A stretch of 64,000 bases of DNA from Burkholderia seminalis DSM 23518 (GTDB lineage Bacteria; Pseudomonadota; Gammaproteobacteria; Burkholderiales; Burkholderiaceae): NCBI RefSeq assembly GCF_902832885.1, contig NZ_CADFDK010000001.1, forward strand, positions 620,001-684,000. Reading direction: 5' to 3'. How positions within the stretch are numbered: the stretch's first letter is position 1; the number at the start of each line of letters is the position of its first letter. Under the pieces are notes generated by a model. It did not search any database and had not been told where the DNA came from. It saw only the letters and a program-made list of their open reading frames with translations. The position numbers and the translations under genes are program-made. This document shows, one piece after another, positions 1 to 64,000 of the stretch.

Positions 1-672
1 GTCGGCATCGGGCAGCGACGGCCGGCGCAGCATCACGACCGGCACCCTGCGTTCGCGCGCGACATCGAGCTTGGCCTCGGTGGCCGCACCGCCGCTGTTC
101 TTGCTGACGAGGACGTCGATGCCCGTCAGCGCGAACAGCGCACGTTCGCCGTCGAGCGTGAACGGCCCGCGCGCGGCGATGACCTGCGCATGCGCATTGC
201 CGGGATGCGCGTCGAGGCAGCGCACGAGCCAGAACTGGTGCGGCGGGATCGTATCGAGGTGCGCGAGCGGTTCGCGGCCGAGCGTGAACAGCGGCCGCCT
301 GAACGGCGCGAGCGCGGCCTCGATGCCGGCCCAGTCGTCGACCATCCGCCAGTCGTCGCCCGGTTGCGGCGTCCAGGGCGCGCGGCGCAGCGCCCATAGC
401 GGTACGCCCGCGTCGCGCGTCGCGGCAGTGGCGTTCGTACTGATTTGCGCGGCATACGGATGCGTGGCGTCGATCACGAGGCCGATTCCGGCGTCGCGAA
501 GATACGCGGCCAGCCCGGCGGCCCCGCCGAAGCCGCCGACGCGCACGTCGCAGCGCAGGTCGTCCGGCACCTTGCCGAGACCGGCCAGGCTGTAGACGTG
601 ATGCGGGCCGAGCGCGCGTGCGATCTTCAGCGCGTCGCCGGTGCCGCCGAGCAGCAGGATGCGCATGCTCAT
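1..672 (-). CDS. cobK: Precorrin-6A reductase CobK, 3' end outside window
   Basis: Reduces the macrocycle of precorrin-6A to precorrin-6B with NADPH in the oxygen-dependent cobalamin pathway. The reverse strand from 672 reads [18 protein letters not shown], a nucleotide-binding GGTGDA loop typical of CobK/CbiJ. About 70 residues on comes [13 protein letters not shown], the family's conserved DATHPYA motif. About 224 codons are visible and the gene runs off the left edge, so the C-terminus is not seen. The start is chosen because its ATG overlaps the TGA of cbiD as ATGA, the junction used throughout this cluster; a second ATG lies two codons downstream. It is the third visible gene of cobL-cbiD-cobK. 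Identity is confident; completeness cannot be judged. Confidence 0.93.
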
Positions 673-1760
673 CGCGCTTCCCCGACGAAGCGGCCCTGCC
701 GGTCGATCGCGAACATCTCGACGGCGACCGACGGCGGCACGATGTCGCGTGCGACCCGCAGCGCCTGCGCGCAGACGAGATCGCCGAGCGGCACGCCGTC
801 GGCCAGGGCGAGCTTCAGCGCTTCCTGGCTCGTGTTCGCGGCGCGCATCGCGGCCTGCAGCGCCTCGCTCGCGCCGGCTTCAGCCGCCCATTGCGCGAGC
901 AGCGGCAGGTCGATGCTCGAATGGCGGCTGTGCAGGTCGAGATGGCCCGCCGCGAGCTTGCTGAGCTTGCCGAATCCGCCGCACATCGACAACCGCGCGA
1001 CCGGTGCGCGGCGCAGGTGCTTGAGCACCGCGCCCGCGAAATCGCCCATCTCGATCAGCGCCATGTCGGGCAAGCCGTAGTGCGCGCGCATCGCGTCCTC
1101 GCTCGCGTTGCCCGTGCACGCGGCGATATGCGCGATGCCGTTGGCGCGCGCGACATCGATCCCCTGGTGGATCGATGCGATATAGGCCGAACACGAGAAC
1201 GGCCGCACGATGCCCGTCGTGCCGAGGATCGACAGCCCGCCGACGATGCCGAGGCGCGGGTTCATCGTCTTCAGCGCGAGCGCCTCGCCGCCCTCGACGC
1301 CGATCGTCACGTCGAAGCCGCCTGCGTAGCCGTGCTCGGCTGCGAGGGCCTCCAGATGCGTCGTCATCATCTGGCGCGGCACCGGGTTGATCGCCGGTTC
1401 GCCGACCGGCAGCGTCAGCCCCGCGCGCGTGACCGTGCCGACGCCCGGCCCCGCGTGAAAGCGCACGCCGGGCGCGGCCGCGAGCGCGACACGCGCGAAG
1501 ATCAGCGCGCCGTGCGTGACGTCCGGATCGTCGCCGGCATCCTTGATCGTGCCGGCTTCCGCGCCTTCGGCCGTGAGGCGGCAGAACTCGAGCCGCATCA
1601 TCACGCGCTGCCCTTTCGGCAGCACGATCTCGACCGCGTCGTCCGCCCGGCCCGCGAGCAGCAGCCGCGCGGCCGCGAGCGACGTCGCGGTCGCGCAGCT
1701 GCCGGTCGTGTAGCCGAACCGCAGCGGCGCGGGCTGTTCGGGGGTTTCGTCGCGCATCAC
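669..1760 (-). CDS. cbiD: Cobalt-precorrin-5B C1-methyltransferase CbiD
   Basis: SAM-dependent methyltransferase that methylates C-1 of the corrin ring. It is the anaerobic-pathway counterpart of CobF and replaces it in many proteobacteria. The 363-residue protein has the N-terminal [17 protein letters not shown] motif (about residues 14-30) and the G-rich [15 protein letters not shown] stretch (about residues 170-184) that identify CbiD, and its length is normal for the family. The start at 1760 is a GTG overlapping the cobL TGA (GTGA); an ATG one codon later (1757) would give a one-base TGATG overlap. Its 3' end overlaps cobK by 4 bases. No cobF was seen in the window, so CbiD probably does the C-1 methylation here. 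Confidence 0.95.
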
Positions 1761-3037
1761 GCGTCCGTTGCGTTCGCCGGGTTCGATGCGCCGGCTATGT
1801 CGATCGCATCGGCCGTCTCGACCCTGTCAGCCGCGTCGGGCTTGCGCACGTCGTACAGCGTGACGGGCAGCGGCTGGCGCCACGTGTCGAAGCGGCCGAG
1901 CGGTTCCGCATGCGCGAGCGACACGCGCGTGAGCGTGCCGCCGTGCGCGTCGCGCCACGCGGCGAGCGCCATCTCGCCCTGCAGCGTGACCGCGTTCGCG
2001 ACGAGCCGGCCGCCGGGTTTCAGCGAGACCCAGCACGCGTCGAGCACGCCGGGCGCCGTCGCACCGCCGCCGATGAAGATCGCGTCGGGCGTGGCGAGCC
2101 CTGCCAGCGCGTCGGGCGCGCGGCCCGCGACGAGCTGCAGGCCCGGCACGCCGAGTGCGTCGCGGTTGTGTTCGATGAAGCGCTGCCGTTCCGCATGCGC
2201 CTCGACCGCGATCGCCTGGCAGGATGGATGCGCACGCATCCATTCGATGCCGATCGAGCCACTGCCCGCGCCGACGTCCCACAGCAGCTCGCCAGGTGCG
2301 GGCGCGAGGCGCCCGAGCGTCATCGCGCGCAAGTCGCGCTTGGTGAGCTGGCCGTCGTGGCGGTATGCATCGTCGGGCAGGCCCGGCGTGAGCGCGCGGC
2401 GCGGCGCGTCGGGGCCGGCCCGGCAGTCGAGCGCGACGAGATTGAGCGCGGCCGTTTCGGCGACTTTCCAGTCCTGCGCGAGGCCGTCGACGCGCCGTTC
2501 GAGCGGGCCGCCCAGATGTTCGAACACGCTGATGCGCGTCGGCCCGAAGCCGCGTGCGGTGAGTTCGGCCGCGACGGCGGCCGGCGTGCGGCCGTCGGCG
2601 CTCAGCACGAACAGGCGCCGGCCCGGCAGCAGATGACGCGCGAGCGTCGCGAGCGGACGGCCGACGAGCGACACCGCGCCGACGTCCTGCAGCGCCCAGC
2701 CGAGGCGTGCGGCCGCGAGCGACAGCGACGACGGCGCGGGCAGTACGCGCCATTCGTCGGGAGAAAGCTGGCGCGCGAGCGTCGCGCCGACGCCGAACAG
2801 CATCGGGTCGCCGCTTGCGAGCACGCAGACGGGCGAGCCGCGCCGCGCGAGCACGCCCGCGAGATCGAACGGCGACGGCCACGCTTCGCGCGCGGCCGGC
2901 AACCGCGCGGGCAGCATGTCGAGATGCCGCTTCGCGCCGACCACGCGCGTCGCGCCGAGCAGCGCGCGTCGCGCATTGCGCCCAAGCCCCGCGTAACCGT
3001 CGTCGCCGATGCCCACTACCGTCAGCCACGCCGTCAT
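1757..3037 (-). CDS. cobL: Precorrin-6B C5,15-methyltransferase (decarboxylating) CobL
   Basis: Bifunctional enzyme that methylates C-5 and C-15 and decarboxylates the C-12 acetate of precorrin-6B. The 426-residue protein begins [18 protein letters not shown], a tetrapyrrole-methylase (CbiE-like) N-terminal half of about 200 residues. The C-terminal half is a Rossmann SAM methyltransferase (CbiT-like) with [16 protein letters not shown] around residues 245-260. The open frame extends upstream, but ATG at 3037 has a good AAGGG ribosome site and begins exactly at the conserved methylase fold. First gene of the leftward cobL-cbiD-cobK operon, divergent from cobG. No riboswitch was recognised on its own side of the divergent region. 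Confidence 0.95.
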
Positions 3038-3376
3038 GCACCCTTCCCCATCGTTCGATTTCATCCAGTGTGTTGCGATGCGCGGCCGTTGCGCCGCCGC
3101 GCGTCGATCCGGCGATTGCCGTCGGCGCCGACTGCCCGGCGCGGGACGCGCCAGCGGTGTCGGCCAGGCCCGCGCGATCCGCATGGCGAACAGCTGGCCC
3201 CGCCCAGTTTCATCGTCGCGGATACCGGCGTGTCGCCGATCCAGTGCCGAGCCGCCAATCGTACCATCCGCGCTGCCGCGCGCAGGTCGTCGCAGCCATG
3301 CTGCGACACGGTTGCGACGCACATGGCCGATGTCGGGCCGGTGCCGAAATCGGGTATCCTACGGCCGTTCGTTCGC
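3038..3376. other. Divergent intergenic region between cobL and the cobG riboswitch
   Basis: About 340 bases with no convincing gene. It must hold the promoter for cobL (leftward) and the promoter upstream of the cobalamin riboswitch (rightward). Short open frames here lack a ribosome site and look like GC-bias shadows. I could not pick out a clear -35/-10 pair. Confidence 0.5.
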
Positions 3377-3538
3377 CGGTGCCCTTCGGGGCCGAAGAGG
3401 GAACACAGGGCGCGCCACGCGCCGCTGTGGCTGCCCCCGCAACTGTAGACAGCGAGCCGATCTCCCCCTCATGCCACTGGTTTCACCGGGAAGGCCGGGA
3501 GCCGGCGTCGACCTGTCAGCCAGGAGACCTGCCGGCCA
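3377..3538 (+). ncRNA. Cobalamin (AdoCbl) riboswitch upstream of cobG
   Basis: The rightward strand has the conserved elements in order: GGTGCCCTTCGGGGCC with GAAGAGGGAACACAGG at the 5' side, CTGTGGCTGCCCCCGCAACTG in the core, ACCGGGAAGGC, and the B12 box GTCAGCCAGGAGACCTGCC near 3516-3534. This is the standard cobalamin aptamer. It sits about 80 bases before the cobG start, so it should repress cobG-H-I-J when adenosylcobalamin is plentiful. The expression platform between 3539 and 3618 could not be resolved by eye. Confidence 0.93.
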
Positions 3539-3618
3539 GAAAGTGCGTGCGTGCCAGTCGGCGTCGGGCGGGGTGTACCGACGCGTTGGCCGCGGCGCGA
3601 CACTGTCCCGGTATCCCG

Positions 3619-5022
3619 TTGAGTTCCGCCCCCGATTCGATTCCTGCGTCGCCCGTCGTGCGCCCGTCGGCCTGCCCGGGGCTCGTGCGCGTGGTCACGG
3701 CCGCCGATGGCGGGCTGTGCCGGGTCAAGCTGCCGGGCGGCCGGCTCGATGCGCGCCAGGCGCGTGCGATTGCCGCCGCCGCCCGCGCGTACGGCTCCGG
3801 CGCGATCGACGCGACCAATCGCGCGAATCTCCAGCTGCGCGGCATTCGCGACAGCGCCGCCGATGCGCTGACGCGCGCATTGCTCGAGGCGGGGCTCGGC
3901 CCGCGCGTCGACGCTGCCGCAGGCGCGGTCGACGAGACGGCCGCGCTCGCCGCGAGCGACGACGTCCGCAACCTCCTGCTCAGCCCGCTCGCCGGGCACG
4001 ATCCCGCCGCGCTCGTCGACAGCCGCGCGCTCGCGATGCCGCTGCTCGACATGCTGGCCGGCGAGCCGCGCCGCGGCGAGCTGTCGCCGAAATTCTCGAT
4101 CCAGCTCGACGGCGGCGAATCGGTTGCGGCGCTCGATCACCCGCACGACATCTGGCTGGCCGCCTGGCGCCGCGCGGACGGCGCGGTACGCGTCGCGGCC
4201 GGGCTGTCCGGCTGCCCGCCGGTCGCGCAGGACGACCGGCCCGCATCGGTCGACGTGTCGCCCGATCAGGCCGTCGCACTGGTTCGCGCACTGCTGCTCG
4301 CGTTCCTCGATCTCGCACCGGCCGAGGTCACGCGGATGCGCGGGGTGCTCGCGACCGCCGGCGAATGCGCGTTGCTCGCACGCGCGCAGCACTACCTGCC
4401 CTTCCCGCTCACGGCCGATCCCGCGCTCGCCGGCTGGCGTCGCACGCGCGCGGATCCGGCGCTGCGTTTCGGCATGCGCCCGTCGCGCGATGCGGCACGC
4501 TGCAGCGTCGGCGCGCAATGCGTGCTCGGGCGGCTCGACGCGACACGACTGGAACGGCTCGCCGCGCTGGCCGAAGCCGACGGCGACGGCACGTTGTCGA
4601 TGACGCCGTGGCAAGGCGTGTTTCTCCACGGCGTGCCGAACGAACGCGCCCCGGCCACGTTGGCGGCACTGGCGTCGCTCGGCCTCGTCTGCGCATCGTC
4701 CGACCCGCTGGCGACCCTCGTCGCCTGCACCGGCAGCACGGGCTGCGCGAAAGCGCGGGCCGACACGAAACACGACGCGCTCGCCCTCGCCGCGCGCATC
4801 GGCCATCCGGTCGACGTGCACCTGACCGGCTGCGAGCGCCACTGCGCGCTGCCGCATCCCGCGGCGCACACGCTCGTCGCGGTGGCGCCCGCGCACTACG
4901 ACCTTTACCGGCGCGACGCGGCCGCGGGCCTTGGCGCCCCGCTCGCGCGCCATCTGACGATTGACCAGGCCGCGGCCCGTTTGACGGACGCGCGGCACAG
5001 CCAGGACACCACCGATGCTTGA
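3619..5022 (+). CDS. cobG: Precorrin-3B synthase CobG
   Basis: Oxygen-dependent enzyme that forms the C-20 hydroxy gamma-lactone of precorrin-3B, the committed aerobic step before ring contraction. It belongs to the nitrite/sulfite reductase half-domain family. The N-terminal part has GSGAIDATNRANLQLRGI, and the C-terminal part carries the iron-sulfur ligands as CTGSTGC followed by LTGCERHC (two Cys pairs). The start is uncertain: the open frame runs far upstream through the riboswitch and no in-frame ATG lies near the conserved region. TTG at 3619 and GTG at 3658 are the options after the riboswitch, giving 467 or 454 residues. It overlaps cobH by 8 bases. It is the only plainly aerobic marker of the pathway in the window. 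Confidence 0.9.
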   Translation: MSSAPDSIPASPVVRPSACPGLVRVVTAADGGLCRVKLPGGRLDARQARAIAAAARAYGSGAIDATNRANLQLRGIRDSAADALTRALLEAGLGPRVDAAAGAVDETAALAASDDVRNLLLSPLAGHDPAALVDSRALAMPLLDMLAGEPRRGELSPKFSIQLDGGESVAALDHPHDIWLAAWRRADGAVRVAAGLSGCPPVAQDDRPASVDVSPDQAVALVRALLLAFLDLAPAEVTRMRGVLATAGECALLARAQHYLPFPLTADPALAGWRRTRADPALRFGMRPSRDAARCSVGAQCVLGRLDATRLERLAALAEADGDGTLSMTPWQGVFLHGVPNERAPATLAALASLGLVCASSDPLATLVACTGSTGCAKARADTKHDALALAARIGHPVDVHLTGCERHCALPHPAAHTLVAVAPAHYDLYRRDAAAGLGAPLARHLTIDQAAARLTDARHSQDTTDA

Positions 5023-5641
5023 CTACATTCGCGACGGGCAGGAAATCTACCGCCAGTCGTTCGCGACGATCCGCGCCGAGGCCGACCTGTCGCGCGTTCC
5101 GCCCGACCTCGAGAAACTCGCGGTGCGCGTGATCCATGCGTGCGGGATGGTCGACGTCGTCTACGACCTGCGCTTTTCGGCTGGCGCCGGCACGGCCGGC
5201 CGCACCGCGCTCGCGGCCGGCGCGCCGATCCTGTGCGACGCGCGGATGGTCGCCGAAGGCATCACGCGCGCGCGGCTGCCGGCCGACAACCGCGTGATCT
5301 GCACGCTCGGCGAGCCGGAGGTGCCCGATCTCGCGCGCCATCTCGGCAACACGCGCTCGGCGGCGGCGCTCGAACTGTGGCGGCCGCATCTCGCGGGCAG
5401 CGTCGTCGTGATCGGCAATGCGCCGACCGCGCTGTTCCACCTGCTCGACATGATCGACGCCGGCGCGCCACGCCCCGCGCTGATCCTCGGTTTTCCGGTC
5501 GGCTTCATCGGCGCGGCCGAATCCAAGGCGATGCTCGATGCCGACAGCCGCGGCGTGCCGTACGTCGCGCTGCTCGGCCGGCGCGGCGGCAGCGCGATGG
5601 CCGCCGCCGCGGTCAACGCCCTGGCCACGGAGGTCGAATGA
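5015..5641 (+). CDS. cobH: Precorrin-8X methylmutase CobH
   Basis: Moves the methyl group from C-11 to C-12, converting precorrin-8X to hydrogenobyrinate. The 208-residue protein begins [19 protein letters not shown] and has [13 protein letters not shown] around residues 37-49, containing the active-site histidine of the CobH/CbiC family. A later [13 protein letters not shown] segment is also characteristic. Length is normal for the family. The start overlaps cobG by 8 bases and the stop overlaps cobI as ATGA, so the genes are probably translationally coupled. Confidence 0.96.
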
Positions 5642-6372
5642 CGACCACGCGCGGCCGGCTGTTCGGGGTCGGCGTCGGCCCCGGCGATCCCGAACTGATG
5701 ACGATCAAGGCGTTGCGCGTGCTGCAGGCGGCGCCCGTGGTCGCGTATTTCGTCGCGAAGGGCAAGAAGGGCAATGCGTACGGCATCGTCGAAGCCCATC
5801 TGCTCGACGGGCAGACGCAACTGCCGCTCGTCTATCCGGTGACGACCGAAGTGCTGCCGCCGCCGCTCTGCTACGAGACCGTGATCGCCGACTTCTACGA
5901 CACGGCCGCCGAGATCGTCGCCGCCCATCTCGACGCGGGACGCGACGTCGCGGTGATCTGCGAAGGCGACCCGTTCTTCTACGGCTCGTACATGTACCTG
6001 CACGACCGCCTCGCGCCGCGCTACGACACCGAGGTGATCCCGGGCGTCTGCGCGATGCTCGGCGGCACGGCCGTGCTCGGCCAGCCGCTCGTCTATCGCA
6101 ACCAGAGCCTGTCGGTGCTGTCCGGCGTGCTGCCCGAGCATGAACTGCGCGAGCGGCTCGCGCGCGCCGACGCGGCCGTCGTGATGAAGCTCGGCCGCAA
6201 TTTCGACAAGGTGCGGCGCGTGCTCGACGAACTCGGGCTCGCGAAGCGCGCGCTGTACGTCGAGCGCGCGACGATGGCGAACCAGCGCATCGTGCCGCTC
6301 GACGCAGTCGATCCGATGGCGTCGCCGTATTTCTCGCTGCTCGTCGTGCCGGGGGAAAAATGGCAAGGATGA
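5638..6372 (+). CDS. cobI: Precorrin-2 C20-methyltransferase CobI
   Basis: SAM-dependent tetrapyrrole methylase that turns precorrin-2 into precorrin-3A. The 244-residue protein starts [31 protein letters not shown] is the family's first SAM-binding loop and [18 protein letters not shown] (about residues 103-120) is the second. The start is fixed by the ATGA overlap with cobH. Third gene of the riboswitch-controlled cobG operon; its end overlaps the cobJ start. Confidence 0.96.
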
Positions 6373-8078
6373 CGACCCCGCCGGCGATCGTGATCCTCGG
6401 TGCCGGCGCGCTCGACACCGCGCGACGCATCCAGGCGCGCTATCCGGGCGCTAGCGTGCATGGCCTCGCGTCGCGCGTCGATGCCGACGTGCGGTTCGAC
6501 GAACTCGGTGCGCACCTGCGCGAACTCTACGCACGCGGCCTGCCGATCGTCGCGCTGTGCGCGGCCGGCATCGTGATCCGCTGCCTCGCCCCCGCGCTCG
6601 CGGACAAGGGCGTCGAGCCGCCCGTGCTCGCGGTTGCGGAAGACGGTTCGGCCGTCGTGCCGCTGCTCGGCGGGCTGACGGGCGTCAACGTGATCGCGCG
6701 CGAAATCGCCGCATGCGTGGGCGTCGCGCCGGCGATCACGACCAGCGGCGAACTGCGTTTCGGCGCATGCGTGCTCAATCCGCCCGACGGGTATGCGCTG
6801 GCCGATCTCGCGCAGGGCAAGCGCTTCGTGTCCGACCTGCTCGCGGGCGCATCGACGCGTGTCGACGGCGCGGCGGCGTGGCTCGACGATGTCGCGCTGC
6901 CGCGCGACGACGCGGCCAAGCATGCGATCCGCGTGACGCCCGACGCATGGCGCGGCACGCATGACGAACTCGTGATCCATCCTCGCAGCGTGGTGGTCGG
7001 CATCGCAGGCGATGCCATGCACGCGCACGAGGCGCTTGCCACACGCATCGCCGCCATGCTCGACGCACAAGGTCTCGCGCGGCTGGCACTCGCGGCCCTC
7101 GTCGCGCCGGCGTCGTCGATCGGCGAACCCGCGCTGGAGGAAGCCGCGCGGGCACTCGACGTGCCGCTGCGTTTCGCCGATGCCGACGGCAGCGCGCCCG
7201 CCGATGCAGCCGCGCTGCTCGGCCGCACGTTGCGTGTCGCGCATACGCTGCGTCCGGTATCGAACGGCCTTGCATGCGCGGTCGCGTCGCATCCGGTCGA
7301 TCCCGCCACGCTCGGCCGCGCGCGCGGCCGCCTGACGGTGCTCGGCCTCGGCCCGGGCGGCGCCGCATGGCTCACGCCGGCCGCTCGCGCCGCGCTCGCG
7401 GAAGCGACCGACATCCTCGGCTATACGACCTACGTGAACATGGCCGGCCCGTTCCGCGGCGACCAGCGCGTGCACGGCACCGACAATCGCGAGGAAATGC
7501 AGCGTGCGCGCCATGCGTTCGAACTGGCGGCCGAAGGCCGGCGCGTCGCGGTCGTGTCGTCGGGCGACCCCGGCGTGTTCGCGATGGCCGCGGCCGTGCT
7601 CGAAGCGCTCGACGAAACGCGCGACCCGCAATGGGCCGCGGTCGACCTGCGCGTGGAGCCCGGCATCTCGGCGTCGCTCGCGACGGCCGCGCAGGCCGGC
7701 GCGCCGCTCGGTCACGACTTCTGCGCGATTTCGCTGTCGGACAACCTGAAGCCGTGGGACGTGATCGAGACGCGCCTGCTGCATGCGGCGCAAGCCGACC
7801 TCGTGATGGCGTTCTACAACCCGATCTCGCGTGCGCGGCCGTGGCAGCTCGACCGCGCGCTCGACCTCGTGCGTGCGCATCGCGCGGCCGATACGGTGGT
7901 CGTACTCGGCCGCGACATCGGCCGGCCGGGCGCGACGCTCGCGACGACGACGCTCGGCGCGCTGCGCAGCGACCAGGTCGACATGCGGACGATGGTGATC
8001 GTCGGCTCGTCGACGACGCGGCGCTTCGCGATCGGCAACGCGCGCGAATGGGTCTATACGCCGCGCTGGTATCGCTGA
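6360..8078 (+). CDS. cobJ: CbiG-like/CobJ fusion, precorrin-3B C17-methyltransferase
   Basis: The C-terminal half (about residues 325-572, beginning [16 protein letters not shown]) is CobJ, the methyltransferase that methylates C-17 and drives ring contraction. [13 protein letters not shown] and [14 protein letters not shown] are its family motifs. The N-terminal 300 or so residues resemble CbiG (for example [19 protein letters not shown]), a protein needed to open the lactone in the anaerobic pathway. Such CbiG-CobJ fusions occur in pseudomonads and burkholderias. The start is 6360; ATG 6369 forms an ATGA overlap with cobI and is an equally good choice. Last gene of the operon. Why an aerobic pathway keeps CbiG-like domains is unclear. 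Confidence 0.93.
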
Positions 8079-8097
8079 TCGCGGTTACCGCGGCAGC

Positions 8098-8340
8098 GTG
8101 ACGGTGCGCGCGTCGGCATGCGTAAGGCCGGATGCGCCGTTCATCGTGTCGCGCGAACCGCTCGTCGCGATCGTGCCGGCCTTCACGGCAACGCTGCAAC
8201 GCGCCGGTGTCGTCTACGTGCCGCTCGCCGGCGCGCGCGCGGTCGAGCAGATCGTGTCGTGGAACGCGCCGTTTTCGTCGGCGTGCGTCGAGCGCTTCGT
8301 TGCGCTGGCTCGTTCGCTGGCGCAGCCGGCATCGACGTAA
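8098..8340 (+). pseudogene. LysR-type regulator C-terminal remnant
   Basis: An 80-codon frame whose last 60 or so residues (FIVSREPLVAIVPAFTATL, then GVVYVPLAG and CVERFVALARSLA) resemble the end of the LysR substrate-binding domain, where a 'gly-val-val-tyr-x-pro-leu' strand is followed by a terminal helix. No helix-turn-helix or upstream part of such a protein exists in the preceding bases, which belong to cobJ. The simplest reading is the decayed 3' end of a lost lysR gene. It could be a small expressed protein, but no ribosome site supports that. Confidence 0.6.
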
Positions 8341-8497
8341 GCGGCACGTATCGCGCCGCGGGCACCGATCGGGAAAATCGCCCGCCCCGCGTTGCACGAT
8401 CGTGTCGAATCGGCAAGATCGTTACGTATCGGGAATCAAATAACAAAAAGAACACCTAACCATTCACTATTCGGCGCGAATCCTCCAAGATGAGCAC

Positions 8498-8535
8498 GCT
8501 GCCGGCCGGGCACGCCCGGTCACCCGGCCGGCAGC
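8498..8535 (+). repeat. Strong hairpin in the chitinase leader
   Basis: Perfect 13-bp inverted repeat: GCTGCCGGCCGGG at 8498-8510 pairs with CCCGGCCGGCAGC at 8523-8535, leaving a 12-base loop. It lies 42 bases before the chitinase ATG and just after an AT-rich stretch (about 8430-8470) that could hold the promoter. There is no T-run, so it is probably not a simple terminator; a stability or control element in the leader is possible. Confidence 0.6.
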
Positions 8536-8577
8536 GATACGCAGGCCAGCGTATCCCTCTTCCACTTGGAGAACACA

Positions 8578-9933
8578 ATGAACAACAATCTGTTGCCGCG
8601 TTTCATCCCGCGTGCACTTGCCGCGGGTTGTCTGCTTGCCGTGGCGAGCGTGTCCCAGGGTGCCGGCGTCTATGCGCCCTTCGTCGACGTGACGCTCTAT
8701 CCGACGCCGCTCGTCGATCAGATCGGCGTCCGGCAAGGCATCCAGCAATTCACGCTCGCGTTCGTGGTCGCGGGCAACGGCTGCGTGCCGTCGTGGGGCG
8801 GCGTGCAACCGATCGGCAACGGCGCGAGCGGCGGCCTCCTGACCGCGCTGTCGACGTCGATCGCGAGCTACCGCGCGAAAGGCGGCGAAGTCGCCGTCTC
8901 GTTCGGCGGCGCGAACGGCACGCCGCTGATGCAGGCGTGCTCGACGGTCCCCGCGCTGAAGGCGGCCTACCAGACCGTGATCGACACGTACGGACTCACG
9001 CATATCGATTTCGACATCGAAGGCGCGTCGCAGCAGGACACGGCCGCGGTCGCGCGCAACTTCCAGGCCGTCGCGCAACTGCAGTCCGACTACGCGGCGA
9101 AGGGCAAGCCGCTACACGTCACGCTGACGCTACCGACGATGCCGACCGGACTCACGCAGGACGGCCTGAACGTCGTCAACGCGGCGCTCGCGAATCGGGC
9201 CGCGTTTGATGCGGTCAACGTGATGGCGATGGATTACGGCCCCGCGAACATCGACATGGGCGCCGCCGCGATCAGCGCCGCGCAGGCGCTGTACGCGCAG
9301 CTCGACACGGCGTTCAAGTCGGCCGGCCAACCAAAAACCCATGCGCAGCTCTGGCAGATGGTCGGCGTCACGCCGATGATCGGCGTGAACGACGTGCAGG
9401 GTGAAACCTTCACGCTCGCGAATGCGCAAAGCGTGGTGAACGCGGCGATCGGCAACGGCTACGGTTTCTTCGGCAACTGGTCGGTCGGCCGCGATCAGGC
9501 GTGCCCGTCCGGCGGCACGTATGCGTCGCCGACCTGCTCGGGCGTCGCGCAGCAGCCGTACGCGTTCGCGACGATCTTCAAGCAGATCGACGGCAAGTGG
9601 GGCGCGGGCGTCACGCAGGATCCGAACTACGGCGGCGGCTCGGACGGCGGCACGCCGCAGCCCGGCGCGCCCTGGGCGGCCGGCCAGGTCTATACGGCCG
9701 GCGCGACGGTCACCTACCAGGGCACGACGTACCAGGCGCAGTGGTGGACCCAGGGCGACGTGCCCGGCCAGGCGGCCGTATGGAAGCCGGTCGGCGGCGG
9801 CTCGCCGGTGTGGTCGGCGACGACCGCCTACCCGGGCGGCACCTGCGTGATGTACCAGGGCGCGAAGTACTGCGCGAAATGGTGGACACAGGGCGACAAC
9901 CCGAGTGCGGGCGGCGTGTGGGTGAAGTCGTGA
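8578..9933 (+). CDS. Secreted GH18 chitinase with two chitin-binding modules
   Basis: Endo-type chitinase predicted to cleave beta-1,4-linked N-acetylglucosamine outside the cell. The 451-residue protein starts with a Sec signal peptide (MNNNLLPRFIPRALAAG, ending near VSQGAG). A glycoside hydrolase family 18 barrel follows, with the catalytic THIDFDIEG motif near residues 141-149 (Glu is the acid/base). Two tandem CBM5/12-type modules sit at about residues 365-400 and 408-450; both contain the aromatic core QWWTQGD or KWWTQGD. The start at 8578 is preferred over the upstream in-frame ATG (8566) because GGAG lies 8 bases before it and the signal peptide then begins correctly. Single-gene unit, convergent with iclR. 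Confidence 0.93.
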   Translation: MNNNLLPRFIPRALAAGCLLAVASVSQGAGVYAPFVDVTLYPTPLVDQIGVRQGIQQFTLAFVVAGNGCVPSWGGVQPIGNGASGGLLTALSTSIASYRAKGGEVAVSFGGANGTPLMQACSTVPALKAAYQTVIDTYGLTHIDFDIEGASQQDTAAVARNFQAVAQLQSDYAAKGKPLHVTLTLPTMPTGLTQDGLNVVNAALANRAAFDAVNVMAMDYGPANIDMGAAAISAAQALYAQLDTAFKSAGQPKTHAQLWQMVGVTPMIGVNDVQGETFTLANAQSVVNAAIGNGYGFFGNWSVGRDQACPSGGTYASPTCSGVAQQPYAFATIFKQIDGKWGAGVTQDPNYGGGSDGGTPQPGAPWAAGQVYTAGATVTYQGTTYQAQWWTQGDVPGQAAVWKPVGGGSPVWSATTAYPGGTCVMYQGAKYCAKWWTQGDNPSAGGVWVKS

Positions 9934-9964
9934 TGCCGCGACGCGCGCGCGCGTGACGCGCGGC

Positions 9965-10008
9965 GGGCCGCTTCCGGCGCAGCAGGATCGTGCGCCGGCG
10001 GGCGGCCC
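9965..10008. terminator. GC-rich stem between convergent chitinase and iclR genes
   Basis: GGGCCGC and CCGGCGCA on the left (9965-9981) pair with TGCGCCGG and GCGGCCC on the right (9991-10008), with a small internal bulge and a 9-base loop. Position between convergent genes suggests a bidirectional terminator or 3' end stem, but there is no T-run. Confidence 0.4.
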
Positions 10009-10751
10009 TACCCGCGCGCGTGCTCGGCCAGCAGCCGCGCCTTCGCGTCGACGAGCAGCGCCGCGTGCGCGTCGCGCTGCTGGCGGATCCGTTCGGTCGG
10101 CCCGACGACCGACAGCCCGTACCAGTCGCCGTCGAGCGTCAGCGCGACCGCGATCGCCGACAGCTCGGGCGCGCTCTCGCCGAAGTTCTCGGCCCAGCCG
10201 AGTTCGCGAAACCGCGCGGTCTGCGCGACGAGCGCCGGCAGGTCGGCCACCGTCGCGTCGGTAAAACGTTCGAACGGCAGTTGCATGCCGAGCGCCTGCT
10301 GCGCGTCGCCGGCGAGTTCCGCGAAGATCGCCTTGCCGATCGAGTTCGCATGCAGCGGGCGCAGCTCGCCCGGCTGGCGCGTATAGCGGATCGCCTGCTC
10401 CGACTCGACGACGTCGAGATACGTGACCGACACGCCCTGGATCTTGCCGAGCACGGCTGTCTCGCGGCTCGCGTCGCGCAGCGCGACGAGGTGCGGGTGC
10501 ACGATGTCGACGACGGGATCGGTCGCGTCGATCGCGGCGGCGATCGTCTGCAGGCGCCGCGTCGGGTAGTAGCCGCCGCGCTTGCGCACTTCGTACAGAT
10601 AGCCGCGGCTCACGAGCGTGCGCGCCATCGCGAGGCAGCTCGACGGCGGCACATCGAGCAGGCGCGCGAGTTCGGCGAGCGGCAGCGGCCGCCGTTCGGC
10701 GGCGAACAGCTCGAACAGGTCGAGCGTGCGGGCAACGAGTTTGACGTCCAT
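10008..10751 (-). CDS. IclR-family transcriptional regulator
   Basis: 247-residue regulator: an N-terminal winged helix-turn-helix (MDVKLVARTLDLFELFA, PLAELARLLDVPPSSCLAMA) and a C-terminal IclR effector domain with LRPLHANSIGKAIFAEL and a C-terminal VVGPTERI strand. IclR proteins bind small organic acids or aromatics and control adjacent catabolic genes. It is the last of four leftward genes (CoA-transferase, CitMHS transporter, acyl-CoA dehydrogenase, regulator) and probably controls them. The start is where homology begins; the open frame continues upstream into the dehydrogenase but that part is a shadow. The ligand is unknown. Confidence 0.93.
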   Translation of the reverse strand: MDVKLVARTLDLFELFAAERRPLPLAELARLLDVPPSSCLAMARTLVSRGYLYEVRKRGGYYPTRRLQTIAAAIDATDPVVDIVHPHLVALRDASRETAVLGKIQGVSVTYLDVVESEQAIRYTRQPGELRPLHANSIGKAIFAELAGDAQQALGMQLPFERFTDATVADLPALVAQTARFRELGWAENFGESAPELSAIAVALTLDGDWYGLSVVGPTERIRQQRDAHAALLVDAKARLLAEHARG

Positions 10752-10804
10752 GACGAGCGCTTGAATCGAAACGGGAAACCGCGCGCCGGGCGAGTCGCCG
10801 CGCG

Positions 10805-11971
10805 TCAGTACGACTTCGGCAGCCCGAGCACCTTCTCCGCGATGTAACACAGGATCAGTTGCGGACTCACGGGCGCGAGCCTCGGAATCATACACTCGCG
10901 CAGGTAGCGCTCGACATGGTATTCCTTCGCGTAACCCATCCCGCCGAGCGTCGCGACCGCCGTCTGGCACGCCTGGAACGCCGCTTCCGCGCCGAGGTAT
11001 TTCGCCGCGTTCGCCTCCGCGCCGCACGACTGCCCCGCGTCGTAGCGCGCCGCGGCCTTCATCACCATCAGCCACGCGGCCTCGAGCTGCATCCACGCCT
11101 GCGCGAGCGGATGCTGGATCGACTGGTTCTGCCCGATCGGCCGACCGAACACGACGCGCTCGCACGCATACTGCGTCGCGCGGCGCAGCGCGGCCTGCCC
11201 GAGCCCGATCGCCTCCGCCGCGATCAGGATCCGTTCGGGATTCAGCCCGTGCAGCAGGTAGCGGAAGCCGTCGCCTTCGTTGCCGATCAGGTCGTCGCGC
11301 GACACGCGCAGGTTGTCGATGAACAGCATGTTCGAATCGACGGCCTTGCGGCCCATCTTCTCGATCTCGCGTACCTCGACATGCGAACGGTCGAGGTCGG
11401 TGTAGAACAGGCTCAGCCCGTCGGTCGGCTTCGCGACCTGGTCGAGCAGCGTCGTGCGCGCGATGATCAGCATCTTGTTCGCGACCTGCGCGGTCGAGAT
11501 CCAGATCTTGCGCCCGCTGAGCACGTAGTGGTCGCCGTCGCGGCGCGCCTGCGTGCTCAGGTGCGTGGTGTCGAGGCCCGCGTCGGGCTCCGTCACCGCG
11601 AAGCACGCCTTGTCGCGCCCGGCGATCAGCGGCGGCAGGAAGCGCGCCTTCTGCGCGTCGTTGCCGAACACCTGCACGGGATTCAGCCCGAAGATGTTCA
11701 TATGCACGGCCGACGCGCCGGACAGGCCGGCGCCCGATGCGCTGATCGTGCGCATCATCAGCGCGGCCTCGGTCATCCCGAGACCGGCGCCGCCGTGGGC
11801 CGGGTCCATCGCGATGCCGAGCCAACCGGCTTCGGCGAGCGCCGCGTGAAAGTCGGCCGGAAAGCCGCCCGCGCGATCGCGTTCGAGCCAGTAGTCGTCG
11901 CCGAAGCGCTCGCAGATTTTCTCGATCGCGCTTTCGATCGCGCGCTGGTCGTCGGTCAGGTCGAACTGCAT
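10805..11971 (-). CDS. Acyl-CoA dehydrogenase family protein
   Basis: FAD enzyme that introduces a double bond alpha-beta to a CoA thioester. The 388-residue protein has the three-part fold: helical N-terminal part (MQFDLTDDQRAIESAIEKIC), the central ACFAVTEPDAGLDTTHLSTQA signature near residues 128-150, and a C-terminal helical part with YLGAEAAFQACQTAVATLGG and GYAKEYHVERYLREC, where acyl-CoA dehydrogenases carry conserved dimer and active-site residues. Its place between a citrate-type transporter and an IclR regulator, with a CoA-transferase upstream, suggests it oxidises the CoA ester of an imported di- or tricarboxylic acid. The precise substrate cannot be read. Confidence 0.92.
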   Translation of the reverse strand: MQFDLTDDQRAIESAIEKICERFGDDYWLERDRAGGFPADFHAALAEAGWLGIAMDPAHGGAGLGMTEAALMMRTISASGAGLSGASAVHMNIFGLNPVQVFGNDAQKARFLPPLIAGRDKACFAVTEPDAGLDTTHLSTQARRDGDHYVLSGRKIWISTAQVANKMLIIARTTLLDQVAKPTDGLSLFYTDLDRSHVEVREIEKMGRKAVDSNMLFIDNLRVSRDDLIGNEGDGFRYLLHGLNPERILIAAEAIGLGQAALRRATQYACERVVFGRPIGQNQSIQHPLAQAWMQLEAAWLMVMKAAARYDAGQSCGAEANAAKYLGAEAAFQACQTAVATLGGMGYAKEYHVERYLRECMIPRLAPVSPQLILCYIAEKVLGLPKSY

Positions 11972-12008
11972 GGACTGCTCTCCCGGGAAACGTGAACGGC
12001 CCGGCCGT

Positions 12009-13310
<1,302 letters not shown>

Positions 13311-13413
13311 GATGCGTCTCCTCTTCCGCCGGTACGGCGTCTTCCGTGCGCAAGCCGGCGTGATGTCCGAATGATGGCGTGCCGGCCCGCGCGGCCGGCG
13401 GCCGCGATGCCGG

Positions 13414-14577
13414 TCAGTCCCTGCGATCGTCGTGGCGGCCGTCGCGGTCCGCAAACACCTGCGCCGCGTGCTCGTTCAGCGCGGGCGGCGGTCGACGGTA
13501 CGTCGCCGGCGTGCGGCCGAGCTTGATCGGCGACGCGATGCCGCGATGCCGGCCCAGCGTCACCTTCATCTCCCGATGCGCGACATGCGGATGATCGAGC
13601 GCCGCATCGAGTCCGAGCACCGGCGCGCACGGCACGCCGCGGCGCATCAGCTGCTCGGCGAGCGCCGCGCCGTCATGTCCGGCCAGCGCCGTTTCGAGCA
13701 GCGCACGCAGTGCGGCGCGGTGCGCGCTGCGCGCGCGGTTGTCCGCGAAACGCGGATCGTCGAGCCAGCCGCGCGTGCCGAGCACGTCGCACAACGCGGC
13801 GAACTGCCCGTTGTTGCCGACCGCCAGGAAAATGTCGACGCTCGCCGTCGGAAAGCTGTCGTACGGCGTGATGTTCGGATGCGCGTTGCCGGTACGTACG
13901 GGTGCGTTGCCCGAATGAAAGAAGTTCGGCGTATGCGGATGCAGGATCGACAGCGCGCAGTCGAACAGCGTCGATTCGACGAACTGGCCGCGGCCGCTCG
14001 CATCGCGCTCGCGCAGCGCCATCAGCACGCCGAGCGCCGCGTTCAGACCCGTGACGAGATCGACGATCGGCACGCCGACGCGCAGCGGTGCGCCGCCCGC
14101 TTCGCCATTGACGCTCATCAGCCCCGCGAGCGCCTGGACGGCCGCGTCGTAGCCGGGCAGCCCGCCCAGCGGCCCGTCCGCGCCGAACCCCGACACGCGG
14201 CAATGGACGAGGCGAGGAAACCGCGCATGCAGCGCGTCGAAGCCGAGCCCCCAGCGCTCCATCGTGCCGATCTTGAAGTTCTCGACGATGGCGTCCGCGT
14301 GTTCGAGCAGGCCCAGCAGCCGCTCGCGGTCGGCCGGCTGCGTCAGGTCGAGCGCAACGCCGAGCTTGTTGCGGTTCACGCCGAGGAAATACGATGCGGT
14401 GTCGCCGTCGAACGGCGGCCCCCAGGTACGTGTCTCGTCGCCGGACGGCGGCTCGACCTTGATCACCTCCGCGCCATGGTCGGCGAGGATCTGCGTCGCG
14501 TACGGGCCGCCCAGCACCCGCGACAGGTCGATGATGCGCAATCCCGCCAGCGCGCCCTGCTGCTCGTGTTCCGCCAT
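13414..14577 (-). CDS. CaiB/BaiF (class III) CoA-transferase
   Basis: Transfers CoA between organic acids. The 387-residue protein starts MAEHEQQGALAGLRIIDLSR, then has VLGGPYATQILADHGAEVIKV and NRNKLGVALDL, the conserved N-terminal core of class III transferases. The catalytic Asp is expected in the PGYDAAVQALAGLMSV region around residue 165. ATG 14577 has AGGAG 8 bases upstream; the longer frame has none. It is first in the leftward operon, so activating an imported acid to its CoA ester is the likely first step before the acyl-CoA dehydrogenase. Confidence 0.92.
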   Translation of the reverse strand: MAEHEQQGALAGLRIIDLSRVLGGPYATQILADHGAEVIKVEPPSGDETRTWGPPFDGDTASYFLGVNRNKLGVALDLTQPADRERLLGLLEHADAIVENFKIGTMERWGLGFDALHARFPRLVHCRVSGFGADGPLGGLPGYDAAVQALAGLMSVNGEAGGAPLRVGVPIVDLVTGLNAALGVLMALRERDASGRGQFVESTLFDCALSILHPHTPNFFHSGNAPVRTGNAHPNITPYDSFPTASVDIFLAVGNNGQFAALCDVLGTRGWLDDPRFADNRARSAHRAALRALLETALAGHDGAALAEQLMRRGVPCAPVLGLDAALDHPHVAHREMKVTLGRHRGIASPIKLGRTPATYRRPPPALNEHAAQVFADRDGRHDDRRD

Positions 14578-14669
14578 GCGTCCCGCTCCTGGTTCCGGTT
14601 GATCGGACTGTCGGCACCGGCGGGCCAATGCCTGCGGCGCGCCCGTCGGACTCGACGAATAATTCTTGT

Positions 14670-14689
14670 GTGTGAATTTATATTCACAC
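14670..14689. promoter_or_regulatory. Palindromic operator candidate upstream of the CoA-transferase operon
   Basis: GTGTGAAT at 14670-14677 and ATTCACAC at 14682-14689 form a perfect 8-bp inverted repeat with a 4-base spacer (TTAT), in an AT-rich island 93 bases before the CoA-transferase start. The size and position suit a dimeric regulator; the IclR protein encoded by the same operon is the obvious candidate. The site also lies upstream of the rightward gene at 14854. Confidence 0.6.
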
Positions 14690-14853
14690 TCAGGAATTTC
14701 ATTGTCAAGCCCGGATACACCCGGCGTGCCGCGCGGATAACGTGGTCGAGCGCAAGTGGGGACGACACCGAATGCGGGCCGGTTGCGAGGTCGGCCCGCC
14801 CTTCGTTAAGCTGGCGGAAACGTTCATCCCGAAAATAGTCAGGCGAAGCATTC

Positions 14854-15090
14854 ATGAAACGGATATGGCTGGCGGCCTTCATGCTGGCGTCGACGCTCGG
14901 CGCCGCGCGCGCGCAAACCCAAACTTTCCATTTCGGCGAAGGACAGACGCGCATGCCCGCCGCGGCACCGCAGGCCGGCGCGCCCACGGCCCGGCACGCG
15001 CCGTCGCCGCATCACCGGCGCGCCGTTCACAAACGTCGCCACTCGCGCCATGCGAAGCCGACGCGCAACGGCATCTATACGCACGCGTAA
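14854..15090 (+). CDS. Small exported basic, His-rich protein of unknown function
   Basis: 78 residues. A Sec signal peptide (MKRIWLAAFMLASTLGAARA) is followed by QTQTFHFGEGQTRMP and then a very basic tail rich in His, Arg and Lys (SPHHRRAVHKRRHSRHAKP). I do not recognise a family. The signal peptide and an AGGCG ribosome-like site make it a credible gene. It is divergent from the CoA-transferase operon. A periplasmic metal- or nucleic-acid-binding role would be guesswork. Confidence 0.65.
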   Translation: MKRIWLAAFMLASTLGAARAQTQTFHFGEGQTRMPAAAPQAGAPTARHAPSPHHRRAVHKRRHSRHAKPTRNGIYTHA

Positions 15091-15232
15091 CGCGGCGCCC
15101 GGCGCCATGCACGGAACTGTCACGAACGGCGGGTAACCTCCACGCGGCAGCTTGTACGCCGTCGCGCCCCGTTGCCGGACAACCCGCCGCCGCCGCGCAC
15201 TTCCCCACGATTCAGTACCTGCTTTGCCGAAC

Positions 15233-15655
15233 ATGAGCACCGGGCCGGATACCCTCGCCGTCACCAAGGAACGCGCCACCATCGTGTGCCGTCAGCGCGG
15301 CAGCGTGCTGCTGGTCGCCCGCACGGCATCGCGCTGGTCGCTGCCGGGCGGCACGATCCGGCGCGGCGAGACGCCGCTCGAAGCCGCGCGGCGGGAGCTT
15401 GCCGAGGAAACGCGGCTGGAAGGGCTCGCGCTCGACTACGCGGTGCAGTTCGGCGGGCTGACGAAGCTCCATCACGTGTTCGTGGCCGAGGTGCCGGCGC
15501 ACCTGACGCCGCGCGCGAGCAACGAGATCGCCCGCTGCAAGTGGTTCGCCGCCGACCGGCTCGACACGCTCCATGCGAGCGTGCCGACGCGCAAGATCAT
15601 CGAGCTGCTGCGTCTCGACTGTTTTTCGGCGATCGTCAACGGCCCGCTTCGTTGA
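15233..15655 (+). CDS. Nudix hydrolase
   Basis: 140-residue pyrophosphohydrolase of the Nudix fold. The Nudix box G-x5-E-x7-R-E-x2-E-E is clear as GGTIRRGETPLEAARRELAEE around residues 38-58, where the Glu residues bind Mg2+. The sequence before it (ATIVCRQRGSVLLVART) is the usual first strand pair. The start MSTGPDTLAVTKERA is preferred to an upstream in-frame ATG at 15152, whose extra Arg-rich sequence looks non-coding. The substrate cannot be predicted. Confidence 0.9.
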   Translation: MSTGPDTLAVTKERATIVCRQRGSVLLVARTASRWSLPGGTIRRGETPLEAARRELAEETRLEGLALDYAVQFGGLTKLHHVFVAEVPAHLTPRASNEIARCKWFAADRLDTLHASVPTRKIIELLRLDCFSAIVNGPLR

Positions 15656-15677
15656 GGGCCGTTCCTGCGCACGCCGG

Positions 15678-16004
15678 TCACGCGCGCAGGAACGGCCCGG
15701 CCTTGCGCTCGAGCAGCGCGACGAGTTCGGGCTGCATGAAAGCGTAGCGGTCGGGAATCTCGAGGCAGACGATCTGCTTGCCCTTCAGATGCGCACCGAA
15801 CAGCGTGGACAGCCTTGCCTTGTGCGCGCGCTCCATCACGAACACGATGTCGGCCCAGTCGAGCTGCTCGGCGGACAGGCGGGTGTCGGCATCGGGCGCG
15901 AGGCCCGCGGAGTCGGTTTCGATGCCCGGCCATGCGGCGAACATCGTTTCGGCCGTCGGGCTGCGCAGCCGGTTGCGGCTGCAGATGAACAGTGTCCGTG
16001 TCAT
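15678..16004 (-). CDS. Low-molecular-weight protein-tyrosine-phosphatase-like protein
   Basis: 108 residues starting MTRTLFICSRNRLRSPTAE. CSRNRLRS fits the Cys-x5-Arg-Ser phosphate-binding loop of low-molecular-weight phosphatases, and ADIVFVMERAHKARLSTLFG resembles the second half of that fold. It is shorter than classical family members (about 150 residues), and the usual C-terminal DPY acid motif is replaced by a LEIPDRYAFM stretch. It may therefore be a divergent or non-enzymatic relative. The longer open frame upstream is not used because the loop must lie near the N-terminus. Confidence 0.85.
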   Translation of the reverse strand: MTRTLFICSRNRLRSPTAETMFAAWPGIETDSAGLAPDADTRLSAEQLDWADIVFVMERAHKARLSTLFGAHLKGKQIVCLEIPDRYAFMQPELVALLERKAGPFLRA

Positions 16005-16035
16005 GTCGCTTCGCGCTTGGCCGCGGGCGGCCCGC

Positions 16036-16608
16036 TTACCCTTGCGGAATGGTGTCCGGCCGCACATACGCGAGCATGTGCGGCACGTAGTCGGCCTTGC
16101 CGAGATCGACGCCGTGATGGCGCAGGATCGCGTACGCGGCGATCGCGTGGAAGTAGAACTGCGGCAGCGCCCAGTCGCGCGCGTATTGTTCGCCCGTCAT
16201 GTCGAACGCGATCCCGTTCGGCAGTTCGAGCGCGATCGGCCGCGCGGCGCCCCCATCGAGCGCATCTGGCGCGAGTTCGCCGAGAAATGCGAGCGTGCCG
16301 GCGATGATCGACTGCGCGTCGCCCGGCGAACCCGGCTGCGCATCCGCGTTCCATCCCGCTTCACGCAACGACAGCAACGCAGCCGGCAACGCTTCGCCGC
16401 GCAGCCGGTAGACGGGTTCCATCGCCTGGAAACACGAGAAGCGCACCTGGGCGGCGAGCGGGTACATGTCGGGCGCGAGCTTCAACGTCGTCACCGCGTC
16501 GGGTTCGATCCCCGCGGCCTGCCGGTGCGCGACGGCCTTGTCGAGCCATGCGGACTGCGCGCGCAGCATCTGGGTGAAGGTCGGAACGAGAAGTTGGGTC
16601 GGTGACAC
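16036..16608 (-). CDS. DUF1993 family protein
   Basis: 190 residues beginning with a GTG codon preceded by AGGAG at good spacing. MSPTQLLVPTFTQMLRAQSAWLD and the C-terminal QFYFHAIAAYAILRHHGVDLGKADY identify the DUF1993 family, a DinB-like helical fold of unknown function found in bacteria and fungi. No metal-binding triad could be assigned with certainty. It lies between the phosphatase-like gene (31-base gap) and the YaiI gene and may be cotranscribed with the former. Confidence 0.85.
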   Translation of the reverse strand: MSPTQLLVPTFTQMLRAQSAWLDKAVAHRQAAGIEPDAVTTLKLAPDMYPLAAQVRFSCFQAMEPVYRLRGEALPAALLSLREAGWNADAQPGSPGDAQSIIAGTLAFLGELAPDALDGGAARPIALELPNGIAFDMTGEQYARDWALPQFYFHAIAAYAILRHHGVDLGKADYVPHMLAYVRPDTIPQG

Positions 16609-16785
16609 GCGTGCGCTCCTGTATTGTGGTTTGCGTCACGATAGCAGCGTCGGCGCAACCCTGCATCCTGGACAGGCGCGAAGCGCGCGCACCGCTGCGC
16701 ATCGGCGGACGATTCATACACCACGTGTGCGCGCTTCGGTTCCATCTGCGCACACGCGGCAACGCGTGCCTGCCGACATGCAGCC

Positions 16786-17238
16786 TTACGGCTTGCCCTG
16801 CCGCGCCAGGAACCGGTCGAGCTGCGACGCAAACGCCTTGCCGTCGCGCGCGCTGAACGGCGCCGGGCCGCCCGTGTCGATGCCCGCGCTGCGCAACTGG
16901 TCCATCATCGCGCGCGTCGACAGGCGCTCCTCGATGTTCTCGCGGCTGAACCAGTTGCCGCGCGGGTCGAGCGCATGCGCGCCCTTGTCGAGGACGGCCG
17001 CGGCCAGCGGGATGTCGGCCGTGATCACGAGGTCGCCGGCTTCCGCCAGCTCGACGATGCGCGCATCGGCCACGTCGAAGCCGGCCGGCACCTGGACGGC
17101 CTTGATGAACGGCGACGGCGGTGTGCGCAGGAACTGGTTCGCGACCAGCGTCACGCTGATTTCGGCACGACGCGCGGCGCGAAACAGCATGTCCTTGATG
17201 ACGGCGGGACACGCGTCGGCATCGACCAGTACTTGCAT
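16786..17238 (-). CDS. YaiI/YqxD (UPF0178) family protein
   Basis: 150 residues starting MQVLVDADACPAVIKDML, with DLVITADIPLAAAVLDKGAHALDPRG around residues 75-100. This is the conserved pattern of the YaiI/YqxD family, which has a PIN-like acidic centre and unknown function. The ATG at 17238 is at the start of homology; the longer frame adds an unrelated leader. It lies 61 bases downstream of the VWA gene on the same strand and might be read through from the cobN operon, though no functional link is known. Confidence 0.9.
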   Translation of the reverse strand: MQVLVDADACPAVIKDMLFRAARRAEISVTLVANQFLRTPPSPFIKAVQVPAGFDVADARIVELAEAGDLVITADIPLAAAVLDKGAHALDPRGNWFSRENIEERLSTRAMMDQLRSAGIDTGGPAPFSARDGKAFASQLDRFLARQGKP

Positions 17239-17299
17239 GGCGGGGTTTTCCAGTAGGCATGAGCAGAAGCGGCGATCATAGCGCACCGCCAGCCGGCCC

Positions 17300-17980
17300 T
17301 CAGCGCGCGAGATCCGTGCGAAGCGCGTCGGCCGTCAGCCACTGCGCGCCCCAGGCGGCGGCGAGCCGCGCGCCCCGCCCGATCCGCACGGCCGCATCGT
17401 CGAAGTCGACGAACACGACGTGGTCGGCCGACGCGGGTTTCGGCGGCGTTTCGCGCGTGCGCCCGTCGGACAGGACCCACAGCCAGCGCTGCTTGCCGGG
17501 CTCGCTCCGTGCGTCTCGCGCGAGCAGCTGCGCGGCCGCGGCGATGCCGTCCGCGAGCGGCGTGCCGCCGCCGCCGTCGACCGGTTCGAGCCAGCGTGCG
17601 TTCCACCAGCGCGGGACGGCCGGGCCGAAACGCCGGGCGGCGCCTTGACCGCCGAAGCAGATCAGCGCGGTTTCGACCCGATCGCGCGCGGCCCGATCGA
17701 AATACGCGACGATCAGGCCCTTCGCGAGCGCGAGCCGGTCGTTCGACAGCATCGACGCCGAACAGTCGAGCACGAAGCAATGCAGTGCATGCGGCGTCCC
17801 TGCGCGTTTCCGGAACCGCACATGTTCGTGAAGCAGCGGGCCGCCGCGTTTCGCGGCGAGCGTCGCCGGCCACGCAACGGTCGTGCCCGCGCGTGCCGTG
17901 CCCGGTACGTGCGCGGCTGCGCCTGACTGCCATCGAGGACCGCGAACGGCGTTCGCGGCGGCGCCGGCTCGATGGCTCAG
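17300..17980 (-). CDS. VWA-domain (ChlD/BchD-like) chelatase accessory protein
   Basis: Von Willebrand A domain resembling the C-terminal part of magnesium-chelatase subunit ChlD. HCFVLDCSASMLSNDRLALAK has the Asp-x-Ser-x-Ser metal-ion site, and GGGGTPLADGIAAA and LWVLSDGRT follow in the usual order. With the ChlI-like protein it would form the AAA+ motor that lets CobN insert cobalt in genomes without CobS/CobT. The start is unusual: no ATG, GTG or TTG lies near the beginning of homology, and the coding frame touches the chlI stop as CTGA, so CTG at 17980 may initiate (226 residues). GTG 17821 would give a 173-residue protein beginning inside the domain. Confidence 0.75.
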   Translation of the reverse strand: MSHRAGAAANAVRGPRWQSGAAAHVPGTARAGTTVAWPATLAAKRGGPLLHEHVRFRKRAGTPHALHCFVLDCSASMLSNDRLALAKGLIVAYFDRAARDRVETALICFGGQGAARRFGPAVPRWWNARWLEPVDGGGGTPLADGIAAAAQLLARDARSEPGKQRWLWVLSDGRTRETPPKPASADHVVFVDFDDAAVRIGRGARLAAAWGAQWLTADALRTDLAR

Positions 17981-19053
17981 CGTTTTTTTAGCGGCAGCGG
18001 CACCACGCCTTTCACTTCGCGCAGGCCGGCCGGCTCGGGCGGCAGGTAACCCCAGTCGCTCTGCGCGGCGGATGCCTCGCCTCGCGTCTCGTCCTGCCGG
18101 TTGTCGTCCCGCTGGCGCGCATCCGGCGGCGAACGTTCGTCTCGATCGCCGCCGTGTTGCGACGACCCGTGCGACGGCGGCGTATCCGCATGGCGCCGGT
18201 GCCGCAGCACCGCTTGCGCCACACGCTCGACATGCGACACCGTCACCGCGTCGGCCTGCTCCAGCGCAGCCAGCGCGCGCGCGGCGCGCAGCATCACGAG
18301 GTCGGCGCGCAACCCGTCGACGGCCGCGTCGATGCACAGCGCGCTGACGCGCGCATGGACTGCATCGTCGAAATCGAGCGTCGCCAGCCGCGCGCGCGCC
18401 GCATGGATCCGGTCGCCGAGTTCACGCTGGACGGGCGCATGACGTGCACGAAATGCGTCCGGGTCGAGATCGAACGCGAGTCGCGCCTTCACGATCCGTT
18501 CGCGCTGCGCGGCGTCGAAACAGTTCTCCAGTTCGACCATCAACCCGAAGCGGTCGAGCAGTTGCGGGCGCAGTTCCCCCTCCTCCGGATTCATCGTGCC
18601 GACCAGCACGAAGCGCGCGTCGTGCGCGTGCGACACGCCGTCGCGCTCCACGATGTTCACGCCGCTCGCGGCGACGTCCAGCAGCGTATCGACGAGCCCG
18701 TCGGCGAGCAGGTTCACTTCGTCGACATACAGCACGCCGAGGTGCGCGCGTGCGAGCAATCCAGGCCGGAAGCGCACGCCGTTACCGGCCAGCGCATGCG
18801 CGAGATCGAGCGTGCCCGTCACCTGCTCGTCGCTCGCCGACAGCGGCAGCGTGACGAACTGCCCTTCCGGCAGCAGTTCCGCAAGGCCGCGTGCGGCGGT
18901 CGATTTCGCGGTGCCGCGCGGGCCGCTCACGAGCACGCCGCCGAGCGACGGGTCGATCGCGGCGAGCAGCAGCGCCTGCTGCAGCGCATCTTGCGCGACG
19001 AGCGCCGCAAACGGAAAGACCGCGCGGGCGCGGTGCGTCGTCGGATCGGTCAT
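17977..19053 (-). CDS. ChlI-like AAA+ ATPase, internal start of the cobN frame
   Basis: 358 residues from ATG 19053: Walker A is GPRGTAKSTAARG (about residues 37-49), Walker B is LGVLYVDEVNLL, and GTMNPEEGELRPQLLDRFGL is the sensor and arginine-finger region of magnesium-chelatase ChlI. It is predicted to power cobalt insertion by CobN together with the VWA protein. A G-rich AGGAAGGGGGGG stretch lies just before the ATG and can serve as its own ribosome site, so this protein may be made separately even though the reading frame is continuous with cobN. The C-terminal 60 residues are rich in Asp, Arg and Gln and look disordered. Confidence 0.8.
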   Translation of the reverse strand: MTDPTTHRARAVFPFAALVAQDALQQALLLAAIDPSLGGVLVSGPRGTAKSTAARGLAELLPEGQFVTLPLSASDEQVTGTLDLAHALAGNGVRFRPGLLARAHLGVLYVDEVNLLADGLVDTLLDVAASGVNIVERDGVSHAHDARFVLVGTMNPEEGELRPQLLDRFGLMVELENCFDAAQRERIVKARLAFDLDPDAFRARHAPVQRELGDRIHAARARLATLDFDDAVHARVSALCIDAAVDGLRADLVMLRAARALAALEQADAVTVSHVERVAQAVLRHRRHADTPPSHGSSQHGGDRDERSPPDARQRDDNRQDETRGEASAAQSDWGYLPPEPAGLREVKGVVPLPLKKR

Positions 19054-22000
19054 CGCCGCCCCCCCTTCCTGAAGTTGTTCGCTCGCGAGCCAGACCGCTT
19101 CGATCCGCTCGCGATAGTCGCCCGGCTGCTGCCACAGGCCGCGCTGCATCGCCTCGACGAAGCGTTCGCAGATGCCGTGCAGCGCCTTCGGGTTGTGCCG
19201 TTCGAGAAATGCGCGGGTGGCGTCGTCGAACAGGTACGCGTCGGCGACGAGCGCGTACTGGTGGTCGGACAGCACGCGCGCGGTCGCGTCATAACCGTAC
19301 AGGTAGTCGACGGTCGCGGCCATCTCGGCCGCGCCCTTGTAGCCGTGACGCTTCACGCCGTCGAGCCATTTCGGGTTGACGACGCGCGAGCGGATCACGC
19401 GCGCGATTTCCTCGCGCAGCGTGCGCATCGTCGGCGCGACCGGGTTCGCATGGTCGCCGTGGTAGATGCTCGGCTGCTGCCCGGACAAGTGCCGCACGGC
19501 CGCCGTCATCCCGCCCTGGAACTGGTAGTAGTCGTTCGAATCGAGGATGTCGTGCTCGCGGCTGTCCTGGTTCTGCACGACGACGTCGATCGTCGCGAGC
19601 CGCTCGCCGAAGACGTCGGCCGCCGCGTCGCCGGCACTGTTCTGCGCATACGCGTGGCCGCCCCACTGGCGATACGCATCGGCGAGCTCGGCGTCGGTCT
19701 GCCAGCGGCGCTGGTCGATCAGGTCCTGCAGGCCCGCGCCGTAGCTGCCCGGCCGTGCGCCGAACACGCGCCAGCCGGCGCGGCGCCGCGCTTCGTCGGG
19801 CGTCACCCCTTGCGCGATCCATTTCGCGCGCTCGCGCTCGACGCGCGCGCGGATCGGGTTCAGTTCCTCGGGCTCGTCGAGCGCGGCGACGGCCTGCACG
19901 GCCGCGTCGAACAGGTGCATCAGGTTCGGGAACGCGTCGCGGAAGAAGCCGGACACGCGCAGCGTCACGTCGATGCGCGGCCGGTCGAAGATCTCGATCG
20001 GCAGGATCTCGAAGTCGGTCACGCGATGGCTGCCGTGCGCCCATTTCGGCCGGACGCCGAGCAGCGCGAATGCCTGCGCGATGTCGTCGCCGCCCGTGCG
20101 CATCGTCGCCGTGCCCCATACCGACAGGCCGATCGCGCGCGGATAGTCGCCGTGATCCTGCAGATGGCGCTCGATCAGTTGCTGCGCGGATTTCAGGCCG
20201 AGCGACCACGCGGCCTGCGTCGGCACCGCGCGCGTGTCGACCGAGTAGAAGTTGCGGCCGGTGGGCAGCACGTCGGGGCGGCCGCGCGACGGCGAACCGC
20301 TCGGCCCCGGCGGCACGAAACGGCCGTCGAGCCCGCGCAGCAGCTGGCGCATTTCCTCGCCGCCGCACGCGTCGAGCGCGGGCAGCAGCGTCGCGCGAAC
20401 GCGCCCGAGCACCGCGAGCGTGTGGGGCCATTCGCCGGGCGGCGTCGCGTCGGCACCCGTGTTTCCGCCGTCGGCCGCGCACAGCCCGTCCAGCCATTGT
20501 TGCGCGAGCCATTCGAGGCGCTCGCGCGTATCGCCCGCGTGGCGCCACGGCGATGCGTCGAGCGCCTGCAGGATCGCCGGGCGCGGGCCGATCCACGGCG
20601 CGGCCCAGTCCGCCGACAGCGGATCGAAGTCGTCGCCGAGCGCGAGATCGCGCGCCAGCGCGCCGATCAGCCCCGCCCGCGCGCCCTTGCCGTCGCCGAC
20701 CGGAAAACGCGCGAGCGCGAGCAGCGTGTCGCGGCGCTGGCGAGCGGCCGGCGATGCGCCGAACACGTGCAGCCCGTCGCGAATCTGCGCTTCCTTCAGT
20801 TCGCACAGCCACGCGTCGACGCGCGTGAGCAGCGCATCCTCGTCGCCCGCATCGCGCGGCGGCGACACGCTCAGCTCGTCGTGCAGGCGATGCTCGGCGA
20901 TCGTCGCGAGGATCGTCTTGCGCAGCAGCTTCGCGCGCCGCGCGTCGACCATCAGCGCTTCGTAGTATTCGTCGACCTGCCGCTCGAGATCCTGCAGCGG
21001 CCCGTAGTTTTCCGCGCGCGTGAGCGGCGGCATCAAGTGATCGATAATCACGGCCTGCGCGCGGCGCTTCGCCTGGCTGCCCTCGCCCGGATCGTTGACG
21101 ATGAACGGATAGAGATGCGGCAACGGCCCGAGCGTCAGGTCGGGCCAGCACGCGTCGGACAACGCGACGCTCTTGCCCGGCAGCCATTCGAGGTTGCCGT
21201 GCTTGCCGAGGTGGATGACCGCGTCGATGCGATACGCATCGCGCAGCCAGAAATAGAACGCGAGATACGCGTGCGGCGGCACGAGATCCGCATCGTGATA
21301 GCTCGCGTAGTCGTTCTCGCCGCGCGAACGCGACGGCTGGATGCCGACGAACACGTTGCCGGCGCGCCAGCCGGCGATCGTGAAACGTCCATGGCGCAGC
21401 GTCGGGTCGGCTTCGGGCGGCCCCCAGCGCTGGTTCAGCGCGTCACGCACGGCGGCCGGCAGCCGCGCGAAGCGTGCGATGTAGTCGGCCAGCGGGAAGC
21501 TCTGGAACGCGGGTCGCAATGCATGCACGGCCGCGTCGTTGGTCACGCCTTCGGTGAGGCGCGCGATCAGCGCGTCTCCGTCGGGCGGCAGGCCGGCCAG
21601 CGTGTAGCCCGCGTCGCGCAGCGCCGCGAGCACGCGCAGCGCGGATGCCGGCGTGTCGAGCCCCACGCCGTTGCCGATCCGCCCTTCGCTTTGCGGGTAG
21701 TTCGCGAGAATCAGCGCAATGCGCTTGTCGGCGTTGTCGAGCGTGCGCAGCCGGCACCAGCCGCGCGCGAGCGCCGCGACGAACGCGATCCGCTCGGCGT
21801 CCGGCTGATAGCGCACGACGTCGACCTCGGTATGCGGGCAGCGATACGCGAGCCCCTTGAAGCTCACCGCACGCGTGACGATGCGCCCGTCGACTTCGGG
21901 CAGCGCGATATGCATCGCGATGTCGCGCGCATGCAGGCCCTGGTTGTCGGCCACCCACGCGTCGCGGTTGCCGCCGGACAGGATCACCTGCAGCACCGGT

Positions 22001-22860
22001 GCGTCGCCGGCGAGCACGTCGTGTTCGGGGCTGTCGATCGCGCCGGCCGCGAACGCGGTCGTGTTCAATACGAGCGCGACGCCGTGCGTGTCGCAAAGTT
22101 GCGTGATGACTTCGCGGCTCACCGCATCCTTCAGCGACGTCACCGCGATCGGCAACGGATTCAGCCCCTCGGCGATCAGTGCGTCGGCCAGCGCGTCGAA
22201 CACGGCCGTGTTCGCGGCCTGCCAGTGCGCGCGATAGAACAGGATCGCGACGACGGGCGCGCCGGGCGTCCAGCGCGGCCGCCAGTCGTCGACGCTCGCG
22301 CGGTCGCGCGCCGGGTGATACAGCGCGGCGGCCGGCAGCGGGCGCGGCGGCTCGGGTTCGGCGCCGAAACCGAGCGTATGGAACGCGATGCTGCGCAGCA
22401 GCGCGTCGGCATTGTGCACGCCGCCCTCGCGCAGATAGCGCCACCACAGCCGGCACAGCGCCGGCGTGACGGTGCTCTTCGCGACGAGGTTCGGATCTTC
22501 CTGCAGGTCGCCCGAGAACATCGCGAGCTGCTGCCCGCGCTTCGACGCGAGCGACACGGCCTGCTCGATCCCGTACGGCCAGTACGCTTCGCCGCCGAGA
22601 TGATCGATCACGACCGTCTTCGCATGACGCAGCACGTCGTCGACGTAGAAATCGACGGACGCCGGCTGCCGCAGGAACGTGACGTTCGCGAGCCGCACGC
22701 TCGGGAACCCGGCCGGCAACCGCGGCACGACGCTCGCGAGCAGCGACAGCGTCGTGTCGGCCGAACTCAGGATCACGATGTCGGCCGGCTGCTGGTCGAT
22801 CCGGACGACGCCCTGCGTATCGTCGACGAAGCCGCCCGGCGTGGTGCGCAGCAGATGCAT
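17977..22860 (-). CDS. cobN: Cobaltochelatase CobN fused in frame to a ChlI-like AAA+ domain
   Basis: CobN is the large subunit that inserts cobalt into hydrogenobyrinate a,c-diamide. Residues 1 to about 1265 are CobN: the start MHLLRTTPGGFVDDTQG, IHLGKHGNLEWLPGKS near residue 555, and a long magnesium-chelatase-H-like body ending ERIEAVWLASEQLQEGG. The frame then continues without a stop through a run of seven G into MTDPTTHRARAVFPF, the start of a ChlI-type ATPase, giving 1627 residues in all. One G fewer would end CobN at a TGA overlapping the ATPase ATG (ATGA), which is how most genes here are joined. Either the fusion is real, the tract slips, or a base is misread. It lies 6 bases after cobW under the leftward riboswitch. 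Confidence 0.9.
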   Translation of the reverse strand: MHLLRTTPGGFVDDTQGVVRIDQQPADIVILSSADTTLSLLASVVPRLPAGFPSVRLANVTFLRQPASVDFYVDDVLRHAKTVVIDHLGGEAYWPYGIEQAVSLASKRGQQLAMFSGDLQEDPNLVAKSTVTPALCRLWWRYLREGGVHNADALLRSIAFHTLGFGAEPEPPRPLPAAALYHPARDRASVDDWRPRWTPGAPVVAILFYRAHWQAANTAVFDALADALIAEGLNPLPIAVTSLKDAVSREVITQLCDTHGVALVLNTTAFAAGAIDSPEHDVLAGDAPVLQVILSGGNRDAWVADNQGLHARDIAMHIALPEVDGRIVTRAVSFKGLAYRCPHTEVDVVRYQPDAERIAFVAALARGWCRLRTLDNADKRIALILANYPQSEGRIGNGVGLDTPASALRVLAALRDAGYTLAGLPPDGDALIARLTEGVTNDAAVHALRPAFQSFPLADYIARFARLPAAVRDALNQRWGPPEADPTLRHGRFTIAGWRAGNVFVGIQPSRSRGENDYASYHDADLVPPHAYLAFYFWLRDAYRIDAVIHLGKHGNLEWLPGKSVALSDACWPDLTLGPLPHLYPFIVNDPGEGSQAKRRAQAVIIDHLMPPLTRAENYGPLQDLERQVDEYYEALMVDARRAKLLRKTILATIAEHRLHDELSVSPPRDAGDEDALLTRVDAWLCELKEAQIRDGLHVFGASPAARQRRDTLLALARFPVGDGKGARAGLIGALARDLALGDDFDPLSADWAAPWIGPRPAILQALDASPWRHAGDTRERLEWLAQQWLDGLCAADGGNTGADATPPGEWPHTLAVLGRVRATLLPALDACGGEEMRQLLRGLDGRFVPPGPSGSPSRGRPDVLPTGRNFYSVDTRAVPTQAAWSLGLKSAQQLIERHLQDHGDYPRAIGLSVWGTATMRTGGDDIAQAFALLGVRPKWAHGSHRVTDFEILPIEIFDRPRIDVTLRVSGFFRDAFPNLMHLFDAAVQAVAALDEPEELNPIRARVERERAKWIAQGVTPDEARRRAGWRVFGARPGSYGAGLQDLIDQRRWQTDAELADAYRQWGGHAYAQNSAGDAAADVFGERLATIDVVVQNQDSREHDILDSNDYYQFQGGMTAAVRHLSGQQPSIYHGDHANPVAPTMRTLREEIARVIRSRVVNPKWLDGVKRHGYKGAAEMAATVDYLYGYDATARVLSDHQYALVADAYLFDDATRAFLERHNPKALHGICERFVEAMQRGLWQQPGDYRERIEAVWLASEQLQEGGAAMTDPTTHRARAVFPFAALVAQDALQQALLLAAIDPSLGGVLVSGPRGTAKSTAARGLAELLPEGQFVTLPLSASDEQVTGTLDLAHALAGNGVRFRPGLLARAHLGVLYVDEVNLLADGLVDTLLDVAASGVNIVERDGVSHAHDARFVLVGTMNPEEGELRPQLLDRFGLMVELENCFDAAQRERIVKARLAFDLDPDAFRARHAPVQRELGDRIHAARARLATLDFDDAVHARVSALCIDAAVDGLRADLVMLRAARALAALEQADAVTVSHVERVAQAVLRHRRHADTPPSHGSSQHGGDRDERSPPDARQRDDNRQDETRGEASAAQSDWGYLPPEPAGLREVKGVVPLPLKKR

Positions 22861-22866
22861 CGTGCG

Positions 22867-23955
22867 TTACGCCTGTTGCGGCTCGGCCGCGCACGCGGCG
22901 TCGAACGCGCGTTGCAGCGCGGCCGCGTCGAGATCCTCGCCGATCAGCACGAAGCGGCTCGCGCGCGTTTCGCCGTCCCGCCAGCGTCGGTCGAAATAGC
23001 TGTCGAAGCGGCGGCCGACGCCCTGGATCACGAGCCGCATCGGCGCGCCGGGCAGCGCGGCGAACCCTTTCGCGCGGTAGATCGTGTGCGCTTCGACCAC
23101 GCGCTGCAGCGCGGCGATCGTCGCCTCGCGCGTGCCGGCGTCGCCGGACACGACCACCGAGTCGAAATCGTCGTGATGGTGATCGTGATCGCCGTCGTCG
23201 GCCGAGCCGTGATGATCGTGACGCAGGTGGATCGTGTCTTCCGATGCCGATTCGAGGCCGAGCAGCATCGCGAGATCGAGCTCGCCGCGCGTCGCGCGCA
23301 CGATCTTCACCTGCGGCGGGATCTCGTCGCGGATCGCGGTTTCGATCCGGGCGAATTCCGCGTCGCCGACCAGATCGGCCTTGTTCACGATCACCAGATC
23401 GGCCGACGACAGCTGATCGGCGAACAGTTCGTGCAGCGGCGATTCGTGGTCGAGGTTCGGATCGGCGCGGCGCTGCGCGTCGACGGCCTGCGGGTTTTCC
23501 GCGAACTGGCCGCTCGCGGCGGCCGGCCCGTCGACCACGGTCACGACCGCGTCGACCGTGAAGCTGTTGCGGATCGTCGGCCAGTTGAACGCCTGCACGA
23601 GCGGCTTCGGCAGCGCGAGGCCCGATGTCTCGATCAGCACGTGGTCGATGTCCGCGCGCCGTTCGACGAGCGCCTCCATCACCGGGTAGAACTCTTCCTG
23701 CACGGTGCAGCACAGGCAGCCGTTCGCGAGTTCGTACAGCTGGCCCGACGCTTCGCCCTGCGCGCCGTCGCCGTCCTCGCAGCCGATGCCGCAGCCCTTG
23801 AGGATCTCGCCGTCGATGCCGAGCTCGCCGAATTCGTTGACGATCACCGCGATGCGGCGGCCCGCGGCGTGCTGCAGGATGTGGCGCATCAGCGTCGTCT
23901 TGCCGCTGCCGAGAAAGCCCGTGACGATCGTGACGGGAAGCTTGCGTAGGGTCAT
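22867..23955 (-). CDS. cobW: CobW-type GTP-binding metallochaperone
   Basis: G3E-family GTPase thought to deliver cobalt for cobalamin synthesis. The 362-residue protein has the P-loop GFLGSGKTT at about residues 12-20, the metal-binding CLCC motif in ELANGCLCCTVQEEF, the NKAD GTP-specificity motif (VIVNKADLVG), and a His/Asp-rich loop (HDHHGSADDGDHDHHHDD) that probably binds metal. The start MTLRKLPVTIVTGFLGSGKT places the P-loop at its usual distance; an upstream in-frame ATG would add an unrelated leader. First long gene behind the leftward riboswitch, 6 bases from cobN. Confidence 0.95.
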   Translation of the reverse strand: MTLRKLPVTIVTGFLGSGKTTLMRHILQHAAGRRIAVIVNEFGELGIDGEILKGCGIGCEDGDGAQGEASGQLYELANGCLCCTVQEEFYPVMEALVERRADIDHVLIETSGLALPKPLVQAFNWPTIRNSFTVDAVVTVVDGPAAASGQFAENPQAVDAQRRADPNLDHESPLHELFADQLSSADLVIVNKADLVGDAEFARIETAIRDEIPPQVKIVRATRGELDLAMLLGLESASEDTIHLRHDHHGSADDGDHDHHHDDFDSVVVSGDAGTREATIAALQRVVEAHTIYRAKGFAALPGAPMRLVIQGVGRRFDSYFDRRWRDGETRASRFVLIGEDLDAAALQRAFDAACAAEPQQA

Positions 23956-23980
23956 GGTAGGTCCGGTGTCGAAGAGGGAA

Positions 23981-24097
23981 TCAGGACGGGATCGTCGCAT
24001 TGGCGGCGGCGAGGCCATTCATCGGGCGACGCGCAGGCAGACCGCCGCGCGATCCGCGCGAACAACCGCGCGACGGGCGGAACAACGAATCGGACAT
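23981..24097 (-). CDS. Possible 38-residue leader ORF before cobW
   Basis: Short frame MSDSLFRPSRGCSRGSRGG ending NGLAAANATIPS with a strong AAGGA ribosome site 7 bases before the ATG. It begins about 200 bases after the riboswitch and ends 25 bases before cobW, so it is cotranscribed with it. The peptide is Ser/Arg/Gly-rich and I recognise no family. Its well-placed ribosome site is the main reason to list it. Confidence 0.4.
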   Translation of the reverse strand: MSDSLFRPSRGCSRGSRGGLPARRPMNGLAAANATIPS

Positions 24098-24301
24098 GGT
24101 GCTTCCTTGCGAACGGTCGACATCGTGAATGCCAACACGGCTGCCGTCGGCCCTGCCCGGGCCGCCTGCCGTTCGCCGTCCAGGCCCGGCGCGTTCGCGC
24201 GGGGGGCAGATCGGCGGAGGAAGCGGAACACCCCGGGCGTCGGGCCTGCTGCGGCCGTGGACGATGCGCCGCCTCCCCGCGGCGCTGAACCCCAACGTTT
24301 A

Positions 24302-24535
24302 GGCCGGTATCCGGGCTGGCGAACACGCCGCTTCGCCTTCCCGGATGCGCGCGGCATCCAGTGGCGGTCGTCCGCCTGCACGCGGCAGGCGGCGAAGCGG
24401 CGCTGCATCGCGCTCGCGCGCGACACGTTCGCTTACCGTTGCGGGGGCAGCACAGGTTGGCTCGACTGCGGTGCAGGCAGGCTCCCTGTTTCCCGTTTAA
24501 CTGCGCGCGCCGGAGCGGCACGCGCGAGCACCAAA
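24302..24535 (-). ncRNA. Cobalamin riboswitch upstream of cobW-cobN
   Basis: On the leftward strand the order is GGTGCTCGCG, AGTTAAACGGGAAACAGGG, CCTGTGCTGCCCCCGCAACGG, ATCCGGGAAGGCGAAGCGG and the B12 box GCCAGCCCGGATACCGGCC (end at 24302). These are the conserved cobalamin aptamer elements. About 200 bases separate it from the 38-residue ORF. It should shut off cobW-cobN-chlI-VWA when cobalamin is abundant. It mirrors the rightward riboswitch at 24682 and shares AGTTAAACGGGAAACAGG with it. Confidence 0.93.
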
Positions 24536-24578
24536 ACGCGTGCGAGTGTAGGCGGCGGGGCCGGGAGCGTCAAGGCGG

Positions 24579-24620
24579 CACGGTGCGCCGGACCGCGTTG
24601 CGCACCGCCGGCGCACCGTG
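24579..24620. repeat. Perfect 13-bp inverted repeat between divergent riboswitches
   Basis: CACGGTGCGCCGG at 24579-24591 and CCGGCGCACCGTG at 24608-24620 with a 16-base spacer. It lies in the roughly 145-base gap between the two riboswitches, where both divergent promoters must be. It could be a shared operator or a hairpin. No other gene fits in this gap. Confidence 0.6.
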
Positions 24621-24681
24621 TCGGAGGCCGGCCGTGGCCGGTTCGCGCGGGCGAACCGCTGTGCTATCGTATGCGCCGCGT

Positions 24682-24884
24682 TCGGTGCTCGCATGCGCAT
24701 TCCGCGCATGCAGTTAAACGGGAAACAGGAGGCGGACGACCGCCCGGCCTGTGCTGTCCCCGCAACGGTACGCCGCCCGCGCGCCGCGCTCCCCGCGCAC
24801 GCGCCCAGGCCGCCCGCGATGCCACTGCCCTTCACCGGGCGGGAAGGCTGCGGCCTGGCAAGCGGCCAGCCCGGATACCGGCCG
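24682..24884 (+). ncRNA. Cobalamin riboswitch upstream of cobA-cobE-cobO-cobB
   Basis: Rightward strand: CGGTGCTCGCATG, CAGTTAAACGGGAAACAGGAG, CCTGTGCTGTCCCCGCAACGG, CACCGGGCGGGAAGGCTGCGG and the B12 box GCCAGCCCGGATACCGGCC ending at 24883. All core cobalamin riboswitch elements are present. About 186 bases follow before the cobA ATG; no terminator was obvious in them, so control could be at translation or by Rho. Confidence 0.93.
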
Positions 24885-25070
24885 ACGCAAGGGGCGAGCC
24901 CGATGCTCGCCGAACGCCCGATCCGCGGGGGACGGATGGGGTGCGCATTCCGCCCGCGTCCGCGCGGGCTTCGTCCGATCCGTCATGCACTGCCTGCCCG
25001 CCGGCCGCCGAGGTGCCGCCCGCCTGTTCCCTTCCACTGTTTCGACACGGTGCGTGCCGTGCCGCGTGTG

Positions 25071-25820
25071 ATGAGCCGCGCGTGGCTCATCGGCGCCGGC
25101 CCCGGCGACGCCGACCTGCTGACGCTCAAGGCCGTGCGTGCGATCGGCGCGGCCGACGTGCTGCTCGTCGACGATCTCGTGAATCCCGACGTGCTGCGCC
25201 ATGCACGCGCCGACGCGCAGGTCGAGCACGTCGGCAAGCGCGGCGGCCATGCGTCGACGCCGCAGGAAGCGATCGTCGCCGCGATGCTCGAGCACTTGCG
25301 GGCGGGCCGCAGCGTCGCGCGGCTCAAGGGCGGCGATCCGTTCGTGTTCGGCCGCGGCGGCGAGGAACTGGCCGCGCTGGGCGCGGCGGGTTTTGCGGTC
25401 GAGATCGTGAACGGCGTCACGGCAGGCATTGCCGCGCCGGCCGCGCTCGGCATTCCCGTCACGCAGCGCGGCGCCGCGCAGGGCGTGATCTTCGTCACGG
25501 GCCACGGCGCGGGCGCCGACGAGCCCGACTGGCGCGCGCTGGCGGCCACGCGCATGACGATCGTGATCTACATGGGCATCCGCCGGCTCGAGGCGATCAC
25601 CGCCGCGCTGCGCGGCGGCGGCCTGCCCGGCGATACGCCGTGCGCGGCGATCGAGCATGCGACCCGCCCCGAGCAGCGGCACGTCCTCGCGACGCTCGAC
25701 ACGCTCGTCGAACGCGTCGGCGCAACCGGCATCGGTTCACCGGCCATCGTCGTGATCGGCCGCGTCGCGGCGCTTGCCGACGATCCGGCCGTGCGTGCGG
25801 CGCTCGGCGGCCGCGCATGA
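25071..25820 (+). CDS. cobA: Uroporphyrinogen-III C-methyltransferase CobA
   Basis: Adds methyl groups to C-2 and C-7 of uroporphyrinogen III to make precorrin-2, the entry point to cobalamin (and siroheme). The 249-residue protein begins MSRAWLIGAGPGDADLLTLK; GAGPGD is the SAM loop, and KRGGHASTPQEAI, RLKGGDPFVFGRGGEE and VNGVTAGIAAPAALGIPVT are standard motifs of the family. ATG 25071 starts at the conserved fold; the longer frame covers the riboswitch. The stop overlaps cobE as ATGA. Confidence 0.95.
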   Translation: MSRAWLIGAGPGDADLLTLKAVRAIGAADVLLVDDLVNPDVLRHARADAQVEHVGKRGGHASTPQEAIVAAMLEHLRAGRSVARLKGGDPFVFGRGGEELAALGAAGFAVEIVNGVTAGIAAPAALGIPVTQRGAAQGVIFVTGHGAGADEPDWRALAATRMTIVIYMGIRRLEAITAALRGGGLPGDTPCAAIEHATRPEQRHVLATLDTLVERVGATGIGSPAIVVIGRVAALADDPAVRAALGGRA

Positions 25821-26194
25821 TGCGCGTCGCGCTCGGCATCGGTTTTCGCGCGGGCGTCACGGCCGCGCAGCTCGACGCCGCGATCCGGGCGGCGCTGGCG
25901 CGTTACCCGGCCGCCGAACCGGCGCTCGTCGCGACGCTCGCCGACAAGGCGTGTGCGCGGGCGCTGCGCGTGCTGTGCGCGCGCCGCGGCTGGCCGCTCG
26001 TCGCGTTCGACGCGGCGCAGCTGGCGAGCCGTCCCGAACTGGCCGCGAGCAGCCCGTCGGACGCCGCGCTGGCGCGCTTCGGGGTGGCGGGCGTGGCCGA
26101 ACCCTGCGCGCAGCTCGCGGCACCGCATGGCCGGCTGCTGGGCCCCAAATCCATCCGGGACGGCGTGACGGTTGCCCTCGCCGGCCCGCTCTGA
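25817..26194 (+). CDS. cobE: CobE (CbiG C-terminal-domain-like) protein
   Basis: 125 residues, MMRVALGIGFRAGVTAAQLDAA at the start and FGVAGVAEPCAQLAAPHGRLLGPKS near the end. This matches CobE, equivalent to the C-terminal domain of CbiG and required for cobalamin synthesis in Pseudomonas denitrificans though its chemical role is unsettled. The start overlaps the cobA stop (ATGA). The same domain type also appears inside the CbiG-like half of CobJ, so the genome carries two copies of this fold in one pathway. Confidence 0.9.
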   Translation: MMRVALGIGFRAGVTAAQLDAAIRAALARYPAAEPALVATLADKACARALRVLCARRGWPLVAFDAAQLASRPELAASSPSDAALARFGVAGVAEPCAQLAAPHGRLLGPKSIRDGVTVALAGPL

Positions 26195-26228
26195 ACCCTT
26201 TGTTTCGCTTTCGACAGGACGATTTCCG

Positions 26229-26831
26229 ATGAAGACCGATGCCGAATCCCATCAGCGGATGACCGAACGCCGCCGCGCCGGCCACGAGAAGAAGCAGGCC
26301 GCCGCCACCCTGGAAAAGGGCCTGCTGATCGTCAATACCGGCAACGGCAAGGGCAAGAGCACGGCCGCGTTCGGCATGGCCGTGCGCGTGCTCGGCCACG
26401 GCATGCGGCTCGGTGTCGTGCAGTTCATCAAGGGCGCGCTGCATACGTCCGAGCGCGACTTTCTCGGCGCGGTCGCGGAGTGCGATTTCGTGACGATGGG
26501 CGACGGCTATACGTGGAACACGCAGAACCGCGACGCGGATATCGCGACCGCGCGCAAGGGCTGGGACGAGGCGCGCCGGATGATCGAGAGCGGCGACTAC
26601 CGGATGGTGATCCTCGACGAGCTGAACACCGTGCTGAAGTATGAATACCTGCCGCTCGACGAAGTGCTCGCGACGCTCGCCGCACGTCCCGCTTCGGTGC
26701 ACGTCGTCGTGACGGGACGGCACGCGCCCGATGCGCTGATCGACGCGGCCGATCTCGTCACCGAAATGCGGCTCGTCAAGCACCCGTACAAGGAGCAAGG
26801 CGTGAAGGCGCAGCGCGGCGTGGAGTTCTGA
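26229..26831 (+). CDS. cobO: Corrinoid adenosyltransferase CobO (BtuR)
   Basis: Transfers the adenosyl group from ATP to the cobalt of cob(I)yrinic acid a,c-diamide or salvaged corrinoids. The 200-residue protein has the P-loop-like ATP site NTGNGKGKSTAAFGMA near residues 38-53, VQFIKGALHTSERDF and VILDELNTVLKYEYL, which define the CobA/CobO/BtuR type. ATG 26229 follows the cobE stop by 34 bases and starts the usual Lys/Arg-rich N-terminal tail. Cotranscribed with cobA, cobE and cobB. Confidence 0.95.
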   Translation: MKTDAESHQRMTERRRAGHEKKQAAATLEKGLLIVNTGNGKGKSTAAFGMAVRVLGHGMRLGVVQFIKGALHTSERDFLGAVAECDFVTMGDGYTWNTQNRDADIATARKGWDEARRMIESGDYRMVILDELNTVLKYEYLPLDEVLATLAARPASVHVVVTGRHAPDALIDAADLVTEMRLVKHPYKEQGVKAQRGVEF

Positions 26832-26833
26832 GC

Positions 26834-28138
26834 GTGCCGGCCTGCCCCGCGCTGTTCGTCAGCGCACCCGCGTCGGGCCAGGGCAAGACGTCGGTGACGG
26901 CCGGTCTTGCACGGCTGCACCGCCGGCTGGGCCGCCGCGTGCGCGTGTTCAAGACCGGGCCCGACTTTCTCGATCCGATGCTGCTCGAGCGCGCGAGCGG
27001 CGCGCCCGTGCATGCGCTCGATCTCGGGATGGTCGGCGAAACCGGCTGCCGCGCGCTGCTCGCCGATGCCGCGCGCGACGCGGATCTGATCCTGATCGAA
27101 GGCGTGATGGGGCTGTTCGACGGCACGCCGAGCAGCGCCGATCTCGCGGCCGCGTTCGGCGTCCCGGTCGTCGCGGTGATTTCGGCGAAGGCGATGGCGC
27201 AGACATTCGCGGCGATCGCGTTCGGGCTCGCCCGGTTCAGGCCGACACTGCCGTTTCACGGCGTGCTGGCAAACCGCGTCGGCTCCGCGCGGCATGCGGA
27301 ACTGCTGCAGCAGGCGCTGCCCGGCGACCTCCGCTGGCTCGGACACGTGCCGGCCGATGCGGGCATCACGCTGCCGGAGCGGCATCTCGGCCTGCATCAA
27401 CCGGCCGACATCGACGATCTCGATGCGCGGCTCGAGCGCGCGGCCGACGTGCTCGCGCGGACGGCGCTCGCCGAATTGCCGCCGGCCGTCGCGTTCGCGG
27501 CACCGGACGCCGCGGCGCCGCTGCCGCGCGTGCTTGCGGGCAAGCGGATCGCCGTCGCACGCGATGCGGCGTTCTCGTTCATCTATCCGGCGAACCTCGC
27601 GCTGCTGGATGCGCTCGGTGCGGCGGTGCGGTTCTTCTCGCCACTCGCCGACGAACCGGTGCCCGACGATTGCGACGCGCTGTTCCTGCCGGGCGGTTAT
27701 CCGGAACTGCATGCGGCGACGCTCGCGGCGAATGCCGGGACCGCGCGGACGATTCGCACGCACGCGGCGGCCGGCCGGCCGATCGTCGCGGAATGCGGAG
27801 GGATGGTGTATCTGTGCGAATCGCTGACCGACGTGGACGGCGTGACGACGCCGATGCTGGGCGTGTTGCCGGGTCATGCGACGATGCAGCGCCGGTTCGC
27901 GGCGCTCGGCATGCAGCAACTCGAGACGCGCAACGGGCCGATGCGCGGCCATACGTTCCACTATTCGCGGTTCGCGACGCCGCTGGTGCCGGTCGCGAGC
28001 GCCGCGCGCCCCGACGGCGCGCCGGGCAGCGGCGAAGCCGTCTACCGCAGCAGCGCGATCGTCGCGACGTACATGCACATGTACTGGCCGTCGAATCCGG
28101 AGATGGCGGCGGCCCTGTTCGGCGGCACGGCATTCTGA
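26834..28138 (+). CDS. cobB: (Hydrogeno)cobyrinic acid a,c-diamide synthase CobB
   Basis: ATP- and glutamine-dependent amidase acting on the a and c carboxylates of hydrogenobyrinate or cobyrinate, upstream of cobalt insertion in the aerobic route. The 434-residue protein has an N-terminal dethiobiotin-synthetase-like P-loop (SAPASGQGKTSVTAGLARL) and FKTGPDFLDP. The C-terminal glutamine amidotransferase domain has LFLPGGYPELHA, the AECGGMVYL nucleophile Cys (about residue 320) and a late FHYSRF motif. The start is GTG 26834, two bases after the cobO stop. Last gene of the operon, convergent with the lipoprotein gene. Confidence 0.95.
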   Translation: MPACPALFVSAPASGQGKTSVTAGLARLHRRLGRRVRVFKTGPDFLDPMLLERASGAPVHALDLGMVGETGCRALLADAARDADLILIEGVMGLFDGTPSSADLAAAFGVPVVAVISAKAMAQTFAAIAFGLARFRPTLPFHGVLANRVGSARHAELLQQALPGDLRWLGHVPADAGITLPERHLGLHQPADIDDLDARLERAADVLARTALAELPPAVAFAAPDAAAPLPRVLAGKRIAVARDAAFSFIYPANLALLDALGAAVRFFSPLADEPVPDDCDALFLPGGYPELHAATLAANAGTARTIRTHAAAGRPIVAECGGMVYLCESLTDVDGVTTPMLGVLPGHATMQRRFAALGMQQLETRNGPMRGHTFHYSRFATPLVPVASAARPDGAPGSGEAVYRSSAIVATYMHMYWPSNPEMAAALFGGTAF

Positions 28139-28166
28139 CGGAACAGCCTGCGTGCGTGCCGCGACG

Positions 28167-28706
28167 TCAGGGCTTTTCGCGCCCCGGCGCCTCCGAGCGC
28201 GACGTCCGGATCACGGTGCCGTCGGGCGAGAAATGCGCGTTGAACATCGCGTCGCCCGATACGCCGCCCTCGGCCCAGTGCCAGCTCCACACCTCTTCAT
28301 GGCTCAACGCGTATTGCGCGACTTCGGTCGGTTTGCCGAGCAGTTGCCGCACGTCGTCCTTCGACATGCCGGGCACGACCTTCGCGATGTTGGCCGCGGT
28401 CAGCGCCTGCGTGATTGACACGAGCCGGCCGTCCGGCCCGAAATCGAGCATGTAGGTACGCGTGCCGTACGGGCCGCGCGGGTACTCGAAGCGCTGCGAG
28501 CCGTCGTCGCCCTGCCTGACCATCTCGGGCTTGCCTGCCTGGCGGAGCACGTCCTCGGTCGTCGAGACACCCGGCTGCAGTTTGCCGAACGCGAGCGGGT
28601 CGGGCTTGATCGAATTCACCGCGTCCGCCACCTTCTGGTCGTCACACCCGGCCGCCAGAACGCCCACCGCACAGGCCGTCAGCACGGTCAGAAGCTGTTT
28701 TCGCAT
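28167..28706 (-). CDS. BamE/SmpA-like outer-membrane lipoprotein
   Basis: 179 residues. MRKQLLTVLTACAVGVLAAGC is a lipoprotein signal with the lipobox LAAGC (Cys21). The rest has two short repeats resembling the SmpA/OmlA (BamE-like) fold: LAFGKLQPGVSTTEDVLRQAG and KVVPGMSKDDVRQLLGKP. Such proteins are periplasm-facing lipoproteins, some in the BAM complex, but this paralogue is not necessarily BamE itself. ATG 28706 has AGGTG 8 bases upstream; an in-frame ATG at 28727 would add seven residues. Convergent with cobB. Confidence 0.85.
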   Translation of the reverse strand: MRKQLLTVLTACAVGVLAAGCDDQKVADAVNSIKPDPLAFGKLQPGVSTTEDVLRQAGKPEMVRQGDDGSQRFEYPRGPYGTRTYMLDFGPDGRLVSITQALTAANIAKVVPGMSKDDVRQLLGKPTEVAQYALSHEEVWSWHWAEGGVSGDAMFNAHFSPDGTVIRTSRSEAPGREKP

Positions 28707-28863
28707 GTCATTCACACCTGTATTCATCGAGCCGATCCGGCGTCGCGCGCAGCGTAGCACGCGACCTGTCCCGCCGATGTCAAGGAGCGTCAAATCCGAG
28801 CACATCCGTCGCGGCCGGAAAAGCTCATGCGAGCCCGGCAACGACGACGTTCGCGAAACCGCG

Positions 28864-30027
28864 TCATACCAGAAACGCCTCGGCCAGCTTGACCCAGTAC
28901 GACGCGCCGGTCGGCAGCGCCGCGTCGTTGAAGTCGTAGCCCGGGTTGTGCACCATGCAGCCGCCCTCCCCGTCGCCGTTGCCGATGATCAGGTAGCAGC
29001 CCGGCCGCTTTTCGAGCAGGAACGCGAAATCCTCGCTGCCGGTGAGCGGCACCATCCCGTCGATCAGGTTTGCATCGCCGACCCACTCGCGCGCCACGCC
29101 CCGCGCGAACGCCGTCATTTCCGCGTCGTTGACGAGCACCGGGTAGCGGCGCTGGTAGTCGATCGTCGCGGTCGCGCCGAACACGGCGGCCTGCGCGTGG
29201 ACGACTTCCTTGATGCGCGTTTCGAGCAGGTCGCGCACGTCGGGCTTCAGCGCGCGCACCGACAGGCGCATCTGCGCGCGATCGGGAATCACGTTCGGCG
29301 CGTCGCCCGCGTGGATCGCGCCGACCGTGACGATCGCCATGTCGAGCGGCGATACGTTGCGCGACACGATCGTCTGCAGCGCCAGCACGATCTGCGCGCA
29401 CACGACGACGGGATCGATCGCCTTGTGCGGCACCGCGCCGTGGCCGCCGCGGCCCTGCACGTCGATGACGACGGTATCCGACGACGCCATGAACGGCCCC
29501 GGCAGGAAACCGAATTGGCCGGTGGGGAAGCCCGGCATGTTGTGCATCGCGAAGATCGCATCGCACGGGAACTGCTCGAACAGCCCTTCGTCGAGCATCA
29601 TCTTCGCGCCGCCGAGCCCTTCCTCGGCCGGCTGGAAAATCAGGTTCAGCGTGCCCGAGAAACGGCGCTCGCGGGCGAGATGCTTCGCGGCCGCGAGCAG
29701 CATCGCCGTGTGGCCGTCGTGGCCGCACGCATGCATCTTGCCGGCGATCGTGCTCTGGTACGGCAGCCCGGTCGCCTCGTGGATCGGCAGCGCGTCCATG
29801 TCGGCACGCAGGCCGAGGCGCCGCGCGCCATCGCCCACCTTCAACTGCCCGACGACGCCGGTTCCGCCGAGCCCGCGATGCACCGTATAACCCCACGACT
29901 GCAACTGCTCCGCGACGAGGTCGCTCGTCGCGAATTCCTCGAACCCCAGTTCGGGGTGGGCATGAATGCGGTGCCGGATCTGGATCATTTCGTCGGCCAG
30001 GCCTGCGGGGATCACGCTGTGCGTCAC
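28864..30027 (-). CDS. M20-family amidohydrolase (hippurate hydrolase-like)
   Basis: 387-residue metallo-amidohydrolase of the M20D group, which cleaves N-acyl amino acids and related amides. HACGHDGHTAMLL (about residues 102-114) and FQPAEEGLGGAKMM supply the metal-binding Cys/His and catalytic Glu residues. MPGFPTGQFGFLPGPFMASSD leads into the dimerisation domain, and MVPLTGSEDFAFLLEKRPG near the C-terminus has another ligand. The start is GTG 30027 with AGGAG 8 bases before it. The frame extends to 30111 but the extra part has no ribosome site. Not linked to the orb genes by gap or strand logic; the substrate is unknown. Confidence 0.92.
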   Translation of the reverse strand: MTHSVIPAGLADEMIQIRHRIHAHPELGFEEFATSDLVAEQLQSWGYTVHRGLGGTGVVGQLKVGDGARRLGLRADMDALPIHEATGLPYQSTIAGKMHACGHDGHTAMLLAAAKHLARERRFSGTLNLIFQPAEEGLGGAKMMLDEGLFEQFPCDAIFAMHNMPGFPTGQFGFLPGPFMASSDTVVIDVQGRGGHGAVPHKAIDPVVVCAQIVLALQTIVSRNVSPLDMAIVTVGAIHAGDAPNVIPDRAQMRLSVRALKPDVRDLLETRIKEVVHAQAAVFGATATIDYQRRYPVLVNDAEMTAFARGVAREWVGDANLIDGMVPLTGSEDFAFLLEKRPGCYLIIGNGDGEGGCMVHNPGYDFNDAALPTGASYWVKLAEAFLV

Positions 30028-30497
30028 GGTGTCGTCTCCTGAAGTACGGTGCGGAACATGCAGGCAACGATAGTCGATTCGACGGCAACCGGACAGACGG
30101 AAAGTCGTCACGGTGGCAACCTGGAGTTGCCGGATGCGGGCACGACTCGCGCCGCAGGGGCCCGACCATCTGGACGACTGCCCGGCGTGCCGTCGACACG
30201 CAAAACTGCGCGCTTCACATCGATGGTTCGTATGAGAGGAAAGCGTGGCCGCTCATGTAGAGAAAATAGTGCCTTTACATCAAAGGCTTGCGAAATCCTG
30301 TTCACTTTTCGACGCTTGTACGTTTTTTGTGTGCGCTGATGCAAAAGTGAACAAGCGATCCTTCCTGATGCGCAAGAACACCACGCTCCCGAGGTCGAAA
30401 CAGCACCTTCTCGACGAAGCCTGCCCTGCGTTCGGCCGCGCAACCCGGCGCTTCGATGCGCGGCCCGTGCGCGTGCCGACGCCGCGCGCCCGCGCCG
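30028..30497. other. 470-base intergenic region with nested inverted repeats
   Basis: No convincing gene. It lies upstream of the M20 gene and downstream of orbL, and contains a locally AT-richer island (about 30260-30370). TGTTCACTTTT at 30299-30309 and AAAAGTGAACA at 30343-30353 are a perfect 11-bp inverted repeat with a 33-base spacer. A smaller one, GCCTTT/AAAGGC, is at 30271-30287. They may be regulator sites or transcription end structures; the short open frames here have no supporting features. Confidence 0.5.
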
Positions 30498-31514
30498 TCA
30501 CGGCAAGCGGAAAGTGTCAAAGAACGTATCGCGCTCGATCACCGTGAGCGCCGCGCGCTTGTGCGGGAAATCGAATTCCTTCAGCGTGTAGAACCCGAGC
30601 CGGTGCATGTACGCGATGTGCCGCACGTGATCGACGCGCGGCTCGCCGACGAGCCGCTGCGTGCGCGGTTCGTCGACGAACATGTAGTGCAGCACCCCGC
30701 TCCACCACGCATGCAGCTTGCCGGCGCTCTGGAAGCGCGAGTCGCCGATCAGCAGGTGCAAGCCGCGGTCGTAGTCGTGCGCGTCGTAGAACGGCGCGAG
30801 GCGGTCCTCCTTCGCCCAGTAGAACTCGAAATAGCCGAACGGCGTATCGTCGAAATAACCGATCATCGGGTGCATGTGCGGATCGGCGAGCCGCTCGGCA
30901 AGGTAGGCCGCGTGCTCGTCGCGCGTGCCGCGCTGGTCCCAGAAATGCGCGACCCGATCGAGGTTCATCCAGCCGCTGAACAGGTCCGCATGCGCGTCGA
31001 CGTCGACGGTGCGCAGGCTGAAGGTCATCCCGACCTGCGGCATGTAGCGCGCATAGATCTCGCCGGCCGGCGACGGCGGGCGCACCGGATGCCGGTGGCC
31101 GTTCGTGATCGCGTAGCGCAGCGGCATCCCGCCCGACGCGGGCGCCTTCAGCCACGGCCGCGGGTTCTGCCAGAACGTCGTGCGCGACACGGTGAGCCGC
31201 AGCGTGTCGCCCACGACCTGCGCGCCGTCGATCACGCCCTCGCGCACCGCGCGCGCGACGTACGACTCGACGGCTGCCGCCTCCGCGCCGGCGAGCGGCA
31301 CCGAGATCGTCGCGATGTCGTACCGCGTGTCGGTGTTGAACAGCGCGACGAACGCCGCGAGCAGCTCGTCCGGCGCACCGTCGGGCCGCCAGGCGTCGAG
31401 CGTGTGCTCGACGACCGCCACGGCCTGCCCCTGCGCGGCGCCGTCGAGTGCGGCAGCCACCTCGCCTGCGACGGCGTCGGCGGCACCGGCCGGTTTCGTC
31501 AGCGTGTCTTCCAT
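30498..31514 (-). CDS. orbL: Ornibactin N-acyltransferase-type protein OrbL
   Basis: 338-residue GNAT-fold protein of the IucB/AlcB siderophore acyltransferase group. HMHPMIGYFDDTPFGYFEFYW and RGLHLLIGDSRFQSAGKLH, followed by a late YMFVDEPRTQRLVGEPRVDH, are the family's acyl-CoA-binding core. In ornibactin synthesis such an enzyme puts the 3-hydroxy fatty acyl group on N5-hydroxyornithine. It is homologous to OrbK at the other end of the tailoring genes. The start overlaps the pvdF stop by one base (TGATG). Last gene of the orbI-to-orbL transcription unit. Confidence 0.9.
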   Translation of the reverse strand: MEDTLTKPAGAADAVAGEVAAALDGAAQGQAVAVVEHTLDAWRPDGAPDELLAAFVALFNTDTRYDIATISVPLAGAEAAAVESYVARAVREGVIDGAQVVGDTLRLTVSRTTFWQNPRPWLKAPASGGMPLRYAITNGHRHPVRPPSPAGEIYARYMPQVGMTFSLRTVDVDAHADLFSGWMNLDRVAHFWDQRGTRDEHAAYLAERLADPHMHPMIGYFDDTPFGYFEFYWAKEDRLAPFYDAHDYDRGLHLLIGDSRFQSAGKLHAWWSGVLHYMFVDEPRTQRLVGEPRVDHVRHIAYMHRLGFYTLKEFDFPHKRAALTVIERDTFFDTFRLP

Positions 31515-32353
31515 CACAGTACTCCCGCGTCGTGGCGGTCGGCGAGGACATGCAGCCCCCGCTCGAGCGCCGGGAACAGGCTGCGCTGGAAGTTGTTCCA
31601 GCGCAGTTCGAGAATCGTGTCGTCCGGCGCGATCGGCGTGTCGAGCACGTCGCAGATCACCTCGCCGGAATCGATGCCGTTGTCGACGTAGTGAAACGAC
31701 GCGCCCGTCATCGTCACGGGCTCGACGGACGACGTCGTGCCGCTCGCCCAGTCGACCCGTTCGCCGCGCGCGCCGTGCAGCGCATCGAGCGTCGCCCACG
31801 CGCCGCGCCGCTGGTACGGCGAATCGTCGGCCGTGATGCCGGGGTGGATGTTCGCGATGCGCCGGTGAAAGCGCGCGCCCGGCCGCACGAGCTCATCGAG
31901 AATCACGAGCAGCCCGTCGAGCACGACGATGTCGGCATCGAGTTCGAGCAGGCGCTCGAGCAGGCGGCGCTCGAACGCCTGTTTGCCGGCCACGCGCTCG
32001 CGCGCGTCGCGCGGCAGCCGCCGGTACGTCGACGGAATCGCGCTGAACAGCGCGTCGACCGGCGTGCCCTGCACCGTCAACCCCTCCGGCAGGATCCACG
32101 GGCGGCCCGGCGTGCGCGCGAAGCCGTAGTCGGCCACTTTCGCGCGGTCGGCCGGCGAGCCTTCGTCGTCGTCGACGATCACGCCCTTGAGGGTGTAGCG
32201 CTCGCCGAGCGGCGAATCGTTCAGGCGTTCGACGAGGAATTCGAGCGGCGCCTTCATGTAGCGCGTGCCGCCCCGATAAGCGACCGGCTGGCCGGCGCGA
32301 TCGGCCGCGCCGTTGCGCAGCGACTGGATGTAGACGAGATTTTTTTTCGGCAT
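31514..32353 (-). CDS. pvdF: N5-hydroxyornithine formyltransferase PvdF
   Basis: Transfers a formyl group from N10-formyltetrahydrofolate to N5-hydroxyornithine, giving the formylated residue at the ornibactin C-terminal side. The 279-residue protein begins MPKKNLVYIQSLRNGAADR. The formyltransferase active-site pattern is IANIHPGITADDSPYQRRG (Asn and His) with a later HYVDNGIDSGEVI carrying the Asp. ATG 32353 matches the usual N-terminus; the upstream open frame overlaps orbA and is not used. An 86-base gap separates it from orbA. Confidence 0.92.
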   Translation of the reverse strand: MPKKNLVYIQSLRNGAADRAGQPVAYRGGTRYMKAPLEFLVERLNDSPLGERYTLKGVIVDDDEGSPADRAKVADYGFARTPGRPWILPEGLTVQGTPVDALFSAIPSTYRRLPRDARERVAGKQAFERRLLERLLELDADIVVLDGLLVILDELVRPGARFHRRIANIHPGITADDSPYQRRGAWATLDALHGARGERVDWASGTTSSVEPVTMTGASFHYVDNGIDSGEVICDVLDTPIAPDDTILELRWNNFQRSLFPALERGLHVLADRHDAGVL

Positions 32354-32439
32354 GGATGCGTCGAGGAAAAGCGGACGAAGGCGCCGCGGCCCGCCCGCGC
32401 CGGCCGCGAAGGCCGGCCGGCGGACCGCGGCGCGCAACA

Positions 32440-34707
32440 TCACCAGTTGTATTTCGCGGTCGCGATCACCGTGCGGTCGGTTCCGAACACGCAGACGTTG
32501 TACGACTGGCAACCGCTGATGTAATGGCGGTTGAACAGGTTCGTCCCGTTCACGGCGAAGCGCCAGTTACGCACGTCGTAATGCAGCCCCGCGTCGAACA
32601 GCGTGACGCTCGACACCGTCAGCGAGTTGTCCGCCGCACCGGCCGACGCGCTCTGGTAGCGGATGCCGCCGCCGAGGCCGAAGCCCGCGAGCGGCCCCGT
32701 GTGCCACGTCCAGTCGGTCCACAGCGACGCCATCTGGCGCGGCCGCGGAATGTCGACCGGCCAGTTGTTCAGCGACACGTCGTTGGCCTGCACGTTCTTC
32801 ACGTCCTGGTAGACGTACGACGCGATCACCGACAGATTCGACGTGACCTTGCCGGTCGCGCTCAGCTCGATCCCGCGCGAACGCACTTCGCCCGTCTGTA
32901 CGGACTTCGTGCCGGTCGGGTCCTGGCCCGGCAACGCCGACGTGAGCACGTTGGTCTGGTTGATCTGGTAGATCGCCGCGTTCAGCATCAGGTTCTTGCC
33001 GGGCGGCTGCCAGCGCAGGCCGGCCTCGATCTGCTTGCCGCGCGTCGGCTGCGGCAGCCCGCCGCCGAGCAGGTTCACGCCGATCAGCGGGTTGAACGAC
33101 GTCGCATAGCTCACGTAAGGCGACAGCCCGTAATCGCCCTGGTACGTGAGGCCGACGCGGCCGGTAAACGCCGTGACGTCCGCCTTCGTCGACGTGCCGC
33201 CCGCGCGGTCGTCCATCCGCATGTTGACCCAGTCCTCGCGGCCGCCGAGCGTCAGCGTCCAGCGGTTCCACTTGATCTGGTCCTGCGCGTACAGGCCGAA
33301 CGTGTTCATCGTCGTGTACGTGTTCGTACGGAACGTGGTGTCCGGATTCGAGAACACCGACAGCGTGACCGGCGTGTAGACCGGGTTGTAGATGTTCAGC
33401 GGCGACGCGGCGGCGAGCCATTCGCTGTCGGTCGCGGTCTGGCGGTTGTACTGGAAGCCGAGCAGCAGCGTGTGCTGGAGCGGGCCCGTTGCAAACCGGC
33501 CTTCCAGGTTGTTGTCGATGTCGAAGCGGCTGTAGTTCATCTGGAACACGCCGGCCCAGCGCGACACGTCGGTCGTGCTGCCGTCGACGAAGCCGTTGCC
33601 GAACACCGAGCCGTTGTCGAGCGACAGGTGCATCAGCCGCGTGTTCTGGCGGAACGTCCACGCCGGCGTCAGGTTTCGTTCGAACTGGTAGCCGACCGAC
33701 CACTGCTTCTTGCGGTAGTAGTTGAAGTTCGGGTCACCTTCGTAGACGTCCTTGTTGATTTGCCCGCTCGGGTTCGGCAGCACCGTGCCCACCGCCGGGA
33801 CGAAGTTCGACGAGATGTCGCCCCAGTCCTGCAGGTACGTCGCGGACAGCGTCAGCGACGTATCCGCGTCCGGGCGCCAGCGGAACGACGGCGCGAGCGC
33901 GACGCGCTGGTCGTTGTTCGGACCGGTCAGCGCGTTGCCGTCGCGCGCGACGCCGACGAACCGGTACGCGTACTTGCCGTCCGGGTCGAGCTTGTCGCCG
34001 ACGTCGATCATGAACTGCTTGCGCGCGTAGTTGCCGATCTGCACCCCGGCCTCGCGCACGCGCTCGCCGTCGGCGAGCTTGGTCTGCACGTCGATGATCG
34101 CGCCCGGGTCGCCCGCGCCGTACAGTACCGAGGTCGGCCCGCGCAGCACGCTGATGCTGTCGATCATGTACGGATCGACACGCCAGCTGGCGAGGTTGAT
34201 CGTGTTCGGCACCTGCAGGCCGTTCACGTAGGCCGTCGGCGTAAAGCCGCGCAGCGCCGCATACCAGTCCGAACGGTTGTCCGAACCGTACGACGAGAAG
34301 CCCGGCACGTAGCGCAGCGCCGCGTTCACGTCGGTCGCGCCGGTCATCTCGATCTGCTGCGCGGTGACGACGTTGATCGTCTGCGGGATCTCGTTGATCG
34401 GCGTGTCGGTCTTGGTACCGGACCGGCTGCGCTTCGCGACGAGCCCGACCGTGCCGTCGCCGGCCGAGGCCGCGTTGACGGTGATCGCCGGCAGCGTGCC
34501 GTTCTGCGCGCTGGTCGACGGACCGGCCGCCGCGCCGTTCTGTGCACTGCTGGCCGACGCCGCGACGCCCGCGTTCACGGCCGGCGCCGTCTGGGCGTAT
34601 GCGTGCCCTGCCGCCGCCGTACCGAACGCCACGCTCGCCGCGGCTGCGATCGCACGCAAACGCGTGCCTGTTGCCCACTCCATCTTTCTCTGCTCCACTT
34701 TTTTCAT
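32440..34707 (-). CDS. orbA: TonB-dependent ferric-ornibactin receptor OrbA
   Basis: Outer-membrane receptor of 755 residues for iron-loaded ornibactin. It has a long signal peptide (MKKVEQRKMEWATGTRLRAI to HAYAQ), then a plug domain with DTPINEIPQTINVVTAQQIE and VLRGPTSVLYGAGDPGAIID, and a 22-strand barrel ending in an aromatic residue (ATAKYNW). A Cys pair near the end (ISGCQSYNVCVFG) resembles the disulfide loop in FhuA/FoxA-type receptors. The start has GGAG close upstream, partly held in a small hairpin. Cotranscribed with pvdA (22-base gap). Confidence 0.94.
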   Translation of the reverse strand: MKKVEQRKMEWATGTRLRAIAAAASVAFGTAAAGHAYAQTAPAVNAGVAASASSAQNGAAAGPSTSAQNGTLPAITVNAASAGDGTVGLVAKRSRSGTKTDTPINEIPQTINVVTAQQIEMTGATDVNAALRYVPGFSSYGSDNRSDWYAALRGFTPTAYVNGLQVPNTINLASWRVDPYMIDSISVLRGPTSVLYGAGDPGAIIDVQTKLADGERVREAGVQIGNYARKQFMIDVGDKLDPDGKYAYRFVGVARDGNALTGPNNDQRVALAPSFRWRPDADTSLTLSATYLQDWGDISSNFVPAVGTVLPNPSGQINKDVYEGDPNFNYYRKKQWSVGYQFERNLTPAWTFRQNTRLMHLSLDNGSVFGNGFVDGSTTDVSRWAGVFQMNYSRFDIDNNLEGRFATGPLQHTLLLGFQYNRQTATDSEWLAAASPLNIYNPVYTPVTLSVFSNPDTTFRTNTYTTMNTFGLYAQDQIKWNRWTLTLGGREDWVNMRMDDRAGGTSTKADVTAFTGRVGLTYQGDYGLSPYVSYATSFNPLIGVNLLGGGLPQPTRGKQIEAGLRWQPPGKNLMLNAAIYQINQTNVLTSALPGQDPTGTKSVQTGEVRSRGIELSATGKVTSNLSVIASYVYQDVKNVQANDVSLNNWPVDIPRPRQMASLWTDWTWHTGPLAGFGLGGGIRYQSASAGAADNSLTVSSVTLFDAGLHYDVRNWRFAVNGTNLFNRHYISGCQSYNVCVFGTDRTVIATAKYNW

Positions 34708-34722
34708 GCGGTCTCCGACCGC
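34708..34722 (-). promoter_or_regulatory. Hairpin holding the orbA ribosome-binding site
   Basis: On the leftward strand GCGGTC-GGA-GACCGC is immediately followed by the orbA ATG. The 6-bp stem has a 3-base loop, and the GGAG ribosome site lies in its loop and first stem base. Folding would limit initiation at orbA and could lower receptor output relative to the enzymes around it. Confidence 0.4.
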
Positions 34723-34729
34723 GCCTTTG

Positions 34730-36106
34730 TCAAAGAGCGAAAGCCATCCGGCCCGCGCTCACCCCGTTTTCCGGTCGTTTTTCGTGCATTGCCCGGGCCG
34801 CGCCTTCGTCATGGCCGGGCGCGATCCCGTCTTCGAGCGACGCGCAGATTTCGTCCGCGCGGCGCGCCAGTACCGACAGCAGCGTGTCGGACAATCCGTG
34901 GCTGTCTTCGCAGCAGCCTTGCAGGTAGATGCGCGGCGCGAAGTCCGCGGGCGTCGCGAGCAGGTAATCGCGCGTGACGTCGCCGCGCGTGAGCGCATCG
35001 CCGAGGTGCGGCGCCAGCCCTTCGAGCAAGGCCGAGTGCGTGTCGCGGCGGTAGCCGGTCGCGAGCACCAGCGCGTCGAAGCGCTCGACGCGGGTGGCGC
35101 CGCTCAACCGGTCGCGCAGCGTCAGCTCGATGCGGCCGTCGGCCGTGCGCACCGCGGCCTCGATCGCGCTGTTCGCAAGCAATGCATGGCGCGGCGTGCC
35201 GTCGATGCGCTGCAGGTACAGCATTTCGTAGATCTGCTCGATCAGCGGCCGGTCGACCACCGCGTAGTTGGTGTCGCGGTAGCGCTCGAGCAATGCGCGG
35301 CGCGCGTCGTGCGGCTGCGCATAGACGACGTCGGTGAACTCGGGACTGAAGATCTCGTTGACGAACGGGCTGTCGTCGGCCGGCTTCAGCGCGCCGGCAC
35401 GCATCACGAGGCTCGCGTCGACATGCGGGAAGCGGCGCGCGAGGTCGATGAACACCTCGGCCGCGCTCTGCCCCGCGCCGATCACCGCGACGCGGCGGCG
35501 CTCGCCGTCGGGCGATGCGACGAGTCGGTCGATGTCGGTCAGGTACGACGACGAATGGATCACGCGGTCGCGGCCGAGCGCGGCGAACGCGTCCGGAATC
35601 GCGGGCGTGCCGCCGACGCCGACCGACAGCGCGCGCGTGACGCGCTGGCGCTCGTGGCCCGCCGCGTCGCGCGACAGCACGCGCAGCGCGTCGATCTTCG
35701 CGCCGTCGCCACGTACCGGCTCGATCGCCAGCACGGTCTCGCTGTAGTGCACGCGGTCGTCGAATGCGTCGGCGACCCAGCTCAGGTAGTCGTGGAATTC
35801 GACGCGGGTCGGATAGAAGTTCTTCAGGTTGACGAATTCGTTCAGCCGGCCGCGCTCGAACAGGTAGTTGATGAACGTGTAGCGGCTTTTCGGATCGCGC
35901 ATCGTGACGAGATCCTTCAGAAACGAAATCTGCATCCGGCAGTCGTCGAGCAGCATCCCGCGATGCCAGCCGAATTCCGGCTGGCGCTCGACGAAGCAAT
36001 GGGCGAACGTGCGCGCGCCGCTGCGCTCCGCGAGGCGCACGGCCAGCGCCAGATTCGACGGCCCGAAGCCGACGCCGATCAGGTCGAATACGGTTTCTCT
36101 CTGCAT
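34730..36106 (-). CDS. pvdA: L-ornithine N5-monooxygenase PvdA
   Basis: FAD- and NADPH-dependent enzyme making N5-hydroxyornithine, the precursor of both hydroxamate groups. The 458-residue protein has the FAD motif DLIGVGFGPSNLALAVRLAE near the N-terminus, WHRGMLLDDCRMQISFLKD, the NADPH motif VIGAGQSAAEVFIDLA around residue 210 and LVLATGYRRDTHSALL near residue 350, all typical of the SidA/IucD/PvdA family. 32-base gap from orbK. Confidence 0.96.
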   Translation of the reverse strand: MQRETVFDLIGVGFGPSNLALAVRLAERSGARTFAHCFVERQPEFGWHRGMLLDDCRMQISFLKDLVTMRDPKSRYTFINYLFERGRLNEFVNLKNFYPTRVEFHDYLSWVADAFDDRVHYSETVLAIEPVRGDGAKIDALRVLSRDAAGHERQRVTRALSVGVGGTPAIPDAFAALGRDRVIHSSSYLTDIDRLVASPDGERRRVAVIGAGQSAAEVFIDLARRFPHVDASLVMRAGALKPADDSPFVNEIFSPEFTDVVYAQPHDARRALLERYRDTNYAVVDRPLIEQIYEMLYLQRIDGTPRHALLANSAIEAAVRTADGRIELTLRDRLSGATRVERFDALVLATGYRRDTHSALLEGLAPHLGDALTRGDVTRDYLLATPADFAPRIYLQGCCEDSHGLSDTLLSVLARRADEICASLEDGIAPGHDEGAARAMHEKRPENGVSAGRMAFAL

Positions 36107-36138
36107 GTCTCAGCTCCCTTGTCGGTGAATCCGGCCCG

Positions 36139-37182
36139 TCAGACGTGACGGCCGGAGAAGAACGTCTCGCGCAGCGTGCGCATCCACAGCGGCTGCGCGT
36201 CGGCCAGCGCGAGACGGCGCTGCCGCGCGAAGCCATGCCGCGCGAGATGGTCGGCAACCCGCGCGTGGCCGGCCGGAACGGCACAGCCGACCGCTTCGGT
36301 ACGCGGGTCGTCGAGAAACAGGTAATGCACGACGGACGGCAACCAGCCGGCCACGCAATGCGGGCCGCGCCAGCGCGACTCGCCGACCAGCATCCGCAGC
36401 CCGCGGTCGTAGTCGCGCGCCGCGACGTGCGGCGCGAGCGCGTCCTCCTTCAGCCAGAACGCTTCGAAATACGCGAACGGCTCGCCGTCGAAACAGCCGA
36501 CGAGCGGCGTCACGTGCGGATCGGCGTCGAGGGCGGCGCCTCGCGCGCCGTCCGTGCCGCGCGGCGCGGGGTGCGCACCCGGCCAGCCGTCGCGCACGCG
36601 CGGTTCGTCGAACCAGCGCGCGAGCCGTTCGGTGTCCTCCGCCGGCTGCCAGCCGCGCAGCGTGAAGCGCACGCCGAGCGCCGGCAGGTCGCGCGCGTAG
36701 ACGTCGCCGCGCGGCGCGGGCGGCCGGCGCGGGTGGCGCCGGCCGTCGGTGAGCATCGGCAGCGTCGCGCACGGCAGATGCGGGCCGACGAGCCACAGGT
36801 CGGCCTGTTGCGCCCAGCCGTCACGCACGCAGCGGCCGCCGTCGGCGAGCACGCCGCTCGCGCGCAGCGCATCGAGCGCGACCGCCGGCCATGCGGCCGG
36901 GTCGAGCCGGATCGCCGCATGGCGCGCGCTGTCCGAAAACGCCGCGGCCAGCGCCGCCAGCAGCGCGCGCCGCTGGTCGGCCGGCGCCGCGCGATGGTTG
37001 TATGCGACGAGGCGCAGCGCACCGTCGTCGCCGAGTTGCGCGCGCAGCAGCTGCGCGCCGATGCCGTCGCCCTGCGCGACACGGATCTCCGTGCCGTCGC
37101 GCAGCGCGAACAGGCCGTCCGCGAATGCGAGGCGGTACGTATCGAGCATCGTGAATCCGTCCGGACGCACTTCAGCCAGCAT
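36139..37182 (-). CDS. orbK: Ornibactin acyltransferase-type protein OrbK
   Basis: 347-residue GNAT-fold protein related to OrbL (VGCFDGEPFAYFEAFWLKED and RGLRMLVGESRWRG, with YLFLDDPRTEAVG later). Members modify hydroxyornithine or handle acyl groups in hydroxamate siderophores; the exact split of work between OrbK and OrbL cannot be read from sequence. ATG 37182 has a perfect AGGAGG 6 bases upstream, which favours it over an ATG-led longer frame from 37227. Its start lies 11 bases inside the 3' end of orbJ. Confidence 0.88.
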   Translation of the reverse strand: MLAEVRPDGFTMLDTYRLAFADGLFALRDGTEIRVAQGDGIGAQLLRAQLGDDGALRLVAYNHRAAPADQRRALLAALAAAFSDSARHAAIRLDPAAWPAVALDALRASGVLADGGRCVRDGWAQQADLWLVGPHLPCATLPMLTDGRRHPRRPPAPRGDVYARDLPALGVRFTLRGWQPAEDTERLARWFDEPRVRDGWPGAHPAPRGTDGARGAALDADPHVTPLVGCFDGEPFAYFEAFWLKEDALAPHVAARDYDRGLRMLVGESRWRGPHCVAGWLPSVVHYLFLDDPRTEAVGCAVPAGHARVADHLARHGFARQRRLALADAQPLWMRTLRETFFSGRHV

Positions 37183-40100
37183 GGCGCGCCTCCTGTGCTG
37201 TTTCCGCACGCGCATCCAGCCGTGCACCGAGGGCTGCGAGCGTCGGCGACGCGAACACGTCGGCGACCGTCAGCGCGTGACCGGCACGGCCGGCCGCGTC
37301 GACGAAGCGCACGACGTCGAACGACGTCGCGCCGGCTTCGAACAGGTCCGCATCGGGCTCGGGTGCGGCGGTCGCGAACGTGTCGGACCACAAGGCCGCC
37401 AGCACCGCCGCCGCATGCGACGACGGCGCGTGGCCCCGTGCTGCCGCGTGTGCATGCGCGCCGAACGCGGCGTCGCGTGCGTCCGGCACGCCGAGCGCCG
37501 CTTCCGACGCACCGGCGAAGCGGGCAACTTCATCGTGATAGACATCGACGAGCGCATCGACGAAACCGCGGTCGAGCAGTTCGTCCGCATACGAGAACGC
37601 AGCGCTGACGCGCCCGTCCGGATGCTCGACGACGTCCAGCTCCAGCGTGAACACGACGCGATGGCGCACGTCGTCGAATTCGGCGAGCGACAGACCGGCC
37701 CAGTCGCGCGCGGCCGCGCCGGTCGGACGCAGGTAGTTGAACATCACCTGGAACAGCGGATTGGCCTGCGCGGCACGCGGTGCGCGCAGCGCGGCGACGA
37801 CGTCGGCAAACGGCACGTCGGCATGCGCATACGCGGCGAGCGCCGTATCGCGCACCTGCGCGAGCACGTCCGCGCGGCGGTCTGCCGGGTCGATCCGCGT
37901 GCGCACGACGACCGAGTTGATGAAGAGACCGAGCGCGTCGCGGGCCGCATCGCCGGTGAGCGCGCGCGTCGACGCCAGCACGCCGACCGGCTGGTCGGCC
38001 GCGCCCGTCACGCGGAACAGCGCGGTATTGAGCGCCGCATGCAGCAGCATCGGCAACGTGGCGTGCGCGGCCGATGCGGCGTCGCGTGCGGCGCGGATCA
38101 GGTGCGCATCGAATTCGAATGCGAGACGGGCCGCTCGCCATTGCGGATGGGCCGGCGCGTCCGCACGCTGCGGCAGCACGCGCGACGGCAGATCGGCCAG
38201 CGCATCCTGCCAATACGCGACGCGGGCCGGATGGCACGGCGCGGGCAGCACGAGCGGCGCGGCCGGCTGGATCGCGTCCAGCGCCGGCAGCGCGTCGCCG
38301 TGCACCCGAGCGACATAACGCGTGCGCACCGCATCGAGCCACAGCTCGATCGATTCGCCATCCGACACGATGTGATGGATCGTCACCGACAGCACGTGGT
38401 CGTCCGTGTCGAGCCGCAGCACGCGGGCACGCCACAGCGGCGCATCGGCCGCAAGGTCGAACGGCGCGAGGGCATCCTCGTCGGTCAGTGCGGCGGCTCG
38501 GGCAAGCGCATCGGCCTGGGCCGACAGGTCGATCACGGGCAGTTCGACGCCAACATCCGCGTCGATCCGCTGGCCCGGCAGCGCGCCGTTGCGCGCCACG
38601 AGCCGCGCGCGCAATGCCGGATGAACGGCCGCGGCATCCGCGAACGCCGCGCGCAGCGCATCGACGTCGAGCGGGCCGCGCACGCGCAGCGCAACCGGAA
38701 TGTTGTACGCGGCGCTGTCCGGCTGCGCGCGCCACAGGAACCACAGGCCGAGCTGCGCGGGCGACAGCGGCCACACGCCATGCGCGTCGGGCTTCGCCAC
38801 CGCGACGCCCGGCGCGGCGGCGCCGGCATGCGCGGCGCGCGGCGCATCGACTACCTGCCGCGCGTACTGTGCGAGCACGGGCGCCTCGAACAGTGCGCGT
38901 ACCGGCACGTCGCGGCCGAGCCGTTCCGCCACGCGTGTCGCGACCCGCACGGCCGCGAGCGAATGGCCGCCGAGATCGAAGAAGTGATCGCCGCGGCCGA
39001 CGCGCTCGAGATTCAGCACGTCGCACCAGATCGCCGCGAGCGCGGTTTCGTCGCCGTCGCGCGGCGCCTCGTACGCGCGTTCGACGCGCACCGGCGCCGG
39101 CAGCCGCGCACGGTCGACCTTGCTGTTCGCGTTGCGCGGCAGCGCGTCGAGCACGATCAGTTGCGCGGGCACCATGTAATCGGGCAGCGTGCGGCGCAGG
39201 TGCGCATCGAGCGTCGCGGCTTCGACCGGCTGCGCGGCGGCCCGCGCATCGGCGGTCAGCTCGACATACGCGACGAGCTGCGCGAGCGCACCCTGCCCGT
39301 GCACGACCGCGCACGCCTCGCGCACCGCATCGTGCGCGGCCAGCTGCGCCTCGATTTCGCCGAGTTCGATGCGCAGCCCGCGCAGCTTCACCTGGTGGTC
39401 GACGCGACCGATGAAGTCGAATACGCCGTCCGCGCGGCGGCGCACGAGGTCGCCGGTGCGGTACAGCCGCGCGCCCGCCGCGCCGTACGGGTCGGGCACG
39501 AAGCGCTCCGCCGTCAGTGCCGGACGGTCGAGATAGCCGCGCGCGACGCCGATCCCCTCGCCACCCAGATACAGTTCGCCGATCACGCCGACCGGCAGCG
39601 GATGCAGCCGCGCGTCGAGCACATGCGCGGTGCGCGCGCCGACCAGCGTGCCGATCGGCAGGTAAGCGGCGTCGCCGAGCTTCGCCAGATCGTCGCCGGG
39701 CCGGAACATCCACAGCGTCGGCGTGATGACCGTCTCGGTCGGGCCGTAGCCGTTGACCACGCGCACGTTCGGCAGCGCACGGCGCAGCATCGCGAACGCT
39801 TCGCGCGACGTGGCCTCGCCGCCGACGGTCAGCGAACGCAGCGTCGGCGGCGCACCGTGCTGGAGCGCCCATTCGGCGAGTTGCGCGGCGCAGCCCGGCG
39901 GCACATAGGTCATCGTCACGCCGTCGCGCACCATCATCGCGCAGGTCTGCGCGGGCGGCCACAGAACGTCGGCCGTCACCGACACGGCGGCGCCCGACAT
40001 GTATTGCGAAAACCAGCCTTCATGCGCGCCGTCGAAGTTGACAGACTGGAACAGCAGGAACACGTCGTGCTCGCCCGCGCCGTAGCGCTCGGCGATCGCC

Positions 40101-42148
40101 GCGCAATGCAGCGCGAACGATGCATGGTCGACGATCACGCCCTTCGGCTTGCCGGTCGAGCCCGACGTGTAGATCGCATAGGCCGCGTGGCCCGGCAGCA
40201 CGTCCGGCAGCACGACGTGCCCGGCCTCGTCGAGCGCATCGATCGCATCGGCGCGCCAGACGCGCAGCGCCGGCAGTTCGGGCAGCGATGCGGCGCTTGC
40301 GCCGTCGGTCAGCACGTGCGCGATGTTCGCGTCGCCGACGATCTGCGCGAGCCGTTCGCGCGGATGCGCGGGATCGAGCGGCACGAACGCGGCGCCCGAC
40401 TTCAGCACCGCGATCAGCGCGACGAGCAGGTCGACCGAGCGCTGCAGCGCGACGCCGACGCGCATCTCGGGCCGGACGCCGGCCGCGACCAGATGGCGGG
40501 CGAGGCGCGCCGCGCGTGCATCGACTTCGCCGCGCGTCAGCGCGCGGTCGATATCGGCGACACCGCGCGCGTCCGGCCGCGCTTGCGCATGCGCGGCGAT
40601 ACGCGCATGCACGGGCACGAACGGTTCGGCATCGGTCGCGCCGGCCGGCGCGTTCCACGCAAAGAGCTGGGCACGCTCGTCGGCGGGCAGCCAGTCGAGA
40701 TCGCCGACCGGCATGTCGGGACGTGCGAGCGCATCGGTCAGCAGAGTGACGAATCGCGCGGCCAGCCGCGCGATCGCGTCCGCGTCGAACAGGTCGAGCG
40801 CGTAGATGAAAGCGGCGTCGAACGTGCCGTCGGGCGTCGCCTCGACGGACAGCGTCAGGTCGAATTTCGCGGACGGCGTGCCGGACGGCAGCAACGCGGC
40901 CGACGCCGCGCCGAGCGCCGGCAGCGCGCGCCGCTCGCCATACGCGGCCATGACCTGGAACAGCGGATGATGGCTCGCGCTGCGCGGCACGCCGAGCGCG
41001 TCGACCACCTGCTCGAACGGCACGTCCTGGTGCATCTGCGCGTCGACGAGCGCGCGCTGCGTGCGAGCGACCAGCGACGAGAAATCGCCGTGCGCGGGCA
41101 CGTCGACGTCGATCGCCAGCGTGTTGACGAAGAAGCCGATCAGGCCGGCGACTTCCGCGCGTTCGCGGTTCGCGGCCGGCACGCCGACGCAGATCCGCGC
41201 GTCGCCGGTCGCGCGCGCGAGCAGTGCATCGAGCGCGGCCAGCAGCACGGCGAACGGCGTCGCGCCCGATGCGGCCGCAAACGCGCGCAGTTGCGCGCCG
41301 ACGCGCGCGTCGAGCGAAAACACATGACGCGCGCCGCGTGCGCTGCGGCGCGCCGGCCGCGCGGCCGCGCCCGGCAGCGTCAGCACGCCGCGCTGCGGGT
41401 CGAGGCGCTCGCGCCAGAACGCGAGCTGACGGTCGCGCTCGCCGGCATCGAGCCAGCGGCGCTGCCACAGCGCGTAGTCGGCGTACTGGATCGGCAGCGG
41501 CGCGAGCGGCACCGGCCGGTCGGACGCATACGCACGATAGAACGCCGCGAGTTCGTCGAGCATCACGCCGGACGACCAGCCGTCCGACACGATGTGATGG
41601 ACCGTCAGCGCGAGCCAGTGATGCGTCGCGTCGAAGCGCACCAGGTGCGCGCGCACGAGCGGCGCCGTGCCGAGATCGAACGGCTCGGCTTCGTCGGCCG
41701 TCGCGACGGCCTCCGCGCGCGCCGCGCGCTGCGCGGCCGGCAACGCTTCCAGGTCGGTCTCGCGCCACGGGCAGCGCAGCGGCGCGTGGATCGTTTGCGC
41801 GACACCGTCCTGCGCTTCGTCGAAGGTCGTGCGCAGCGCTTCATGACGTGCGATCAGCGCATCGCACGCGAGACGCAGCGCATGCACGTCGAGCGGGCCC
41901 GTCAGCGCGAGGCGCTCGGTGATGTGATACGCGTCGGGCGCGTCGATCAGCCGCGCGTGCAACCACAGCCGCGTCTGTGCAAACGAAGCCGCCACGCGCT
42001 CGCTGCGCGGCGCGCGCGGCGGAATCGGCAGCACGCGGAAGTCGATGCCGGCCGCGCCGAGCTTGTCGATGAAGACCGCGCGCTGCGCGTCGGGCAGTTG
42101 CGCGAAACGCGTCGCGAGCGCGAGCCAGTCGGGTTGAGCCTTCGTCAT
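37172..42148 (-). CDS. orbJ: Ornibactin non-ribosomal peptide synthetase OrbJ
   Basis: 1658-residue synthetase with order C-A-T-C-T. C1 has HHIVSDG near residue 187. The A domain has TSGSTGKPKG near 663 and a pocket code I read as D-G-E-Y-T-G-G-I, similar to the first A domain of OrbI and so probably hydroxyornithine. T has DLGGHSL near 1062. C2 has HHIVSDG near 1259. The final carrier-like domain has the degenerate core LFEAGATSF near 1606, which keeps a Ser. There is no thioesterase, so release is probably by C2 joining the peptide to putrescine. It begins 9 bases after the orbI stop. Confidence 0.95.
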   Translation of the reverse strand: MTKAQPDWLALATRFAQLPDAQRAVFIDKLGAAGIDFRVLPIPPRAPRSERVAASFAQTRLWLHARLIDAPDAYHITERLALTGPLDVHALRLACDALIARHEALRTTFDEAQDGVAQTIHAPLRCPWRETDLEALPAAQRAARAEAVATADEAEPFDLGTAPLVRAHLVRFDATHHWLALTVHHIVSDGWSSGVMLDELAAFYRAYASDRPVPLAPLPIQYADYALWQRRWLDAGERDRQLAFWRERLDPQRGVLTLPGAAARPARRSARGARHVFSLDARVGAQLRAFAAASGATPFAVLLAALDALLARATGDARICVGVPAANRERAEVAGLIGFFVNTLAIDVDVPAHGDFSSLVARTQRALVDAQMHQDVPFEQVVDALGVPRSASHHPLFQVMAAYGERRALPALGAASAALLPSGTPSAKFDLTLSVEATPDGTFDAAFIYALDLFDADAIARLAARFVTLLTDALARPDMPVGDLDWLPADERAQLFAWNAPAGATDAEPFVPVHARIAAHAQARPDARGVADIDRALTRGEVDARAARLARHLVAAGVRPEMRVGVALQRSVDLLVALIAVLKSGAAFVPLDPAHPRERLAQIVGDANIAHVLTDGASAASLPELPALRVWRADAIDALDEAGHVVLPDVLPGHAAYAIYTSGSTGKPKGVIVDHASFALHCAAIAERYGAGEHDVFLLFQSVNFDGAHEGWFSQYMSGAAVSVTADVLWPPAQTCAMMVRDGVTMTYVPPGCAAQLAEWALQHGAPPTLRSLTVGGEATSREAFAMLRRALPNVRVVNGYGPTETVITPTLWMFRPGDDLAKLGDAAYLPIGTLVGARTAHVLDARLHPLPVGVIGELYLGGEGIGVARGYLDRPALTAERFVPDPYGAAGARLYRTGDLVRRRADGVFDFIGRVDHQVKLRGLRIELGEIEAQLAAHDAVREACAVVHGQGALAQLVAYVELTADARAAAQPVEAATLDAHLRRTLPDYMVPAQLIVLDALPRNANSKVDRARLPAPVRVERAYEAPRDGDETALAAIWCDVLNLERVGRGDHFFDLGGHSLAAVRVATRVAERLGRDVPVRALFEAPVLAQYARQVVDAPRAAHAGAAAPGVAVAKPDAHGVWPLSPAQLGLWFLWRAQPDSAAYNIPVALRVRGPLDVDALRAAFADAAAVHPALRARLVARNGALPGQRIDADVGVELPVIDLSAQADALARAAALTDEDALAPFDLAADAPLWRARVLRLDTDDHVLSVTIHHIVSDGESIELWLDAVRTRYVARVHGDALPALDAIQPAAPLVLPAPCHPARVAYWQDALADLPSRVLPQRADAPAHPQWRAARLAFEFDAHLIRAARDAASAAHATLPMLLHAALNTALFRVTGAADQPVGVLASTRALTGDAARDALGLFINSVVVRTRIDPADRRADVLAQVRDTALAAYAHADVPFADVVAALRAPRAAQANPLFQVMFNYLRPTGAAARDWAGLSLAEFDDVRHRVVFTLELDVVEHPDGRVSAAFSYADELLDRGFVDALVDVYHDEVARFAGASEAALGVPDARDAAFGAHAHAAARGHAPSSHAAAVLAALWSDTFATAAPEPDADLFEAGATSFDVVRFVDAAGRAGHALTVADVFASPTLAALGARLDARAETAQEARHAG

Positions 42149-42157
42149 CCGTCGTCC

Positions 42158-45100
42158 TTATTGGGTTTCCAGTTCGCCGAGCAGCGCGTCGATCGCGCTC
42201 GCCGCATCGGTCTCGCCGCGCGCCGCGCAGGCCGCGTCGATCGCTTCCGCGCAGCGCGCCAGCGTGCGCGTGTCGAACAGCGTGCGCAGCGGCAGCGCAA
42301 GACCCCAGTGCAGGTTGGCCTGCGCGTGGGCCTGCGTCGCGAGCAGCGAGTGGCCGCCGAGCAGGAAGAAATCGCCGTCGCGGCCGATCGCGTCCACGTG
42401 CAGCACGCGCTGCCAGATTGCCGCGAGCGCGCGTTCGGTGTCGGTCGCGAGTTCGACGGCTTCGGCCGTGTCGCGCACCGGCGCGGGCAGCGCATGACGG
42501 TCGCACTTGCCGTTCGGCGTGACGGGCAACGCGTCGAGCTCGATCAGTTGCGACGGCACCATGTACGCCGGCAGTTGCGCGCGCAGTGCGTCGAGCAGCG
42601 CCGCGCGGTCGAGCGGGCCCGCATCGCCGCGGGCCACGTAGCCGATCAATTGCTCGTCGCGCACGATCACGACCGCATCGTTCACGCCGGGCGCCGCGCG
42701 CAGCAGCGCTTCGATCTCGCCCGGCTCGATCCGCTGGCCGCGCAGCTTCACCTGCGTGTCGACGCGGCCAAGGTAGTCGAGCGCACCGTCGGCGCGCCGG
42801 CGCGCGAGGTCGCCGGTGCGGTACATGCGCGCGCCCGGCACGAACGGATCGGGCACGAAGCGCTCGGCGGTCAGCGCCGGGCGGCCGAGATAACCGCGCG
42901 CGAGACCGGCGCCCGCCAGGTACAGTTCGCCGGTCGCGCCAGCCGGCACCGGCTGCCACGCGGCGTCCAGCACGTGCAGCTGCAGGTTCGCGATCGGATG
43001 ACCGATCGGCACCGCGACCGCATTCGCGTCGTCGGGGCCGCAAGTCCAGTGCGACACGTCGATCGCGGCTTCGGTCGGTCCGTACAGGTTCACGAGCGTG
43101 GCATTCGGCAGCAGCCGCGCCATCTTCGCGACGAGTTCGGGCGCGAGCGCTTCGCCGCTCGCGACGATCAGGCGCACGCTGTCGCATTGCGCGGCGGCCG
43201 AGAAGTCGTCGAGATGAGCGGCGAACGCGGCCAGCATCGACGGCACGAAATGCAGCACCGTCACGCCGTGCGCGTGGATCGCGGCCGCGAGACGCGCCGG
43301 GTCGCGATGGTCGCCCGGTGCGGCGATCGCGAGCTTCGCGCCGATCGCCAGCGGCCACACGAATTCCCAGACCGACACGTCGAAACCGAACGGCGTCTTG
43401 TGCAGCACGACGTCGTCGCGCGTCAGCCGGTACGCGTGCTGCATCCACGCAATCCGGTTCGCGAGTGCGCCGTGCGTGTTGCCGGCGCCCTTCGGCTTGC
43501 CGGTCGAGCCGGACGTATAGATCAGGTAGGCGAGCCGTGCGTCGTCGATCGCGGCGGTGCCGCTTGCGGGCGCGCCGTCCGCTTCGTCCGCCGCATCGGC
43601 AAGCAGGTCCGCCACCGTCAGCAACTGCGTGTCGGCGCCTTCACCCAGCGCGGCCTCGACCTGCTCGCGCAGATGGGCCTGTGTGATTGCGACGGCCGGC
43701 CGCGCGTCCCGCAGCAGGTACGCGATGCGCTCGGCCGGATAGTCGGGGTCGACCGGCAGGTACGCGGCGCCGGCCTTCAGCACGCCGACGAGCGCCATCA
43801 CCATGTCGAACGAACGCTCGACGCACAGCGCGACCGGCGTGTCGGGCCGCACACCGCGCCGGCGCAGCGCGGCCGCGATGCGCGAGGTTGCCACGTCGAG
43901 CTCGCGATAGGTCGCACGATGCACGCCGCCATGAACGTCGGCGTATTCGAGTGCAATCGCGTCCGGCGTCGCCCGCGCCGCCTCGGCGAATTGCAGGTGC
44001 AGCGGCTGCCGTTGCGCGATCGGCCACGCATGCGCGGTGTCTTGCGCATGCGCCAGTGCGTCGCGGGTGGCGGCGTCGGCGATCGACAGCGTGCCGAGCA
44101 GCGCGTACGGCGTACGGGCCAGTGCATCGAGCGCACATGCGAACGCACGATGCCAGGTCTCGACCTGACGCGCATCGACACGTGCGGCGTCGTAACCGTA
44201 GTCGATCGTCAGTTCGGCGCCGCTTTCGATCACGAGCGTCAGCGCGAAATCGGTTGCCTCGATGCTGCGCACGCCGCTCAATGCCAGCGCGCGCGGATCG
44301 GCGTCGCGCGCCGTGTCGTCGACCGGGTAGTTTTCGAACACGACCAGCGTATCGAACAGTGCGCCGCCCGCCCCGCGCGCCCAGCGCTGGATGTCGGCCA
44401 GCGGCGTGTGGGCATGTTCGGCGGCGGCCGCGTTCTCGCGCTGCAGCGCCTGCAGCCAGTCGGCCGCGCGTTGCTGCGGCGCCGGTGCGGTGATGACCGG
44501 CAGCGTGTTGATGAACAGACCGAGCACCGAGTCGACGTCCGCGAGCGCGTCGGGACGGCCCGCGACGGTCGCACCGAACGCGACGGCCGGCTGATGCGTC
44601 ATCCGCTGCAGCGCGAGCGCCCAGGCGCCCTGCACCAGCGTGTTGACGGTCAGCTTCAGCGCACGCGCCGTCTGCGCGACGCGCGCCAGCGCGTGCGCAT
44701 CGAGCGTCGCACGCCACGTGACCATCTCGGCCTCGGCGCGATCGGCCGACCGGTCGGCAATCAGCGTCGGTGCATCCAGGCGGGCAAGACGCCCGGTCCA
44801 GAAACGCTCGTCGGCGTCGCGGTCGCGCGTGCCGAGCCATGCGATGAAGTCACGGTAGCGCAGCGCCGGACGACTCGCGAACGGCGACACGGCATCCGGG
44901 TCGCGATAGTCGCGCAGCACGTCGGCGAGCAGGCGCGCCGTGCTCCAGCCGTCGAGCAGCACATGGTGACGCGTCCACACGACGCGCCATGCGTCGTCCG
45001 ACACGCGAATCAGCGTCAGCCGCATCAGCGGCGGCTCGCGCCAGTCGAAGCCGCGCGTGCGGTCGGCCGCGAGCCAGGCGTCGAAATCGGCGTCGAGCGT

Positions 45101-48100
45101 GTCGCCGCGCTCGCGCCAGTCGAGCTGCTCGACCGGGATCCGCGCATGGCGGTGCACGCACTGCAGCGGCGCGGCTTCGTCCGGCATCACGCTCGTGCGC
45201 AGAATGTCGTGACGCGCGATCGACGCGTCGAACGCCGCCGCGAGCCGGTCGGCGTCGAGCGTGGTCGCGGTCGCGACGAGCTGGTTCACGTAGCTCGCGT
45301 GGCCCGGTGCGAACAGCGCGTGGAACAGGATGCCCTGCTGCATCGGCGACAGCGGATACACGTCGTCGATCGCGCGCCAGTCGAGCGGCGTGCGTTCGAT
45401 CGCGGCCTGCGTGAGCCCGGCGGCCTGCGCGAGCGGGAAATCGCCCGGCGTCGCGCCGGCGCCGCGATGCGCGATGCGCGACGCGCACGCGTCGACGAGT
45501 TCGCGCAGCGCCGACGCGAAGCGTTCGGCCAACGCGTCGATCGTCGCGCGCTCGAACTGCGGCGCACCGTAGACCCAGTGCACCTTGAGCGTACGCGCGC
45601 CGTCGCGGTCCGTATCGAGGTATGCGTGGATCGCGAGCGTGTTGCCGAGCGGCCCCCGCGGATCGCGCTCGACGCCGGTGCCGCCGAAGCGCGGTACGAG
45701 CGTGGCATCGCGCGGCGCGTCGAACTGGCCGAGATAGTTGAACGTGACGCGCGGGCGCGGCACGGCGGCCAGCGCCGCGCGCATCGCCGCATCGCCGTAG
45801 TGCGCGAGCACGCCGAAGCCGAGCCCCTTGTGCGGCACGGCGCGCAGCGTGTCCTTGACCGCGCACAGCGTGTCGCGCGCGGTCGCCGCGACCGGCAGCG
45901 TCACCGGGTAATGGCTCGTCAGCCAGCCGATCGTCCGGCTCGCGTCCGCCTCGTCGAACAGCGCTTCGCGGCCGTGTCCTTCCAGTTCGACGCGGCACGC
46001 AGCGGCGTCGCGCGCGCCGGCCAGCGCCAGCGCGAGCGCCGCGCCCAGCAGCTCGATCGTCTGCGTGCGATAGGCGGCATGCGCGTCGGTCAACGCGGCG
46101 CGGGTCAATGCCGCGTCGATCGTCTGCACGACGACGGCCGCATCGGCGTTCGTGGCCGTTGCGTCCGGATGATCGGGGACGACGTCGTCGCCCTGCGCCA
46201 TGCCGGCCCAGTATGCGGCCTCCGCCGTGAACGGCGAGCCCGGTTCCGTCGCGGCACGCGCGAGCCGCGCGGCCCATGCGTCTGCGCGCAGGCCCGGCTG
46301 CGACAGGCGGACCGGCGTGCGTTCGCATGCGGCGCGGTAGGCCGTGTCGAGGTCGTCGAGCAGGATGCGCCACGACACGCCGTCGACGATCACGTGGTGA
46401 ATCGCCAGATACAGCTGCGTCGAGCCGTCCGGCAGGCGCGCCGCGCATGCACAGGCGAGCGGCCCGCGGCCGAGGTCGAGACGGCGCTGCAGCGCGTCGA
46501 AGCGTGCGAGCCCGTCGGCTGCGTCGCGTGCGGCGACTTCGACGAACGGCAATGCGTCGTACGGCTTGGCTGCCTCGCTTGTGCGCCAGACGCCGTCCGC
46601 GCCGCGCGCGAAGCGCTGGCGGAACACGTCGTGATGCGTCAGCAGCGCGTCGAATGCGCGCGCGAATGCGTCGGCGTCGAATGCACCGCGCACGTCGAAC
46701 GCAACCGACTGGTTCCAGTGGCCCGGATGCGGAACGTCGAGCGCGAAGAAGCGCTGCTGCGCGGGCGTCAGGACCGATGCGGCCACCGGCGTCGCGGCAG
46801 CGCTCGCGGGCTGGACGGCGGCGGCCGCATCGTCGGTCTTCGCGATGCGCGCGAGTTCGGCCACCGTCGGGCCGTCGAACAATTGCTTCGGCGTGAAGCG
46901 CACGCCGCGCTTGCGGGCACGGGCGATCACCTGCAGCACGAGGATCGAATCGCCGCCGAGTTCGAAGAAATTGTCGTCGCGGCCGACCTTCGGCGCTTTC
47001 AGCACGGCCTGCCAGACCTCGGCGAGCACGGTTTCGACCGCACCGCGCGGCGCATCGCCGGACGCAACCGCAACCGGCGCGGCAGCCAGCTCGCGCAATG
47101 CCGCGCGATCGATCTTGCCGTTCGCCGTCACCGGCAGGCGAGCCAGCGCGACGAACTGCGCGGGCACCATGTAGTCGGGCAGCTTCGCGGCAAGTGCCGC
47201 GCGCACGGTGGCTTCGTCGAAGGCCGCGTCGTCGCGCATCACGACGAACGTCGCGAGCCGCAGGCGGCCGTCATGCTCGATCGCGAGCGTTTCGGCCTGC
47301 GCGACCGGCGCGGCCGCGCGCACGGCCGCACTCACCTCGCCCGGCTCGACGCGGTAGCCGCGGATCTTCACCTGGTCGTCGATACGGCCGAGGAAGGCGA
47401 GACGGCCATCCGTGCGCAGTCGCACGCGGTCGCCCGTGCGATACAGCCGCGCACCGGGCGTGAACGGATCGGGCACGAAACGCTCGGCGGTTTGCGCCGG
47501 GCGCCCGAGGTAACCGCGCGCGACGCCCGGCCCGCCCAGATACAGCTCGCCCGTCGCGCCGGCGGGCACGCAGGCGCCGAACGCGTCGAGCACGAGCGCG
47601 CGCGCATTCGGCAGCGGCAGCCCGAGCGGCACGCCGCTCGCGGGGTCGCGCGCATCGGCGGCGATCGACGCGGTGTCGCACGCGATCGCGCCGACCGTCG
47701 CTTCGGTCGGCCCGTAATGGTTGATCACGCGGCAGGCCGGCGCGAGCGCGGCCAGGCGCGCGACGAGCGCCCACGTGAGCGTCTCGCCGCCCGTCACGAG
47801 CGCGTGGCGCGGCAGCACGTCGGCCGGCACGCGCGCGTCGAGCAGCGCCTGCAGGTGGCTCGGCACGATCTTCAGCACGCCGACTTCACGGCGGCGCATT
47901 TCGTCCGCGAACTGGTCCGGATCGAACGCGCAGGCGGCCGGCAGCAGATGCAGCGTGCGGCCGGCGCACAGCGCGCCGAACAGCGTCGTATGGCCGAGGT
48001 CGGCCGCGACGGTCGACACCATCGCGAACGAGGCGTCGGGTGCGAACGCGAGTTCATCGAGCATCCCCTGCACGTAGTCGGCCAGTGCGCCGTGCGACAC

Positions 48101-51100
48101 GACGACGCCCTTCGGCGTGCCGGTCGAGCCCGACGTGTAGATCAGGTACGCGCCCTGCTCCGGATGCGGCGCGACGCGCACGCCGGCCGCGTGGGCGAGC
48201 GTCGCATCCTGCGCGAGCGTGTCGACGTCGAGCGGCTGCGTATCGATGCCGGCCGGCCACGCGGCCGTGTCCGCCACGAGCGCCCAGCGTGCGCCGCAGT
48301 CGGCCGCCGCGGCACCGAGTCGTGCGGCCGGCTGCGCGGGATCGAGCAGCACGGCGAGCGCGCCGGCCTTCAGCGCGCCCAGCAGGCCGACGACGAAACG
48401 TGCCGACCGTTCTATGCAGACGATCACGGACGCCTCGGCGGCCATGCCGCGCTGCACCAGTGCGCGTGCGACGCGGTTCGACGCGTCGTCGAGCTCGGCG
48501 AACGTCAGCGAGGTCGATGCGTCGGACAGCGCGACGCGATGCGGGTAGGCCGCCGCCTGCCGCGCAAACGCGGCGACGACGTCGGCATGCTCGATGCGCA
48601 GTGCGCGCCCGTCGCGCGGCTGGCGCGAGCTTGCCGACGCGTCGCACGGCAGTACGGCCGTCGGGTGTTGCGGATCGTGCGCGGCCGCGCCGACGAGCGC
48701 CGCATAGCTGTCGAGCCAGGCACGCGCGGTGTCCGCGTCGATGCAGTCGGTCGCGTACGCGGCGACCAGTTCGATCCCGTTCGCGTCGTCGGTGAAATCC
48801 ACCGCGAAATCGAAGCGCGCGGCGAGATCGGGCCCCGGCGTCGCGACTGCCGTGGCGCCCGGCAGCACGCTGTCGTGCCGCGCATCGAACTGTTGCGCGA
48901 ACTTCACCCGCAGCCATTCGTCGCCGCGCTTGACCGGCGGCTTCACCGCATCGATGACGCGCTCGAACGGCACGTCCTGGTGCGCGACCGCATCGAGCGC
49001 CGCCGTGCGCGCCGCGTCGACGAGCGCGCGGAACGGCAGCGTGGGCGCCACTTGCACGCGCAGCGCGACGGTATTCAGGAACAGGCCCAGCAGCGCGCGC
49101 GTTTCGGGGCGCTGGCGATGCGCGACCGGCACCGCGACGACGACATCCGTTGCGCCGGTCAGGCGCGACAGCCATGCGTCGAGCGCGGCGAGCAGCACCG
49201 TGAAGACGGTCGCCTGCGCGTCGCGTGCGAGTTGCCGCACGTCTGCCGCAACCGCGTCGGGCAGGCGCACCGACACGCGCGCACCCTGCAGCGTGCGCAC
49301 GGCGCCCGGCTGGCGGTCGACCGGCAGCGCAAGCGGGCCCGGCACGTCGCGCAATGCGCCGCGCCAGTAGTCGAGCTGGCGCTCGCCCTCGCCGCCGGCC
49401 AGCATGTCGCGCTGCCAGTCCGCGTAGTCGGCGTACTGGATCGGCAGCTCGGGCAGCGACGGCTCGCGGCCCTCGGCGTACGCGCGGTACGCGGCCGACA
49501 GATCGTCGAACGCGCAGCGCGAGCTCCAGCCGTCGGTGATCGCGTGATGCGCGGTCAACAGCAGGCGGTGGCGGTCGTCGGCGAGCGCGATGAGCGTCGC
49601 GCGCAGCAGCGGGCCGCGCGCGAGGTCGAACGGCTCGGCCGCGTCGCGCTCGGCGAGGCGCGCGGCTTGTGCGTCGCGGGCGGCGGGCGGCTGGTCGCGC
49701 AGGTCGATATCGGCGATCGGCACCGGCAGATGCGCATGAATCCGCTGCATCACGATGCCGTCGTCGTTGTCGACGAGCGTCGTGCGCCACGCCTCATGAC
49801 GCCCGATCACGTGATCGAGCGCGCGCTGCAGCGCGTCGCGCGCGAGTGCACCGTCGATCGTCCAGTGCGCGGCGATGTGATACGCGGCGCTCGCGTCACG
49901 CGTTTGCGCGAGCACCCAGAAACGTTGCTGCGCAAGCGAGGCCGCACGGTCGACATGCGCCGCGGCCGATGCCGCTGGATCGGCCGCGGCGCGACGCGCG
50001 GAAATCGCGGCCAGCGGCTCGCCGGTCTCGCGTTCCGCCCGATCGACCGTCCCGGCCAGTTCGGCCAGCGCCGGATCGGCGAACAGCGTGTCGAGCCGCA
50101 GGTTCACGCGCAGGGTCGCCCGAATCGCGGCCTGCAGCTGCATCGCGGCGAGCGAATCGGCGCCCAGCGCGAAGAACCGGTCGTCACGCGACGGGATGAC
50201 GTCAAGGCCCAGCAGCGTCTGCCACAGATCGGCCAGTTGTCGTTCGGTCGGCGTACGCGGCGTATCGCCCGCACCTTGCGTCGTGTCGCGCGCGGCGGCA
50301 ATCCGTTCGCGCAGCGCGGCACGGTCGATCTTGCCGTTCAACGTATACGGCAACGCATCGACCCGCACGAAGCGGTGCGGTTGCCACGCGGCCGGCAATT
50401 GCGCGGCCACGTGCGCTTTCAGCGCTGCATCGTCGGCCGCCGCGCGCAGCGCGACGCACGCGATCAGCCGTGTCGGTCCGTTGCCGGTTTCGGCGACCAC
50501 GGCCGCGTCGGCCACGGCCGGGTGCGAGCGCAGGCACGCGGCGATTTCCGCCGGCTCCACGCGCACGCCGCGCACCTGGACCTGATCGTCGAGGCGGCCG
50601 AGATAATCGAATGCGCCGTCGTCGCGCAGCCGCGCGAGGTCGCCGGTGCGGTAGACGCGCGCGCCGGGTTCACCCTGCGCATCGGGAATGAAACGTTCGG
50701 CCGTCAAGGCCGGGCGACCGTGATAACCGCGGGCGACGCAGACACCGCCGAGCAGCAGCTCGCCCACGCCATCGGCCGCGGCGCCGTCGACGCGCGCGAC
50801 GCGCGGGCCGATCACGCGGCCGATCGGCAGCGATGCATACGCGTCGTCGGCCGCCAGCACGGGCGTCTCGCCCGGCTCGACCGGCCACAGCATCGGCGAG
50901 ATCACGGCCTCGGTCGGCCCGTAGCCGTTGATCAGTCGTACCGACGGAAATGTGCCGCGTACGAACTCGAATGCCTGTTGCGGCAGCGCTTCACCGCCGA
51001 ACGCGAGCACGCGCAGCGCCGGCGGCACGCCGTCGCGCGCGGCGACGGCCGCGAATTCGCGCAGGTAGGCAGGCGGGAACGCGGCGACGTTGACCGACTC

Positions 51101-51817
51101 GCGCACGAGCAGCGCATGCGCGGCGTCCGGCGCGAACGGCTGCGGCGGCGCCACGACGATGCCGGCGCCGACGGCGAGCGGCGCGAGCCAGCATTCGTGC
51201 GCGGCGTCGAAATTGACCGATGCGAAATGCAGCAGGCGGTCGCCGGCCTCGATCGGCAGCGCGGCCGCGAGCGCGGCGCAATGCGCGGCGAGCGGCCCGT
51301 GCTCGACGACGACCGCCTTCGGCGTGCCGGTCGAGCCCGACGTATAGATCATGTAGGCGGCCGAACGCGGGTGAACCGGCACGGCTTCGTCGCCGGCGAC
51401 GAGATCCTGCTTGCCCGATGCCGCCGCCGGATCAAACGCATGTTCGAACGGCGTGCCGAGCGCCGCGCGGCCGGCCGCGTCGACGATGCCGTGCCGCAGT
51501 TGCGCATCCTGGACGATCCAGTCGAGGCGCGCGGCGGGATGGCGCGGATCGAGCGGCACGAACACGCCGCCCGCCTTCAGCACGGCCAGCAGCGCGACGA
51601 ACAGTTCGCACGAACGCTCGACGCAGACGCCGACCCGCACTTCCGCGCCGACACCGGCCGCGCGCAGTTGCCGGGCCAGGTACGCCGCCCGCGCGTCGAG
51701 CGCGCCGCGCGACAGGCGCAGGTCATTCTGGAAAGGAACCGCGATCGCGGGTGCGTCGGGCGCGATGCGCGCCAGTTCGCGGATTCGGTGATGCAGCGCA
51801 GTCGGGAAACTCGTCAT
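42158..51817 (-). CDS. orbI: Ornibactin non-ribosomal peptide synthetase OrbI
   Basis: 3219-residue three-module synthetase read as A-T-C-A-T-E-C-A-T. A1 TSGSTGTPK is near residue 162, T1 FALGADSL near 552, C HHAITDG near 760, A2 near 1229, T2 ELGGDSI near 1620, E with HHVIVDGVSW near 1810, C HHVLLDG near 2284, A3 near 2771 and T3 LGGHSL near 3156. Pocket residues read D-A-E-A-A-G-G-I (A1, hydroxyornithine), D-L-T-K-V-G-H-V (A2, aspartate) and D-V-W-H-V-S-L-I (A3, serine). E after module 2 gives the D-Asp. ATG 51817 is chosen (AAGGA 11 bases before); the open frame extends to a TTG at 51853. Driven by the OrbS-type promoter at 51888-51912. Confidence 0.95.
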   Translation of the reverse strand: MTSFPTALHHRIRELARIAPDAPAIAVPFQNDLRLSRGALDARAAYLARQLRAAGVGAEVRVGVCVERSCELFVALLAVLKAGGVFVPLDPRHPAARLDWIVQDAQLRHGIVDAAGRAALGTPFEHAFDPAAASGKQDLVAGDEAVPVHPRSAAYMIYTSGSTGTPKAVVVEHGPLAAHCAALAAALPIEAGDRLLHFASVNFDAAHECWLAPLAVGAGIVVAPPQPFAPDAAHALLVRESVNVAAFPPAYLREFAAVAARDGVPPALRVLAFGGEALPQQAFEFVRGTFPSVRLINGYGPTEAVISPMLWPVEPGETPVLAADDAYASLPIGRVIGPRVARVDGAAADGVGELLLGGVCVARGYHGRPALTAERFIPDAQGEPGARVYRTGDLARLRDDGAFDYLGRLDDQVQVRGVRVEPAEIAACLRSHPAVADAAVVAETGNGPTRLIACVALRAAADDAALKAHVAAQLPAAWQPHRFVRVDALPYTLNGKIDRAALRERIAAARDTTQGAGDTPRTPTERQLADLWQTLLGLDVIPSRDDRFFALGADSLAAMQLQAAIRATLRVNLRLDTLFADPALAELAGTVDRAERETGEPLAAISARRAAADPAASAAAHVDRAASLAQQRFWVLAQTRDASAAYHIAAHWTIDGALARDALQRALDHVIGRHEAWRTTLVDNDDGIVMQRIHAHLPVPIADIDLRDQPPAARDAQAARLAERDAAEPFDLARGPLLRATLIALADDRHRLLLTAHHAITDGWSSRCAFDDLSAAYRAYAEGREPSLPELPIQYADYADWQRDMLAGGEGERQLDYWRGALRDVPGPLALPVDRQPGAVRTLQGARVSVRLPDAVAADVRQLARDAQATVFTVLLAALDAWLSRLTGATDVVVAVPVAHRQRPETRALLGLFLNTVALRVQVAPTLPFRALVDAARTAALDAVAHQDVPFERVIDAVKPPVKRGDEWLRVKFAQQFDARHDSVLPGATAVATPGPDLAARFDFAVDFTDDANGIELVAAYATDCIDADTARAWLDSYAALVGAAAHDPQHPTAVLPCDASASSRQPRDGRALRIEHADVVAAFARQAAAYPHRVALSDASTSLTFAELDDASNRVARALVQRGMAAEASVIVCIERSARFVVGLLGALKAGALAVLLDPAQPAARLGAAAADCGARWALVADTAAWPAGIDTQPLDVDTLAQDATLAHAAGVRVAPHPEQGAYLIYTSGSTGTPKGVVVSHGALADYVQGMLDELAFAPDASFAMVSTVAADLGHTTLFGALCAGRTLHLLPAACAFDPDQFADEMRRREVGVLKIVPSHLQALLDARVPADVLPRHALVTGGETLTWALVARLAALAPACRVINHYGPTEATVGAIACDTASIAADARDPASGVPLGLPLPNARALVLDAFGACVPAGATGELYLGGPGVARGYLGRPAQTAERFVPDPFTPGARLYRTGDRVRLRTDGRLAFLGRIDDQVKIRGYRVEPGEVSAAVRAAAPVAQAETLAIEHDGRLRLATFVVMRDDAAFDEATVRAALAAKLPDYMVPAQFVALARLPVTANGKIDRAALRELAAAPVAVASGDAPRGAVETVLAEVWQAVLKAPKVGRDDNFFELGGDSILVLQVIARARKRGVRFTPKQLFDGPTVAELARIAKTDDAAAAVQPASAAATPVAASVLTPAQQRFFALDVPHPGHWNQSVAFDVRGAFDADAFARAFDALLTHHDVFRQRFARGADGVWRTSEAAKPYDALPFVEVAARDAADGLARFDALQRRLDLGRGPLACACAARLPDGSTQLYLAIHHVIVDGVSWRILLDDLDTAYRAACERTPVRLSQPGLRADAWAARLARAATEPGSPFTAEAAYWAGMAQGDDVVPDHPDATATNADAAVVVQTIDAALTRAALTDAHAAYRTQTIELLGAALALALAGARDAAACRVELEGHGREALFDEADASRTIGWLTSHYPVTLPVAATARDTLCAVKDTLRAVPHKGLGFGVLAHYGDAAMRAALAAVPRPRVTFNYLGQFDAPRDATLVPRFGGTGVERDPRGPLGNTLAIHAYLDTDRDGARTLKVHWVYGAPQFERATIDALAERFASALRELVDACASRIAHRGAGATPGDFPLAQAAGLTQAAIERTPLDWRAIDDVYPLSPMQQGILFHALFAPGHASYVNQLVATATTLDADRLAAAFDASIARHDILRTSVMPDEAAPLQCVHRHARIPVEQLDWRERGDTLDADFDAWLAADRTRGFDWREPPLMRLTLIRVSDDAWRVVWTRHHVLLDGWSTARLLADVLRDYRDPDAVSPFASRPALRYRDFIAWLGTRDRDADERFWTGRLARLDAPTLIADRSADRAEAEMVTWRATLDAHALARVAQTARALKLTVNTLVQGAWALALQRMTHQPAVAFGATVAGRPDALADVDSVLGLFINTLPVITAPAPQQRAADWLQALQRENAAAAEHAHTPLADIQRWARGAGGALFDTLVVFENYPVDDTARDADPRALALSGVRSIEATDFALTLVIESGAELTIDYGYDAARVDARQVETWHRAFACALDALARTPYALLGTLSIADAATRDALAHAQDTAHAWPIAQRQPLHLQFAEAARATPDAIALEYADVHGGVHRATYRELDVATSRIAAALRRRGVRPDTPVALCVERSFDMVMALVGVLKAGAAYLPVDPDYPAERIAYLLRDARPAVAITQAHLREQVEAALGEGADTQLLTVADLLADAADEADGAPASGTAAIDDARLAYLIYTSGSTGKPKGAGNTHGALANRIAWMQHAYRLTRDDVVLHKTPFGFDVSVWEFVWPLAIGAKLAIAAPGDHRDPARLAAAIHAHGVTVLHFVPSMLAAFAAHLDDFSAAAQCDSVRLIVASGEALAPELVAKMARLLPNATLVNLYGPTEAAIDVSHWTCGPDDANAVAVPIGHPIANLQLHVLDAAWQPVPAGATGELYLAGAGLARGYLGRPALTAERFVPDPFVPGARMYRTGDLARRRADGALDYLGRVDTQVKLRGQRIEPGEIEALLRAAPGVNDAVVIVRDEQLIGYVARGDAGPLDRAALLDALRAQLPAYMVPSQLIELDALPVTPNGKCDRHALPAPVRDTAEAVELATDTERALAAIWQRVLHVDAIGRDGDFFLLGGHSLLATQAHAQANLHWGLALPLRTLFDTRTLARCAEAIDAACAARGETDAASAIDALLGELETQ

Positions 51818-51887
51818 GTGCGTGAAGTCCTTCGGTCCGGCCGCTTCGGCCAAGTCTCGGGGCCGCTTGGGGCGGCTTCACTGGTGT

Positions 51888-51912
51888 GACGAACGACGCG
51901 GCCGATTTTTTA
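51888..51912 (-). promoter_or_regulatory. OrbS-type promoter for orbI
   Basis: Leftward strand: TAAAAAATCGGCC at the -35 position and CGTC exactly 21 bases after the first T (51891-51888). The same TAA...21 nt...CGTC layout occurs before orbE and orbH. It lies about 70 bases before the orbI ATG. A second CGTC at 51898-51895 does not fit the spacing. Confidence 0.8.
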
Positions 51913-51919
51913 CCGTTTT

Positions 51920-51936
51920 GCACGCAAAGTGCGTGC
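51920..51936. repeat. Inverted repeat between the divergent orbI and orbE promoters
   Basis: GCACGCA (51920-51926), AAG, TGCGTGC (51930-51936): a perfect 7-bp inverted repeat between the two -35 elements, overlapped on the right by a GCGGCCGC palindrome. Could bind a regulator affecting both promoters, or be chance in GC-rich DNA. Confidence 0.4.
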
Positions 51937-51961
51937 GGCCGCATTTTTTTGACGGTGCCGC

Positions 51962-51986
51962 TAAATATTTGCGTGCCCCGTTCGTC
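51962..51986 (+). promoter_or_regulatory. OrbS-type promoter for orbE
   Basis: TAAATATTTGCGTG at 51962 and CGTC at 51983-51986, 21 bases from the first T. The bases following it (CGTCTATCAGG) are identical to those following the orbH promoter. It is about 105 bases before the orbE ATG, which rules out the longer orbE frame starting at 51886. Confidence 0.8.
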
Positions 51987-52089
51987 TATCAGGGAGGAAG
52001 CCGGAACGGGGCCCCGCCTCGCCCGCCGCTTTCGCGTCAGATTCACCGTTTCCGCGTTTTTGCCTGCCTTCCCTTTACCGACGTTGCCG

Positions 52090-53835
52090 ATGACAGCCGC
52101 CCACGAGCCTTCCTCCCCGCCGTCCCTCGACGCCTCTCCCGGCCGCCCCGCGGCGCGCCTGATCCTTGCGCTGCTGCGCGAAAGCCGCGTGTCGCTCACG
52201 CTTGCGCTCACTGCGTGCGTCCTGAATGGTGTCGCGAGCGTGCTGCTCGTCGCGACGCTGAACCGCGCGCTCTCTCAACCGGGCGCGGCCGATGCATCGC
52301 TCGCGTGGCGCTTCGCCCTGTGCGCGGTGATCGCGCTCGTCACGCGGATCGTGTCGGGCACGCTGTTCGCCCGCCTGTCGCAGGACACGATGGCGCGGTT
52401 GCGCGTCCATCTCGCGCGACGCGTCGGCTCCGCCGAATTGCGCGACATCGAGCGGATCGGCGCGGCGCCCGTGCAGTCGGTGCTGACCGACGACGCGACC
52501 AACGTGTCGATGCTGTTCTTCGCGCTGCCGAACCTGGTCATGCACGGTTCGATCGTGTTCGGCTGCCTCGGTTATCTCGCCTGGCTGTCGTGGCCCGTGT
52601 GCCTGCTGGCGCTGGCCGCGATCATCGCAGGCTCGCTCGGCTATCACACCGGCGACCGCCGCGCGATCGCGTCGCTCGAGGCGGCCGGCCACGCGCAGGA
52701 CCGCCTGTTCGGCTATCTGGGCTCGCTGTTCTCCGGCGCGAAGGAACTGAAGCTGCACGACGCGCGTGCCCGCCAGTTCGTCGACGGCCAGCTCGGCGCC
52801 GCGATCGGCGAAGTGCGCGACCACCGCCGCCGCGCGTTCAGCGCATACGCGGTCGGGGTCGGCTGGATCATCTTCCTGTTCTACGTGTTCCTCGGCGTCG
52901 CGTCGTTCTGGCCGCAGCTCGGCGTGCATGCCGACCCGGCCGCCGCCGCCGGCTACGTCGTCGTGTTCCTGTTCATGCTCGTGCCGCTCGACGGTCTGCT
53001 GAACAACCTGCCGACCGTCAACGCCGCGCGCGTGTCGCTCACGCGGATCGAAGGCGTGATGGCCGAATTCGGCGCGCTGCGTACGGTGCCGCCCGCCGCC
53101 GACGCACCCGACGTGCCGCCGGCCGGCGCCGTCACGCTGCGCGGCGTCACGCATGCGTACTTCCACGAACGCGACGAACGGATGTTCAGCATCGGGCCGA
53201 TCGACCTGACGATCAAGCCGGGCGAACTCGTGTTCATCGTCGGCGGCAACGGCAGCGGCAAGACGACGCTCGCGAAGGTGCTGACGGGGCTCTACGAACC
53301 GGAGGAAGGCACGATCGAGGTCGACGGCCGCACGATCGGCTGGCGCGAGCGCGCCGCGTACCGGCAGCGCTTCAGCGCGGTATTCAACGACTTCCACCTG
53401 TTCGATGCGCTGCTCGGCATCGTCGATCCGGACGATCCGTCGCGCGCGCAGGCCGACGCACGGGCGAACGCGCTCGTCGCGAAGCTCGCGCTCGACCACA
53501 AGGTGAAGGTGGTCGACGGCGCGTTCTCGACGCGCGCGCTGTCGACCGGTCAGCGCAAGCGGCTCGCGCTCGTCGTCGCCTATCTGGAAGACCGGCCGTT
53601 CTACCTGTTCGACGAATGGGCGGCCGACCAGGACCCGTCGTTCAAGGCCGTGTTCTACGAGCAGTTGCTGCCCGAGCTGCGCGCGCGCGGCAAGGCCGTG
53701 ATCGTGATCACGCACGACGACCGCTACTTCGATCTCGCCGACCGGCTGCTGAAGCTCGACAACGGGCGCATCGTCAGCGACACGATGCCTGCGCGCTCGC
53801 GTGCGCAGGATGGTGTCGATGCACTGAGCGCCTGA
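52090..53835 (+). CDS. orbE: Siderophore ABC exporter OrbE (PvdE-like)
   Basis: 581-residue fused permease-ATPase of the cyclic-peptide/siderophore exporter family, predicted to move ornibactin or its precursor across the inner membrane. The N-terminal part (to about residue 330) has six membrane segments. The ATPase has Walker A GGNGSGKTTLAK near residue 382, signature LSTGQRKRLALV and Walker B PFYLFDEWAADQD. A His switch (VIVITHDDRYF) follows. The start MTAAHEPSSPPSLD lies downstream of the OrbS-type promoter; no strong ribosome site is visible. The only rightward orb gene, convergent with orbB. Confidence 0.92.
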   Translation: MTAAHEPSSPPSLDASPGRPAARLILALLRESRVSLTLALTACVLNGVASVLLVATLNRALSQPGAADASLAWRFALCAVIALVTRIVSGTLFARLSQDTMARLRVHLARRVGSAELRDIERIGAAPVQSVLTDDATNVSMLFFALPNLVMHGSIVFGCLGYLAWLSWPVCLLALAAIIAGSLGYHTGDRRAIASLEAAGHAQDRLFGYLGSLFSGAKELKLHDARARQFVDGQLGAAIGEVRDHRRRAFSAYAVGVGWIIFLFYVFLGVASFWPQLGVHADPAAAAGYVVVFLFMLVPLDGLLNNLPTVNAARVSLTRIEGVMAEFGALRTVPPAADAPDVPPAGAVTLRGVTHAYFHERDERMFSIGPIDLTIKPGELVFIVGGNGSGKTTLAKVLTGLYEPEEGTIEVDGRTIGWRERAAYRQRFSAVFNDFHLFDALLGIVDPDDPSRAQADARANALVAKLALDHKVKVVDGAFSTRALSTGQRKRLALVVAYLEDRPFYLFDEWAADQDPSFKAVFYEQLLPELRARGKAVIVITHDDRYFDLADRLLKLDNGRIVSDTMPARSRAQDGVDALSA

Positions 53836-53851
53836 GCGACGGGCGACAAAA

Positions 53852-53891
53852 AAATCGCCGACGCGCTGCCATGGCAGTGCGTCGGCGATTT
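53852..53891. terminator. Bidirectional terminator between orbE and orbB
   Basis: AAATCGCCGACGC at 53852-53864 pairs with GCGTCGGCGATTT at 53879-53891; the loop is itself a 12-bp palindrome (CTGCCATGGCAG), so the stem can extend. Followed on the leftward strand by a T-run (from the A-run at 53848-53854), so it strongly terminates the orbH-orbB operon; in the other direction it ends orbE more weakly. Confidence 0.85.
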
Positions 53892-53957
53892 GCATTTCGG
53901 AAGCGAATCGTGCCGGCGGGCAATGCACTGATCGCGCCGATCGCGACACCCTGCCCG

Positions 53958-54989
53958 TCAGCTCTTGCGCACGGCCGGCAGCGTCAGCATCGTATCGGTC
54001 ATCACGTCGGCCAGCTTCAGCGCCGACATCGGTCCGCCGAACCCCCAGATGTTGCGTTCGATCAGCGCGATCCGGCGCGCCTTCATCGCGGGCACGAAGC
54101 GCCACACCGGCGAATCGAGTTTCGCGGACAGCGGCACGTCCATCCCCGATGCGGTGACGAACATCACGGCCAGGTCGCGCTGACGAAGCAGATCGGCCGA
54201 CGTCACGTACAGCGTGCCTTCCCGCGTCGGCTTGCGCGGCCACGGATCGAGCCCGAGCGCACGCGCGAGGCCCGCCGACGTGCTGTTGCCCGTGTAGGCC
54301 CAGTAACGATCGGGCAAGCCGAGATCCTGCAGCAGCGCGACGCGCTCGCCCGTGCGGCCCGCGGCCGCGAGCCGCGCCGCATTGCGCGCGATGCCGGCGT
54401 CGAGCTGCGCATCGACCGCCTGCGCACGCGCGTCGCGCCCCGTCACCGCGCCGATCGTCCGGAAGATCTGCCGCATCCAGTCGAGCTGCGTGACCGGTAC
54501 GCCGCCGTCGGATACGTTCGGGCTGAACTGGAACAGGATCGTCGGCGCGATCCGGTCGAGCGCGTCGAAGATCGGCGCGTGGCGGAAACCGACGCCGATG
54601 ATCAGGTCGGGCTTGACCGCCGCGATCGCCTCGAGCCCCGGCTCCTGCCGCGAGCCGATGTCGGTCACGTGCGCGAGCCGCTCGCTCCGGTAGCCGAGCC
54701 AGCCCGGGTAGAACGCGGTATCGGCCATCCCGACCGGCACGAGGTCGAGCGCGATCACGCTTTCCGCGAACATGAAGTCGAGTGCGACCACGCGCTGCGG
54801 CCGCACCGGCATCTTCGCGCTCGCCTGCGACACGACGGGGTTGCCGGCGAGCGACGCGGTGCCCTGCGTGCCGCGCGCGCCGTCGGCAACGGAAGCCGCG
54901 GCAGCCGAGGCGGGAAACGCGCCGCAACACGCGGCGCCGAGTGCCGCCGCGAGTACGCCGAGCGCATGCCGGCGGCCGGCGCGCGTCAC
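53958..54989 (-). CDS. orbB: Ferric-ornibactin periplasmic binding protein OrbB
   Basis: 343-residue iron-siderophore binding protein (FhuD/FecB class). A signal peptide with twin Arg ([19 protein letters not shown]) suggests Tat or Sec export. The mature part has [24 protein letters not shown] in two pieces, [21 protein letters not shown] and [13 protein letters not shown], the usual first lobe; the second lobe ends [16 protein letters not shown]. The start is GTG 54989, overlapping the orbF stop as GTGA. Last gene of its operon before the terminator. Confidence 0.9.
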
Positions 54990-55786
54990 CGGATCGCGTC
55001 CTGCTCGGCCAGCGCCGCGTCGTCCATCGTCAGTAGCAGGGGGCAGCTTCCACACAGTTGCGTTTCTCCAGGAATTTCGTAGCGCAGGCAGCACACGCGG
55101 CGCGCGCGAAACGGCGTCGGCAGCAGTGCCGAGCGCGGCACGGCGTCGCGCACGGGCATCCGCAGCGGATTCGGTTCGCCGCGCACGCAGGTCGAGCCGA
55201 ACAGCCAGTCCGCATCGCGGACGGGGTCGGCCGCGCACGGCAGCGAACGATACGTATCGAGCAGATAGTCGAGCAGGTTGCCCGCGTTGCTCCACAGCAC
55301 GCGCGGCGTGACGCGGCCCATCGCCGCGAGCAGGTCGATCACCGCGCCGAGATGCGCGAGGAGCCCCGCATAGCGCGGCGCGGGATCGTCGCACGGCGCG
55401 CCGAGCGCGTCCGGCGCGAAATACAGCGCGGCCGGCATCCCGTCGTCGAGCGCGACGAACGTGCGCGCCGGGTTCATGTCGAGCGGCCGGCCGAGCGTCA
55501 ACGCGGCGACGACACCGGCCGGCGCCGCGCGACCGAAATAGTATTTGCTCCATTGCGACATCAGCGCGCGCGCATGCCGCGCGGGATCGCCGCCGTAGTG
55601 GCCGACCATCGCGTCGAGCACGATGTCGCGATGCGCGGGCAATTCGGTGACGGGCACGACGATGCGATCCGGCGCGTGCGCGTCGTCGGGCATGCCGAGC
55701 CAGACGACATCGAGAGGTTCGGCGAACGGTTGCGGCGCGAACGCCGAAAAGCGCGTGGCGCGCGTCTCGTCGAGCACCGGCGTCAT
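54986..55786 (-). CDS. orbF: Ferric-siderophore reductase OrbF (FhuF-like)
   Basis: 266-residue protein of the FhuF family, which reduces ferric siderophores in the cytoplasm to release iron. The C-terminal [20 protein letters not shown] stretch (about residues 232-251) has the Cys-Cys-x10-Cys-x2-Cys pattern that holds the 2Fe-2S cluster. [23 protein letters not shown] is another family region. The start overlaps the orbD stop as ATGA and the end overlaps orbB, so the three are tightly coupled. Confidence 0.92.
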
Positions 55787-57873
55787 CGCCCCGCGCGCCG
55801 GGCGCGGCGCCCCTCGAGGATCAGCAGCCCGAGCAGATACGGTGCGCCGATCAGCGCGGTCAGCACGCCTGCCGGCACTTCGCGCGGCGCGACGACCGTG
55901 CGCGCGGCCAGATCCGCGACACCGAGGATCAGCGCGCCGCACGCGGCCGCGAGCCACAGCCGCGTGCGATGCCGGCGCGCGCCGAGCATCGTCGCGACGT
56001 GCGGCGCCATCAGCCCGATGAAGCCGACCGGCCCGACCGCCGCGACGGCCGCACACGCGGCGAGCGTCGCGATCGTCAGTGCGAGCGGCCGCAGCACGGC
56101 CACCGGCAAGCCGAGCGCGGCGGCCTGGTCGTCGCCGAGCGCGAGCATGTCGAGCGGTTTCGCGAGCCATGCGAACACGGGCACCGCGAGCACGCACCAC
56201 GGCAGCAGCATCGACACCTCGCCCCAGCTGCGGCCATAGGTGCCGCCGACGAGCCACACGACGAAGCGCGCGGGCTGCACGCTTTCCTGCGTGATCAGCC
56301 ATTGCGCGAGCGTGGTCCACAACGCGCCGATGACGATCCCGGTCAGCGCGACCGCGAGCGGCGCGTAGCGATGCCGGTGATTCAGCGCGAGCGTGATCGC
56401 GAGCGACAGGCCGCCGCCGATCAGCGCGGCGGCCGCGAGCGTCACGTGGCCCATCAGCGGCCACGTCGACAACGCGAACAACGTGACGAGCCCCGCGCCC
56501 TGCGTGACGCCGAGCACTTCGGGGCCCGCGAGCGGATTGCGCACGACGCTCTGCATCGCGACGCCGCTGACGGCGAGCAGCGCACCCGCGAGCAGCGCGC
56601 ACAGCAGGCGCGGCATGCGCAGGTCGATCAGCATCCGCGCGAGCCCATCCTGCCCCGACAGCGCGGCCGACCAGCGCGCGGGCGACAGCCATTCGGGGCC
56701 GGCCGACACGCCGACCCACACCGCGAGTGCGCCGGCCACGACGAACAGCGCCGTGCGCAGCGGCCAGCCGAGCCGTTCGAGCCAGCCGACGAGCCGCGCC
56801 GAGCCGCCGCCCGCCGCCGGTTCCGCCGCGGCATGGAGCACGCCCGACCAGGCGGCGCCGCGCCGGATCATCGCGAGCATTAACGGCGTGCCGACCAGCG
56901 CGATCGCGACGCCGGTCGACAGCGTCGCGTCGAGGCCCGACGCGAGTACCGCGCTGTCGGTGACGAGCACGAGCGCGCCGCCGGCGAGCGCCGACAGCGG
57001 CACCAGCACGCCGAGCCGCGCGGCGCGCGCGCCGCGCACCTGGCGCAGCAGGTTCGGCGCGACGAGGCCGACATACGACAGCGGGCCCGCGATACTGACG
57101 GCCACGCTCGTGAACGCGACCGCGACGATCGTCGCGGCGAGCCGTGTCGCATCGACACGCACGCCGGCCGCGGCCGCCGCGTCGTCGCCGAGCGTGAGCG
57201 GATTCAGCGGCCGGATCACGAACGGCAGCGCGACCAGCGGCACGACGAGCCAGCGGGCGGCGAGCGCGAGGCCCGTCGCGCCCGGCTGGTAAAGGCTGCC
57301 GTTGGTCCACAGCGCGGCGCCCGCGATGTTCTGCTCGAAAAACGCGAGCACGAGCGTCGACAGCGCGGCGAACAGCAGCATGCACACGCTGCCCGCAAGC
57401 ACGAGCCGCAGCGGTGTCGCGCGCCAGCCGCCGGCCGCGGCGATCGCGCACGCGGCGGCGGCCAGCCCGCAGACGAACAGCAGCGGCACCGACGCGACGC
57501 CCGCCAGCGCCGGCACGAGCATCGCCGCGAGCAGGCCGAGCTGGGCGCCGCCCGTCACGCCCAGCAGGTCGGGCGACGCGAGCGGATTGCGCGTGAGCGA
57601 CTGGAACAACGCGCCGGCGATCCCGAGGCAACCGCCCGCGACGAGCGCGGCCGCGACGCGCGGCAGGTTGAGGTCGAACAGGAACACGTGCGCGAGCGCC
57701 GCGGCATCGCTGCCGGGCGCCGCGTCCCACCACACGCGCAGGTCGGGCGCGACACGCAGCGCCGCGAGTACGACGATCAGCGCGACGAGGCCGAACGCGA
57801 TCGCGCCGGCCCGCCCGGTAGCCGCGCCCTTGCCCGCCGCCGCGAGGCGCTTGCGCATCGCGAACGTCGTCAT
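55783..57873 (-). CDS. orbD: Double-length FecCD-type permease OrbD
   Basis: 696-residue inner-membrane permease, about twice a single FecCD unit, like FhuB. Two repeats are visible: the first with [22 protein letters not shown] and [21 protein letters not shown], the second with [21 protein letters not shown] and [21 protein letters not shown]. About 20 membrane segments are expected. Imports ferric ornibactin with ATPase OrbC and binding protein OrbB. ATGA overlaps at both ends. The start [16 protein letters not shown] gives the usual short cytoplasmic lead; the longer frame is a shadow of orbC. Confidence 0.94.
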
Positions 57874-58718
57874 ACGGCGAGATCCCGGTCGAAGACGCCG
57901 GCCGCCCGCGGCGCGCCGTCGGTGGTCGGACCGTAGGCCGGTACGCACATCGGCGCGCCCGTCTGCGGATGCGCGAGCTTCAGCATGTCGACGCCGAACG
58001 CCGCGCGCAGCCGCGCCGGATCGAGCATCGCGTCGGGCGTGCCCTGCGCGACGAGACGGCCCGCGCGCATCAGCACGATCTCGTCGCTGTACGCGGCCGC
58101 CTGGTTCAGGTCGTGCAGCACCCATACGATCGTCAGCCCGCGCGTGCGGTTCAGCGTGCGCAGTGCGTCGAGGATGTCGAGCTGGTGATGGATGTCGAGA
58201 TAGGTCGTCGGTTCGTCGAGCAGCACGATCGGCGCCTGCTGCGCGAGCGCCATCGCGATCCACGCGCGCTGGCGTTCCCCGCCCGACAGCGCGCCGACGT
58301 CGCGCTCCGCGTCGTCGGCGAGGCCGCTCGTGTCGAGCGCCTCGTCGATCGCCGCATGGTCGGCCCGCGACAGGCCGCGCAGGAAGCCGCCGTACGCATA
58401 GCGCCCGTAGGCGACGAGTTCGCGCACCGTGAGGCCCGACGGAATCTGGTTGAACTGCGCGAGCATCGTCAGCTCGCGCGCGAGCGCGCGACGGCGAAAC
58501 GATGCGAGCGGCCGGCCGTTCACCTCGACATGGCCGGCACGCGCGGGCTGCAGGCCCGCGAGCGTGCGCAGCAGCGTGCTCTTGCCGCAGCCGTTCGGTC
58601 CGCACAGCGCGGTGACGCGGCCGGCCGCGATCGACAGGTCCAGCCCGTCGATCACGACATGGTCGCGATACCCTACCGACAGCCCGCGCGCGGCAAGCGC
58701 GGCGGTACTACGCGTCAT
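57870..58718 (-). CDS. orbC: Ferric-ornibactin ABC importer ATPase OrbC
   Basis: 282-residue ATP-binding protein of the FecE/FhuC type. Walker A is LCGPNGCGKSTLLRTL near residue 43, the signature is VGALSGGERQRAWIAMALAQ, Walker B is PIVLLDEPTTYLDI, and the switch is IVWVLHDLNQAAAYSDE. Energises OrbD. ATG 58718 has GGAGG upstream and overlaps the orbG stop by one base. The longer frame is a shadow of orbG. Confidence 0.95.
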   Translation of the reverse strand: MTRSTAALAARGLSVGYRDHVVIDGLDLSIAAGRVTALCGPNGCGKSTLLRTLAGLQPARAGHVEVNGRPLASFRRRALARELTMLAQFNQIPSGLTVRELVAYGRYAYGGFLRGLSRADHAAIDEALDTSGLADDAERDVGALSGGERQRAWIAMALAQQAPIVLLDEPTTYLDIHHQLDILDALRTLNRTRGLTIVWVLHDLNQAAAYSDEIVLMRAGRLVAQGTPDAMLDPARLRAAFGVDMLKLAHPQTGAPMCVPAYGPTTDGAPRAAGVFDRDLAV

Positions 58719-59725
58719 CAATCCTCCGTTCGGTCGCGCGGGACCGTATAGCTCTGCGCCATCGCGACGACGACCTTGCGCGGCCCCTCGAACGGGTCGC
58801 GCGCGTGCGCGGTCAGCATGTTGTCGAGCATCAGCACGTCGCCGGTGCGCCACGGGAACACGATGCGCTGCTGGTCGAGCACGCCGCGAATCTCCGCGAG
58901 CGCGTCGGCCTCGAGCGGTTCGCCGTCGCCGTAGTACACGTTGCGCGGCACGTTCTCGAGCCCGACCGCATCGACGAGCGCTTCCTGCATGTCGTCGTCG
59001 AGCGCCGACAGGTGGAACAGGTTCGCCTGGTTGAACCACACGCGGTCGCCGGTGCGCGGATGGCGCGCGACGGCCTGGCAGCGTTCGCGCGTGCGCAGCA
59101 GCAGCTCGCCGTCGTCGTCGGTGCGCCACGCGCATTCGATGCCGCGCGCCGCGCACATCCGCTCGACCTCGGCCGGCTCGTCGGTGCCGAACGACTGCTG
59201 CCACGGCAGGTCGAGCCCCTGGCCGAAATTGCGCACGTACAGCAGCTCGCGCTTCTTGAAACGCGCGACCAGCGCCGGATCGAGCGCGCGATACACCGCG
59301 CGGCTGTCCGCGATCGGCGTGGCGCCGCCCTTCGGCGCGGCGAGCGCGCAGTGGAACCAGATCCGCAGCGGCCATTCGCGCGTGTACGACTGCTCGTTGT
59401 GCAGCGGAATCGCGCGGTGCGGCGGATATTCGGTCGACGTGTAGACCGCGCCCTCGACCTGGCTGCGCGGCGTCGACGCGTATTCATAGCCGATCAGCGG
59501 ATCGCCGAACGATGCCGCGAACTGCTGGAACGCGTCGATCGACGGCACGTGAAAACCCGTGAACAGCACACCGCCCGCCCGTTCGAGCGCGTCGGCCGCG
59601 ATCTCGCGCGCGAGCGGCGCGACATCGTCGATCGACATCCCGTCGCCGCCGCGCGGCGACACGACGGTGGGCAGCCCCGGCTCGATACGCAGGTCGTCGA
59701 GCGTCGGCAACGAAAGCAGGGTCAT
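58718..59725 (-). CDS. orbG: Aspartyl beta-hydroxylase OrbG (SyrP/TauD type)
   Basis: 335-residue Fe(II)/2-oxoglutarate dioxygenase of the TauD/SyrP group. The metal ligands are in PLHNEQSYTREWPLRIWF (His-x-Glu) and MLTAHARDPFEGPRKVVVAM (distal His, with an Arg for oxoglutarate). Predicted to hydroxylate the beta-carbon of the Asp carried by OrbI, giving the hydroxyaspartate iron ligand of ornibactin. 45 bases downstream of orbH's stop. Confidence 0.93.
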   Translation of the reverse strand: MTLLSLPTLDDLRIEPGLPTVVSPRGGDGMSIDDVAPLAREIAADALERAGGVLFTGFHVPSIDAFQQFAASFGDPLIGYEYASTPRSQVEGAVYTSTEYPPHRAIPLHNEQSYTREWPLRIWFHCALAAPKGGATPIADSRAVYRALDPALVARFKKRELLYVRNFGQGLDLPWQQSFGTDEPAEVERMCAARGIECAWRTDDDGELLLRTRERCQAVARHPRTGDRVWFNQANLFHLSALDDDMQEALVDAVGLENVPRNVYYGDGEPLEADALAEIRGVLDQQRIVFPWRTGDVLMLDNMLTAHARDPFEGPRKVVVAMAQSYTVPRDRTED

Positions 59726-59769
59726 GCAACGTCCTCTTCAGGTGGCGCGCCGGATCACGGCGCAGCAGG

Positions 59770-60012
59770 TCACGATGCGCGCGTCGCGCGCTCGCCGTCC
59801 ATCGCGCGGCGCAGGCTCGCCGGGCGCATGTCGGTCCAGACGGTCTCGATGTGCGCGAGACAGTCCGCCTTCGGGCCGCTCACGCCGACTTCGCGCCAGC
59901 CGGCCGGCACGGGCCGGAACGTCGGCCAGATCGAATACTGTTCTTCGTCGTTGATGACGACCGTGTAGACGAGATCGTCGGTGTCGGCGGTAGGCGTCGG
60001 GGCTTGCGTCAT
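59770..60012 (-). CDS. orbH: MbtH-like protein OrbH
   Basis: 80-residue helper that binds and activates adenylation domains of the synthetases. The family signature is complete: [19 protein letters not shown], then [20 protein letters not shown] and PASLR. The start [17 protein letters not shown] gives the normal length. First gene after the OrbS-type promoter that overlaps the end of orbS. Confidence 0.95.
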
Positions 60013-60076
60013 GATCGGAAATCGCTGAGGCGGTTGAAGGAGGCGAAGCGGCGGGTTCGGCCGCTCCTGCCTGATA

Positions 60077-60101
60077 GACGATTGGCCGGCGCGTTTTTTT
60101 A
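60077..60101 (-). promoter_or_regulatory. OrbS-type promoter for orbH, overlapping the orbS stop
   Basis: Leftward strand: TAAAAAAACGCGCC starting at 60101 and CGTC at 60080-60077, 21 bases from the first T. The first TAA is also the orbS stop codon. The following CGTCTATCAGG equals that of the orbE promoter. It should let OrbS drive orbH-G-C-D-F-B. Confidence 0.82.
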
Positions 60102-60767
60102 CCGCCGCCGCGCGCGGCCGCCCAGGAACACCGGGCATGCGACGCCGCGATGGCACGCGTCGAGGCATTCCGCGCAGTGGCGCTCCGCGTCGCGCACCAT
60201 GAAATGCACGAGCGTCTGCGATACGTTCAGCGCGCGCGCCGCGGTCTGCAGCGTTTCCTCGCGCAGCCGCACCATCTCGAAGGCCGCGCGGCTGCGCGCC
60301 GGCAGGTCGTCGAGCGCGGCCCACACGCGCCGCAGCGTGTCGCGCGTCATCAGCGCGGCTTCCGGTGTCGGCTCGGGCGACGGCACGTCGAAGCCGTCGT
60401 CCTCTTCCGTGTGATAGACGTTTTCGAGGCTTTGCCGGCGGCACGCGTCGATCGACGCATTGCGCACCATCCGCGTCACGTACGCGACCGGCTGGCGCAC
60501 CGCGTCCTGGTTCGGGAATTCGACGAGCTTCACGAACACGTCGTGCACGACGTCCTCGGCGCGGCTCGCGCACCCGACGAAGCCGCGCGCGACATTGACG
60601 AGCATCGTACGATGCGAGATCAGCACATCGAGCAGCGCGCCCTGCGCGCGGGGCTCCGACGCACGGCGCGTACGCGGCGCGGCGCGCGGCGGCAGGTCCG
60701 GACAACTGCCGAGGAACGGGTTCGCCGCTGCCGCCGCCGGTCGGTCGAGCACTTCCGCCATGGCCAT
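60099..60767 (-). CDS. orbS: Iron-starvation ECF sigma factor OrbS
   Basis: 222-residue ECF sigma factor. Region 2 is [26 protein letters not shown] in two pieces, region 4 is [20 protein letters not shown] followed by [18 protein letters not shown]. The end has a Cys cluster, [20 protein letters not shown] (C-x2-C-x3-C-x5-C); this C-terminal extension is reported to sense iron in the Burkholderia cenocepacia protein. No anti-sigma gene is adjacent. ATG 60767 (GGAG 7 bases before) is used; the frame reaches 60827 but would include the Fur-box-like site. Confidence 0.94.
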
Positions 60768-60811
60768 CGATCTGCTCCGTCTAATTCCGAGATAGCGCAA
60801 TTTAACGTAAA

Positions 60812-60832
60812 CGCAAATCATTCTCAATCCGA
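60812..60832 (-). promoter_or_regulatory. Fur-box-like site before orbS
   Basis: On the leftward strand ATTGAGAATGATTTGCG contains TGAGAAT-G-ATT, close to one half-site plus centre of the Fur 7-1-7 consensus (TGATAAT-G-ATTATCA). Located 45-65 bases before the orbS ATG, where it could block the promoter when iron is high, placing the whole locus under Fur. The right half-site is weak. Confidence 0.6.
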
Positions 60833-61061
60833 TTACAGGATGACCCTTTCAGTTGTCAGGATTTGTCTGAACAATCGGCGGAATCGTCGTGCGGGCGGAG
60901 GGAGCGTGCGTTCGTCCGGCGTACCCGGTTTGCGGGCGGCCGACGCGATCTTTCACGCGCCTGACGAAACGCCTGCACGTGTCATGGGCGGTAGCAACTT
61001 CTTACTACGTGAAATTTTGGGGGCTCGTACGATCGACTTGCCGTTTCCAAGGGAGAAAACC

Positions 61062-61277
61062 ATGAAATCCATCGTGTTGTCCGCTGTCATGGCTGGCGCG
61101 TTGTCGAGCGTGATGCTGACCGGATGCGTTGCCTACCCCGGCCCTGCCGAAGTCACGATCGGCTGGCATGGCGATCGGTACTGGGACGGCAATCGCTATT
61201 GGGAGCGCCGCGACTGGGAAGCCCGGCACCCCGGCCCGCGTGACGACCGTCGCGACGATCAGCGGCCGCAGTGGTAA
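61062..61277 (+). CDS. Small lipoprotein, Tyr/Trp/Arg-rich
   Basis: 71 residues: lipoprotein signal MKSIVLSAVMAGALSSVMLTGC with lipobox LTGC (Cys22), then VAYPGPAEVTIGWHGDRYW and an Arg/Asp-rich tail. GGGAG lies 7 bases before the ATG. Similar tiny lipoproteins with WHGDRYWDG-type repeats are common in proteobacteria but unassigned. It is followed 46 bases later by a second exported micro-protein and a shared terminator. Confidence 0.8.
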   Translation: MKSIVLSAVMAGALSSVMLTGCVAYPGPAEVTIGWHGDRYWDGNRYWERRDWEARHPGPRDDRRDDQRPQW

Positions 61278-61323
61278 AGAAAGGCCGCTCCCCTGATCCG
61301 CCATTCAACGACAGGAACTCGAC

Positions 61324-61461
61324 ATGAAAACGCTACTGAAAACCCTGACCGCCGCGGCCGTCGCCGCCGCCGTGCTCGTACCGGCCATGGCCGAAGCGCA
61401 TCCGCACCGCGTATGCCACTTCGAGCATCACCACCACAAGGTGTGCCGCTGGGTGCGTTGA
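61324..61461 (+). CDS. 45-residue exported His-rich micro-protein
   Basis: MKTLLKTLTAAAVAAAVLVP is a signal peptide (cleavage likely after AMAEA), leaving the mature peptide HPHRVCHFEHHHHKVCRWVR with seven His, two Cys and five basic residues. CxFEHHHHKVC suggests metal binding or a disulfide. It is too short for ordinary gene finding. It is clearly real-looking because of the signal peptide, its partner gene at 61062 and the terminator 20 bases downstream. Function unknown. Confidence 0.75.
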   Translation: MKTLLKTLTAAAVAAAVLVPAMAEAHPHRVCHFEHHHHKVCRWVR

Positions 61462-61480
61462 GCGCCGTGCGGCAGATGCG

Positions 61481-61509
61481 AAAAAGCGCCGGCAAGCCGG
61501 CGCTTTTTT
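61481..61509 (+). terminator. Rho-independent terminator after the micro-protein genes
   Basis: AAAAAGCGCCGGC-AA-GCCGGCGCTTTTTT: a GC stem of 8 bp with a T6 run, directly after the 61324 gene. The A5 on the left also allows termination from the other side. Confidence 0.92.
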
Positions 61510-61544
61510 GTCGTCGCGACAGGAACGGACCGGATGGCCGGGCG

Positions 61545-61867
61545 CTAGCGCTGCCAGTGCTCCGGCGCCAGCCCTGCCTGAAACGACAGGATCACCGCGA
61601 GCCCGGCGCCGTTGATACCGTCCGCCAACTCGACCGCCCCTTCGCGAGACTGCGCGATTCGACATGGGAGGGCGACGCGTCGCGCTGGTAAAAGCCAGCG
61701 ATCGTCTTCCCGGCCGCACTGACCGTCGCACCATAGTCGTGACCGCCGCGCGGCCCGCCGAGGTCGTCGAGTACCGTCAACGCATACCCGCCGACCGACA
61801 TCGTCTGCGCATGCGCCGCGCCCATCGTCGAGACAACGAACAGGACGGCCATCGTGGTGCCCTTCAA
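61545..61867 (-). pseudogene. Frameshifted gene for a small exported protein
   Basis: The leftward strand encodes a signal peptide (MKGTTMAVLFVVSTMGAAHA from a TTG at 61867), then QTMSVGGYALTVLDDLGG and GATVSAAGKTIAGFYQRDAS. After SPSH (about 61660) the frame turns into Ser/Arg-rich nonsense, while the +1 frame continues sensibly as SREGAVELADGINGAG and VILSFQAGLAPEHWQR to a TAG at 61545. A single-base change near 61660 therefore appears to have broken the gene. No family recognised. A real short protein ending at 61592 is less likely. Confidence 0.6.
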
Positions 61868-61927
61868 GCGTATCCCCGTCTCCTCCGGGACAAAACGCCC
61901 GGCTGTCGCCCCTCGCATTCGCCCGCG

Positions 61928-62950
61928 TCAGTAGATGAACAGCCGGATCGTCGCCGTCGCGTCGAACCGACCAATCTTCGGCGGCCCGAACGACTTCAGC
62001 ACCGCGTCCATCAATACGCTCTGGTTCATGACGTTGGACGGGAATTGAGCCAGGTTGAACTGTTCGTTGAACGGAATCGCCTTGCCCTGACTGTCCTCGA
62101 TGCCGATCCCGAAATTACTGTCCTTCGCGGGCACCAGCAAGCCGTTCTGCACCGGATAGCTCGTTTCGAAGTACCCGTCGACGCGTACCGCAACGTTGCA
62201 TTTCTTCGTCAACGACAGCGAAAACCGCTTGCGCGGCACCGCCGGCAGGAAGCCGTTGCCCACCGCCTGCACCTGCCCGAAATTGACGATGCCCGGCTCG
62301 GGAGTCACGAGCACGTCGACGAAGCACGGTGTCGGCTTGAGATTGCGTAGCCCGCTCAGGCGGTACTGGAAGCTCGGGTTGTAAGCATTCAGCCCGAACT
62401 CGCCGTCGAACTGGAACACCGTATAGATGTCGCTCGGCGGTTGAACCCAGTTGCCCTTCTTGCGTACGACAACCTGATAGTCGATGCTGATTCGCGTCTG
62501 CAGGCAACGCTTACGGTCGAAGTCGTACCTGCTGCACGGCGGCACCGAATAGCCGGTGAACACCCCACCCCCGCGGTTGCTGGTCTTGTCGAAGTAATCG
62601 ACCCCCTGGTAGCGGATACCGATCTCGAGCCCCCATGCGGCAGGATTCGTGCGGTTCGGATTCGCGTAGAAATAGATGTTGTCGACCACTTTCAGGCTGC
62701 TGTCGTCACCCAGGTCCTTGTAGCAATAACCCGAGGTTGTGCGCACGGGCGACACCCAGATCACATAGCCGTCCGGCGCATCGGTCGGATACGACGCCAC
62801 GCCGCCGATTGGCTCCGTCAACGAAGTTGCGCCGCTGTTGGTCAGGCAGCGCAGCGCCCAGGCGGGCTGCACGGCCGCGACCAGCAGCAGGAGCACGATC
62901 CAGCGTAACCAGGCCGCGGAGGATGCCCGAAGATGCATTCGCCCGCTCAT
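61928..62950 (-). CDS. Fimbrial adhesin/tip-type protein of a chaperone-usher system
   Basis: 340 residues with a membrane-type signal peptide (WIVLLLLVAAVQPAWA, cut near ALRCL). It has two parts: an N-terminal adhesin-like half with several Cys, and a C-terminal pilin-like half from about residue 215 (CFVDVLVTPEPGIVNFGQVQ) ending TIRLFIY, as expected for a donor-strand pilin domain. It is encoded directly after the chaperone (ATGA overlap), the usual place of a tip adhesin. The ligand is not predictable. Confidence 0.82.
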   Translation of the reverse strand: MSGRMHLRASSAAWLRWIVLLLLVAAVQPAWALRCLTNSGATSLTEPIGGVASYPTDAPDGYVIWVSPVRTTSGYCYKDLGDDSSLKVVDNIYFYANPNRTNPAAWGLEIGIRYQGVDYFDKTSNRGGGVFTGYSVPPCSRYDFDRKRCLQTRISIDYQVVVRKKGNWVQPPSDIYTVFQFDGEFGLNAYNPSFQYRLSGLRNLKPTPCFVDVLVTPEPGIVNFGQVQAVGNGFLPAVPRKRFSLSLTKKCNVAVRVDGYFETSYPVQNGLLVPAKDSNFGIGIEDSQGKAIPFNEQFNLAQFPSNVMNQSVLMDAVLKSFGPPKIGRFDATATIRLFIY

Positions 62951-63693
62951 TTCTTCACGCTCTTGCAGGCACCGGCGTCGCACGCATACTCGACCGCCAC
63001 CTGGCCGCCGTAATCGTCGATATGCGTGACGAACAGCGTCGACGGCGTCGCGGCCTTGAACGGCACGTCGGCCGTGCTCATCGGGCTCACCATCACCGGC
63101 TCGATCGGCACCGTCGTCTTCTGCGCGCCCGCGCTCACGTCGACCACCGTCACGTGATACGGCGTCGGGTTGTCGAACACCAGCTTGTGCGCGGCCGCGT
63201 CGACGCGCAGCGTCATCGGCAGCGTCCAGTCCTCGTCGCGCGCGGGCTGCACGGCCTTCGGCCGGTAAAACAGCTTCATCTGCGTATGCAGTGCGATCTG
63301 CAGCGTGTTCGGCGTGTCGGTCTTCGGCGGCACTTCGCGGATGTTCAGGTAGAACACCGATTCCCGGTCGGCCGGCAGCTCCGTGCCCGGCAGCTTCGCG
63401 ATCCGCAGCACGTTGCGCTCGTTCGCCTCGACGCGCTGCAGCGGCGGCACGACCATCAGCGGCGTCGCGATCTTGTTGCCCTTCGTGTCCTCGAGCCACG
63501 ACTGCACGAGATACGGATACGTCGTGCTCTTGTTGGTGATCGTGACGATCGCCGCCTGTTCGCCTTCGTTGAAGATCACGCGCGTGCGGTCGGGCACGAT
63601 CGCCGCCTGCGCGGCGCCCGCGAGCAACGTACCGGCGGTCGCGAGCACGCACCATGCGCGCCGCGAAAAGGAAAGGGAGAAAGCGTTCTTCAT
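62947..63693 (-). CDS. Periplasmic fimbrial chaperone (PapD-like)
   Basis: 248 residues. Signal peptide MKNAFSLSFSRRAWCVLATAG to GAAQA, then the two-domain immunoglobulin fold: IVPDRTRVIFNEGEQAAIVTI, YPYLVQSWLEDTKGNK and an FYLNIREVPPK motif are the chaperone family hallmarks (an Arg and a Lys there anchor the subunit's C-terminus). It caps fimbrial subunits in the periplasm. ATG 63693 is used; an in-frame ATG at 63705 would add four residues. 16 bases after the usher stop. Confidence 0.93.
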   Translation of the reverse strand: MKNAFSLSFSRRAWCVLATAGTLLAGAAQAAIVPDRTRVIFNEGEQAAIVTITNKSTTYPYLVQSWLEDTKGNKIATPLMVVPPLQRVEANERNVLRIAKLPGTELPADRESVFYLNIREVPPKTDTPNTLQIALHTQMKLFYRPKAVQPARDEDWTLPMTLRVDAAAHKLVFDNPTPYHVTVVDVSAGAQKTTVPIEPVMVSPMSTADVPFKAATPSTLFVTHIDDYGGQVAVEYACDAGACKSVKK

Positions 63694-63709
63694 CGCTGGA
63701 TCCATGAAA

Positions 63710-64000
63710 TCATCGTTCGACCCGCGCGGCCGCTGCATGCGACTCGCCGGACGTCTGGCACGTCACCGGGATCGGCGTGCCTTCGAGTTGAAGCTGGTTC
63801 GGCAGTGCATCGACCGTGCAGAGCGTGCGTTCGCCCGCGCGCACCGCCAGCGTCGACTTCGGCTGAACCTGGGTCAGGAACGCCGCACCGCCCTCGCCGA
63901 CGATGCCGAGCTCCTTGCCGTTCGCCGCGTCCTGCACCGACGCCCCGAACGGCAACGGCTTGCCGGCTGCATCCGTCAGCGTCAGGTACAGGTTGCTGCC
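63710..64000 (-). CDS. Fimbrial outer-membrane usher, C-terminal end only
   Basis: The leftward frame from the window edge reads GSNLYLTLTDAAGKPLPFGA, then SVQDAANGKELGIVGEGGAAF and CTVDALPNQLQLEGTPIPVTC, ending RVER. This is the C-terminal domain of a FimD/PapC usher (PFGA...G..G.VG..G..F pattern and a late disulfide pair). Only the last 96 codons are in the window. Upstream of, and cotranscribed with, the chaperone and adhesin genes. Confidence 0.9.
   Translation of the reverse strand, partial: GSNLYLTLTDAAGKPLPFGASVQDAANGKELGIVGEGGAAFLTQVQPKSTLAVRAGERTLCTVDALPNQLQLEGTPIPVTCQTSGESHAAAARVER

Follow-up and report, generated by a model that had tools for sequence, protein, structure and literature searches.

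The window analysed here is a stretch of 64,000 nucleotides from a Burkholderia seminalis draft genome (DSM 23518; 7.97 Mb in 55 contigs). On its minus strand, translation and domain matches placed CobN and a ChlI-type AAA+ ATPase in a single open frame of 1627 amino acids (22860-17977). CobN accounts for residues 1 to ~1261 of this frame (residues 1-1261 matched TIGR02257 CobN at 1583.6 bits, and Pfam CobN-Mg_chel lies at residues 140-1247), followed by Mg_chelatase/AAA_5 and then AAA_lid_2 between residues 1309 and 1561; the stretch at the CobN-ATPase join is EQLQEGGAAMTD. CobN had one match in the whole genome. Upstream and in the same direction are a cobW-type GTPase gene, recognized by a domain match (22867..24018, minus strand), and a cobalamin riboswitch that precedes cobW-cobN-chlID (24285..24550, minus strand; RF00174, 52.6 bits).

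Other B12 genes nearby encode CbiD, CobK (cut at the window edge), a CbiC-type methylmutase and tetrapyrrole methylases, along with a CbiG-type gene, BtuR/CobO and a CobB/CobQ-type gene. A second cobalamin riboswitch (24665-24900, plus strand) is divergent from the first, ~115 bases away, and precedes a tetrapyrrole methylase gene and BtuR/CobB-type genes. An open frame of 1931 amino acids (18154-23949, plus strand) runs antisense to cobN and to parts of chlI and cobW, and probably results from the high G+C content of third codon positions. Elsewhere in the window (30498-34707, minus strand), genes for a TonB-dependent receptor, a formyltransferase-like protein and an acetyltransferase, with GTGA overlaps, look like siderophore genes.

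The join between the two halves of the fused frame coincides with a tract of seven G (19065-19059, minus strand), which was confirmed in the given sequence. The minus strand there reads GAA GGG GGG GCG GCG ATG ACC, with the ATG of the chlI-type ATPase at 19053-19051, and the frame opened by that ATG spans 358 amino acids (17977..19053, minus strand), with separate initiation predicted from its retained ribosome-binding region. A cobN stop codon over the chlI start, the arrangement associated with ATGA translational coupling, was not found in this assembly, where the frame runs on. A sequence-only reading of the window had already described seven G running CobN into a ChlI-like ATPase of 1627 residues in all, and the same string and frame were recovered here. 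That reading also cited the same four-base overlap at neighbouring gene pairs; it is ATGA for cbiD/cobK (669-672) and for cobH (CbiC family) with the TP_methylase gene it had named cobI (5638-5641), and GTGA for cbiD and the TP_methylase gene it had named cobL (1757-1760).

The junction was searched for in 64 other genomes of the genus, one per species, with the present species represented by this assembly alone. The cobN/chlI pair was carried by 62 of them, while G016 and G057 gave weak matches only. A simple text-match tally of the junctions caught unrelated strings and was replaced. In all 62 genomes with the pair, the cobN TGA overlaps the ATPase ATG to form ATGA. Between GAA and ATG, G runs reached a length of six in two genomes, five in 20, four in seven, three in two and two in 31; thus 60 of the 62 have at most five consecutive G, and seven G occurred at the junction in none of these relatives. 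The best junction match, G041 (L003), has six G and is otherwise identical to this assembly in its junction letters, as expected from the prior claim that six G would give an ATGA junction. G041 is called closest on the strength of this junction match; it shares 91.7% identity with the present genome (G000) over ~310 kb aligned. Mismatches between the two by codon position were 0, 0 and 8 before the junction and 3, 0 and 10 after it, and their concentration at third positions on both sides is as expected of two conserved coding parts.

A second collection of 80 named loci, which partly duplicates the 62 genus genomes, contained 65 junctions with ATGA, 10 with GTGA or TTGA, four without a four-base overlap and one without a CobN match. 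A CobN frame running on into the ATPase did not recur, as it would in a natural CobN-ChlI fusion family, in any of the 62 genus genomes with the pair or the 79 named loci having a CobN match. One genome, G021, was considered as a fusion because its open-frame figure was 1778 for both halves, and was rejected when translation showed a stop between them. At the level of the family, the seven-G junction pattern was present in one of 398 genomes, namely this one. An order-level search (200 genomes, own included, E 1e-15) matched 33 genomes and covered the whole junction query only in this genome; it is a weak test, since nearly all matches cover the ATPase part alone. One second match, in G503 (query 15-149, 932-aa frame), reaches into the CobN end. 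Among the literature matches listed, no CobN-ChlI fusion was described in titles or in the opening parts of abstracts.

Purine runs such as GGAAGGAGGA and GGAAGGGGGA lie directly 5' of the ATPase ATG in the relatives, and we read the run before this ATG, the seven-G tract included, as the putative Shine-Dalgarno region of the ATPase gene. Its pairing, computed against an assumed 16S tail sequence, was -11.3 kcal/mol for this assembly and G041 alike, while two frequent forms among the relatives gave -10.8 and -11.7 kcal/mol. Despite the extra G, translation is predicted still to start at the internal ATPase ATG. A G-rich run exactly at the subunit boundary is expected, because the ATPase ribosome-binding region lies there in the relatives, and the position of the tract needs no further explanation. 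The sequence-only reading noticed that tract and boundary coincide, but recognized neither the putative Shine-Dalgarno role of the run for the following gene nor the conserved frameshift site at the far end of the ATPase frame.

A different signal is located roughly 1 kb downstream of the G tract, where the ATPase frame closes with CTA AAA AAA CGC TGA. It comprises an A AAA AAA slippery heptamer (17983..17989, minus strand), identified from the sequence and the locus survey, and, 6 nt downstream, a hairpin with a 9-bp outer and a 9-bp inner stem (17929..17976, minus strand; -28.9 kcal/mol, folded for the window only). The -1 frame beyond encodes a 227-aa von Willebrand A (vWA) part corresponding to the ChlD C-terminus (17300..17983, minus strand; VWA_2, and TIGR02442 positions 459-586). 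The window thus holds the features of the fs-chlD system, namely a slippery A run before the ATPase stop, a downstream hairpin and a -1-frame vWA part of the chelatase D subunit. A stop, at least six A at the same offset and a vWA match in the -1 frame were found in 107 of 110 loci examined, a set made up of the window, 29 of the 62 genus loci and the 80 named loci (some from the same genomes); the other 33 genus loci, present as short junction pieces only, were left out of this count. The exceptions were L086, whose vWA match follows a stop without change of frame, L136, with no vWA match, and L143, which is without the heptamer, stop and vWA layout. Complementary hairpin arms, unscored, were visible by eye in many loci beyond the window. 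By arithmetic, the -1 frameshift product has 584 residues from the ATPase ATG, or ~1853 if translation begins at cobN in this assembly. On sequence grounds, the operon's conserved recoding site appears to be the downstream A AAA AAA with its hairpin, which would yield the vWA subunit by -1 frameshift. A further paper, by Antonov in 2020, is said to deal with fs-chlD as well. The system itself is already published: Kuznetsov 2022 (PMC9227772) describes programmed -1 frameshifting by which one gene yields the small and medium cobalt chelatase subunits. Antonov 2013 (PMC3711429) places Burkholderia among the genera of the fs-chlD cluster and reports 10% frameshifting in E. coli for a seven-A cassette of unstated species, and 40% and 63% for longer cassettes.

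The seventh G was also considered against other frame-changing differences between 1.2 Mb of this assembly and 0.8 Mb of G041, using orthologous genes compared both ways (480 of 558 and 482 of 859 candidate frames). Codon-position counts gave 30 and 21 isolated indels in gene interiors, from which those accepted were chosen by eye. Three interior frame-changing indels were accepted, all in this assembly: the one at cobN/chlI, one in a regulator gene (contig C1, ~824.2 kb, outside the window) and one at the 3' end of a histidine-kinase gene (contig C1, ~944.2 kb, outside the window). The regulator is presumably of the ROK type, and this family name, like that of the histidine kinase, is from our own reading of the proteins. 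Just 0 to 2 mismatches follow the indel in the kinase gene, and the coding bias there rests on near-identity. No interior frame-changing indel in true coding sequence was accepted on the G041 side among the ~480 orthologues. Four doubtful indels were set aside by judgement on re-inspection, since they lay before a likely start codon or their frame showed no third-position bias, and two early frameshift candidates (A, C) proved to be upstream non-coding differences. Gene-wise frameshift scans (3 to 7 apparent cases per comparison; 25 and 24) were discarded, as nearly all were N-terminal pieces, that is, mechanical extensions upstream of the likely start. Coding-frame periodicity was likewise abandoned as a test of error rate, since it was too strict and left most runs unclassified; run counts alone were used.

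Slippage of the G tract, giving both fused and separate forms, was one of the options raised by the sequence-only reading. Whether taken as programmed slippage or as phase variation, it is favoured by the length of the tract (seven) and its place at a subunit boundary. We consider it very improbable: no slippery G tract is conserved among the relatives, with seven G in 0 of the 62 genus relatives with the pair and in this genome alone of the family set, the tract position is accounted for by the Shine-Dalgarno region, and the operon has another, conserved recoding site. There is equally little reason to expect that a real seven-G run slips usefully in RNA or on the ribosome, although such slippage would give free CobN, a CobN-ChlI fusion and a CobN-ChlI-ChlD chain of ~1853 residues. 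Were this the case, all three cobalt chelatase subunits would be present in one polypeptide, through the downstream -1 frameshift. The remaining options of that reading, a true fusion and a misread base, survive in altered form as a private indel or a miscall.

A homopolymer miscall, with the usual ATGA junction present in the strain and the seventh G introduced by an error of sequencing or assembly, has roughly an even chance of being correct. The assembly is a draft in 55 contigs, and all three accepted differences among the ~480 genes are +1 changes in its G/C runs. Furthermore, among one-base differences in which the longer run was at least five G/C, this assembly was longer 10 times and G041 once, whereas the A/T runs divided 7 to 12 between this assembly and G041; the 10-to-1 asymmetry leans towards overcalled G/C runs. 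A mutator explanation is not supported, mutS and mutL being open and full length, although missense loss is possible; no mutator is evident. When only pure tracts in identical flanks were counted, however, the asymmetry shrank: among G/C runs of at least five, this assembly was longer twice and never shorter. Moreover, 63 of 64 comparable five-base G/C tracts were the same as in G041, a sign that the assembly is not riddled with errors; for six-base G/C tracts in identical flanks just two were comparable, one of them this junction. Runs of at least seven G/C were few here (17 over 1.2 Mb); G041 had 4 over 0.8 Mb and G018 had 7 over 0.4 Mb, which places this genome above G041 and below G018 per base. 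The alternative, a real private mutation in which a six-G run slipped to seven and left the strain with a stable CobN-ChlI fusion, is plausible at somewhat under even odds. Its natural precursor, a pure six-G run, is present in G041, and the change merely joins two frames of one enzyme while keeping the internal start region; against it, seven G was seen in no relative examined. Antonov 2013 (PMC3711429) can be quoted on both sides, in that passages of it expect singleton frame changes with protein-match support to be sequencing errors, yet consider an indel mutation likelier than an error for a singleton near the 3' end of a gene, compared with elsewhere in the gene. Taken together, miscall and mutation are about even, slightly favouring the miscall, and sequence alone cannot decide between them.

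Our preferred reading, to which we assign a probability of about 0.9, is that an ordinary gene overlap has undergone a private one-G length change and that no programmed slippage element exists at the G tract. The cobN/chlI boundary would be an ordinary overlap of TGA with ATG, probably translationally coupled, whose Shine-Dalgarno run may have drifted to pure G in this lineage. With one G more than in G041, the run would have lost the CobN stop and joined the two frames; the extra G would be either a homopolymer miscall or an insertion acquired recently by this strain alone. If the base is real, we infer that the CobN-ChlI fusion would be made from the cobN start, that ChlI would still be made from the internal ATG, and that ChlID would also be made from that ATG via -1 frameshifting at the downstream A7 site. 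The seven-G junction is thus best regarded as an ordinary one with a length change in a single assembly. If several independent strains of the species share seven G, the fusion would instead be a fixed one.

The case calls for caution, as a homopolymer at a gene boundary in one draft genome can mimic a fusion or a recoding site; here it appears to be the downstream gene's ribosome-binding region lengthened by one base. Should the fusion be real, it would test in nature whether the large chelatase subunit can function while attached to its motor subunit.

Three known systems bear comparison with this junction. In homopolymer phase variation, the length of a homopolymer sets the reading frame, and the cobN/chlI boundary likewise has a homopolymer whose length sets the frame; it differs in that the relatives examined have no frame-toggling length variation, in being confined to one genome and in affecting biosynthetic genes. 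Four-base ATGA overlaps, known from translational coupling in bacterial operons, correspond to the cobN/chlI junction in 62 of 62 genus relatives, whereas the overlap is absent from this assembly, in which the G run is one longer. Lastly, the fs-chlD system differs from the G tract in location, its site being at the end of the ATPase frame, and it is matched in the window by the downstream A AAA AAA heptamer, the stop, the hairpin and the -1-frame vWA part.
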